NCBI GenBank assembly: GCA_017508965.1
Contig: JAFWQT010000139.1
Span: 1 to 37,854 of the forward strand
Direction of reading: 5' to 3'
DNA length: 37,854 nt
Source: Prevotella sp.
Lineage (GTDB): Bacteria; Bacteroidota; Bacteroidia; Bacteroidales; Bacteroidaceae
Shown here: positions 1 through 37,854 of the stretch, one piece after another
Position numbering within the stretch: the stretch's first letter is position 1
Layout of the letters: each line of letters starts with the position of its first letter
The notes under the pieces: generated by a model
The model's database searches: none
The model's input: only the letters and a program-made list of their open reading frames with translations
Told to the model about the DNA's origin: nothing
Program-made: the position numbers and the translations under genes

Positions 1-2
1 GT

Positions 3-29
3 GAGTGGAGAAAGGAGGAGAATGAATAA
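3..29 (+). CDS. Possible 3' end of an upstream gene (partial)
   Basis: Frame 3 is open from the window edge and reads eight mostly charged residues (EWRKEENE) before a TAA at 27-29. That stop shares one base with the ATG of the next gene (TAATG), an arrangement typical of translationally coupled Bacteroidota genes. Frame 1 is also open from the edge, to a TAA at 43-45, so the choice of frame is uncertain. Nothing can be said about function. Confidence 0.3.
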   Translation, partial: EWRKEENE

Positions 30-409
30 TGAAAGAATTCTTTAATAGTGAACAATTCCTTTTAATTTTTATAGGTGTAGCTTCTATTGCATACGCTTGT
101 TCTTGGATTTACAAAATCCTAAAAAGTCCTAAGCCATATCATATATGGCAGTATATTTATATCGCTTTGGCTTTGGTTGCGATAGTCTGCGGGATATCTA
201 CCTTTTTCACAAAGTGCACATTAAATTGTCTTTGCGGATTATATGCCGGAGTGTCTGAATTAATAAACTTACATCATGATTATCTCGAAGACAAAAAAAG
301 GGGGACACGAATAGTTTATAGAACAATTTATTATACAAATGGATTAGGCCTTGGGCTATCATTTATTATTCCTAGTTTGTTTTTTATATTGAATCTGTAT
401 TTAGATTAG
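29..409 (+). CDS. Hypothetical small integral membrane protein
   Basis: I do not recognise a family for this 126-residue protein. It has hydrophobic stretches at about residues 10-30, 38-60 and 103-124, so it probably spans the membrane two to four times. A charged linker (LEDKKRGTR, about residues 86-94) separates the second and third. A strong purine-rich ribosome binding site (AGGAGGAG at 13-20) precedes the ATG, which supports this start. The gene and its 3' flank are visibly more AT-rich than the genes that follow, and A- or T-ending codons dominate, which could reflect recent acquisition or low expression. Its function may be linked to a gene left of the window. Confidence 0.6.
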   Translation: MKEFFNSEQFLLIFIGVASIAYACSWIYKILKSPKPYHIWQYIYIALALVAIVCGISTFFTKCTLNCLCGLYAGVSELINLHHDYLEDKKRGTRIVYRTIYYTNGLGLGLSFIIPSLFFILNLYLD

Positions 410-571
410 ACATCTATCACTAATCATAGTTATTGTGTTTGCAACAAGGAAAGATATCACTAAACACAGAAAAATCTTTGAGATAAAATCAAGGGGACAG
501 ATCCCTATGATTCTGTAAGCGGGTAAAAAAGCAAATAAAACTTGTTTAAATTTGAAATCTCCGGATTTTGA

Positions 572-603
572 TTTGCAATTCTGCCCTTTTTATCGTAACT
601 TTG
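572..603 (+). promoter_or_regulatory. Bacteroidota-type promoter for yraN
   Basis: A TTTG at 572-575 and a TAACTTTG at 596-603 are 20 bp apart, matching the -33/-7 consensus (TTTG, TAnnTTTG) known for Bacteroides primary sigma promoters. Transcription would begin at about 608-610, some 20 bases before the yraN ATG at 631. This also argues against the longer in-frame start at 568, which would lie upstream of the promoter. Confidence 0.65.
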
Positions 604-630
604 TGTCGAAATAAGAAAGACGATAATAAT

Positions 631-993
631 ATGGCGCAACATAACGAACTGGGGTTCTGGGGCGAGGACCAGGCGGCCGAATTTCTGCGGAAGAAAGGAT
701 ATTTCGTGTTCGAAAACGACTGGAAGTCGGGGCATCGTGACATTGACATCATCGCAAAGGATGGCGGCACGATTGTTTTCGTGGAAGTGAAGACCCGCCG
801 CAACCGCGTATTCACGGAACCGACGGCAGCCGTTGACTATCGGAAACTGCAGAACCTGAAGCGAGCCATTAACCACTATGTGAAATACCACCGCATAGAC
901 AACGACATACGGCTGGACATCATCACCGTGGTGGGCACCCCGGAAACGGGCGCTCCCGAAATAGAACACATCATCGATGTGCCAATTATCTGA
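631..993 (+). CDS. yraN: YraN/UPF0102 family protein
   Basis: This 120-residue protein belongs to the UPF0102 (YraN) family, small cytoplasmic proteins with a restriction-endonuclease-like fold and no firmly established role. Visible family landmarks are the N-terminal GEDQAAEFL helix, the GHRDIDIIAKD strand carrying the acidic residues, and the FVEVKTRR motif that supplies the E-x-K of the nuclease-like core. I chose the ATG at 631 because it gives the normal family length and follows the promoter; an in-frame extension to 568 adds sequence that does not look like the family. It lies 7 bp upstream of the phosphatase gene and is probably co-transcribed with it. Confidence 0.9.
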   Translation: MAQHNELGFWGEDQAAEFLRKKGYFVFENDWKSGHRDIDIIAKDGGTIVFVEVKTRRNRVFTEPTAAVDYRKLQNLKRAINHYVKYHRIDNDIRLDIITVVGTPETGAPEIEHIIDVPII

Positions 994-1000
994 AACGGCT

Positions 1001-1522
1001 ATGGAAAAGAAAACGAAACTGCTGTTTATCTGTCTGGGAAATATCTGCCGCTCACCGGCAGCCGACGGAGTGATGAACCATTTGGTGGAGACTGAAGGCA
1101 AAGAGTATGATTTCGAAATCGACTCAGCAGGTATCGGCAGTTGGCATGTAGGCGACTTGCCCGACTATCGCATGCGTTCAACTGGAATGAAAAGAGGCTA
1201 TACATTCAACCATAGGGCGCGACAAATAGAACTCAATGACTTTGCCCACTTCGACTACATCATCGGCATGGACGTGGAAAACATGAACACACTGCGCCGG
1301 ATGAAAAAGCAATTCCTGAATTCCGATGAGGGCAAAGGCCAAGAATGTGCCGAACTGCTTTGTCTGGCCGATTTCCTGAAACAGCATAAAGGGCAGACCA
1401 CCGTGCCCGACCCTTACTACGGACAGCAACGCGATTTTGAATTTGCCCTCGACCTGATTGAAGATGCCTGCGGGGAACTGTTCAGGCAGTTGCTTGCGGG
1501 CGATGTAGAGTGTAGAGTGTAG
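1001..1522 (+). CDS. Low-molecular-weight protein tyrosine phosphatase
   Basis: Cytoplasmic phosphatase of the LMW-PTP family, which hydrolyses phosphotyrosine or arginine phosphate on proteins. The signature P-loop C-x5-R-S is present near the N terminus (CLGNICRS, residues 11-18, nucleophile Cys11), and the general-acid loop is DPYY at about 137-140. The ATG at 1001 directly precedes the core; the in-frame ATG at 977 overlaps yraN and is less likely. In Bacteroidota such phosphatases often act with tyrosine kinases in capsule control, but no kinase is in view. The last codons (from about 1505) lie inside a heptamer repeat array that also supplies the stop codon, so the C terminus is repeat-derived. 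Confidence 0.93.
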   Translation: MEKKTKLLFICLGNICRSPAADGVMNHLVETEGKEYDFEIDSAGIGSWHVGDLPDYRMRSTGMKRGYTFNHRARQIELNDFAHFDYIIGMDVENMNTLRRMKKQFLNSDEGKGQECAELLCLADFLKQHKGQTTVPDPYYGQQRDFEFALDLIEDACGELFRQLLAGDVECRV

Positions 1523-1595
1523 AGTGTAGAGTTTAGAGTGTAGAATGTAGAGTGTAGAATGTAGAGTGTAGAATGTAGAGTGTAGAATGTAGAGT
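1505..1595. repeat. Heptamer tandem array GTAGAGT/GTAGAAT, 13 units
   Basis: Thirteen consecutive 7-bp units can be read from 1505 to 1595. Four GTAGAGT and one TTAGAGT are followed by strictly alternating GTAGAAT and GTAGAGT, and the array ends in TATGAT. Each unit contains TAG and 7 is not a multiple of 3, so on the + strand the array stops all three reading frames; the preceding phosphatase gene ends within it at 1520-1522. The same units and the same TATGAT border recur at 23891-23924, where they form one arm of a perfect inverted repeat. Confidence 0.9.
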
Positions 1596-1624
1596 TATGA
1601 TTACTGTTGGAGGCAGGCGTTTTA

Positions 1625-1664
1625 CTCCTAAACTCCCAAACTCCCAAACTCCCAAACTCCTAAA
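1625..1664. repeat. Octamer tandem array CTCCYAAA, 5 units
   Basis: Five 8-bp units in a row: CTCCTAAA, three CTCCCAAA, and CTCCTAAA again. Two further units (CTCCTAAA, CTCCCAAA) lie at 1828-1843 on the other side of the large inverted repeat. No gene overlaps it and I recognise no function. Confidence 0.85.
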
Positions 1665-1678
1665 GGCATGTATTCATT

Positions 1679-1807
1679 CCCCCTCCTTAGAAAGGAGGGG
1701 TCAGGGGTGGTTGATAATCTGGGATATACGAGGGTTTTATGAATCGCCAGATATTACTTAGAGCCTTAAAATCAACCACCCCCAGCCCCTCCTTTCTAAG
1801 GAGGGGG
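1679..1807. repeat. Large inverted repeat whose arms are themselves hairpins
   Basis: Arms at 1679-1715 and 1771-1807 are 37 bp each and are reverse complements at 34 of 37 positions, separated by 55 bp. Each arm contains its own hairpin with a perfect 9-bp stem (CCCCTCCTT and AAGGAGGGG around a 3-base loop, 1680-1700 and 1787-1807). The layout resembles REP/BIME-type or MITE-like non-coding elements. No transposase is nearby. Confidence 0.8.
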
Positions 1808-1851
1808 GTAAGTTACATTTGTCTAAACTCCTAAACTCCCAAAAAGCAAAG

Positions 1852-1871
1852 AGCCTCCCCTCGGGGAGGCT
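1852..1871 (-). terminator. Intrinsic terminator of the ilvE-DUF975-mgtC operon
   Basis: A perfect 9-bp stem (AGCCTCCCC / GGGGAGGCT) with a 2-base loop lies just beyond the mgtC stop codon at 1885. Read on the - strand it is followed by CTTTGCTTTTT, a T-rich tract, so it should terminate leftward transcription. The stem sequence could also belong to a dispersed GC-rich repeat family. Confidence 0.7.
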
Positions 1872-1884
1872 GGAGGGGGTTGAA

Positions 1885-2334
1885 CTATTCCTCGTTTTCT
1901 TTTTTCCCTCTTATTTTGTGCAGGAAGAAATTGAATGCTTCGAAACAGATTAGCACCAGTAGCGTGCTGACCATGGCCAGCACATACATGCCGACGCCGC
2001 AGGCCATGCCGACGGCAGCCGTCACCCAGAGGCCTGCTGCCGTGGTGAGTCCCTTCACCACGTTCTTCTGGAAGATAATGGTGCCGGCACCTATGAAACC
2101 GATACCCGTCACCACTTGGGCTGCAATACGGGCAGGGTCCATTCGGAGCGTCATCTGGTCTTTGGGCAGATCGTCGAATCCATGAACAGAGATGATCATG
2201 AACAGCGCCGAGCCCAAGGCCACGAGCACATGGGTGCGGAAGCCTGCAGCCTTGGTGCGGTATTCACGGTCGAGACCGATTACCGCACCAAGGGCAGTGG
2301 CTATCAATAAGCGGATGATAAATTCTTCTGTCAT
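1885..2334 (-). CDS. MgtC/SapB family membrane protein
   Basis: Inner-membrane protein of 149 residues in the MgtC/SapB/YhiD family. The diagnostic N-terminal block is present: a hydrophobic helix, then GAVIGLDREYRTKAAGFRTH at about residues 16-35, then three more hydrophobic helices to about residue 137. This is the short form, with only the membrane domain and no cytoplasmic C-terminal domain. MgtC of Salmonella acts in magnesium limitation and ATP synthase control, but short homologues of this kind have no settled role. Its ATG shares one base with the stop codon of the upstream DUF975-like gene (TAATG at 2332-2336), indicating translational coupling. Confidence 0.88.
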   Translation of the reverse strand: MTEEFIIRLLIATALGAVIGLDREYRTKAAGFRTHVLVALGSALFMIISVHGFDDLPKDQMTLRMDPARIAAQVVTGIGFIGAGTIIFQKNVVKGLTTAAGLWVTAAVGMACGVGMYVLAMVSTLLVLICFEAFNFFLHKIRGKKENEE

Positions 2335-2957
2335 TACGCATTCTGCTGATTCTTCAAGTCCTCATAGAAATGAGCAACCGATGAATTAACGTAAGGTTCC
2401 AACAGGACGAGACCAATACCAAAGGTGAAAATCGTCAGGAAAATCCATCCGATGAAACTGAGGTAGAGCCAGAAGAGTTCCATCTTGTGGCCATCCATCA
2501 TGCGCATGGATTTCTCTATGGCAGCGTTGCCCGAGATGGCGGGATCGTCCTTCATGATAAACGGAGTCATCGAATACGAGAGAGCCTTGATCACGCCGGG
2601 GACGACGAGCAGCAAGGTCCAAAGAATCACATAGATGTAAACCAGCAAATAGGTGATGCCGACACGTTTCCACTCTCCGTTCTTGTAACCATCAAAAACA
2701 GACTCCCAGCCTATTTCCTTTCCACGGATAAGATTCAGGAAGAACACGGAAAAGCCCCACATCAGCGGCAGACAAAGAATAGTCCAGATGAAGGAAGCTC
2801 CCCCACTGCTTGAAGGTGATGATGAGAACGGAAGGGATACCACCTGTCCTACTCCGACCGTGATGACGAGAAAAATAACCGTGGCAATGACGGCCTTATC
2901 CCATTTTCCGCCGAGCGAGGCAAGCGCTCTGTTTTTGTAACCTTGATTGGTGTCCAT
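2334..2957 (-). CDS. DUF975-like integral membrane protein
   Basis: A 207-residue polytopic membrane protein with hydrophobic segments at about residues 22-43, 56-76, 100-125 and 160-190. The pattern of a PGVIKALSYSM segment, a DDP-containing stretch, an AIEKSMRMMDGHK helix and a late EPY motif matches the DUF975 family, which has no assigned biochemical function. It sits 33 bp downstream of ilvE, with no terminator visible between them, and is coupled to mgtC by a one-base stop/start overlap. The three genes therefore probably form one transcript. Confidence 0.75.
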   Translation of the reverse strand: MDTNQGYKNRALASLGGKWDKAVIATVIFLVITVGVGQVVSLPFSSSPSSSGGASFIWTILCLPLMWGFSVFFLNLIRGKEIGWESVFDGYKNGEWKRVGITYLLVYIYVILWTLLLVVPGVIKALSYSMTPFIMKDDPAISGNAAIEKSMRMMDGHKMELFWLYLSFIGWIFLTIFTFGIGLVLLEPYVNSSVAHFYEDLKNQQNA

Positions 2958-2990
2958 AATTGAAAAATATTAAAGGGTGAATAATAAGGA

Positions 2991-4013
2991 TTATTCAATC
3001 ACAACGGTGGTCCATCCGTGCTTGTCCTCTACGGTGCCGTACTGAATGCCACGGAGTGTGTCGTAGAGTTGCTTGGAAATAGGACCTGGCTTGCCGTCCT
3101 CGGAGAAGACATAGCTCTTGCCTGTCTCCAGGTCGTCAATCTTCGAGATGGGCGAAATCACGGCAGCCGTGCCGCAGGCTCCAGCCTCCTCGAAGGTTTC
3201 CAGTTCTTCCTCCGGGATGGGACGACGCTCCACCTTCAGTCCGAGGTCTTCGGCCACCTGCATGAGCGACTTGTTGGTGATGGACGGGAGGATGCTCGTC
3301 GACTCGGGCGTAACGTATGTGTTGTTCTTGATGCCGAAGAAGTTGGCAGCACCGCACTCGTCGATGTATTTCTTCTCCTTGGCGTCGAGATAGAACTCGC
3401 AGGCATAGCCCAGGTCGTGGGCCTTCTTGTTGGCCAGCAGGGAAGCGGCATAGTTGCCACCCACCTTATAGATACCCGTGCCGAGAGGAGCCGAACGGTC
3501 GTGGTCGCGGATGATGACGTAGGGATTCGTGGCGAAACCACCCTTAAAATAAGGACCTACGGGAGTTACGAAGATGAGGAAACAATATTCCGTGGCGGGA
3601 TGAACACCCACCTGAGCGCTTGTACCAATGAGCAGCGGACGGATGTAGAGCGTGGCACCACTCTCGTAGGTGGGAATCCACTCCTGATTCAGACGCACCA
3701 CCTTCTTCACCATTTCGCAGAACAATTCGGTGGGGAGTTCGGGCATCAGGATGCCGCGGCAGGTTGACTGCAGACGGGCTGCATTCTCCTCCATGCGGAA
3801 GACACGCACCTTGCCGTCGGGGCAGCGATATGCCTTCAGTCCCTCGAATGCCTCCTGACCATAATGCAGACAGGTGGCAGCCATGTGAAGTTTCAGATAT
3901 TCGTCGGAGCAAACCTCTATTTCGCCCCATTTACCATCGCGATAGTAGCATCGCACGTTGTAATCTGTCTGACGATAGCCAAACGACAGATTAGCCCAGT
4001 CAAGATTCTTCAT
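2991..4013 (-). CDS. ilvE: Branched-chain amino acid aminotransferase
   Basis: Cytoplasmic PLP enzyme that interconverts leucine, isoleucine and valine with their 2-oxo acids, using glutamate/2-oxoglutarate. The 340-residue length and the order of motifs match the BCAT family of fold-type IV aminotransferases: YGQEAFEGLKAYR at about 51-63, LYIRPLLIGT near 122-131, and the PLP-binding lysine in GIYKVGGNYAAS (Lys183). The C-terminal part carries the expected GTAAVISPI segment that contacts the cofactor phosphate. It is the first gene of a leftward operon with a membrane protein and mgtC, partners without obvious metabolic connection. Confidence 0.96.
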   Translation of the reverse strand: MKNLDWANLSFGYRQTDYNVRCYYRDGKWGEIEVCSDEYLKLHMAATCLHYGQEAFEGLKAYRCPDGKVRVFRMEENAARLQSTCRGILMPELPTELFCEMVKKVVRLNQEWIPTYESGATLYIRPLLIGTSAQVGVHPATEYCFLIFVTPVGPYFKGGFATNPYVIIRDHDRSAPLGTGIYKVGGNYAASLLANKKAHDLGYACEFYLDAKEKKYIDECGAANFFGIKNNTYVTPESTSILPSITNKSLMQVAEDLGLKVERRPIPEEELETFEEAGACGTAAVISPISKIDDLETGKSYVFSEDGKPGPISKQLYDTLRGIQYGTVEDKHGWTTVVIE

Positions 4014-4047
4014 TTTCTATTTTCTTCTTTAAAAACAATTTTGATTG

Positions 4048-4055
4048 CAAAAGTA
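4048..4055 (-). promoter_or_regulatory. Probable -7 element for ilvE
   Basis: On the - strand the bases read TACTTTTG, matching TAnnTTTG. They sit about 35 bp upstream of the ilvE start codon, in the 126-bp gap between xseB and ilvE. A clear TTTG -33 element at the ideal spacing is not seen; the nearest is GTTG at 4076-4079. Confidence 0.5.
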
Positions 4056-4139
4056 AACAAATCTGCGCTCATTTGCAACAAATTCATTCAAAATTTTCAA
4101 TTTTGCAGATAAAAGACACTTTTCGTTAAAAGAAATGCA

Positions 4140-4334
4140 TCATTCACCTTGGGTGTCAGCATTCAGCAAATTCTGAATTTCCTCGTCGGTCTTGGTGAGT
4201 TTGTCGCGGCAGATTTTTATCAGTTCCTGGGCTTTCTTCAACTGGTCACTCATCTGGTCGATGTCGAGTTCATCGTTTTCCATCTTGCGCACAATCTCCT
4301 GGAGCTGGCGCATTGCTTCTTCATACTTTATCAT
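4140..4334 (-). CDS. xseB: Exodeoxyribonuclease VII small subunit
   Basis: A 64-residue, strongly helical, acidic protein with the XseB pattern: YEEAMRQLQEIVRKME at 4-19, the DELDIDQ turn, and an amphipathic second helix ending in KTDEEIQNLL. Several XseB subunits assemble with one XseA to form exonuclease VII, which degrades single-stranded DNA from either end. The gene follows xseA by 7 bp, the usual order, so the subunits should be made together. Confidence 0.95.
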   Translation of the reverse strand: MIKYEEAMRQLQEIVRKMENDELDIDQMSDQLKKAQELIKICRDKLTKTDEEIQNLLNADTQGE

Positions 4335-4341
4335 ATTGTTA

Positions 4342-5703
4342 TCAGGATTTGTTGTTTACTTGATTAACTACTGAACGGACTGTTCCGTTCTCGAAACGGG
4401 TTTCGAGTTCATCACCCTCTTTCAACTGGGAGACGTCACGAACTGTACGCCCATTTTTCAGCGTGATGCTATAGCCTCGCTTCAGCAACCGGTTGGGGTC
4501 CAGGCCTATAAGCCGCTGGCTGAGAAGGTCAAGCTGATGGCGTTCGTCTGTGAGTTTACGGTAAAGAACGGGCTGCATGTTATTCTGCAAGACAATCAGC
4601 CGATGGCGTTCGTCCTGCAAACGATAGCCGATTGACGATCTCATCTTGACGAGCAACTGCCCGAGAAGGGCTTCCTGTCGGGTACGAACGACCGAGAAGA
4701 GCATCGGAATCTTCTGGGCATAGTTCAGCAGACGGATTTTCTCCATGTCCATCCGCTGCTTCACTTTGGCATGTATCCGCTGCTCGCAATCCTCAATTTC
4801 ATCGAGCACGCTTTTCAAGTTGCTGATGAGAAAAGCTGCTGCTGCCGTTGGCGTCTTCACCCGGGTATGGCTCACCATATCCAATACGCTCTCGTCACGC
4901 TCATGACCAATGCCAGTAATCACAGGCAACGGAAAATTAGCCACATTCTCAGCAAGTGCCAATGTGTCGAAGCCGGAAAGGTCGCTGGTGGCTCCCCCAC
5001 CCCGGATGATGACCACGCAATCGAAATTAAGTGAAGATTGAATAGTTAAGATTGAAGAATCTTCTTTTTTTAAACGCGCGAAAATCTTGTTGAGTGCAGC
5101 GATGACGCTCTGCTCCACCCCTTCGCCCTGCATGACGGCAGGAAAGAGTTGTGTGTGGAATCGGAAACCGTAGTCATTGTTCTCCAGTTGGTTCACGAAA
5201 TCGCCGTAGCCCGCTGCATTGGCACTGCTGATGACCGCAATGCGCTGGCAGAACATCGGGAGTTGCAACTCTTTCTGCAAATCGAACACGCCCTCCTCCT
5301 TCAGCTGGCGGATGATTTCCTGCCGTTTGCGTGCCATGTCGCCCATGGTATAGGTGGGGTCGATGTCGGTTACTATCCAGGAGAAGCCATAGTTTTCGTG
5401 GAACTGGGCGCTGACCTTCAATAACACTTTCATTCCAGCATGCAACTGCTGACCGGTTACCCTTTCGAAATGAGGCCTCGCCAGTCTCCATGTGGAAGCC
5501 CAGCATTTGGCCGACGCCTTGGCTACCGGGGTATTGTTATGGTCATCCTTCTGGATGAGTTCCATATAGCAATGCCCCCTGACCTCATGTACCTCCGATA
5601 GTTCTGCCTCAACCCAATAGTCGTCAGGCATTCCAAGTTCTAATGTCTGACGAACCAAAGCGTTCAATTCAAATAAGGTCAGCGTCTTTCTCTGTTCCTC
5701 CAT
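4342..5703 (-). CDS. xseA: Exodeoxyribonuclease VII large subunit
   Basis: Catalytic subunit of exonuclease VII, 453 residues, normal for the family. The N-terminal OB-fold domain (about 1-105) includes LFELNALVRQTLE and the HCYMELIQKDD strand. The catalytic domain follows with ISSANAAGYGDFVNQ (about 157-171), IIRGGGATSDLSGFD (about 232-246) and the GIGHERDESVLDMV block (about 262-275). The long C-terminal helical region binds XseB. The start lies 2 bp after the stop of the S8 peptidase gene, so xseA is inside a tightly packed operon. Confidence 0.97.
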   Translation of the reverse strand: MEEQRKTLTLFELNALVRQTLELGMPDDYWVEAELSEVHEVRGHCYMELIQKDDHNNTPVAKASAKCWASTWRLARPHFERVTGQQLHAGMKVLLKVSAQFHENYGFSWIVTDIDPTYTMGDMARKRQEIIRQLKEEGVFDLQKELQLPMFCQRIAVISSANAAGYGDFVNQLENNDYGFRFHTQLFPAVMQGEGVEQSVIAALNKIFARLKKEDSSILTIQSSLNFDCVVIIRGGGATSDLSGFDTLALAENVANFPLPVITGIGHERDESVLDMVSHTRVKTPTAAAAFLISNLKSVLDEIEDCEQRIHAKVKQRMDMEKIRLLNYAQKIPMLFSVVRTRQEALLGQLLVKMRSSIGYRLQDERHRLIVLQNNMQPVLYRKLTDERHQLDLLSQRLIGLDPNRLLKRGYSITLKNGRTVRDVSQLKEGDELETRFENGTVRSVVNQVNNKS

Positions 5704-5705
5704 GA

Positions 5706-7079
5706 TTAATTTCCTCCTATTCTTGTTTTCCCGGGGTCAACGATTTTTCCGAAATCAGGAATCCCATAGCCATAAATATTGTCGGGCCACTGGTAACGGT
5801 CACCACTCTGACGGACAAGTTCCAATATCTCACATGCCGTTTTACCGGGAAGCGCCTGCCAAAGACAAGCCACGGCACCGGCAATCAGAGGCGAAGCGAA
5901 CGAGGTGCCGTTCTGTTCGCGGATTTCTCCATCGCCTGAAATCACGCAGCAGAGTCCGCCCATGGCCATCACATCGGGTTTCACGCGTCCGTCGGCAGTT
6001 GGCCCGATGCTGCTGAAAGCCGTATTAATGCCGTCGGCGCTGACAGCTCCCACCGTGAGCACATCGTCGGCATCGGCGGGAATGGTAATCTTTTTCCACG
6101 ACTCATCGCCAGAATTACCTGCACTACAGACCAGCACGATGCCTTTCTTGGCCAACATGGAGGCCATGCGCGATATCATCATCGAATGACCGTCGAGCAT
6201 TCTGTAAGGATAGTTCTGCTCATCATCGTCGAAATCAAAATAGCCCAGCGAAGAATTAATCACATCAACGCCCACGCTGTCGGCAAATTCCGCCGCAGCC
6301 GTCCAGAAATCTTCTTCGGCCAAACTCTCGGTCAGCGTTTGTTCGCAGCGCAAAAGCCAATATTCGGCTTCAGGTGCCGACCCCGTGAAAACGTCCTTCT
6401 CGTTGACGGCCATCACGGAAAGGACCTTAGTGCCGTGGCTGTGTTCCCGGAAGATGTTCTGGGAAGGCGGATAAACAAAATCGCGTTCTCCAGCCTTCTT
6501 AATGCGAGTAAAAGCAGGAATATGGTCAACATACTGAAAACCGCCGTCGAGAACGGCTATCAGCATTCCCTGACCGCGAAAGCCGGCCTCGTGGAGTTCA
6601 TCGAGATGAATCATCGACAGTTGCTTCGCCGTGGAATTATTCTCTGATGTTATTTCATCGAATGGCTTCGTGCGACGTGGGCACTCGAAAGGCTTCAAGG
6701 AATCCGGTTCCTCATAGACTTTCGTGATGCTGCTGACAAAAGGAAGGCCGCTTATCGATTCAGGCAACGACAAACTGTCGGAACAAACCAGCACGGAATT
6801 GTTCCATTTGCTTTTCCCCACCACTTTTACACCCCTGCGCTGCAGGATATCAATGTAAGCCTGCGAGACTGGCAAATCGGTAGAATCTATCTCAAGATGC
6901 TGTCGCTGCCTGCGGGCAATGGCGCGCTCGGAGAGAAATTGCTCTGGGTGCTTAAGCGTGTACTGGCAACCCTGCTTGTTGCTCAACTCAATCCGGAATA
7001 GCCGTGTCTTTCCTTCAGCTAACGAAGGAAAAGTCATCAGCAACACCAATAAAAAACAGCAGAAAATATTGTGTTTCAT
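5706..7079 (-). CDS. Exported subtilisin-like (S8) serine peptidase
   Basis: A 457-residue secreted or surface peptidase. An N-terminal signal peptide (KHNIFCCFLLVLLMTFPSLAEG, abridged, about 1-23) is followed by a propeptide-like region to about residue 155 that may act as an intramolecular chaperone. The S8 catalytic triad is complete: Asp178 in AVLDGG, His215 in HSHGT, Ser393 in NGTSFASP, with oxyanion residue Asn322 in SAGNSG. The protein ends soon after the catalytic domain, and I see no type IX secretion C-terminal domain, so a Sec-exported periplasmic or outer-membrane location is likelier. It lies 8 bp after vsr and 2 bp before xseA, an odd place for a secreted protease. Confidence 0.9.
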   Translation of the reverse strand: MKHNIFCCFLLVLLMTFPSLAEGKTRLFRIELSNKQGCQYTLKHPEQFLSERAIARRQRQHLEIDSTDLPVSQAYIDILQRRGVKVVGKSKWNNSVLVCSDSLSLPESISGLPFVSSITKVYEEPDSLKPFECPRRTKPFDEITSENNSTAKQLSMIHLDELHEAGFRGQGMLIAVLDGGFQYVDHIPAFTRIKKAGERDFVYPPSQNIFREHSHGTKVLSVMAVNEKDVFTGSAPEAEYWLLRCEQTLTESLAEEDFWTAAAEFADSVGVDVINSSLGYFDFDDDEQNYPYRMLDGHSMMISRMASMLAKKGIVLVCSAGNSGDESWKKITIPADADDVLTVGAVSADGINTAFSSIGPTADGRVKPDVMAMGGLCCVISGDGEIREQNGTSFASPLIAGAVACLWQALPGKTACEILELVRQSGDRYQWPDNIYGYGIPDFGKIVDPGKTRIGGN

Positions 7080-7087
7080 TCTATACT

Positions 7088-7624
7088 TTAATTACGTTCT
7101 TTCCGCTCGGCAGCAACATCCATTCCATTGGGCAGAAGCACCTCTTCTGAGTATCGGAACTCATGGTTCTGCAGGAAGATATGATTCAGCGTATAGGCAA
7201 GGGAGTCAAGTGTCTGTTCTCTCAACTTCGGTTTCAGTTCACATTCCCACACGGTGATGCAATGCCATCCCATCCGCGCCAGCTGTTGCTGCTCATCGAT
7301 GTCGCGATGCTGGTTGCGACTGATTTTGGCCAACCAAAACTGGCGGTTGGTATGTGGAATCTTACAGCACGGAGAATTCAGCACTTCCGAATCGTCTGCG
7401 GCAATGGTTACATGATGACCATGCCAAAAACATCCGTTCACAAAGATGCACGTACGATACTTACGTAGCACCAAGTCAGGATGGCCCGGCAACCGCTTGT
7501 GGTTCAGCCTGTAGCGGAATCCCCTTCTCCACAGTCCTTTGCGCACAATCAGTTCTGGCTTCGTGTCCTTCGAACGGATAGCAGCCATATTGTTGTGTCG
7601 CTGTTGTGGAGACAGTTTGTCCAT
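7088..7624 (-). CDS. vsr: Very short patch repair (Vsr) endonuclease
   Basis: DNA mismatch endonuclease that nicks next to T:G mismatches produced by deamination of 5-methylcytosine. Family motifs are clear: NMAAIRSKDTKPE at about 12-24, the catalytic aspartate in LPGHPDLVL (Asp50, equivalent to Asp51 of E. coli Vsr), and FVNGCFWHGHH at about 61-71, then FWLAKI and the GWHCITVWECEL strand. At 178 residues it is slightly longer than E. coli Vsr (156). Vsr normally accompanies a cytosine-5 DNA methyltransferase; none is in this window, so either the methylase is elsewhere or this is an orphan repair gene. It follows a lipoprotein gene by 4 bp. Confidence 0.95.
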   Translation of the reverse strand: MDKLSPQQRHNNMAAIRSKDTKPELIVRKGLWRRGFRYRLNHKRLPGHPDLVLRKYRTCIFVNGCFWHGHHVTIAADDSEVLNSPCCKIPHTNRQFWLAKISRNQHRDIDEQQQLARMGWHCITVWECELKPKLREQTLDSLAYTLNHIFLQNHEFRYSEEVLLPNGMDVAAERKERN

Positions 7625-7628
7625 CGGA

Positions 7629-7919
7629 TTATTCTCTCAATTCCCAGTCCACATCGAAGTCGTCGCCTTCGTCAACCACCTTCACGTCGAAGACCACGTC
7701 TTTTCCGTCGAGCTTGCCTTTGAGCACACCCTGATAGTTCTTGCCGGTCTTATCGTCCAACGAAAACTCTGTGACCTCCAGCGTCTTGCCATTTGCACGC
7801 TCTTCGTCGATAATTGCCGACTGAACACGGTCGGTGAGCTTCTTCTCCGAAACGATGCATCCGTTCAGCAATACTAAGGCTGAGAATGCGATAACCATTG
7901 AAACAAAATACTTCTTCAT
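7629..7919 (-). CDS. Small lipoprotein of unknown function
   Basis: A 96-residue protein with a short basic N terminus, a hydrophobic core and a lipobox (LLNGC, cysteine at 21), so it should be lipidated and anchored facing the periplasm. The mature part is acidic, rich in D, K and E, and its strand-like pattern resembles small PepSY- or DUF4333-like folds, but I cannot assign it. It is the first gene of the leftward lipoprotein-vsr-S8-xseA-xseB run, 4 bp ahead of vsr. Confidence 0.75.
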   Translation of the reverse strand: MKKYFVSMVIAFSALVLLNGCIVSEKKLTDRVQSAIIDEERANGKTLEVTEFSLDDKTGKNYQGVLKGKLDGKDVVFDVKVVDEGDDFDVDWELRE

Positions 7920-7970
7920 AAGTCAATCAATTTAAGATTAAGCAGCAGCGCTGCATTTTAAACTTTGGTG

Positions 7971-7978
7971 CAAATGTA
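7971..7978 (-). promoter_or_regulatory. Probable -7 element for the lipoprotein-vsr-xse operon
   Basis: The - strand reads TACATTTG, a TAnnTTTG match about 50 bp upstream of the lipoprotein ATG. No convincing -33 element accompanies it. The divergent MATE promoter is about 120 bp away, so the 217-bp gap at 7920-8136 serves both directions. Confidence 0.5.
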
Positions 7979-8094
7979 CACATTATTATTTAAAACTGAA
8001 AGACTTTCGGTTTTAAATTAGGTCATCTGAGAAATAATTCGTAATTTTCTGGAAATTACTTTCGCTCGACAAAAAAAAATTAAAACAAGTTTTA

Positions 8095-8126
8095 TTTGTT
8101 TTTGTTCTCACTTATTCGTAATTTTG
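8095..8126 (+). promoter_or_regulatory. Promoter of the MATE-to-fdtB gene run
   Basis: TTTG at 8095-8098 and TAATTTTG at 8119-8126 are 20 bp apart, an excellent match to the -33/-7 pattern. The -7 box ends only 10 bp before the ATG at 8137, so the transcript would have a leader of only a few bases and no room for a ribosome binding site. Confidence 0.65.
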
Positions 8127-8136
8127 CAGCAAAATT

Positions 8137-9516
8137 ATGGACAACAAGCAAAAGACACTGGAATTAGGAACCAAGCCCGTCGGCAAATTGCTCATGCAAT
8201 ATGCTTTACCTGCTATGGTGGCCATGACGGCATCAAGCCTCTACAACATCATCGACCGCGCCTTCATTGGTCAGGTGGTGGGTCCGGAGGCAATTGCCGG
8301 TTTGGGAATCACCTTCCCCCTGATGAACCTGAGCGGTGCTTTCGGCGCTGCCGTCGGTGTAGGTGCATCGACCTGTATTTCCGTAAAACTAGGACAAAAA
8401 GACTATGAAGTTGCCGAGCATCTGCTGGGAAACACCGTGACCCTGAATCTTATCGTGGGTCTGTTATTCATGGTTGTATGCTTTATCTTCCTGAATCCCA
8501 TCCTGCTATTCTTCGGTGCCAGCGAGGCCACGCTGCCTTATGCCCGCGAATTCATGGAAGTCATTCTGGCAGGTAACATCATCACCCACATGTATTTCGG
8601 AATGAATGCCGTGCTGCGAGCAGCCGGAAAGCCGCGACATGCCATGTATGCCGTGCTCTTCACGGTCGGAATGAACATCATGTTGGTCATCGCATTCGTT
8701 TGGTGGTTCAGGTGGGGAATCCGTGGAGCGGCACTTGCCACCATCATCTCGCAGTCGATGGCTTTGTGCTGGCAGATGTGGCTGTTCTCCGACAAGAAGG
8801 AACTCATCCACCTGAAGCGAGGCATATACAAACTGAAGGCAAATCTTGTGAAGAACATCATTTCGATAGGCATCTCCCCGTTCCTGATGAATGCCACAGC
8901 ATGTATTGTGGTGATATTCATGAACAATCTGTTTGTCCGATATGGAGGCGACATGGCGGTGGGTGCATATTCCATTGCCAACTCCATCTGCATGGTGTTC
9001 TTCATGCTGGTCATTGGCGTCAACCAAGGCATGCAGCCCATTGCAGGCTACAACTATGGAGCTGAGAAATACGACCGCATGATGCGCGTTTTGTGGCTGG
9101 CCATCACAGCTGCCACCTGCATTCTGCTTGTAGGATGGAGCCTGGCAATGCTCTTCCCCAGAGAAATGGCACGCATCTTCACCACCGACAAGACGCTTAT
9201 CGAAATGGCAGGCCGAGGCATCCGCCTGAACATGATTGTGTTTTTCGTGGTTGGAGGTCAGGCAGTCATCACCAATTTCTTCCAATGCATTGGACAAGTG
9301 AAAATAAGTATATTCCTCTCTCTTACGCGCCAGCTCATCATACTCATACCATTGGCCTTCATTCTGCCAAGATTCCTTGGACTCGATGGTGTCTGGTATG
9401 CAATGGCCGCCAGCGACTTTCTGTCGGCAGCCATGACCTGGCCGTTACTCCTCGTCTTCCTCAGAAGATTCAAAGGCGTTGAACAAGTTGAAAACCTTAA
9501 ACCTCAAAATGGATAA
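8137..9516 (+). CDS. MATE family efflux transporter
   Basis: A 459-residue inner-membrane protein with about 12 hydrophobic segments in two similar halves, the layout of multidrug and toxin extrusion transporters, which export cationic or hydrophobic compounds in exchange for sodium ions or protons. The N terminus (LGTKPVGKLLMQYALPAMV, about 9-27) is typical of the family, followed by IDRAFIGQVVG and GLGITFPLM. The second half repeats the pattern with GVNQGMQPIAGYNYGA near 292-307. The substrate cannot be read from sequence. It heads the rightward run and overlaps the next start codon by 8 bp. Confidence 0.93.
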   Translation: MDNKQKTLELGTKPVGKLLMQYALPAMVAMTASSLYNIIDRAFIGQVVGPEAIAGLGITFPLMNLSGAFGAAVGVGASTCISVKLGQKDYEVAEHLLGNTVTLNLIVGLLFMVVCFIFLNPILLFFGASEATLPYAREFMEVILAGNIITHMYFGMNAVLRAAGKPRHAMYAVLFTVGMNIMLVIAFVWWFRWGIRGAALATIISQSMALCWQMWLFSDKKELIHLKRGIYKLKANLVKNIISIGISPFLMNATACIVVIFMNNLFVRYGGDMAVGAYSIANSICMVFFMLVIGVNQGMQPIAGYNYGAEKYDRMMRVLWLAITAATCILLVGWSLAMLFPREMARIFTTDKTLIEMAGRGIRLNMIVFFVVGGQAVITNFFQCIGQVKISIFLSLTRQLIILIPLAFILPRFLGLDGVWYAMAASDFLSAAMTWPLLLVFLRRFKGVEQVENLKPQNG

Positions 9517-10126
9517 AATCATCATTAACATAGGTCGCCAGTTCGCTTCAGGCGGCCGCTATATCTCGAAAAAACTCTGCGAGGAGTTTGGTTGTCAGTA
9601 TTTCGACAAGGAAATTCTTGACATTGCCGCCAAGGAAAGCGGGTTCACGCCAGCTGTGTTTAAGAAGAATGACGAGAAGAAGAACTTCATTCACACGCTT
9701 TTTCATCTGCATGCGCCAATGCTTTCCGACGACAATTTCTATAACAACAAATTCTCTGAAGAGAGCCTTTTCCAGTTCCAGTGCGATGCCATCAAAAAGG
9801 CAGCTAGCCAAGGCAGCTGTCTGTTCATTGGGCGCTGTGCCGACTATGTGCTGCGCAACGAGCCTAACACGGTGAGCATCTTCCTGACTGCCGACCTTAA
9901 AGACCGCATCAGCAGGACCATGGAGCGCAGTCAGGTGGACGAGGAAGCTGCGGTGAAAATGATCAGCAAGAAAGAAAGTACACGCTCTTCTTACTACAAC
10001 TACTACACAGGCAAGAAGTGGGGAGCTGCCGAAAGCTACGATCTCTGCGTCAACACCTCTATTCTCGGTCTCGACGAAACTGCGAAATTCTTAGCAGAAT
10101 TCATCAGGAAAAAATGCGGAAGATAG
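9509..10126 (+). CDS. Cytidylate kinase-like family protein
   Basis: A 205-residue P-loop protein of the cytidylate kinase-like family (AAK6/Cytidylate_kin2 type), common in anaerobes and distinct from the housekeeping Cmk. The nucleotide-binding loop is GRQFASGGRYISKKL at about 9-23, followed by YFDKEILDIAAK and, later, SCLFIGRCADYVL and a basic KESTRSSYY lid segment. I chose the ATG at 9509, which begins the conserved IIINIGRQ strand and overlaps the MATE stop; the in-frame alternative at 9479 is a TTG inside that gene. The physiological substrate of this subfamily is not established. Confidence 0.85.
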   Translation: MDKIIINIGRQFASGGRYISKKLCEEFGCQYFDKEILDIAAKESGFTPAVFKKNDEKKNFIHTLFHLHAPMLSDDNFYNNKFSEESLFQFQCDAIKKAASQGSCLFIGRCADYVLRNEPNTVSIFLTADLKDRISRTMERSQVDEEAAVKMISKKESTRSSYYNYYTGKKWGAAESYDLCVNTSILGLDETAKFLAEFIRKKCGR

Positions 10127-10611
10127 GCATTCTAAGCGACACTCACGCCCATTGGGACGAGAAGTATCTGCACTACTTCGAACCCTGCGACGAGATATGG
10201 CACGCCGGCGATATCGGGTCAATTGAAGTAGCCCAGAAGTTAGCCGAATTCCGTCCGCTGAAGGCTGTCTACGGCAACATCGACGGAGGCGACCTTCGGC
10301 GCATCTTTCCCGAAACTCTTAGATGGAAGTGCGAGGAAGTGGATGTGTTGATGAAGCACATAGGCGGGTATCCCGGCAATTATGATCCAAGCATCCGTGC
10401 CACGATATTCCGCAATCCGCCACAACTCTTCATCAGCGGCCACTCGCATATCTTGAAGGTGAAGTTCGACAAGACGCTCGGTCTACTGCATATCAATCCC
10501 GGCGCCGCCGGGCTCTACGGATGGCATAAGGAGCGGACGCTGATAAGATTGACCATCGAAGGCAATAAATTCACCGATTGTGAGGTTATTACATTAGAAA
10601 ACAGACAATAA
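10114..10611 (+). CDS. YfcE-type metallophosphoesterase
   Basis: A 165-residue cytoplasmic phosphodiesterase of the YfcE/MJ0936 family, which uses two metal ions (often manganese). All metal-binding motifs are in place: D-x-H (Asp9, His11), HAGD (Asp33), GNID (Asn55), His82, and GHSH (His110, His112). The ATG at 10114 begins directly at the first motif and overlaps the previous gene by 13 bp; a longer in-frame start at 10018 would add 32 basic residues with no family support. The natural substrate is unknown. Confidence 0.9.
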   Translation: MRKIGILSDTHAHWDEKYLHYFEPCDEIWHAGDIGSIEVAQKLAEFRPLKAVYGNIDGGDLRRIFPETLRWKCEEVDVLMKHIGGYPGNYDPSIRATIFRNPPQLFISGHSHILKVKFDKTLGLLHINPGAAGLYGWHKERTLIRLTIEGNKFTDCEVITLENRQ

Positions 10612-10627
10612 TAAAAACAGATAAGAT

Positions 10628-11764
10628 ATGAAAAGAACAATCGTTATTACCGGCGGAGCCGGATTCATTGGAAGTCATGTGGTTCGCCTCTTCGTGAACA
10701 AGTATCCTGACTATCACATCATCAATCTCGACAAACTGACGTATGCCGGAAACCTGGCCAACCTCAAAGACATAGAGGATAAGCCTAACTACGAGTTTGT
10801 CAAGATGGACATCTGCGATTTCGACGCCTTCTACCAGCTGATGCAGGACAAGAAGGTGGACGGTATCATCCATCTTGCAGCCGAATCGCACGTGGACCGC
10901 TCCATCAAAGATCCCTTCACCTTCGCCAAGACAAACGTTATGGGCACACTCTCGTTGCTTCAAGCAGCCAAGCTCTATTGGGAGTCGCTGCCCGAAAGAT
11001 ACGAGGGCAAGCGCTTTTACCACATTTCTACCGACGAGGTGTATGGAGCACTGGAACTGACACACCCAGAGGGTATCGAGCCTCCGTTCACCAGCACGGC
11101 ATCGTCATCAGAGCATCACCTGGCATACGGCGACAAATTCTTCCTGGAAACCACGAAGTATAATCCCCATTCACCGTATTCTGCTGCCAAAGCATCGAGC
11201 GACCATTTTGTTCGTGCCTACCACGACACCTATGGCATGCCTGTCATCGTAACTAACTGCTCTAACAACTACGGTCCCTATCAGTTCCCCGAGAAACTGA
11301 TTCCGCTGTTCATCAACAACATCCGCCACCGTAAGCCGCTTCCCGTCTATGGCAAGGGTGAGAATGTGCGCGACTGGCTGTTCGTTGAGGACCATGCCCG
11401 TGCCATTGACCTCATTTTCCACAAAGGAATAATCGCCGAGACCTACAACATCGGTGGTTTTAACGAGTGGAAGAACATCGACATCATAAAGGTGGTCATC
11501 AATACCGTTGACCGTCTGCTTGGACGTAAGGAAGGTGAGGATATGGACCTCATCACGTTTGTTACCGACCGTGCCGGCCACGACCTTCGTTATGCCATCG
11601 ACTCCAGTAAACTTCAGAAAGAACTAGGTTGGGAACCCTCGTTGCAGTTCGAGGAGGGCATTGAGAAGACCGTCCGTTGGTATCTCGACAACCAGGACTG
11701 GCTTGACAACGTCACCTCTGGCGACTATCAGAAGTATTACGATAACATGTACGCTAACCGTTAA
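10628..11764 (+). CDS. rmlB: dTDP-glucose 4,6-dehydratase
   Basis: NAD-dependent short-chain dehydrogenase/reductase of the extended type that converts dTDP-glucose to dTDP-4-keto-6-deoxyglucose. Visible are the Rossmann motif GGAGFIGSH (9-17), the HLAAESHVDRSI block that contacts substrate (82-93), the catalytic Thr135-Asp136-Glu137 of the dehydratase, and Tyr184-x3-Lys188. An insert of some 20 residues after STDEVYG, as in other Bacteroidota RmlB proteins, lengthens the protein to 378. Its product is the substrate of FdtA encoded downstream. No rmlA, rmlC or rmlD is in the window, so the dTDP-glucose must come from a gene elsewhere. Confidence 0.95.
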   Translation: MKRTIVITGGAGFIGSHVVRLFVNKYPDYHIINLDKLTYAGNLANLKDIEDKPNYEFVKMDICDFDAFYQLMQDKKVDGIIHLAAESHVDRSIKDPFTFAKTNVMGTLSLLQAAKLYWESLPERYEGKRFYHISTDEVYGALELTHPEGIEPPFTSTASSSEHHLAYGDKFFLETTKYNPHSPYSAAKASSDHFVRAYHDTYGMPVIVTNCSNNYGPYQFPEKLIPLFINNIRHRKPLPVYGKGENVRDWLFVEDHARAIDLIFHKGIIAETYNIGGFNEWKNIDIIKVVINTVDRLLGRKEGEDMDLITFVTDRAGHDLRYAIDSSKLQKELGWEPSLQFEEGIEKTVRWYLDNQDWLDNVTSGDYQKYYDNMYANR

Positions 11765-11775
11765 TTTTACAGCAT

Positions 11776-11794
11776 GTTGCGACTCTGTCGCAAC
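11776..11794 (+). promoter_or_regulatory. Perfect hairpin just before the purT start codon
   Basis: GTTGCGAC and GTCGCAAC form a perfect 8-bp stem around TCT, ending 9 bases before the purT ATG at 11804. There is no T tract, so it is not a classical terminator. Its position would mask or remodel the ribosome-binding region, or it could be an RNA-processing site between rmlB and purT, or a dispersed palindromic repeat. Confidence 0.55.
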
Positions 11795-11803
11795 CCCAAA
11801 ATT

Positions 11804-13003
11804 ATGAAAAAGATCTTGCTTTTAGGCTCAGGAGAACTGGGTAAGGAATTCGTTATTGCCGCCATGAGGGCTGGCCAGTATGTAATTGCTTGCGACCGCT
11901 ACGATAATGCGCCCGCCATGCAGGTGGCCGATGAGCGCGAAGTGTTCTCCATGCTCGACGGCGATGCCCTTGAGGCGGTGGTAAAAAAGCACCAGCCCGA
12001 CATCATCGTTCCCGAGATTGAAGCCATCCGCACGGAGCGTCTTTTCAAGTTCGAAGAGCAGGGCATTCAGGTGGTACCGTCGGCCCGTGCCGTCAACTAC
12101 ACCATGAACCGCCGCGCCATCCGTGACCTTGCTGCAAAGGAACTTGGTCTGCGCACGGCCAAATATTTCTATGCCAAAACCTTCGATGAATTCAAGCGTG
12201 CTGCCGACGAGATTGGATTCCCCTGTGTGGTAAAACCGCTAATGTCGTCTTCAGGCCACGGTCAGAGTTACGTACACAACGACGACGAACTGGAACAGGC
12301 TTTCCGTGAGGCAATGGAAGGCAGTCGCGGCGACGTAAAGGAAGTCATCATCGAGGAGTTCATCGATTTCGAATCCGAATTCACGCTGCTCACCGTCACA
12401 CAGCAGCATGGCTGGCCCACGCTGTTCTGTCCGCCCATTGGTCATGTGCAGAAGGGTGGCGACTATCGTGAATCGTGGCAGCCGTACAAGATTTCAGACG
12501 AAGCCCTGAAACAGGCACAGCACATGGCCGACCAAGTGACCAAAGCGTTGACAGGTGCCGGCATCTGGGGCGTTGAATTCTTCCTGACCAAGCAGGGCGA
12601 GGTTATCTTCTCTGAGTTGTCACCGCGTCCGCATGACACGGGTATGGTAACGCTTGGACATACAACCAATCTCTCGGAGTTTGAACTGCATTTCCGTGCC
12701 GTAATGGGATTACCTATCCCAGCCATTCATCTGGAGCATGCCGGAGCATCGGCCGTCATTCTTTCACCCGTGGAAGCCAACACCCCCGTAGACCGCTCAT
12801 TGCTGCCCTACAATCTGGAGGAAGCGCTGAAAGAAGACCGCACACGCATCCGCATTTTCGGAAAGCCCGAGGCCCACAAAGGCCGTCGCATGGGCGTGGT
12901 GCTTTGCTATGGTGAGGTGGGCGACGATGTCGATGCCCTGCGCGACAAAGCCAAACGACTGGCCAAAACCGTTTTGGGTACAGAACCGTATATGAAGAAA
13001 TGA
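11804..13003 (+). CDS. purT: Formate-dependent GAR formyltransferase
   Basis: Phosphoribosylglycinamide formyltransferase 2, an ATP-grasp enzyme that uses ATP and formate to formylate GAR in purine synthesis. The 399-residue protein follows E. coli PurT closely: [11 protein letters not shown] (about 4-14), [18 protein letters not shown], the MSSSGHGQS phosphate-binding loop, GDYRESWQP, and [14 protein letters not shown] (about 273-286). I chose the ATG at 11804; upstream in-frame sequence runs through the hairpin. Unusually for a purine gene, it lies between rmlB and fdtA and overlaps the fdtA start by 4 bp (ATGA). Confidence 0.95.
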
Positions 13004-13404
13004 TAGGGAAAATCCTTAATTTGCCAAAAATAGCCGACCCGAGGGGCAACCTGACCGTGGCCGAAGGATTGGACAAGGTGCCATTTGACATTAAGCGGGC
13101 TTATTGGGTTTATGACGTACCGGCGGGAGAGGGCCGCGGTGGCCATGCCCATAAAAAACTACGCCAGTTGGTGATTGCCCTCAGCGGTTCATTTCACGTA
13201 ACACTGGATGATGGTCATGAGCGCAAGACCGTTTTGCTGAACCACCCCTGGCAGGGACTGCTCATCGATATTAACACATGGCGTACGCTCGAAGATTTCT
13301 CTTCTGGAGCCGTTTGTCTTGTCCTCGCCTCGGAGCATTATGAAGAAGACGATTATATCTACGATTACGACGAGTTCTTAACTTACATTGGATGTTCACG
13401 ATAA
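13000..13404 (+). CDS. fdtA: dTDP-4-oxo-6-deoxyglucose 3,4-ketoisomerase (FdtA/WxcM type)
   Basis: A 134-residue cupin of the FdtA/QdtA/WxcM family, which moves the keto group of the RmlB product from C4 to C3. The family core is present: the [11 protein letters not shown] strand (about 12-22), [19 protein letters not shown] (about 33-51, with the histidines of the active site), and the [10 protein letters not shown] strand. The galacto-type (FdtA) and gluco-type (QdtA) outcomes differ by subtle residues I cannot judge reliably. The ATG overlaps the purT stop (ATGA) and the 3' end overlaps the GNAT gene by 13 bp, so translation is coupled. Confidence 0.9.
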
Positions 13405-14330
13405 GACGATATAGGAAAGAAGATCAAAAGACCTGGGATAAATATGTGTCTCAGGCCCGTAATGCTACTTTCCTGTTCTATCGGAATTATATGGACTACC
13501 ATGCTGACCGCTTTGAGGATTTCTCACTGATGTTTTATGTAGATAATCATCTGCATTCCATCCTGCCGGCTAACATCAAGGGTGATACGCTTTATTCGCA
13601 TCAAGGACTGACCTACGGTGGTTTGGTGATGAATATTGATGTGACTGCATCTGATGTTGTCCAGTTATTTAGGGAACTAAATGATTGGCTCAGAGCAGCA
13701 GGTATTAGTAAGGTGGTCTATAAGCCGGTGCCTTGGGTTTATCATCAGCATGCTTCTGAGGAAGACCTGTATCCTCTTTTCTGGATTTGCAATGCCAAAG
13801 TTGTCTCACGTGATATTGGTACTGTGATATTCATGCAGCAGCATCTGCGATGGAGAAAGGATCGTCGCCGCCGTCTGCGCCGCGCAAAAGAACTATGCGT
13901 AGAGGTAAGGCGTGAGGATAATTTCCGGGCGTTTTGGCCGGTGTTGGAGAAAAATCTGGCAGATCGTCATGGCGTTCGGCCTGTTCACACTGTTGAGGAG
14001 ATGGAGTTGCTCCATTCTCGCTTTCCCAAGAACATAGTGCAGTATAATGCTTATTTCGAAGGGCAGGTTGTTGCAGGACTGACATTTTATCTGTCACCGC
14101 AGGTACTTCATGGACAGTATTGCTCTTCAACACCATTGGGAAAGCAGATTGGTGCTGTCGATGCCATCTATGAACAAGCGATGTATGAAGACTTTCCTGA
14201 CTTTGAGTACCTCGATTTTGGGCGCTCTACAGAAGGTGACGGTTCTATTCTCAACGGCGGATTGATTGCCCAGAAGGAAGGTTTTGGGGGTCGCGCCATC
14301 TGTTACGATACTTACGAATGGACGTTATGA
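13392..14330 (+). CDS. GNAT/FemAB-like N-acyltransferase, probably for the dTDP-3-amino sugar
   Basis: A 312-residue protein with the two-lobed pattern of FemAB-like GNAT proteins: an N-terminal region with TLYSHQGLTYGGLV (about 72-85), then a C-terminal acyltransferase lobe with an arginine-rich stretch (RKDRRRRLRRAKE, about 156-168), VVAGLTFYL and YLDFGRSTEGDGSILNGGL. It lies between fdtA and fdtB and overlaps both, in the slot where Fuc3NAc/Qui3NAc clusters encode a hexapeptide-repeat acetyltransferase (FdtC/QdtC). I infer that it N-acylates the amino sugar made by FdtB. The acyl donor (acetyl-CoA or other) is not evident. Base composition looks more AT-rich than the flanking purT. Confidence 0.7.
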   Translation: MFTIRRYRKEDQKTWDKYVSQARNATFLFYRNYMDYHADRFEDFSLMFYVDNHLHSILPANIKGDTLYSHQGLTYGGLVMNIDVTASDVVQLFRELNDWLRAAGISKVVYKPVPWVYHQHASEEDLYPLFWICNAKVVSRDIGTVIFMQQHLRWRKDRRRRLRRAKELCVEVRREDNFRAFWPVLEKNLADRHGVRPVHTVEEMELLHSRFPKNIVQYNAYFEGQVVAGLTFYLSPQVLHGQYCSSTPLGKQIGAVDAIYEQAMYEDFPDFEYLDFGRSTEGDGSILNGGLIAQKEGFGGRAICYDTYEWTL

Positions 14331-15424
14331 TGAAGTATTTGGATTTAAAACGAATCAACGAGCCCTACGAGCATGCAGCCGACGAGGTGCTGCGCAGCGG
14401 ATGGTATTTGCGGGGAGAGGCCACACGTCGCTTCGAGCAGAACTATGCGAAATACATTGGAACGAAATATTGCATCGGTTGTGGCAATGGTTTAGATGCT
14501 CTTACACTCATTTTGCGTGCCTATAAGGAAATGGGCGTGATGAAGGACGGCGATGAAATTATTGTGCCTGCCAACACTTATATTGCCAGTATTCTTGCCA
14601 TCACTGAAAACCGCCTTGTGCCCGTCCTCATAGAACCCGACATCCATACGCTTCAGATTGATGACGAACTCATCGAACAAGCCATCACAGCGCGTACACG
14701 CGCCATCATGATTGTTCATCTTTATGGCCGTTGTGCATATACCGAACGAATTGGTGACATTTGCCACCGACATGGATTAAAGCTGATTGAGGATAACGCA
14801 CAGGCTCATGGCTGTAAATATAAGGAAATGCGAACAGGTTCTCTCGGAGACGCTGCAGGCCATAGTTTCTACCCCACAAAAAACCTCGGCGCTCTCGGAG
14901 ATGCAGGAGCCGTAACCACTGATGATGAAGAATTGGCCAAAATGATTCGCGCCATTGCGAACTATGGCAGCGAACGTCGTTATGTATTCGACTATATCGG
15001 GCGCAACTCTCGTATGGACGAATTGCAGGCAGCCATTCTTGATGCAAAGCTACATGACCTCGATGCCATGAACGAGCGCCGGAAGGCTATAGCTGCTATT
15101 TATATTAATAATGTAAGACATCCGGACATTATTATCCCCCAGTCTGACGGGGACAACGTTTATCACATATTTCCTATTCTCACGGCACGCCGCGACGAAC
15201 TCCGCCAGTATCTCTTGGCACATGACGTTGAAACCGAAATCCACTACCCTATTCCACCACATCAGCAGAAATGCTACTCGCAATGGAACGCCCTTTCGCT
15301 GCCTGTCACCGAACGCATTCACCGCGAAGAATTGTCATTGCCCTGCCATCCTGCCATGAAACAAGAAGAGGCCGACCATGTGGTCAGCCTCCTCAATCAA
15401 TTTACGGCATCAAAAGAACTGTGA
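14327..15424 (+). CDS. fdtB: dTDP-3-keto-6-deoxyhexose aminotransferase (FdtB/QdtB type)
   Basis: PLP-dependent aminotransferase of the DegT/DnrJ/EryC1/StrS family, 365 residues, that installs the C3 amino group on the FdtA product. Landmarks are YLDLKRIN at the N terminus, the GCGNGLDALTLIL phosphate-cup segment (about 51-63), EDNAQAHG with the PLP-contacting aspartate, and the Schiff-base lysine in SFYPTKNLGALGDAG (Lys185). The ATG at 14327 forms an ATGA overlap with the GNAT stop; ATGs at 14318 and 14330 are also possible. The 3' end overlaps the convergent lutC gene by 23 bp. Confidence 0.92.
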   Translation: MMKYLDLKRINEPYEHAADEVLRSGWYLRGEATRRFEQNYAKYIGTKYCIGCGNGLDALTLILRAYKEMGVMKDGDEIIVPANTYIASILAITENRLVPVLIEPDIHTLQIDDELIEQAITARTRAIMIVHLYGRCAYTERIGDICHRHGLKLIEDNAQAHGCKYKEMRTGSLGDAAGHSFYPTKNLGALGDAGAVTTDDEELAKMIRAIANYGSERRYVFDYIGRNSRMDELQAAILDAKLHDLDAMNERRKAIAAIYINNVRHPDIIIPQSDGDNVYHIFPILTARRDELRQYLLAHDVETEIHYPIPPHQQKCYSQWNALSLPVTERIHREELSLPCHPAMKQEEADHVVSLLNQFTASKEL

Positions 15425-15992
15425 CGCTGCGTGCTGCCTGCGCGCCCATCACCAGCACCTGAGCAATATCTGCAGTCTTCGACGGACCGCTGATGAATGT
15501 TCCGTAGCCGTCGTATTCCTTGTCAAACTCGATGCGCTTATAAGCCTCGTGCATGTTGTTCACTATCTCGCTCTTCGGCATCAGGATAACTAGATTCTCC
15601 GAAATAAAACAGACGGCTTTTTCCTTCATTTGCTGTGGAATCCAAATGCAGCCGTTTTCCGCAACGCCAAACATTCCACGGATAACACCGACATCGGTAC
15701 CGTTCAAGTCGCGGGCACGCCCCACCGTGTCAGGATTTCTTGTGGCAACGGTTATTTCCGGCAGATTACTTGCAATCTCCTTGGCATCGGGATAGAGATC
15801 CTTAATCAGTTTATTGATATCACGCCCGGAATCCACTTCTATCACCTGTCCTCCCACGCTCTCGCTCATTTTTATGAACTGTACCAATGGGTCGGGATAA
15901 GTGATGGCCTTGATATCATCGAGCGAAGGCATGTCGTATTTCACCTTCACGTTCTCGCGATACCTTTTCAATATATCTTCTTTATTACTCAT
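15402..15992 (-). CDS. lutC: Lactate utilization protein C (LUD domain)
   Basis: A 196-residue LUD-domain protein (LutC/YkgG family), the third component of the LutABC complex that oxidises L-lactate to pyruvate. Characteristic segments are the MFGVAENGCIWI strand (about 129-140) and FISGPSKTADIAQVLVMGAQ (about 168-187), the usual signature SGPSxTxDI-x-x-x-x-x-G-x-QG-like region. It is the last gene of the leftward lutABC operon, 32 bp after lutB. Its final codons overlap those of fdtB on the other strand. Confidence 0.93.
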   Translation of the reverse strand: MSNKEDILKRYRENVKVKYDMPSLDDIKAITYPDPLVQFIKMSESVGGQVIEVDSGRDINKLIKDLYPDAKEIASNLPEITVATRNPDTVGRARDLNGTDVGVIRGMFGVAENGCIWIPQQMKEKAVCFISENLVILMPKSEIVNNMHEAYKRIEFDKEYDGYGTFISGPSKTADIAQVLVMGAQAARSVTVLLMP

Positions 15993-16024
15993 AATGTCAT
16001 TCTACAATTTACGGTTACACAAAT

Positions 16025-17392
16025 TCACACTTTACCTTTTTTCCAAAGCGTGTGGAAGGTTTGTTTCGGGAAAGTCATCATCTTATGTCCCTCGGCCCAC
16101 GGATTCAGTCCGCAGTTGATAAGGGCATCGGGAACGAAGTTGGCCAGCGGGGCAAACTTCAGCGCCGTGTTATACATGCCGCTGCTGCCAAAGACCAGGT
16201 TCATACCCTTACACATTATCTTCTTTTGGGGATTAGCCGTGCCGAATTCGTCCAACTGCTGACGCCACTGATAAATCTGGTCGCCAAGGTTCACTTTCAC
16301 CGGACAAACCGTCTGACAACTCAGGCAGAGCGTACAAGCCGAGACATTGCCGCTGTGCTGATACTTGTCGCGCAACATTCCGAGATTGATGCCGATAGGA
16401 CCGGGGATGAAATAACTATAGGAATAACCGCCCGAACGACGATACACCGGACAGGTGTTCATGCACGAACCGCAGCGAATGCACTTCAGCACTTCCCAAT
16501 GCTCTTCGTTGCCCACCCATTCCGAGCGTCCGTTGTCCACCAGGATAATGTGCATCGGTGCAGCCGTCGGACGAGCCTTGCGGAAATGCGAGGTATAAGT
16601 TGTGGTGGGCTGTCCCGTACCTGCACGGCAGAGCATGCGCTGGAACACAGCCAGACTGTCGTAGTTGGGGATTACCTTCTCCAAGCCCATGGCAGCAATG
16701 TGCAGTTTGGGGCACGAAGTGCTCATGTCGGCATTGCCTTCGTTGGTGCACACCACGATGTCACCCGTCTCGGCAATTCCGAAGTTTGCGCCCGTCATTC
16801 CTGCATCTGCCGTCAGGAATTCATTGCGCAGACTCAATCGGGCCTGGTAAGTGAGATACGTGGGGTCGTGATTTCCTTTTTCCGAGCCAAGCTTCTCCTC
16901 GAACAACTCGCCCACGTCGTCGTGATTCAAGTGAATAGCCGGCATCACGATATGGCTGGGCTTCTGTCCTTTCAGCTGAATGATGCGCTCGCCAAGGTCG
17001 GTCTCCACCACTTCAATGCCGTTCTTCTCAAGATAAGGATTCATCTCGCACTCCTCGGTAAGCATCGACTTCGACTTCACTATCTTCTTAACGTTGGCTT
17101 TCTTCAGGATGCCCAGCACGATTTCGTTAAACTCCTGCGCGTCTTTTGCCCAGTGCACGATGCAACCGTTCTTCTCGGCATTGGTAGAAAACTGTTCCAG
17201 ATACTCGTCCAAATGAGTCACGGTATGACGCTTGATCTGAGACGCCTTCTCGCGCAACTGCTCCCATTCTTCCAGGCCATAGGCCATGTTGTCTCGCTTG
17301 GTACGCACGCTCCAGAAGGTAGCGTCGTGCCATTTTGCATATGTCTGGTTCTTTAAGAACTCTTTTGCTGCTTTACTGTGTCCTGTACTCAT
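16025..17392 (-). CDS. lutB: Lactate utilization protein B (iron-sulfur)
   Basis: A 455-residue protein combining an N-terminal LUD domain (about 70-300) with a ferredoxin-like domain carrying two cysteine clusters, CIRCGSCMNTCPVY (about 308-321) and CTLCLSCQTVCPVK (about 358-371), each able to bind a 4Fe-4S cluster. Family signatures ETGDIVVCTNEGN and GMTGANFGIAETG are visible around residues 200-220. It is the electron-transfer core of the L-lactate oxidation complex. It lies 34 bp after lutA in the same direction. Confidence 0.95.
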   Translation of the reverse strand: MSTGHSKAAKEFLKNQTYAKWHDATFWSVRTKRDNMAYGLEEWEQLREKASQIKRHTVTHLDEYLEQFSTNAEKNGCIVHWAKDAQEFNEIVLGILKKANVKKIVKSKSMLTEECEMNPYLEKNGIEVVETDLGERIIQLKGQKPSHIVMPAIHLNHDDVGELFEEKLGSEKGNHDPTYLTYQARLSLRNEFLTADAGMTGANFGIAETGDIVVCTNEGNADMSTSCPKLHIAAMGLEKVIPNYDSLAVFQRMLCRAGTGQPTTTYTSHFRKARPTAAPMHIILVDNGRSEWVGNEEHWEVLKCIRCGSCMNTCPVYRRSGGYSYSYFIPGPIGINLGMLRDKYQHSGNVSACTLCLSCQTVCPVKVNLGDQIYQWRQQLDEFGTANPQKKIMCKGMNLVFGSSGMYNTALKFAPLANFVPDALINCGLNPWAEGHKMMTFPKQTFHTLWKKGKV

Positions 17393-17426
17393 AATGTTTT
17401 CGTTATTACGTTATAACGTTTGTCGA

Positions 17427-18161
17427 TTATAATCCTGCGGCCAGAATTTCAACTACATGCTTGAACTTGATGTTCATGCCTTCTTTCTTAGCCACACCGG
17501 CCATGTGCATCAGACAAGAACAGTCGGGACCTGTTACGTATTCGGCACCCGTCTGCATGTGTCTTTGCACCTTGTCCTGGCCCATCTTAGCACAGATGGC
17601 TGTTTCCTCAACCGAGAACATGCCACCGAAACCGCAGCACTCGTCGGGACGCTCGGGCTCTACTACCTCACAGCCATCGACCAATTGCAGCAGGTCGCGA
17701 ATCTTGTTGAACTTCTTCACATGTTCTTCCGACGGAGAAGAAAGTCCCAGTTCCCTGACGCCATGGCACGAATTGTGCAGGCTCACCTTGTGGGGGAATG
17801 TTCCAAGAGCATGGTCCACCTTCACCACATCGTGCAGGAACTCAACTACATCCATGCATTTCTTGGCCGTCACGCACTCATGCCCGGCCATCAGCCGTTC
17901 ATAGTTGATTCTCACGAAAGCCGTACAGCTCACCGAAGGAGCCACCACATAGTCGAAGCCTTTGAATTTCTCTTCAAACTTCTCGGCCAGCGGCACAGCC
18001 ATTTTCTCGAATCCGGCGTTTGCCATCGGTTGCCCGCAACACGTCTGACCTTCAGGATAGTCCACGTCTAATCCCAAATGCTTCAACAGCTTATACGTGG
18101 CCACACCTACCTCCGGATAGAGTGCGTCCACATAACAGGGGATGAATAGTCCGATTTTCAT
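17427..18161 (-). CDS. lutA: Lactate utilization protein A (CCG-domain)
   Basis: A 244-residue (Fe-S)-binding protein with two cysteine-rich CCG domains: PCYVDALYP (9-17) with TCCGQPMANAG (about 50-60), and HNSCHGVRELG (about 138-148) with ECCGFGGMFSV (about 185-195). This matches LutA/YkgE, the subunit resembling the glycolate oxidase and heterodisulfide reductase CCG proteins. I chose the ATG at 18161, giving the family N terminus MKIGLFIPC; the in-frame start at 18191 adds ten residues with no family support. First gene of lutABC. Confidence 0.95.
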   Translation of the reverse strand: MKIGLFIPCYVDALYPEVGVATYKLLKHLGLDVDYPEGQTCCGQPMANAGFEKMAVPLAEKFEEKFKGFDYVVAPSVSCTAFVRINYERLMAGHECVTAKKCMDVVEFLHDVVKVDHALGTFPHKVSLHNSCHGVRELGLSSPSEEHVKKFNKIRDLLQLVDGCEVVEPERPDECCGFGGMFSVEETAICAKMGQDKVQRHMQTGAEYVTGPDCSCLMHMAGVAKKEGMNIKFKHVVEILAAGL

Positions 18162-18208
18162 AATGATTTTGCTTAACAGATTTTTAGTCAATGTTTTTCT
18201 TCTGAGTG

Positions 18209-18216
18209 CAAATATA
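18209..18216 (-). promoter_or_regulatory. Probable -7 element for lutABC
   Basis: On the - strand the bases read TATATTTG, matching TAnnTTTG, 47 bp upstream of the lutA ATG. The 152-bp gap to topB carries divergent promoters; no operator-like palindrome is obvious and no lutR-type regulator is adjacent. Confidence 0.5.
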
Positions 18217-18277
18217 ATAAAAATTTCGCCAACACCTTTATTTTTCTTCGTTTTTTTTCAGTGTCGATTATTTTTTT

Positions 18278-18285
18278 TATCTTTG
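18278..18285 (+). promoter_or_regulatory. Probable -7 element for topB
   Basis: TATCTTTG matches TAnnTTTG and lies 28 bp before the topB ATG, preceded by runs of T with no clean TTTG at -33. It is divergent from the lutABC promoter. Confidence 0.5.
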
Positions 18286-18313
18286 CAGGCCAAATCATTT
18301 ATAAAAAGCGAAA

Positions 18314-20149
18314 ATGGTAGTTTGCATTGCAGAGAAACCCAGCGTGGCACGCGACATTGCCCGCATCATCGGAGCCAACAGTTCTCATCAGGGCTACATG
18401 GAAGGTAACGGCTATCAGGTGACGTGGACTTTCGGCCACCTGTGCACCCTGAAAGAACCCCACGACTACACCCCGATGTGGAAGACGTGGAGCCTCTCGT
18501 CGCTGCCCATGATTCCCCAGCGCTTCGGCATCAAGCTCATCGAGGAGGAGAGCATCAAGAAGCAGTTCGCCATCATCGAGAAACTGATGCAGGCGGCCGA
18601 CGGCATCGTCAACTGCGGCGACGCCGGACAAGAGGGTGAACTCATCCAGCGATGGGTGATGCAGAAGGCACAGGCCAAGTGTCCGGTAAAGCGTCTGTGG
18701 ATTTCGTCGATGACCGACGAGGCCATCCGCGAAGGCTTCCGCCAGCTGAAAGACCAGGCAGAATACCAGCCGCTTTATCTGGCAGGACTTTCACGCGCCA
18801 TCGGCGACTGGATTCTCGGCATGAATGCCACGCGTCTCTACACGCTGAAATATGGTCAGAACAAACAGGTGCTTTCCATCGGACGCGTACAGACGCCGAC
18901 GCTGGCACTCATCGTGAACCGCCAGAAAGAAATCGACAGTTTCAAGCCCGAACCCTATTGGGTGCTCTCCACCATCTATCGCGACACCACCTTCACAGCC
19001 ACTCAGGGCAAATTCATGAGCAAGGAAGAGGGCGAAAAGGCTTTCCAACTCATTGCCGACAAGCCCTTCGAAGTAACCAGCGTGCAGAAGAAGGCCGGAA
19101 AGGAATTGCCTCCACAGCTCTACGACCTCACTTCGCTCCAGGTTGACTGCAACAAGAAGTTCGGCTATTCGGCCGAAATGACGCTCAATCTCATACAAAG
19201 TCTTTACGAGAAAAAGTTCACCACCTATCCCCGCGTCGATACCCAATACCTTTCCGACGATATCTATCCCAAGTGCCCGGGCATCATGAACGGACTCTTT
19301 CAGACACGCTTCGGCAACGTGGCGCCCTATGCAGAACTCGTCCGTCCACTTGGCGGCAAACCGCTGAAAAAGGACAAGAAAGTGTTCGACACCTCGAAGG
19401 TGACCGACCACCACGCCATCATCCCCACCGGCGTTCCGCCCCACGGACTGAGCGACATGGAGCAGCACGTGTTCGACCTCGTTGCCCGCCGCTTCATCGG
19501 AGCCTTCTATCCCGAGTGCAAATTCTCCACCACCACCGTCCTGGGCAAGGCCGGCGAAGTGGAGTTCAAGGTCACCGGCAAAGAAATCCTCGACCCGGGC
19601 TGGCGCGCCGTACAGTATGTGGCAGCATCACAACAACAACCCACCGACGAGGAAAAAGAGAAGAAAGACGAGGAACGCACCCTGCCCACCTTCGTGAAAG
19701 GCGAAAGCGGTCCCCACACCCCTACCCTCACCGAGAAGCAGACCACGCCTCCCCCCTACTACACCGAAGCCACGCTGCTGCGCGCCATGGAAACCGCCGG
19801 CAAGTTTGTGGAAGACGAAGAGCTGCGCGCTGCCCTGAAGGAGAACGGCATCGGCCGCCCCTCTTCGCGGGCAGGCATTATCGAAACACTTTTCAAGCGC
19901 CACTACATCCGGCGCGAGCGAAAGCGCCTGGTGGCCACTCCCACGGGCATCGAACTCATCGGTCTCATCAAGGAAGAACTGCTGAAAAGCTGCGAGCTGA
20001 CGGGCATCTGGGAAAAGAAGCTGCGCGACATCGAGCACCTTAAATACGACCCCGCTCAATTCATCCAGGAACTGAAGCAGCAAATCACCGTCATCGTCAA
20101 TCAGGTGCTCTCCGACAGCACCAACCGCCGTATCTCATCCGGACAATAA
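18314..20149 (+). CDS. topB: DNA topoisomerase III (type IA)
   Basis: A 611-residue type IA topoisomerase that passes single strands to unlink DNA. The TOPRIM domain shows CIAEKPSVARDIA (Glu7) and the acidic GDAGQEGE motif (Asp103, Glu107). The catalytic tyrosine is Tyr305 in FTTYPRVDT. The IGRVQTPTL segment (about 189-197) and the C-terminal ALKENGIGRPSSRAG motif are also characteristic. There are no C-terminal zinc fingers, as in TopB rather than TopA. Bacteroidota carry additional TopB copies on conjugative elements, but no mobility genes accompany this one, so it is probably the chromosomal enzyme. The porE-like gene follows after 28 bp. Confidence 0.95.
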   Translation: MVVCIAEKPSVARDIARIIGANSSHQGYMEGNGYQVTWTFGHLCTLKEPHDYTPMWKTWSLSSLPMIPQRFGIKLIEEESIKKQFAIIEKLMQAADGIVNCGDAGQEGELIQRWVMQKAQAKCPVKRLWISSMTDEAIREGFRQLKDQAEYQPLYLAGLSRAIGDWILGMNATRLYTLKYGQNKQVLSIGRVQTPTLALIVNRQKEIDSFKPEPYWVLSTIYRDTTFTATQGKFMSKEEGEKAFQLIADKPFEVTSVQKKAGKELPPQLYDLTSLQVDCNKKFGYSAEMTLNLIQSLYEKKFTTYPRVDTQYLSDDIYPKCPGIMNGLFQTRFGNVAPYAELVRPLGGKPLKKDKKVFDTSKVTDHHAIIPTGVPPHGLSDMEQHVFDLVARRFIGAFYPECKFSTTTVLGKAGEVEFKVTGKEILDPGWRAVQYVAASQQQPTDEEKEKKDEERTLPTFVKGESGPHTPTLTEKQTTPPPYYTEATLLRAMETAGKFVEDEELRAALKENGIGRPSSRAGIIETLFKRHYIRRERKRLVATPTGIELIGLIKEELLKSCELTGIWEKKLRDIEHLKYDPAQFIQELKQQITVIVNQVLSDSTNRRISSGQ

Positions 20150-20177
20150 AACGCCTTCCTTTCCGTTATATTGTTTG

Positions 20178-22232
20178 ATGACGAAAAAGTTCACCATATA
20201 TATATTATTGTGTCTGCTCCTCACCGCCTGCGGGGCCGACCATTATATGAAGAAAGGCGAAAAGGCGCTGGCCATCGGCGAATACTACGATGCCTCCGTC
20301 TACTTCAAGCGCGCCTATGCCTCCACTTCTGCCAAAGAGCGCGACCTGCGAGGCAAACGCGCCGGACGAATGGCCTACGCCTACCACAAGATGGGCTCAA
20401 CGCAGAAAGCCATTGCAGCCTACCGCAACCAGATTCGCTACAAGCAAGACTCGCTGCCCACTCATCTCGACTACGCCCGCCTGTTGCTCAAGAACGGCAA
20501 CTACAAGGAGGCCGCCGAAGAGTTTCAGGCAATTCTCGACTCCACTCCCAATAACCAGCTGGCCCGCGACGGACTGAAATCGGCGCTTACCGCTCCGCAA
20601 ATCAAGCAGCAGGGCTCGCGCTATACCGTCAAGAAGATGGACATCTTTAACTCGCGACGGTCTGATTTCTCCCCCATGCTTTGCGGCGACGAGCACGACC
20701 AGCTGTTCTTTACCTCAACTCGCAACGAGGCCCAAGGCGATGAACTCAGCGGCATCACGGGAACAAAGGCAGGCGACATATTCTATGCACAGAAAGACGA
20801 CAAGGGCAAATGGGGCAAGGTGCAGACCATCGAGAGCGGATTGAACACCGACCACGACGAGGGTGCCTGCTGTTTCTCGCCCGACCAGCGCGTGATGTAT
20901 TTCACCCAATGTGCCTCCGACCCCTCCTATCCCCGCTTTGCCACCATCATGACCAGCAACCGCTCGGATGCTGCCTGGGGCAAAGGGACGCTTCTTGAAA
21001 TCTCACGCGACACGCTCTCCAGCTATGCCCACCCCGCCATCTCGCCCGACGGTGAATGGCTCTACTTCGTCAGCGACATGCCCGGAGGCGAAGGCGGACT
21101 CGACATCTGGCGCGTGCGGCTCACGGCTGCCGGACTCGGAGGCGTGGAGAATCTTGGCAAACCCGTCAACACCGAGGGCGACGAGATGTTCCCGACATTC
21201 CGTCCCAACGGCGACCTCTATTTCTCCAGCGACGGTCATCCGGGCCTTGGCGGTCTCGATATTTTCATTGCCAAGGTGGGAAACGACCGTAAATACCACT
21301 TGGAGCACCCCGGCTATCCGCTCAACTCACAGGGCGACGACTTCGGAATGACCTTCGAGGGACCTCACAACCGCGGTTTCTTCTCGAGCAACCGAGGCGA
21401 CGGACGCGGGTGGGACCATATCTACTCGTTCGAAAATCCCGAAATAATCCAGACCATCAAGGGATGGGTTTACGAGATGGACGGCTACGAACTGCCTGCC
21501 GCCCAGGTGTATCTCGTGGGCAACGACGGCACCAACCTGAAGCTGTCCGTCAAGATGGACGGCTCGTTCGAGCAGGTGGTCGAGCCCGGAGTGGACTACG
21601 TGATGCTAGCCACCTGTCCTGGATTCCTGAACCACAAAGAGGAAATCAGCATCCGTCCGACGGAGAAATCCGAAGAGCACGTGCTGCAGTTCCCGCTGGC
21701 CAGCATCCGTGTGCCGGTCTTGATAGACAATATTTTCTACGACTTCGACAAGGCAACGCTGCGCCCCGAATCGTCAGCGGCACTCGACGAACTGGTGAAA
21801 ATGCTTCAGGAGAATTCCAACATCACCATCGAACTATCGGCCCATGCCGACTATCGCGGCTCGGCCAACTACAACAAGAACCTTTCGCAACGGCGTGCCG
21901 AGACCGTGGTACGCTATCTTATCGACCACGGCGTGGCCAAAGACCGCCTGACGCCCGTGGGCTACGGCAAGGAGAAGCCAAAGACCATACGCAAGAAAGT
22001 GGTTGAGAAATACCCGTGGCTGAAGGAGAACGACGTGCTCACCGAGGAATTTATCAAGGCGCTCGACCCCGAGAAGCAGGAGATTTGCAACCAGCTGAAC
22101 CGCCGCACCGAGTTCACCGTGCTGCGCACCACCTACGGAATGTTCGACGAAAAGGGCCAGCTGAAGAATCCTCCCAAGCCTAAGCCAAAAGAAGAAACCG
22201 GCTCCGACGATGATTTCTACTTAGATTTCTAA
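20178..22232 (+). CDS. porE: PorE-like OmpA-family lipoprotein of the type IX secretion system
   Basis: A 684-residue lipoprotein (lipobox LLTAC, Cys18) with four recognisable parts: TPR-like helices (about 25-135), a beta-propeller built of PD40-type repeats such as SPDGEWLYFVSD and RPNGDLYFSSDG (about 150-420), a small carboxypeptidase-regulatory-like beta domain (about 425-505), and a C-terminal OmpA domain (about 510-640) with FYDFDKATLRPES and NKNLSQRRAETV that binds peptidoglycan. This order is that of PorE (PG1058) of Porphyromonas gingivalis, which anchors the type IX secretion machinery to the cell wall. The start is the ATG at 20178; a TTG immediately before it is less likely. Other OmpA/PD40 paralogues exist, so assignment to PorE rests on the domain order. 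Confidence 0.83.
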   Translation: MTKKFTIYILLCLLLTACGADHYMKKGEKALAIGEYYDASVYFKRAYASTSAKERDLRGKRAGRMAYAYHKMGSTQKAIAAYRNQIRYKQDSLPTHLDYARLLLKNGNYKEAAEEFQAILDSTPNNQLARDGLKSALTAPQIKQQGSRYTVKKMDIFNSRRSDFSPMLCGDEHDQLFFTSTRNEAQGDELSGITGTKAGDIFYAQKDDKGKWGKVQTIESGLNTDHDEGACCFSPDQRVMYFTQCASDPSYPRFATIMTSNRSDAAWGKGTLLEISRDTLSSYAHPAISPDGEWLYFVSDMPGGEGGLDIWRVRLTAAGLGGVENLGKPVNTEGDEMFPTFRPNGDLYFSSDGHPGLGGLDIFIAKVGNDRKYHLEHPGYPLNSQGDDFGMTFEGPHNRGFFSSNRGDGRGWDHIYSFENPEIIQTIKGWVYEMDGYELPAAQVYLVGNDGTNLKLSVKMDGSFEQVVEPGVDYVMLATCPGFLNHKEEISIRPTEKSEEHVLQFPLASIRVPVLIDNIFYDFDKATLRPESSAALDELVKMLQENSNITIELSAHADYRGSANYNKNLSQRRAETVVRYLIDHGVAKDRLTPVGYGKEKPKTIRKKVVEKYPWLKENDVLTEEFIKALDPEKQEICNQLNRRTEFTVLRTTYGMFDEKGQLKNPPKPKPKEETGSDDDFYLDF

Positions 22233-22321
22233 CGGTTGGCAGTTCAGAATAATCCTTACATTTCTGCTTCAGCAATCCGAAGCAAAGTAGCGAAAAGAAT
22301 CAGGGATTTGGGTGGATAAAA

Positions 22322-22497
22322 TGCTTTTAAAGTGCAGAAAGCAGGCTTCCGCCCATCAAAAGACAGGCTTTTAAAGTTCAAATAATAGGCTTTTGAAGTT
22401 CAAAAGATAATCATTTAAAGTTCGGATAAAGTTCATTTAGACTGTAATTGGGCCCTAATTACAGTCTAAAAGCCTATGATTTAAAGTTCAGATGATT
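22322..22497. repeat. Eight degenerate 22-bp units in strict phase
   Basis: Cutting 22322-22497 into 22-bp pieces places a shared core, TTTAAAGTTC or a one-base variant, at the same position in five of eight units (starts of the core: 22326, 22370, 22392, 22414, 22480). Several units begin GGCTT. Units 6 and 7 (22432-22475) carry instead a palindrome with 14-bp arms (22436-22449 and 22457-22470) around GGGCCCT, in phase with the rest. An extra half-phase copy of the core end (ATAAAGTTC, 22426-22434) lies 11 bp from a full copy. No long reading frame crosses it. Confidence 0.75.
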
Positions 22498-22500
22498 TTT

Positions 22501-22527
22501 GGAGAAAGCCAAAACGCTGCTTTCTCC
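22501..22527 (+). terminator. Hairpin, possible terminator
   Basis: GGAGAAAGC (22501-22509) and GCTTTCTCC (22519-22527) form a perfect 9-bp stem with a 9-base loop. A T-rich but interrupted stretch follows (22528-22544). It is 270 bp beyond porE, so it may end read-through transcripts or a small RNA from the repeat region rather than porE itself. Confidence 0.4.
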
Positions 22528-22551
22528 TTCTAAAGGTTTTATTATCAATAA

Positions 22552-22662
22552 GTTGCAAAAAACGTCTCAAAACTCGCGTATTTGCCGCCAAAAGTACATT
22601 TGATGAATTTCGCGCGAGTCTCAACGCACCAAAAATCAGAATTATCTTGACGTTTCTTCAAC
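22552..22662. repeat. Nested inverted repeats, possible structured element
   Basis: An outer imperfect inverted repeat pairs 22552-22566 with 22649-22662 (GTTGnAAnAAACGTC type), and inside it ACTCGCG (22572-22578) pairs perfectly with CGCGAGT (22613-22619). The centre (22589-22602) contains back-to-back -7-like boxes for both strands. It could be a small RNA, a MITE remnant or a protein-binding region. Sequence from here to 22754 has no gene. Confidence 0.45.
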
Positions 22663-22754
22663 TTGCCTTATACAAAGATAAAGCCTCTTCGCCCAATGAG
22701 TTTGGACGTAAGACAGGTTTTTATAATGAATAATGCAAGAAAAAGGGGCGGAAG

Positions 22755-22786
22755 TTTGCATTTGTGCGCGCTATGTCGTACTTTTG
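22755..22786 (+). promoter_or_regulatory. Promoter of the HGSNAT/NagX-like gene
   Basis: TTTG at 22755-22758 and TACTTTTG at 22779-22786 are separated by 20 bp, fitting the -33/-7 pattern. Transcription should start at about 22792, leaving a 13-base leader before the ATG at 22805. Confidence 0.65.
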
Positions 22787-22804
22787 TAAAATAAAAAAAA
22801 GATT

Positions 22805-23884
22805 ATGAGCAACCAAAAAGAAAACAAGCGCCTCGCGTCGCTCGACGTGCTCAGAGGCATCACCGTGGCAGGAATGATTCTGGTGAACAACGAGGCGGGA
22901 GACACCTTCACGCCATTGGCACACTCTAAATGGAACGGCATGACGCCCTGCGACTTGGTGTTTCCCTTCTTCCTTTATATCATGGGAATCTCCACGTTTC
23001 TTTCGTTGCGCAAATTCGGATTCAAATGGTCGCCGGCGGTGGCGCGGAAGATTGCAAAGCGCACCATACTGATTTTCCTTATCGGACTCGGCATTAACTG
23101 GCTGAGCAACGTAGTAGGAGGCGACTGGGGACTGGGGAATCTGCGCATCATGGCGGTGCTGCAGCGCATAGCGCTCTGCTACTGTGCGGTCTCGCTGCTG
23201 GCGCTCTTCGTCAATCATAAGTACAGCCTCCACATCGCCATCGGGCTGCTGGCCATCTATACCGTCATATTGTTGCTGGGCAACGGCTATGCCACAGACG
23301 CTTCAAACATAGCGCTGTGCATAGACAAGGCCATTCTGGGCGGCAACCACTTGTACACCCACTCCCCCATCGACCCCGAAGGACTGTTGGGCACCATCCC
23401 GGCCATCGCCCACACGCTGATAGGCTTCTGGTGCGGACGGGCCATGATGCAGGCGGAAAGCACCAGCGAAAAGGTATTGCGTTTCCTGCTCGCCGGGGCA
23501 GTCCTTGTGTTCGCGGGTTATCTGCTTTCCTACGGATTGCCGCTGAACAAGAGTATCTGGAGCCCAAGTTTTACGCTGATGACCACGGGACTTGCTTCGC
23601 TGCTGCAAGGCATTCTGATGTACACCATCGACATTAAAAACCACCGCAACTGGACTACCCCATTCCTGGTGTTTGGCGTCAATCCGTTGTTCCTCTATGT
23701 GCTGAGCGAAGTGATGGCGATAGTTTGCTGGAATGTCGGACTTTACAGCATGCTCAACAACGGAATTCATGCTATAGTCACCAATAACCAATGGGCATCG
23801 CTCTGCTTCGCATTGGTCATCGTAACAGTATGCGGTCTCATAGGCTGGTGGCTCTATAAGCGCAAGATATTTATTAAGATTTGA
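22805..23884 (+). CDS. HGSNAT/NagX-like membrane acyltransferase
   Basis: A 359-residue polytopic membrane protein of the COG4299 group, related to human heparan-alpha-glucosaminide N-acetyltransferase and to bacterial NagX. The family N terminus is clear: RLASLDVLRGITVAGMILVNN (abridged, about 9-29) followed by WNGMTPCDLVFPFFLYIMG at about 43-61 and a basic loop RKIAKRTILIF. About ten hydrophobic segments follow. In the known relatives a cytoplasmic acetyl group is carried across the membrane to a glucosamine, or the protein aids N-acetylglucosamine use. The PIG-L gene across the inverted repeat has an amino-sugar connection too, though it is on the other strand. Confidence 0.82.
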   Translation: MSNQKENKRLASLDVLRGITVAGMILVNNEAGDTFTPLAHSKWNGMTPCDLVFPFFLYIMGISTFLSLRKFGFKWSPAVARKIAKRTILIFLIGLGINWLSNVVGGDWGLGNLRIMAVLQRIALCYCAVSLLALFVNHKYSLHIAIGLLAIYTVILLLGNGYATDASNIALCIDKAILGGNHLYTHSPIDPEGLLGTIPAIAHTLIGFWCGRAMMQAESTSEKVLRFLLAGAVLVFAGYLLSYGLPLNKSIWSPSFTLMTTGLASLLQGILMYTIDIKNHRNWTTPFLVFGVNPLFLYVLSEVMAIVCWNVGLYSMLNNGIHAIVTNNQWASLCFALVIVTVCGLIGWWLYKRKIFIKI

Positions 23885-23892
23885 TTTAATGT

Positions 23893-24002
23893 AGAATGTA
23901 GAGTGTAGAATGTAGAATTATGATAACCGGGCAAGCCCAGAATCTGTGCTAAAAACTGCCTATAAAAGTAATCATAATTCTACATTCTACACTCTACATT
24001 CT
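23893..24002. repeat. Perfect 32-bp inverted repeat made of heptamer units
   Basis: Arms 23893-23924 and 23971-24002 are perfect reverse complements over 32 bp, with a 46-bp spacer. The left arm is built of GTAGAAT/GTAGAGT heptamers ending in TATGAT, as in the array at 1505-1601. The element fills the gap between two convergent genes (stops at 23884 and 24009), so transcripts from either side would fold a 32-bp stem. There is no U-tract of the classical terminator kind. Confidence 0.85.
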
Positions 24003-24008
24003 CAATTA

Positions 24009-25157
24009 TCAAAACCGGTATTCCACGAAAGCCTCCATGGCCTCGTAGCATGCCAGTCCTAAGCGGTCGTAGGCTTGGGCTGTTTCACGGTTACGGTCTT
24101 CGGCACGCTGCCAGAACAGGCGCTCATCGTTGCCGAGGAAGGGAGCACTCTCCATCTGACTCTGATGCTTCAGAATGGCATTCCGCTTTTCACGGAGTTC
24201 CTCGGGACTCATGGGAACGCACATCTCAATATCTGCCACATCCCATTCGGCCCAGGCGCCACGATACATCCAAATGCGGCAGTCGGCCACCCATGCTGCG
24301 CCCGCTTTCTTCTCTTCGTCAACGGCAGCCAGCACGGCATCGGTGCATTTGCGGTGGGTGCCATGAGGATCGGCAAGGTCGGCAGCCACATAAACCTGAT
24401 GCGGCTTAATGTCGGCCAACAGTCGGCGGATGGGTTCCACGTCGCGCTCCGTCATGGGCAGTTTCTCTATTTTACCGCTTTCATAGAAAGGCAGCTCAAG
24501 GAAATGAATATGACTGCCGGGAATACCATTGTAGGCACAAGCCAGTCGAGCCTCGCCCTGGCGTATCAGACTCTTCACGGCCAACACCTGGGCTGACTCC
24601 GCTTCGTTGTCGTTTCTTTCGCGAAGTTCCGCCAGCACCTTCTGGCAGCAGTCGACAATAGTCTGGTCGGCACCGTCGAAGAGGTTTTGGAAACCTTTCA
24701 CGAAATGCAGGTAGCGGCGCACTTCCTCGTTATCAACGGCAATGTCGCCGCTGGTCTCGTAGGCCACATGCACTTCGTTTTCCTGCTGAATAAGCCGGCG
24801 GATGGTTCCTCCCATCGAGATTACATCGTCGTCGGGATGCGGCGAAAACACGATGACGCGCTTGGGGAACGGGAAAGCGCGCTCAGGACGCGTAGTGTCG
24901 TCGGCATTTGGCTTGCCGCCTGGCCATCCCGTGATGGTGTGCTGCAGTTCGTTGAACACCTCGATATTGACCAATGCTGCCGAGCCAAACTTCTCCACCC
25001 AATGCATCATTCCATGTTCGGCATAGTCCCTGGTGGAAAGTTTCAGCAGCGGTTTACCCGCAGCCTGGCATAAATTCACGATATCGCGTCTGAGGGGATA
25101 TCTGTCGGTAGTGATGGTTGACGTAAGATTAAGGTTCATACAGGTATAGTTTTTCAT
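24009..25157 (-). CDS. PIG-L (LmbE) family deacetylase, like the C-terminal half of NagB/PIG-L fusions
   Basis: A 382-residue protein with a PIG-L N-deacetylase domain from about residue 95: zinc motif SPHPDDD (about 105-111), VHVAYETSGDIAV, and DPHGTHRKC (about 263-271). In Bacteroides the same sequence is normally the C-terminal part of a protein of roughly 660 residues whose N-terminal half is NagB glucosamine-6-phosphate deaminase. The first 90 residues here, including NELQHTITGWPGGKPNADD, correspond to the linker region of that fusion, and the deaminase domain itself is missing. The ATG overlaps the upstream stop by 4 bp, so this is a real start, not a decayed gene. Substrate unknown; an amino sugar is plausible. 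Confidence 0.8.
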   Translation of the reverse strand: MKNYTCMNLNLTSTITTDRYPLRRDIVNLCQAAGKPLLKLSTRDYAEHGMMHWVEKFGSAALVNIEVFNELQHTITGWPGGKPNADDTTRPERAFPFPKRVIVFSPHPDDDVISMGGTIRRLIQQENEVHVAYETSGDIAVDNEEVRRYLHFVKGFQNLFDGADQTIVDCCQKVLAELRERNDNEAESAQVLAVKSLIRQGEARLACAYNGIPGSHIHFLELPFYESGKIEKLPMTERDVEPIRRLLADIKPHQVYVAADLADPHGTHRKCTDAVLAAVDEEKKAGAAWVADCRIWMYRGAWAEWDVADIEMCVPMSPEELREKRNAILKHQSQMESAPFLGNDERLFWQRAEDRNRETAQAYDRLGLACYEAMEAFVEYRF

Positions 25158-25531
25158 TTCACATTAGTCACCAACCCATAGCATGCCAGGGCCGACAACG
25201 TGACAACCGTGGCGAATGCCGATGCCAACGACAGCTGCGAAACGCTGGTCACGGTATCGGCAAAGAGTCCCTGGAAAGACCCCATCAGGGCAACCCACCC
25301 CTTGGTGAGAATAAAGACGGCCACGAGTGCGACGGCACATACCGCCGTCCATATTCTGCTCAGCCGTACCGAACTGTCGGGCAGCCGGCGCATCACCCTG
25401 CTGGAGAATCCCTGGTCGGGTACGTCGAAAGTCTGTTCGGCAAAGAACTTCCCGATGAGTTCCTCGTCGGAAGGCTGCAATACCTGCTCCAGATGATCTG
25501 CTATATTGTCTTTTATCTTATCCATATCCAT
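25154..25531 (-). CDS. Small membrane protein, possible anti-sigma factor (DUF5056-like)
   Basis: A 125-residue protein with a soluble N-terminal part (1-55, with DEELIGKFFAEQ and PDQGFSSRVMRRLP) and two hydrophobic segments (about 60-80 and 98-120). Proteins of this shape, of the DUF5056 kind, follow ECF sigma factor genes in Bacteroidales. It overlaps the end of the sigma gene by 14 bp (8 bp if the ATG at 25525 is used) and the PIG-L gene by 4 bp. I infer an anti-sigma role from position and topology only. Confidence 0.65.
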   Translation of the reverse strand: MDMDKIKDNIADHLEQVLQPSDEELIGKFFAEQTFDVPDQGFSSRVMRRLPDSSVRLSRIWTAVCAVALVAVFILTKGWVALMGSFQGLFADTVTSVSQLSLASAFATVVTLSALACYGLVTNVK

Positions 25532-26048
25532 TGTTTTTAAGATAGTTGGCTAATTGTTTCTTCCCTCTCGAAAGGTGCGACTTGACGGTGCCTTGCGGCA
25601 GTTGCATGATATCGGCGATTTCATCTATCGGCAATCCGTCGATGAGCTGCATGGTGATGCAGGTGCGCTCGTCGGGTTTCAGCAACGCAAGCGCCTTATA
25701 GAGGTCCATCTTCAGTCCTGCAGGCGGTTCGCTTGAAAATCTTGCGACCTGCTGGTCCACGTCGGTGGTTTGTTTGAGCGACCTGCGGTAGTCGTAGAGC
25801 ACATTATAGGCAATGCGCATCAGCCACGTCTGGAATCCCGCCATGCCCTTGAAGGAGGCTATTCGGGTGTAGGCCTTGATGAAGGTGTCTTGCGCCAAAT
25901 CATCGCTCAGCTGTGTATCTCCCAAAGTCTGTGCCAAGAAGAAACGCCTTACAGGCGACTGATATTTCCTGACAAGCTGGTCGAAAGCCCGCTTGTTGTG
26001 GAATACAGCCACCTGTGCGACGAGAGAGATATCGCTGAGTTGTGCCAT
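25518..26048 (-). CDS. ECF-type RNA polymerase sigma factor
   Basis: A 176-residue sigma-70 family protein of the extracytoplasmic-function type. Region 2 spans about 20-85 with FDQLVRKYQSPVRRFF, the DLAQDTFIKAY helix that binds the -10 element, and FQTWLMRIAYNVLYDYRR. Region 4 spans about 115-170 with LKPDERTCITMQLIDGLP and the helix-turn-helix EIADIMQLPQGTVKSHLSRGKKQL (abridged). It probably directs a stress regulon including its own operon, with the downstream membrane protein as negative regulator. Confidence 0.95.
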   Translation of the reverse strand: MAQLSDISLVAQVAVFHNKRAFDQLVRKYQSPVRRFFLAQTLGDTQLSDDLAQDTFIKAYTRIASFKGMAGFQTWLMRIAYNVLYDYRRSLKQTTDVDQQVARFSSEPPAGLKMDLYKALALLKPDERTCITMQLIDGLPIDEIADIMQLPQGTVKSHLSRGKKQLANYLKNNGYG

Positions 26049-26069
26049 TACCTATCGACCGTCATCTGA

Positions 26070-26261
26070 TTACTGCTTTGGCGGAATAACCAGCCACAAC
26101 ACCGGATAGAGTATGATGCCGCAGAAGGCCGTGAACAGCGTGAGTACTGCGTAGGCCACGCGAAGCACCGTGGGGTCGAGGTCTAAATACTCTGCAATTC
26201 CTGCGCAAACGCCACCCAGGATGCGGTCGTTCGAACGATAAAGTCTTTTATAGTTGCTCAT
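26070..26261 (-). CDS. PspC domain membrane protein
   Basis: A 63-residue protein that is essentially one PspC domain: RSNDRILGGVCAGIAEYL (about 9-26), DPTVLRVAYAVL, and a C-terminal hydrophobic segment ending LYPVLWLVIPPKQ. PspC proteins sit in the inner membrane and take part in envelope-stress responses. Located 21 bp upstream of the ECF sigma gene in the same direction, consistent with a shared envelope-stress role. Confidence 0.92.
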   Translation of the reverse strand: MSNYKRLYRSNDRILGGVCAGIAEYLDLDPTVLRVAYAVLTLFTAFCGIILYPVLWLVIPPKQ

Positions 26262-26323
26262 TTTTATTTAATTGAGATTTAATGATTTAGAATTGAAAAT
26301 GATGATTACTTAGGGAGGGAATT

Positions 26324-26342
26324 CCGGCGGTGAGACCGCCGG
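26324..26342 (-). promoter_or_regulatory. Perfect GC hairpin between the DUF6249-like gene and pspC
   Basis: CCGGCGGT and ACCGCCGG form a perfect 8-bp stem with a GAG loop, 21 bp after the stop codon of the DUF6249-like gene. There is no T-run after it on the - strand, so it looks more like a stabilising or attenuating stem than a complete intrinsic terminator. Confidence 0.45.
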
Positions 26343-26363
26343 ACACCTGACGCCGGGAGGGCA

Positions 26364-27041
26364 TTACGCCTCGGGCGAATCAGAGGCTGTGATGTCGCTG
26401 TCATCCTTCTTTCTTGAAGTACGGCTGATGATGGCCTGGCCTGCGCCATAGAATGCCATGACGACACCAATACCCTGCAACAGGTCGCCGATGAAGAAGT
26501 AGCCGCAGGCAATCAGTCCCAGTCCCAGGAAGAGATTCCGGATGCCTTTGGTCCAGAGGTCGCCATCGGTTTCGGCCGGAGCGCGAAGTGCTTCTTGCGG
26601 AATGGGCTGACCGGTCTCCATTGCCTTTTCGGCGAGTTTCAGCCGCTGGTTGCGATTTCTCACCAACAGCCAGATAATCGCGATAATGGCAATCAGCGGA
26701 GCCAGAAGGATGATGAGAAGGAAGAGAATGCCGAAGATGGCCACAAGCGTGCCGCCCACACCGACATTCACCAGATTGTTGAGTGCCGAGAACGGATCGT
26801 CTTCGAAGTCTTCGTCCCAGTTGCTATGCTGAACGGTGATGGGCGTTGTGCCGGCAGTGTCCACGCTTGTGGTGTCACTATAGGCAACAAGGCCCATGGT
26901 ATCCTCAACGACAGTCTTGTCGTTGGTGCTACTGTTCGTGGTAACCGTCACGCTCTGGTGGTGACGATGTTTTTGTCCCGATGCCTCAGCGGTGGTTGCC
27001 AGCGTGAGGAGCATCATCATTGCTATCAGACTTTTCTTCAT
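26364..27041 (-). CDS. DUF6249-like membrane protein with signal peptide
   Basis: A 225-residue envelope protein. It has a signal peptide (about 1-20, ending AEASG), a polar exported stretch rich in Thr and Ser (21-92, with a His-rich KHRHHQS), a long hydrophobic segment (about 95-126), a cytoplasmic stretch with QRLKLAEKAMETGQPIP, and two further hydrophobic segments (about 165-205). This layout matches the DUF6249 family, commonly found near PspC and ECF sigma genes in Bacteroidales. The function is unknown. It is the first gene of this leftward operon. Confidence 0.75.
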   Translation of the reverse strand: MKKSLIAMMMLLTLATTAEASGQKHRHHQSVTVTTNSSTNDKTVVEDTMGLVAYSDTTSVDTAGTTPITVQHSNWDEDFEDDPFSALNNLVNVGVGGTLVAIFGILFLLIILLAPLIAIIAIIWLLVRNRNQRLKLAEKAMETGQPIPQEALRAPAETDGDLWTKGIRNLFLGLGLIACGYFFIGDLLQGIGVVMAFYGAGQAIISRTSRKKDDSDITASDSPEA

Positions 27042-27084
27042 TTTCTTAAGGTTTTAAAATGGATTATTTGCCTGTTAGACGATG

Positions 27085-27092
27085 CAAAGATA
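27085..27092 (-). promoter_or_regulatory. Probable -7 element for the DUF6249-pspC-sigma operon
   Basis: The - strand reads TATCTTTG, a TAnnTTTG match 44 bp upstream of the start codon at 27041. Without a clear -33 box it could be weak or dependent on an activator; an ECF-dependent promoter may also exist but I cannot recognise it. Confidence 0.5.
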
Positions 27093-27165
27093 ATAAAAGT
27101 TGCACGAATACGTTATTTTTTTATAAGAAAGTTGAGTCTGGCACTTGGTTCAAAAAAGTTTTTTG

Positions 27166-27173
27166 TAATTTTG
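27166..27173 (+). promoter_or_regulatory. Probable -7 element for dsbD-rsmF-thyA-folA
   Basis: TAATTTTG fits TAnnTTTG, with a weak CTTG at 27144-27147 as a possible -33 element (18-bp spacing). Transcription would start near 27179, 13 bases before the first candidate ATG (27192) and 28 before the second (27207). Confidence 0.55.
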
Positions 27174-27206
27174 ACGACAATTATTAAAATAATGCTGAAC
27201 AACTAT

Positions 27207-29315
27207 ATGAAAAGAACTGCAAGTTTGCTCCTTATTATAATGGTGACGCTGACGGCCTTGGCGCAGATGCACGACCCCGTCCACTTCTCGGTAAGCCAGA
27301 AGAAGGTATCGGCCACAGAGGTGGATGTTGTCTTCACAGGAAAAATCGATGCCGGTTGGCACGTCTACTCCACCGACCTCCCGTCGGACGGTCCCATTGC
27401 GGCCACGCTGACCACCGACAAAGCCGAGGGAGCGAAAGCCCAGGGGAAACTGAAGGCGCAAGGCGGCGAAAAGGAACAATTCGACCCGTTGTTCAATATG
27501 AAGGTGCGCTTTTTCGAAAACAGCGTGATCTTCGTTCAGCGCTATAAGATTACCGGCGAGAAATACGACATCAAAGGATTCCTGGAATACGGTGCCTGCA
27601 ACGACCGCAACTGCATGCCTCCCACCCAGGTGGAATTCAACTTCCAGGGAGAGGGCGTGAAAAACAATGCCAAGGACGAAAAGCAGGAAAAACCGGCACT
27701 GGAAAACAGCGGAAAGACAGAAGAGAGCCTGCTGCCCGCCATTCCCGCAAAGGATACCCTGAAAGCAAACGACAAACCGGCAACCGACACAACGGCCATC
27801 GTCACGAACGCCTCAGCCGGTATCGGCACACCGCTGTGGGCACCCGTCACCAGCGAACTACAGCAATTAGGCAGCCAAGAAGAAGGCAGCCGTTCGTGGC
27901 TCTATATCTTCCTGATGGGATTTGCCGGCGGACTGCTGGCGCTCTTCACCCCCTGCGTGTGGCCCATCATTCCCATGACGGTCAGTTTCTTCCTGAAACG
28001 CTCTAAAGACGACAAGCGCAAAGGCATACGCGACGCCATCACCTACGGACTTTCCATTATCGCGGTCTATTTGGGATTGGGACTGCTCATCACGGCCCTC
28101 TTCGGTGCCTCGTCGCTGAACGCCCTGGCCACGAATGCCGTCTTCAACATTTTCTTCTTCCTGCTGCTCGTGGTGTTTGCCCTCAGTTTCTTCGGATGGT
28201 TCGAACTGCGCCTGCCCTCGAAGTGGAGCAATGCCGTCGACAACAAGGCCAGCAGCACCAGCGGACTGCTCTCCATCTTCCTTATGGCCTTCACGCTGAC
28301 ACTGGTAAGCTTCTCATGCACAGGTCCCATCATCGGATTCCTTCTGGTGGAAGTCAGCACCCAAAACAGCATCATCGGTCCTGCCATCGGCATGCTGGGA
28401 TTTGCGCTGGCACTGGCCCTGCCCTTCACGCTCTTTGCCCTCTTCCCTACCTGGCTGAAACAGGCACCGAAGTCGGGTTCCTGGATGAACATCCTGAAAG
28501 TGTCGTTGGGTTTCATCGAACTGGCATTCGCCCTGAAATTCTTCTCCGTCGCCGACCTTGCCTATGGCTGGCGACTGCTCGACCGCGAGGTGTTCCTTGT
28601 TTTGTGGATAGTGATTTTCGCCATGCTGGGCGCCTATCTCGTGGGATGGCTGCGCTTCCAGAGCGATGAACCGCTGCCCGTGGCAATCTCTGAGACGGGT
28701 GAACCCTGCTCACCGAAAGCTCGCCCCGTGGGTTGCATCATGCTCGGCATGATATCGCTGGCATTTGCCCTCTATATGGTTCCCGGACTGTGGGGTGCGC
28801 CCTGCAAAGCCGTGAGTGCATTTGCGCCGCCCATGAGCACACAGGACTTCAACCTATATAAAGCCAACGAGGTGCGCGCCCACTTCACCGACTACGACGA
28901 AGGCATGGCCGCCGCCAAGTCGGCAGGCAAGCCCGTTCTTATCGACTTCACCGGCTTCGGCTGCGTGAACTGCCGCAAGATGGAGGCTGCCGTTTGGACC
29001 GACCCATCGGTAAGCAGCATGCTTTCCGACGACTACGTGCTCATCTCGCTGTTTGTCGACGACAAGACACCCCTGCCCGAGCCCCTGCAGATTACCGAAA
29101 ACGGAAAGGAGCGCACATTGCGCACCGTGGGCGACAAATGGAGCTACCTGCAGCGCAGCAAGTTCGGAGCCAATGCACAGCCTTTCTACGTGGCACTCGA
29201 CAACGATGGTCACCCGCTGACTGGCAGCTACAGCTACGACGAAGACATTGCAAAATACACCGAGTTCCTCGGTCAGGGAATAGACAACTTCAAAAAACTA
29301 CAGGCACAGCCGTGA
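27207..29315 (+). CDS. dsbD: Thiol:disulfide interchange protein DsbD
   Basis: Inner-membrane protein that passes electrons from cytoplasmic thioredoxin to the periplasm. After a signal peptide (1-20) comes the N-terminal periplasmic domain with its cysteine pair (Cys131, Cys136 in GACNDRNCMPP), then a transmembrane core of about eight helices with Cys250 (FTPCVWPIIP) and Cys371 (SFSCTGPIIG), and a C-terminal thioredoxin domain with CVNC (Cys586, Cys589). A low-complexity linker (about 150-205) is rich in K, E and T. I prefer the ATG at 27207 (702 residues) since the signal peptide begins there; ATG 27192 would add five residues. In-frame sequence further upstream overlaps the divergent gene and is not coding. 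Confidence 0.95.
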   Translation: MKRTASLLLIIMVTLTALAQMHDPVHFSVSQKKVSATEVDVVFTGKIDAGWHVYSTDLPSDGPIAATLTTDKAEGAKAQGKLKAQGGEKEQFDPLFNMKVRFFENSVIFVQRYKITGEKYDIKGFLEYGACNDRNCMPPTQVEFNFQGEGVKNNAKDEKQEKPALENSGKTEESLLPAIPAKDTLKANDKPATDTTAIVTNASAGIGTPLWAPVTSELQQLGSQEEGSRSWLYIFLMGFAGGLLALFTPCVWPIIPMTVSFFLKRSKDDKRKGIRDAITYGLSIIAVYLGLGLLITALFGASSLNALATNAVFNIFFFLLLVVFALSFFGWFELRLPSKWSNAVDNKASSTSGLLSIFLMAFTLTLVSFSCTGPIIGFLLVEVSTQNSIIGPAIGMLGFALALALPFTLFALFPTWLKQAPKSGSWMNILKVSLGFIELAFALKFFSVADLAYGWRLLDREVFLVLWIVIFAMLGAYLVGWLRFQSDEPLPVAISETGEPCSPKARPVGCIMLGMISLAFALYMVPGLWGAPCKAVSAFAPPMSTQDFNLYKANEVRAHFTDYDEGMAAAKSAGKPVLIDFTGFGCVNCRKMEAAVWTDPSVSSMLSDDYVLISLFVDDKTPLPEPLQITENGKERTLRTVGDKWSYLQRSKFGANAQPFYVALDNDGHPLTGSYSYDEDIAKYTEFLGQGIDNFKKLQAQP

Positions 29316-30535
29316 CCCCATTACCCAAGGACTTCACAGAACAGACGCAGGCCATCTTCGGCGACGAACTCTGGAACGACTTTCTCCGCGCCATGCAGGA
29401 AGAGCCGCCCGTGAGCATACGCCTGAATCCCTACAGACTGAGCAACCTGTGGACGGTCATCGGCGGCCAGCCAGTGCCCTGGTGCCACCACGGCTACTAT
29501 CTGGCCTCGCGCCCGCAGTTCACCTTCGACCCACTGCTACATGCCGGTGCCTACTATGTGCAGGAAGCCTCATCGATGTTTCTCGACGAAGTGCTGCGGC
29601 AGCACATCAACGGTCAAGGCCCCATCACGGCACTCGACCTCTGCGCAGCACCCGGCGGAAAATCCACCCTGCTAAGGACGGCCATCGGTGCCGACGGCAT
29701 ACTGGTGAGCAACGAGCCCAACGGCAAGAGGGCACAGATACTGGCCGAGAACATCCAGAAATGGGGTGCTCCCGGCATGTACGTCACCAACAACTACCCC
29801 GCCTCCTTCAGCAAGAGTGGCATGGCGTTCGACCTGATACTCACCGACGTGCCCTGCTCGGGCGAGGGAATGTTCCGCAAAGACGAGGGAGCCATCACCG
29901 AATGGAGCCTCGAACATGTGCAGAGGTGCAGCCAGCTGCAACGCGAAATAGTGGGCGAAGCCTGGCAATGCCTCCGTCCCGGCGGACTGCTGGTATATTC
30001 CACCTGCACATTCAACACCCACGAGAACGAGGAGAACGTGAAATGGATACTCGAAAACTTCGATGCCGAAATCCTTCCCGTGGAGACGCGACCGGAATGG
30101 AACATCACGGGCTCGCTGCTCCCTGACTTTTCGGCTCCCGTCAGCCGCTTCATCCCCGGAAGAACGCGCGGCGAAGGTCTCTTCATGGCCCCCATCAGGA
30201 AAAAGGGTGATGCCGCGCCTAGGCCATGGCAGAAGAACATGCAAGGAATGCGAAAACTGAAGGTAATCAGCGAAAACCGCCTGCCGGAATCCCTGCCGCA
30301 AGTGGAGCTCACCTACGAACAGGCTCTGCTGTACCTCAGAAGAGAAGCCCTGGCGCTGCCTTCCGACGCGCCCCGCGGCCTGCTCACCGTCAGCTACTTG
30401 GGACTTCCCCTCGGACAGGTAAAGAACATCGGCAGCCGCGCCAACAACCTCTACCCCAAGGAATGGAGAATCAAAAGCACCCATCACGAAGGCAAGACAA
30501 TGGTGCTGGTCCAAAGAACTCCGAATGAACAATAA
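29312..30535 (+). CDS. rsmF: RsmF-type rRNA cytosine-C5 methyltransferase
   Basis: SAM-dependent RNA m5C methyltransferase of the NOL1/NOP2/Sun group, most like RsmF, which modifies 16S rRNA. The SAM-binding motif is [15 protein letters not shown] (107-121), with the two family cysteines at Cys182 ([10 protein letters not shown]) and Cys232 (YSTCTF), the latter being the nucleophile in relatives. A C-terminal PUA-like domain (about 290-407) follows. I assign a GTG start at 29312, overlapping the dsbD stop as GTGA; this gives a normal 407-residue length and the expected N terminus. The longer open frame to 28994 overlaps dsbD by more than 300 bp and has no family support. Confidence 0.88.
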
Positions 30536-30552
30536 AAAACAGAAATAAAGAC

Positions 30553-31347
30553 ATGAAACAATACCTCGACATCCTTGACCGCATACTGAAAGAGGGCGTC
30601 AAGAAAGAAGACCGCACGGGAACAGGAACCCTGAGCATTTTCGGCACACAGAGCCGCTACGACCTCTCCGAGGGATTCCCCCTGCTCACCACGAAGAAAC
30701 TGCACCTGAAGTCGATTATCTACGAACTGCTGTGGTTTCTGAAGGGCGACACCAATGTGCACTGGCTGCAAGAGCACGGCGTCAGGATATGGAACGAATG
30801 GGCCGACGAGAACGGAGAACTCGGTCCCGTCTATGGTCACCAGTGGCGCTCGTGGCCCGACTACGATGGCGGCACCATCGACCAGATACGCTACGTGCTC
30901 GACCAGATTGCCAACAACCCCGACTCGCGCCGTATGATAGTCTCGGCATGGAACGTGGCCGAAGTGAACAAGATGGCCCTGCCTCCATGCCACACCATGT
31001 TCCAGTTCTACGTGGCCGACGGCCGTCTGTCGTTGCAGCTCTACCAGCGGTCGGCCGACACCTTCCTCGGCGTTCCCTTCAACATTGCCTCCTACGCGCT
31101 GCTCTGCATGATGATGGCACAGGTGACGGGACTGAAACCCGGCACGTTTGTGCACACCACAGGCGACACCCACCTCTACCTGAACCATCTGGATCAGGCA
31201 CGCCTGCAGCTCACCCGCGAACCGCGCCAGCTGCCCGTGATGAAACTGAACCCCGACGTGAAGTCGCTCTTCGACTTCCAGTACGAGGATTTCCAGCTGG
31301 AAGGCTACGACCCCTGGCCCCACATCAAAGCCGAAGTAAGTGTATAA
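30553..31347 (+). CDS. thyA: Thymidylate synthase
   Basis: Converts dUMP and methylene-tetrahydrofolate to dTMP and dihydrofolate. Length is 264 residues, identical to E. coli ThyA. Visible landmarks are [12 protein letters not shown] (20-31), the catalytic cysteine in [12 protein letters not shown] (Cys146), SWNVAE-type and [18 protein letters not shown] dUMP-binding segments (about 165-185), and the THLYLNH motif. It lies 17 bp after rsmF and directly ahead of folA, which regenerates the tetrahydrofolate that this reaction consumes. Confidence 0.98.
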
Positions 31348-31368
31348 TTCTAAATTGATATTTTTCCC

Positions 31369-31872
31369 ATGATCAGCATCATAGCCGCCGTGGCACGCAA
31401 CCGCGCCATCGGACTCCACAACAAACTGCTCTACTGGCTGCCCAACGACCTGAAGCGTTTCAAGGCGCTCACCACGGGCCACACCATCATCATGGGGCGC
31501 CGCACCTACGAGTCGCTGCCCAAGGGTGCGCTGCCCAACCGCCGCAACGTGGTGCTCACGCGCTCTGCAAAAGAATTTCCGGGATGCGAAGTGTTTCCGT
31601 CGCTCGATGAAGCGCTGAAACATACCGACGCTGAAGAAGATATCTACATCATAGGCGGCGCGTCGGTATATCGGCAGGCCCTTCCACTTGCCGACCGCCT
31701 ATGCCTCACAGAAATCGATGACATTCCCGCCGAGGCCGACGTCTTCTTTCCTCCTTACGAAGACGAATGGCAGGAAATCAGCCGCGAAGAGCACGACACC
31801 GACGAGCGCCATGCCCACCGCTATGCCTTCGTGGACTATTCGCCCAAGGGAAGGTCGGCCACCGGCAACTGA
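31369..31872 (+). CDS. folA: Dihydrofolate reductase
   Basis: NADPH-dependent reductase of dihydrofolate, 167 residues. Motifs include IAAVARNRAIG (5-15), YWLPNDLKRFK (24-34, with the active-site acidic position occupied by Asn27-Asp28), TIIMGRRTYESLP (about 40-52), and the NADPH loop IYIIGGASVYRQAL (about 93-106). Paired with thyA, 21 bp downstream of it. The last 37 bp overlap the 3' end of the Lrp/AsnC gene on the other strand, so the C terminus (SPKGRSATGN) is probably not conserved. Confidence 0.96.
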   Translation: MISIIAAVARNRAIGLHNKLLYWLPNDLKRFKALTTGHTIIMGRRTYESLPKGALPNRRNVVLTRSAKEFPGCEVFPSLDEALKHTDAEEDIYIIGGASVYRQALPLADRLCLTEIDDIPAEADVFFPPYEDEWQEISREEHDTDERHAHRYAFVDYSPKGRSATGN

Positions 31873-32312
31873 CGCTCGAAGGCCGAACCGAACGAAATAA
31901 TCGTTTCAGAACGGGCCAGTCCCAGCGGCTGCAGCTTATCGTGGATAATCTGCAACAGGTGGTAGTTGTCGTTGGCGTATATCTTGATGAACATGTCGTA
32001 GTCGCCCGTGGTGTAATGACACTCCACCACTTCAGGAATCTTCAGCAGCGCCTCCACCACCGAGTTGAACTTCTCGGGGTCTTTCAGGTTAAGTCCCATA
32101 TAGGCACAGGTCTGATAGCCGATGGCCTCGGGGTCGATGATGAACTGCGAACCCCTGAGCACTCCCATGGCCGACAGTTTCTGAATGCGCTGGTGTATCG
32201 AAGCCCCGCTTACGTTGCATGCACGTGCCACCTCCAGGAAGGGCACCCTTGCATCTTGGGCTATCATACGGATAATTTTCTTGTCGAGCGCGTCTAAATT
32301 GTAGTGAGCCAT
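31836..32312 (-). CDS. Lrp/AsnC family transcriptional regulator
   Basis: A 158-residue DNA-binding regulator. The N-terminal helix-turn-helix is clear: LDALDKKIIRMIAQDAR (6-22), then VPFLEVARACNVSGASIHQRI (abridged, 23-43). A RAM (ligand-binding, oligomerising) domain follows, with YTTGDYDMFIKIYAND at about 99-114. Such regulators respond to amino acids. The target cannot be read from sequence. It is transcribed away from the exbD genes' upstream end in the same direction, 21 bp after the second exbD, and may be part of that transcript. Confidence 0.93.
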   Translation of the reverse strand: MAHYNLDALDKKIIRMIAQDARVPFLEVARACNVSGASIHQRIQKLSAMGVLRGSQFIIDPEAIGYQTCAYMGLNLKDPEKFNSVVEALLKIPEVVECHYTTGDYDMFIKIYANDNYHLLQIIHDKLQPLGLARSETIISFGSAFERQLPVADLPLGE

Positions 32313-32333
32313 TGTTTCTATATTATTTTAATT

Positions 32334-32786
32334 CTACTCAGTCTCGTCTTTCACGGCACCCGTGGCACTATAGTTGATGCGATAGGCCTTCGCCCGCCTT
32401 AGTGCCTGCTTCACCTCCGTGATGAGATGCATGGGCGCCGAGCGGTCGGCCCTGATGGAAATAATCTGACGACGGGCATCCTCGGGCAGCATCCGCCCGC
32501 GCTCCGCCTTCACATAGTCCTCCACCTCGGCAGCCGTGGCCAGCTTGTCGTTCAGCTGTATGCGATAGTCGCCGCCCACCTTTCCTATATATATATAGGT
32601 GACGGTTGATTTCTTCACCAGTTTCGTGATTTCCGTTCCCGCCGGCACCTGATACTTCACCTTCAGGGGCACGCTCCTCATGTGGGTGACAATCATGAAG
32701 AAGAAGAGCACGGTGAAAATAAGATCGGGCAGAGCCGCTGTGTTCAGCCCCGGGATCTCCTTCTTCTCTTGTTTGCGGAACATCAT
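32334..32786 (-). CDS. exbD: ExbD/TolR family biopolymer transport protein (second copy)
   Basis: A 150-residue protein with a short cytoplasmic N terminus (PGLNTAALPDLIF), one transmembrane helix (about 20-38) containing the conserved proton-path aspartate (Asp21 in LPDLIFTVLFF), and a periplasmic domain. ExbD works with ExbB to use the proton gradient and drive TonB (or Tol) across the periplasm. It follows the first exbD by 18 bp; two adjacent, divergent ExbD copies are usual in Bacteroidota. Confidence 0.92.
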   Translation of the reverse strand: MMFRKQEKKEIPGLNTAALPDLIFTVLFFFMIVTHMRSVPLKVKYQVPAGTEITKLVKKSTVTYIYIGKVGGDYRIQLNDKLATAAEVEDYVKAERGRMLPEDARRQIISIRADRSAPMHLITEVKQALRRAKAYRINYSATGAVKDETE

Positions 32787-32804
32787 ATCACTATCGATTT
32801 CGTT

Positions 32805-33314
32805 TTATTCGTAAGCCTCGGCCACCCGCTGCGGATAGTATTTCTGCAAGGCCTCCTGCTGCTGCTCCGAACATTGCCGCATCGGACGCCCGTACACCTT
32901 GCGTGCACGCTGCTCGCGCAACTGGGCGTAGGCTGCCACAATCTCGTTCTGCATTCTGAAATAGGCATCGTAGGTGGCCAGCGAGTCAGTCTTCACCTGC
33001 AGAATGTGCATCGTGCGCCGCTGTTCCTGCCCCACGAAAGCCGCCACCTTCGCCCTCAGCCGGTCAATGCCAATCAGGCTATCGTCGGCATAGATGCGAT
33101 TCTGCGCGTCCAGGCGCAGCTGCATCACGTTGTCGCGGCTCACGTCCATCAGCTGCTCCTGCTTGTTGTCGTCCATAGGCGGCAGCTGTCTCTTCAGTCC
33201 CTGGTCGCGGTCCATCGAGGTAGTCACCAGGAAGAAGATGAGCAGCATGAACGAGATGTCGGCTGTCGACGTCGTGTTCAGCGAAGGTATTTTGTGTGAG
33301 CTATGCTTAAACAT
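32805..33314 (-). CDS. exbD: ExbD/TolR family biopolymer transport protein (first copy)
   Basis: A 169-residue ExbD with the cytoplasmic motif KIPSLNTTSTADISFML, the transmembrane aspartate (Asp19) and a longer periplasmic part with an unusual charged C terminus (about 140-169, RQCSEQQQEALQKYY). The start at 33314 (MFKHSSHK) begins the conserved region; a longer open frame to 33485 runs through the upstream gene and gives low-complexity His/Arg-rich residues, so it is spurious. The start overlaps the end of the upstream membrane-protein gene by 37 bp. Confidence 0.9.
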   Translation of the reverse strand: MFKHSSHKIPSLNTTSTADISFMLLIFFLVTTSMDRDQGLKRQLPPMDDNKQEQLMDVSRDNVMQLRLDAQNRIYADDSLIGIDRLRAKVAAFVGQEQRRTMHILQVKTDSLATYDAYFRMQNEIVAAYAQLREQRARKVYGRPMRQCSEQQQEALQKYYPQRVAEAYE

Positions 33315-33556
33315 ACGGATAACAGTGCGACTATAAACAACACAATGATGGCGATGATGAACATGTCGGGCACGGAGCCGCCGATGAGCCAGCTGAGCAG
33401 CATCGTCACGACCACTAGCACAATCACCCCAACGGCAATGCGGTTGTGGAACCACGAATGCTCGCGGCTTCTCGTAGCCTTCCACAGGCTGAAGGCCGTG
33501 GCGCCCAAGGTCCCCGCTATCGCCACATACATCAATATAATCATCAAGTCAGCCAT
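33278..33556 (-). CDS. Small membrane protein between exbB and exbD
   Basis: A 92-residue protein with two or three hydrophobic segments (about 3-24, 42-62 and 66-86) separated by a basic loop (KATRSREHSWFHNR). I recognise no domain of known function, but a protein of this size sits in the same place between exbB and exbD in other Bacteroidales. Its 14-bp spacing from exbB and 37-bp overlap with exbD suggest it is made as part of the energy-transducing complex. Confidence 0.7.
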   Translation of the reverse strand: MADLMIILMYVAIAGTLGATAFSLWKATRSREHSWFHNRIAVGVIVLVVVTMLLSWLIGGSVPDMFIIAIIVLFIVALLSVCLSIAHTKYLR

Positions 33557-33570
33557 AATGAGTTCTTTAG

Positions 33571-34290
33571 TTATTCTTCACTCTTCTTTTTTCCCAAGAT
33601 GTCAAGCAGCGCGATGGCCGATTCCTCCATCTGAGCCGTCAGATGACTGATTTTCGAAAGAATGTAGTTATAGAACAGCTGAAGGATGAGCGCCACGATG
33701 ATACCGAAGATGGTGGTGATGAGTGCCACCTTCATGCCGCCTGCCACGATGCTCGGACTGATATCGCCGGCATATTCAATATTGTCGAACGACATCACCA
33801 TGCCAATCACCGTTCCCAGGAATCCCAGCGAAGGTGCAATGGCAATGGCCAGCGTAATCCACGAGCAACCCTTCTCCAGCTTTGCTATCTGCACCGAGCC
33901 GTAGCTCTGAATCGAGCGCTCTATGCTCGCCAGGTCATCGTTGATTCTGAGCAGCCCCTGATAGCAGATACTGGCCACGGGCCCACGCGTGTTGCGGCAG
34001 AGTTCCCTCGCTCCGTCCACGTCGCCCCTCTCCACCTTCTCTGCAATATCGTTCATCAGCCGCTTTGCATTGATTTCCGAAAGCGAGAGATAGATAATGC
34101 GCTCAATGCAGAAGGCAAGGCCGATGATCAGCGCGGCTGCCACAAGCGACATAAAGCCGGTGTTGCCTTCGATAAACTTGTCGCGAAGCGTCTGGTGCAG
34201 CCCCATTTCCTCCTCCTGGGCCATCAGCGGCAAAGCCATTGCCAGCATCGTGAACATCGCGACAGATCTTGTAAAAAGTTTCATATTCAA
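33571..34290 (-). CDS. exbB: ExbB/TolQ/MotA family proton channel protein
   Basis: A 239-residue protein. After a signal-peptide-like N terminus (about 1-25, ending LMAQ) it has a transmembrane helix (about 47-70, LVAAALIIGLAFCIERIIYL), a cytoplasmic loop, and two further helices (about 145-165 and 186-212) holding the family core LGFLGTVIGMVMSF and SIVAGGMKVALITTIFGI. ExbB pentamers with ExbD form the proton-driven motor that energises TonB. No tonB gene is visible in the window. Start codon may be the ATG at 34290 or at 34284. Confidence 0.93.
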   Translation of the reverse strand: MNMKLFTRSVAMFTMLAMALPLMAQEEEMGLHQTLRDKFIEGNTGFMSLVAAALIIGLAFCIERIIYLSLSEINAKRLMNDIAEKVERGDVDGARELCRNTRGPVASICYQGLLRINDDLASIERSIQSYGSVQIAKLEKGCSWITLAIAIAPSLGFLGTVIGMVMSFDNIEYAGDISPSIVAGGMKVALITTIFGIIVALILQLFYNYILSKISHLTAQMEESAIALLDILGKKKSEE

Positions 34291-34337
34291 TCCGAAATTT
34301 CTGAATGTCTCATTTCACCCCACGGGGTTTAACGCTG

Positions 34338-34345
34338 CAAAGATA
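34338..34345 (-). promoter_or_regulatory. Probable -7 element for the exbB operon
   Basis: On the - strand the bases read TATCTTTG, 48 bp upstream of the exbB ATG. No TTTG -33 box lies at the expected spacing. Two Fur-like or other operator palindromes were looked for nearby and not seen. Confidence 0.5.
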
Positions 34346-34522
34346 ATGCAAACCAACGGAAAAACACGATTTTTTACTGTTAATTTACGTTTTTGATACA
34401 GAGTTACAGAAATATTTTAGAATTTAACAAAAAACTCTGTCTCTCTGTGTTTCATAAATTAAAAAAAGGGTCCGAAAAGAAAAATAATCGCTGAAAAATT
34501 GTGAAATGACAAAGAAATGCAG

Positions 34523-34530
34523 TAAATTTG
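34523..34530 (+). promoter_or_regulatory. Probable -7 element for tRNA-Ser
   Basis: TAAATTTG at 34523-34530 matches TAnnTTTG, with ATTG at 34498-34501 as a possible -33 element at 21 bp. The tRNA begins 39 bp downstream of the box. Confidence 0.55.
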
Positions 34531-34568
34531 CACCCCGAAAGTCGATTGCCCGTAACCGACCACACCAA

Positions 34569-34656
34569 GGAGAGATGCTCGAGTGGCTGAAGAGGCACGC
34601 CTGGAAAGCGTGTAACCGTCTAAAGCGGTTCCCGGGTTCGAATCCCGGTCTCTCCG
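34569..34656 (+). tRNA. tRNA-Ser (anticodon GGA)
   Basis: An 88-base type II tRNA. The acceptor stem pairs GGAGAGA (34569-34575) with TCTCTCC (34649-34655), plus discriminator G. The D arm is CTC...GAG, the anticodon stem CACGC/GCGTG encloses CTGGAAA (anticodon GGA, reading UCC/UCU), a long variable arm follows (ACCGTC...GCGGT), and the T arm is CCGGG-TTCGAAT-CCCGG. CCA is not encoded. The long variable arm and GGA anticodon identify serine. Confidence 0.97.
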
Positions 34657-34692
34657 CGAAAGGTGAACGCTGTTCGCTTTTTTCGTGGAATA

Positions 34693-34730
34693 AAACGCTG
34701 ACTTATAACGAGTTAGCGTTTTTTATTTTG
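34693..34730 (+). terminator. Intrinsic terminator after tRNA-Ser
   Basis: AAACGCTGACT (34693-34703) and AGTTAGCGTTT (34711-34721) form an 11-bp stem with one G-U pair and a 7-base loop, followed by TTTATTTTG. This is a good rho-independent terminator for the tRNA transcript. Confidence 0.8.
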
Positions 34731-34783
34731 TTAAAATAGCGAACTGTTCGCGGTTTTTAGAGGAGACGAAGCGTTCGCGGTTT

Positions 34784-34805
34784 AGCGAAAGCGTTCGCTC
34801 TTTTT
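34784..34805 (+). terminator. Second terminator-like hairpin after tRNA-Ser
   Basis: AGCGAA and TTCGCT form a 6-bp stem around AGCG, followed by CTTTTT. It lies in a stretch where the word GTTCGC recurs four times (34672, 34746, 34773, 34793). Confidence 0.5.
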
Positions 34806-35146
34806 GCGTTCACCATTTGGTTTTAACCATAAAGTTCGGCAAATTTGCATAATTAAAAAAGATAAAATAATAATAACGTTACATAATTGGCCCTTTCTTG
34901 GCAAGCTTTACCTCAATTTTAATAAATCATATGCGTTTTATGATTATGCAGACTGTGCCGAAGTAGTTCAAATTCTTTTTGCCGAGGTTTGCAGACTTAT
35001 GCCGAGGTGTTGATAATCATCAATCCTTAATAATCTTTTAACTTTGGAGACCGTTCTTTTTCACTCTTCCGTCTTCACTTTTCACTTTATATTGTTAAAT
35101 CTCGCTATATTTTTTATTAGAATTTCCTTAATTTATAAATAAAGAC
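34806..35146. other. AT-rich intergenic stretch, no gene seen
   Basis: Reading frames here are short, lack ribosome binding sites and resemble no family. The sequence contains low-complexity TTTTCACTT/CTTTTTCACTC words around 35055-35090. No tRNA fragment, direct repeat of the tRNA 3' end or integrase gene was found, although a tRNA-flanking AT-rich region is a common place for insertions. Confidence 0.5.
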
Positions 35147-35154
35147 TACTTTTG
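35147..35154 (+). promoter_or_regulatory. Probable -7 element for the metal-uptake cluster
   Basis: TACTTTTG matches TAnnTTTG and lies 19 bp before the GTG start of the first gene of the cluster. The expected -33 position is AT-rich without a TTTG. Confidence 0.5.
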
Positions 35155-35173
35155 CAGAAAATATCCAATAAGG

Positions 35174-35599
35174 GTGCTACGTAAGTTCTACAATCTTTTT
35201 GCCATTGCGTTCCTTTCCATGTCGATTATCAACATGGCAGGAGGCATCACCGTCAAGCAGTGTCTTTGTACGGGAAAGCTATCGATTGTGAACTCGTTCG
35301 ACCGATCCTTATTCAGCTCTTCTGAACACAAGACACCTTGTCAGGATCAGCAGGGGTTTAAAGAGCTTTCTGCAAGCCCGTGTATGAAAATCCACATGGA
35401 GTCGCTTGATGACTTTACATCCTCTCCATCCCAAATACACGACTTTGCTCCCCCTTATTTCACTGTTTTTAATGTCACAGAACAGGCGCTTTGCGGTATC
35501 TCCACAACAGATTACGGGAAGCAAAAGCCTTATTATGTCAGAAAAATCCCGATACCTCCCAGACAATTCCTAAGTCTGAAAAATTCTCTTCTTATTTGA
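35174..35599 (+). CDS. Small exported cysteine-containing protein (HYC_CC_PP-like)
   Basis: A 141-residue protein with a signal peptide (about 1-23) and five cysteines in the mature part (30, 32, 56, 70, 107). The order ITVKQCLCTGKLS near the N terminus, SPCMK in the middle and FAPPY later recalls the Bacteroidota family named after HYC, CC and PP motifs, usually encoded next to TonB-dependent receptors and HMA-domain proteins. Here the HYC motif would be replaced by CLC, so it is a divergent member or a relative. The start is a GTG; it gives the complete signal peptide, whereas the first ATG (residue 16) would cut into it. Role inferred: periplasmic or surface metal handling. Confidence 0.68.
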   Translation: MLRKFYNLFAIAFLSMSIINMAGGITVKQCLCTGKLSIVNSFDRSLFSSSEHKTPCQDQQGFKELSASPCMKIHMESLDDFTSSPSQIHDFAPPYFTVFNVTEQALCGISTTDYGKQKPYYVRKIPIPPRQFLSLKNSLLI

Positions 35600-35672
35600 A
35601 TGTGCCCGGCATTTCAAGCTTGTAACCAGATGTTTAAATACATTTGGTCAGATTATTGTATCACATTCAAAT
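35594..35672. promoter_or_regulatory. 11-bp perfect inverted repeat before the receptor gene
   Basis: ATTTGAATGTG (35594-35604) and CACATTCAAAT (35662-35672) are perfect reverse complements with a 57-bp spacer. The pair spans the gap between the small exported protein and the receptor and brackets the -7-like box at 35639-35646. It could be two operator half-sites or an mRNA stem that sets relative expression of the two genes. Confidence 0.5.
35639..35646 (+). promoter_or_regulatory. Possible internal -7 element for the receptor gene
   Basis: TACATTTG fits TAnnTTTG, 51 bp before the receptor ATG, inside the inverted-repeat loop. No matching -33 element was found, so this is a weak call. Confidence 0.35.
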
Positions 35673-35697
35673 CACATAAGAAGAAAGACAAAAACAA

Positions 35698-37701
35698 ATG
35701 AAGACATTTAACTTGGCAGCATTGCTGATGCTGTTAATGGTCTGTAATGTAAAAGCTCAAAACGATAGCGTGAAACAGCTCAAAGACCAGACATTACAGG
35801 AAGTGGAAGTCGTCACGACAAGACCTGGCACCATAAAAAGCCGGGGACTGATGAATGCGGCAACTATCACCAGCAACGAACTGACTAAAGCTGCATGTTG
35901 TAATCTTGGAGAGAGTTTCACGACCAATCCGTCTGTGGATGTATCCTACAGTGATGCTGCAACAGGCGCCAAACAAATCAAGTTACTCGGACTTTCTGGA
36001 ACATACGTCCAGATGATGACCGAGAATATTCCCAACTTCAGGGGAACAGCGGCTCCTTATTCCTTGGGCTACGTACCAGGTCCGTGGATGCAAAGCATTC
36101 AGGTGTCAAAAGGTGCTTCTTCCGTAAAGAACGGCTACGAGAGTATCACCGGCCAGATAAACATAGAATACCAGAAGCCGCAACTGACCGATCATATCAA
36201 CGCCAATGTTTATGGCAACACAATGGCAAAGTTTGAGGCAAACGCTGACGGCACTATCCATCTCAACGATAAATGGAGCATGGGATTACTTCTCCACTAC
36301 GAGGACAAATATAAGGATCAGGACCACAACCACGACGGTTTTATAGATGATCCCAACGTACGACAGTATAACGGTCAGTTCAGATGGGCTTATTTCTCTC
36401 CGAATTACATCCTTCAGGCTGGCATCCGGATGATCAGTGAGAATCGGAGTAGCGGACAAATGGAAAGTCATTCCGTTTCTGGAATGCCACTCTATCGCAT
36501 AGGTATCGACACCAAGCGCTATGAGGCTTTTGCCAAGAATGCATTTATTCTGAATAGTGAGCACAACACCAATATTGCCCTCATCCTTGACGGCAGCATC
36601 CATGAGCAGAACGCTTTCTATGGATTGAAGGATTATGATGTAAGACAGAAAAACCTGTATGCGAGCCTTCTCTTCGAGACGGAGTTCACGAAGATGCACA
36701 GTCTCTCTACCGGTATTTCCCTGAATCACGACTACTATAATGAGATGCTCCACTTTGAACCTTCAAATATCCAGAATGCCGCGACCATGTTGCAGAATCC
36801 GTCTTTTATCCCCAAAGAGACGACCCCAGGCGCCTATGCCCAGTACACCTTTAACTACGATGACAAACTCATCATCATGGCAGGACTACGTGCCGACAAC
36901 TCTTCTTATTATAAAAAGACGTTCGTCACACCGCGTGCGCACATCAAATGGGCACCTAATGATATATTCAGTCTCCGCGGTAGCATCGGAAAAGGCTTCC
37001 GCACTGTACATGCCCTTGCTGAGAACAATTTCCTCCTTGCCAGTGGACGACAGCTCATCATCGGCAACCTAGAACAGGAAGAAGCTTGGAATTATGGCAT
37101 CAGCACCTCTCTTAATATCCCTGTCTTCGGAAGAAATCTTCAACTGAACGCGGAATATTACTACACAAACTTCCTTCACCAGACGGTCATCGACTACGAT
37201 AGTGACCCTACGCAAATAAACATAGGAAACCTTCAAGGAGACAGTTATAGTCACACGATGCAAATAGACGCCACCAATTCTTTCTTCAAAGGTTTCACGC
37301 TTACGGCAGCCTATCGCTTGAATGATGTCAAGACCACATTTGGCGGTATACTCATGAGCAAACCGTTGCAGAGCAAATATAAAGGATTACTTACTGCCAG
37401 TTATAAAACGCCTTTAGGACTGTGGCAGTTTGACGCCACCATGCAATTCAACGGTGGAGGAAGAGTACCAGGCCAGGAGGATTTCAAGGCATACGAGCAA
37501 CTCTCTGCACAAGTCACCCGATGGTTCCGCCATTTCTCTATCTACATAGGTGGTGAAAATCTCACGGGATTCAAGCAGAAAAATCCCATCATCAATGCAG
37601 CCAACCCCTTTAGCAACAGTTTCGAACCTACGCTCGTGTGGGGACCTGTAAGTGGAGCAATGGGCTATATAGGAATAAGATTCAACTTAGAAAAATTATA
37701 A
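35698..37701 (+). CDS. TonB-dependent outer-membrane receptor, probably for metal
   Basis: A 667-residue receptor with a signal peptide (1-20), a short N-terminal region with TLQEVEVVTTRP (a TonB-box-like strand, about 32-43), a plug domain (about 45-160) and a 22-strand-type barrel ending in aromatic/hydrophobic residues (RFNLEKL). There is no carboxypeptidase-regulatory domain and no SusD partner, so it is not a typical glycan SusC. The plug holds an adjacent cysteine pair (Cys67-Cys68 in AACCNLGESF), and the barrel an EF-hand-like loop (Asp209-x-Asn211-x-Asp213-Gly214, in DHNHDGFIDD). Its place between a cysteine-rich exported protein and an HMA protein suggests copper or another soft metal. 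Substrate is an inference. Confidence 0.9.
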   Translation: MKTFNLAALLMLLMVCNVKAQNDSVKQLKDQTLQEVEVVTTRPGTIKSRGLMNAATITSNELTKAACCNLGESFTTNPSVDVSYSDAATGAKQIKLLGLSGTYVQMMTENIPNFRGTAAPYSLGYVPGPWMQSIQVSKGASSVKNGYESITGQINIEYQKPQLTDHINANVYGNTMAKFEANADGTIHLNDKWSMGLLLHYEDKYKDQDHNHDGFIDDPNVRQYNGQFRWAYFSPNYILQAGIRMISENRSSGQMESHSVSGMPLYRIGIDTKRYEAFAKNAFILNSEHNTNIALILDGSIHEQNAFYGLKDYDVRQKNLYASLLFETEFTKMHSLSTGISLNHDYYNEMLHFEPSNIQNAATMLQNPSFIPKETTPGAYAQYTFNYDDKLIIMAGLRADNSSYYKKTFVTPRAHIKWAPNDIFSLRGSIGKGFRTVHALAENNFLLASGRQLIIGNLEQEEAWNYGISTSLNIPVFGRNLQLNAEYYYTNFLHQTVIDYDSDPTQINIGNLQGDSYSHTMQIDATNSFFKGFTLTAAYRLNDVKTTFGGILMSKPLQSKYKGLLTASYKTPLGLWQFDATMQFNGGGRVPGQEDFKAYEQLSAQVTRWFRHFSIYIGGENLTGFKQKNPIINAANPFSNSFEPTLVWGPVSGAMGYIGIRFNLEKL

Positions 37702-37726
37702 ATAAAATTTCAAAAATCAAACAGTT

Positions 37727-37854
37727 ATGAAAAAGTTATTTTTATCAATGATGATTGCTCTTGTTGCAGTAGCAGCATCAGCCAAAGACATTAAGACGCT
37801 TGTAGTCACCACTCAGCCTGTGATGCACTGCAACAGTTGTGAAGAAAAAATCAA
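37727..37854 (+). CDS. Exported heavy-metal-associated (HMA) domain protein, 5' part
   Basis: The first 42 codons are in the window. A signal peptide (about 1-19, ending ASA) leads into the first strand of an HMA ferredoxin-like fold, with the metal-binding motif MHCNSCEEKI (Cys-x2-Cys). Such domains bind copper or similar ions; exported versions are thought to carry metal in the periplasm. It starts 25 bp after the receptor stop and is surely in the same operon. The gene is cut by the window end. Confidence 0.82.
   Translation, partial: MKKLFLSMMIALVAVAASAKDIKTLVVTTQPVMHCNSCEEKI

Follow-up and report, generated by a model that had tools for sequence, protein, structure and literature searches.

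The window (the whole stretch of 37,854 nt that was analysed) comes from a draft genome (G000) of 2.80 Mb in 188 contigs that is 71% complete, and it contains a single array with a period of 22 bp. This array forms the middle of a longer, repeated, non-coding intergenic element of about 430-470 bp (approximately positions 22243-22708), which lies between two co-directional genes (Table 1). The stop codon of the upstream PD40/OmpA gene is located 10 bp before the element, while the downstream membrane acyltransferase gene is preceded by an octamer that is likely to be the -7 box of its own promoter.

Table 1. Genes and sequence features at the array locus (window coordinates)
Feature	Position	Strand	Remarks
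Upstream gene, PD40/OmpA protein, 685 aa	20175..22232	+	Pfam OmpA 3.8e-21, PD40 3.3e-16
Left-end block, consensus ATCAAAATCCCCGACAAATT	22243..22264	+	Conserved start in the 12-copy alignment
Predicted transcript, ~420 nt	22243..22666	-	Deduced from the predicted promoter
22-bp array; unit = 17-bp dyad CTTTTGAAgTTCAAAAG + 5-bp linker	22322..22497	.	
Central palindrome, 35 bp, 14-bp arms	22436..22470	.	7 bases between arms; in phase
Core TCAAAACTCGCGTATTTG	22567..22584	+	Degenerate inverted partner CGCGAGT at 22613-22619
Right-end motif AGAATTATCTTGACG	22638..22652	+	12-copy alignment
-7 box TATCTTTG of putative inward promoter	22673..22680	-	In 12/12 copies
19-bp dyad CGTCCAAACTCATTGGGCG	22690..22708	-	9 bp before the -7 box; 19 genomic matches versus 0 for the reversed control
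Probable -7 box TACTTTTG in a promoter proper to the downstream gene	22779..22786	+	With TTTG at 22761-22764; from sequence
Downstream gene, HGSNAT-type membrane acyltransferase, 359 aa	22805..23884	+	Pfam HGSNAT_cat 2.2e-6

Arrays of shorter units are found elsewhere in the window. Heptamer arrays of GTAGANT occur in both orientations at 1504-1595, 23888-23918 and 23977-24002, and octamer arrays of ACTCCCAA / CTAAACTC at 1624-1664 and 1823-1843. The sequence GTAGANTGTAGANTGTAGANT has 42 overlapping matches on 15 contigs of the source genome (up to one mismatch; control 0).

The 22-bp period of the window array is real. Within the intergenic stretch 22233-22804 the best identity over 66 bp was 0.71 at lag 22 and likewise at lag 44, while 500 dinucleotide shuffles of this stretch gave at most 0.56 at any lag from 10 to 59, so that 0/500 reached the observed value. 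Matches to TTTAAAGTTC with up to two mismatches start at 22326, 22370, 22392, 22414 and 22480, all in a single phase modulo 22, and the additional half-phase copy reported in the preliminary description is present at 22425, offset by 11 bp. Since the slots at approximately 22348, 22436 and 22458 are devoid of TTTAAAGTTC, the eight units of that description are better read as eight slots with five recognisable units. The 35-bp palindrome described as keeping the phase was recovered, and the array folds back around it with 44-base arms that are 70% complementary. The 21-base arms 22374-22394 and 22468-22488 reach 86%, and the right half is in part the inverse of the left. The register of 22 bp is fixed, but to call it exact helical phasing is loose by about one base over two turns of B-DNA; 22 bp correspond to two B-DNA turns plus about one base, or to two A-form turns.

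A search of the source genome returned 12 copies of the element including that of the window, with 79-100% identity over 127-182 bases. All 12 pass the lag-22 test, so that neither of the two refuting outcomes named in the preliminary description, a spacing that other copies do not conserve and a decayed, one-off tandem repeat, was observed. Alignment of the copies with their flanks exhibited a common left block, the array, a block containing TCAAAACTCGCGTATTTG, the right-end motif and the 19-bp dyad, while the stretch preceding the dyad varies in at least 4 of the 12. By eye, the two ends of the element in this alignment do not form an inverted repeat, and no target duplication is apparent. 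The core motif matched 24 times in this genome (up to three mismatches) versus once for the reversed control, some of the matches being inverted partners within one element. A similar layout around a different array was recognised by eye at six further loci of the source genome (L033, L040, L041, L048, L051 and L053), among which only L041 passes the lag-22 test. Orthology of the site was examined and rejected: among 29 congeneric loci located 3' of the upstream gene, three of which offered just 0, 63 and 206 bases, the core motif was found in none and the downstream neighbour was kept in none; two of these loci (L208 and L210) have, by eye, another 22-bp array there. A G/C-rich palindrome of the type CCCCTCCCCAAGGGAGGGG is situated beside array elements in several genomes (L155, L167 and L169 in G016, L200, as well as L005, L008 and L011 in G000). 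Comparison of 12 loci with Rfam gave 15 matches at E<=1, all of them under the gathering score, and a known structured RNA family was rejected on the basis that no match reached a curated score.

The right end of the element resembles a promoter that faces inwards. The dyad, written as CGTCCAAACTCA(T/C)TGGRCG, was matched in the source genome with up to three mismatches, and at 18 of its 19 places a TAnnTTTG sequence, the Bacteroidetes -7 box, follows at a distance of 8-9 nt. Twelve of these 18 modules form the right ends of the element copies, one in each, and point inwards on the minus strand. Among the seven dyad copies outside the elements, the module lies 134-297 nt before ORFs of 173 (L339), 215 (L345) and at least 407 codons (L344), while three copies (L346-L348) are followed, under the same ORF rule, by short ORFs only and one (L349) has no -7 box. 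The module was seen in the G000 element family only. At L339 and L344-L348 the dyad CGTCCAAACTCACTGGACG stands exactly 9 nt before TAnnTTTG and resembles the promoter of a regulon with a putative regulator. Because the genes on the left side of the copies lie on either strand, the element is not the constant leader of one gene; the inward promoter, present in every copy, would instead produce an RNA of about 420 nt from the minus strand.

The minus strand also carries signs of a conserved structure. The consensus structure of the 12-copy alignment contains 69 pairs on this strand, and the observed values were reached by 0/500 shuffles for cells paired, 2/500 for pair changes on both sides, 18/500 for further pair types and 0/500 for the covariation score. 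For the plus strand the consensus contains 40 pairs, and the same four measures were reached by 59, 115, 233 and 198 of 500 shuffles, not above the shuffled background. These shuffles ignore the kinship of the copies, and 12 copies are few. Fold z-scores were compared between strands on 84 of 113 sequences, those kept once near-duplicates had been removed. An RNA made from one strand should favour that strand through its G-U pairs, yet the scores were equal for the 57 named elements (-2.99 versus -3.00) as well as for 22 elements of G016 (-1.45 versus -1.40), which is the chief argument against a general RNA reading. A one-strand RNA as the rule across genomes was rejected on this absence of strand preference. 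For the five sequences from the source genome the plus strand scored -4.58 and the minus strand -6.07, with the minus strand lower in 5/5 (p 0.06).

The core motif extends beyond the source genome. An exact scan for CTCAAAACTCGCGTATTTS with one genome per species returned 93 stretches, and the 80 of these that were listed are labelled Prevotella, Hoylesella, Hallella, Leyella, Xylanibacter and uncultured Prevotellaceae, together with one "Bacteroidaceae" and one "Ruminococcus" MAG. Autocorrelation of the region 50-330 bp upstream of the core, for the 78 of 82 core matches with at least 330 bases upstream and no N, gave z values of 30, 26 and 14 at lags 22, 44 and 66, followed by lag 21 (z 11) and lag 9 (z 8); these values treat elements as independent, and several come from one species. 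Strong arrays (at least 62% over 66 bp) were detected at lag 22 in 27/78 elements and at eight other lags in 0/78, compared with 3/79 random pieces of the same loci. The 80 named loci (611 kb) contain 31 lag-22 arrays in 31 loci and 25 at lag 44, with at most four at any other tested lag. In the closed 3.2-Mb genome of G016 the core has 49 matches (control 1). Among 22 of these 49 loci, the left-block motif AAATAGAA is present in 17 and TTTGTAA lies downstream in 15; their units differ from those of the window array, and 3/22 pass the strong-array test and 9/22 a weaker one. By eye, many rumen Prevotella (L058, L060, L062, L065, L077 and others) have the core CTCAAAACTCGCGTATTTC downstream of a gene ending in ...KELIFYILH, where it follows a terminator-like hairpin with no clear array, as if it were a single fixed site.

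Arrays of the same pitch are also found when the core is disregarded. A blind scan of lags 10-59 over 400 kb each of three genomes (88-bp window) had its peak at lag 22, with 43 regions in G100 (one of them a run of N), seven in G077 and eight in G016. With a 66-bp window, 110 lag-22 arrays were detected in seven congeneric genomes (2.0 Mb; 1.98 Mb without N), namely 49 in G100, 16 in G091, 15 in G077, 13 in G016, eight in G061, five in G133 and four in G040, while none was found in an outgroup sample of 200 kb in total (G031 and G025). The best of lags 20-24 was 22 in 110/110 arrays, and all 110 are intergenic even though our own gene caller assigned 80-88% of the DNA as coding. The arrays fall into 33 unit families. 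Dyad symmetry (column-shuffle p<=0.05) was present in 92/110 arrays, a count weighted by the 49 arrays of G100, 31 of which are in one family, and in 22/33 families when the first array of each was taken. Between genomes, units matched at best rotation in 10.28 of 22 positions, compared with 10.34 for shuffled units. A common 22-bp pitch combined with unrelated letters indicates that spacing rather than sequence seems to be kept. As far as the seven genomes reach, the window array belongs to a class whose members conserve the pitch while their sequence is free, usually with two-fold symmetric units. In 200 kb of G091 (L305-L314), eight lag-16 regions were observed beside the 16 period-22 arrays, so that 22 is the dominant and not the sole period.

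Closely related copies illustrate how such arrays change. In one sister pair (G003/G042, 40 kb each, 88-89% identity over the aligned parts), inspection by eye revealed one site with a nearly unchanged array and a second at which both genomes have an array in the corresponding position. At this second site the order and orientation of units have diverged further than the nearest flanking sequence, with the 22-bp register preserved. In 33 aligned copies of one G100 family the arms are fixed, and the centres that they enclose belong to a few types. Between units 1 and 3, three neighbouring pairs are found in two intact forms (20-21 and 5-6 of 33 copies) and are broken in seven, with the minus strand behaving alike. 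Point covariation was examined in G100 and rejected, as the G/C edge base does not covary, although the centres of units are exchanged as a whole and a single double change is present (L234).

The arrays are unevenly distributed among gene contexts. Among gaps of at least 150 bp, an array was present in 36/106 convergent, 55/313 co-directional and 14/127 divergent gaps. Convergent and divergent gaps differed (p 2.5e-5), a result to which G100 contributed 20/28 convergent and 5/26 divergent gaps; without G100 the values were 16/78 versus 9/101 (p 0.03). No difference was detected between co-directional and divergent gaps over all genomes (p 0.11), and in G016 only 1/13 convergent gaps held an array. 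The median distance from the array centre to the gene 3' end was 95-278 bp in three genomes.

Y1 transposases (PF01797) are present in three of the five genomes searched (G016, G006 and G018) and were found neither in the 71% complete source genome nor in G012. At L153 in G016, an IS200-like Y1 gene (1401-1941) is located between two lag-22 arrays (906-1160 and 2105-2187), and at L154 of the same genome a Y1 fragment has a lag-22 array nearby. Lag-22 arrays thus accompany 2/5 Y1 loci, against a background of 90/794 sliding 3.3-kb windows of G016, while the core motif is in 0/5. We regard these two loci as a lead towards a REP/RAYT-like system or an insertion preference.

Several known repeats share features with the element. 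A literature search, with subscription literature outside its scope, yielded as relevant the reports on PINSR and BrickBuilt, a MITE review and a paper on P. gingivalis repeats (PMC5771137). According to the available part of its description, PINSR of P. intermedia is intergenic, non-coding, present in high copy and without terminal inverted repeats, with a 188-bp consensus, 177-184 copies and a function given as unknown (PMC4755523). The window family is likewise intergenic, multi-copy and, with its ends judged by eye, without terminal inverted repeats. The 22-bp family of G100 (two chromosomes), at approximately 33 copies per 400 kb, fits the copy number available for PINSR, a comparison of density and not of sequence. 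PINSR differs in sequence and species, no internal 22-bp pitch is stated in the text available, and the window family has a predicted promoter. The BrickBuilt MITE, as far as the accessible text describes it, has a 23-nt unit and IS5-like terminal inverted repeats and occurs only in P. gingivalis and P. gulae; the same paper cites 41-, 23- and 22-nt tandem repeats in P. gingivalis W83 (PMC4596501). Its intergenic array of short units with leader and tail, its predicted long stem-loops and, in that text, its lack of an Rfam match resemble the element, but the period here is 22 and the element ends are, by eye, not inverted. A 22-bp pitch common to unrelated units is stated in the available text of neither the PINSR (PMC4755523) nor the BrickBuilt paper (PMC4596501).

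With its intergenic, palindromic units in both orientations the class is also reminiscent of REP/BIME. In enterobacteria these are alternating palindromic units between genes, often at 3' ends, with larger units, a conserved sequence and no fixed 22-bp pitch. A further difference is that the search of the 71% complete source genome recovered no Y1 (RAYT) partner, although L153 in G016 has one. Iteron arrays of plasmid origins are protein-read direct repeats spaced by about 22 bp, one per replicon beside a rep gene, whereas the arrays described here are dispersed and chromosomal and comprise many unrelated units.

For the source genome we tentatively favour, at a little short of even chances, that the window array works as a structured RNA, that is, as a small RNA gene, given the sequence evidence of an inward minus-strand promoter in all 12 copies and of minus-strand covariation. 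In this model, transcription would start from a regulated promoter at the right end (22708-22673, minus strand) and run leftwards for about 420 nt across the core and the array. The dyads of this RNA would form both internal and mutual base pairs about the central hairpin, producing stems with linkers every 22 nt, the length of two A-form turns, so that a binding protein or enzyme might meet an identical face at each unit. Candidate roles include 3'-end protection, termination against a convergent gene and titration of a protein. The equal fold scores of both strands across the other genomes favour symmetry at the level of DNA, and a protein lattice on DNA is the main rival of the structured RNA, next to REP-like mobile repeats as the other main one. 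In such a lattice each dyad would be the site of a dimeric DNA-binding protein, and the 22-bp pitch would let neighbouring dimers touch as on iterons or tandem operators. The array would then serve as an accessory site for a mobile element, or else as a site of nucleoid or boundary function. The dyads in two thirds of the unit families, the one pitch of all arrays, the absence of strand preference in folding and the occurrence of units in both orientations are consistent with this, while the 11/33 families without a dyad at p<=0.05 and the unrelated families within single genomes (for instance eight in 200 kb of G091 and six in 200 kb of G061) weigh against it, and we consider a lattice unlikely on balance but worth serious attention. 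Several unrelated families in one genome would call for many proteins or for one that does not read sequence; they argue against a single sequence-specific protein and not against a reader of geometry.

Palindromic units that a transposase copies in trans from one intergenic site to another, without benefit to the host, would explain the intergenic location and the dispersed copies with common ends inside one genome. Many unit families are of low copy, however, and neither an inverted terminal repeat nor a target duplication was seen by eye; the core motif is missing from the five Y1 loci, and the source genome with its 12 copies (71% complete) yielded no Y1 gene, as did G012. It is on account of the arrays at two of the five Y1 loci (on both sides at L153, and at L154), compared with the window background, that we rate a mobile repeat of the REP/BIME type as improbable rather than lower. 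The enrichment in convergent over divergent gaps, which persists without G100, would be expected of a two-way transcription terminator or of mRNA 3'-end hairpins between genes, but the distance of the array centres from gene 3' ends, the lack of a difference between co-directional and divergent gaps and the single occupied convergent gap of G016 make this quite improbable. Functionless minisatellites generated as 22-bp duplications by slippage are very improbable. Some arrays in G061 and G091 are long and nearly exact and a third of the families have no dyad, yet one pitch recurs across unrelated units while other lags are low, the lag-16 regions of G091 notwithstanding. Drift is disfavoured by the 12 copies that pass the lag-22 test and by the recurrence of the period in unrelated arrays, as had been supposed at the outset; on the choice posed at that time between lattice and structured RNA, the evidence points both ways. 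The promoter of the window family makes the structured-RNA reading directly testable by RNA-seq.

It is unusual for spacing to be conserved when sequence is not, and such a pattern points to something that reads geometry. We propose, as a possibility that is plausible but less than probable, a class of the Prevotella group in which selection keeps the 22-bp pitch and usually the symmetry while leaving the sequence free. This would imply a reader of spacing and symmetry, either a protein that senses DNA-helix geometry or RNA duplexes whose linkers recur at intervals of two A-form turns, and PINSR would be one species' version. Prevotella inhabits the mouth, the gut and the rumen. If the proposal is true, the "species-specific repeats" scattered across Prevotella would fall into one class, which the simple lag-22 test can detect even where sequences are dissimilar, and the geometry reader that is still missing would be a concrete target in a common genus.
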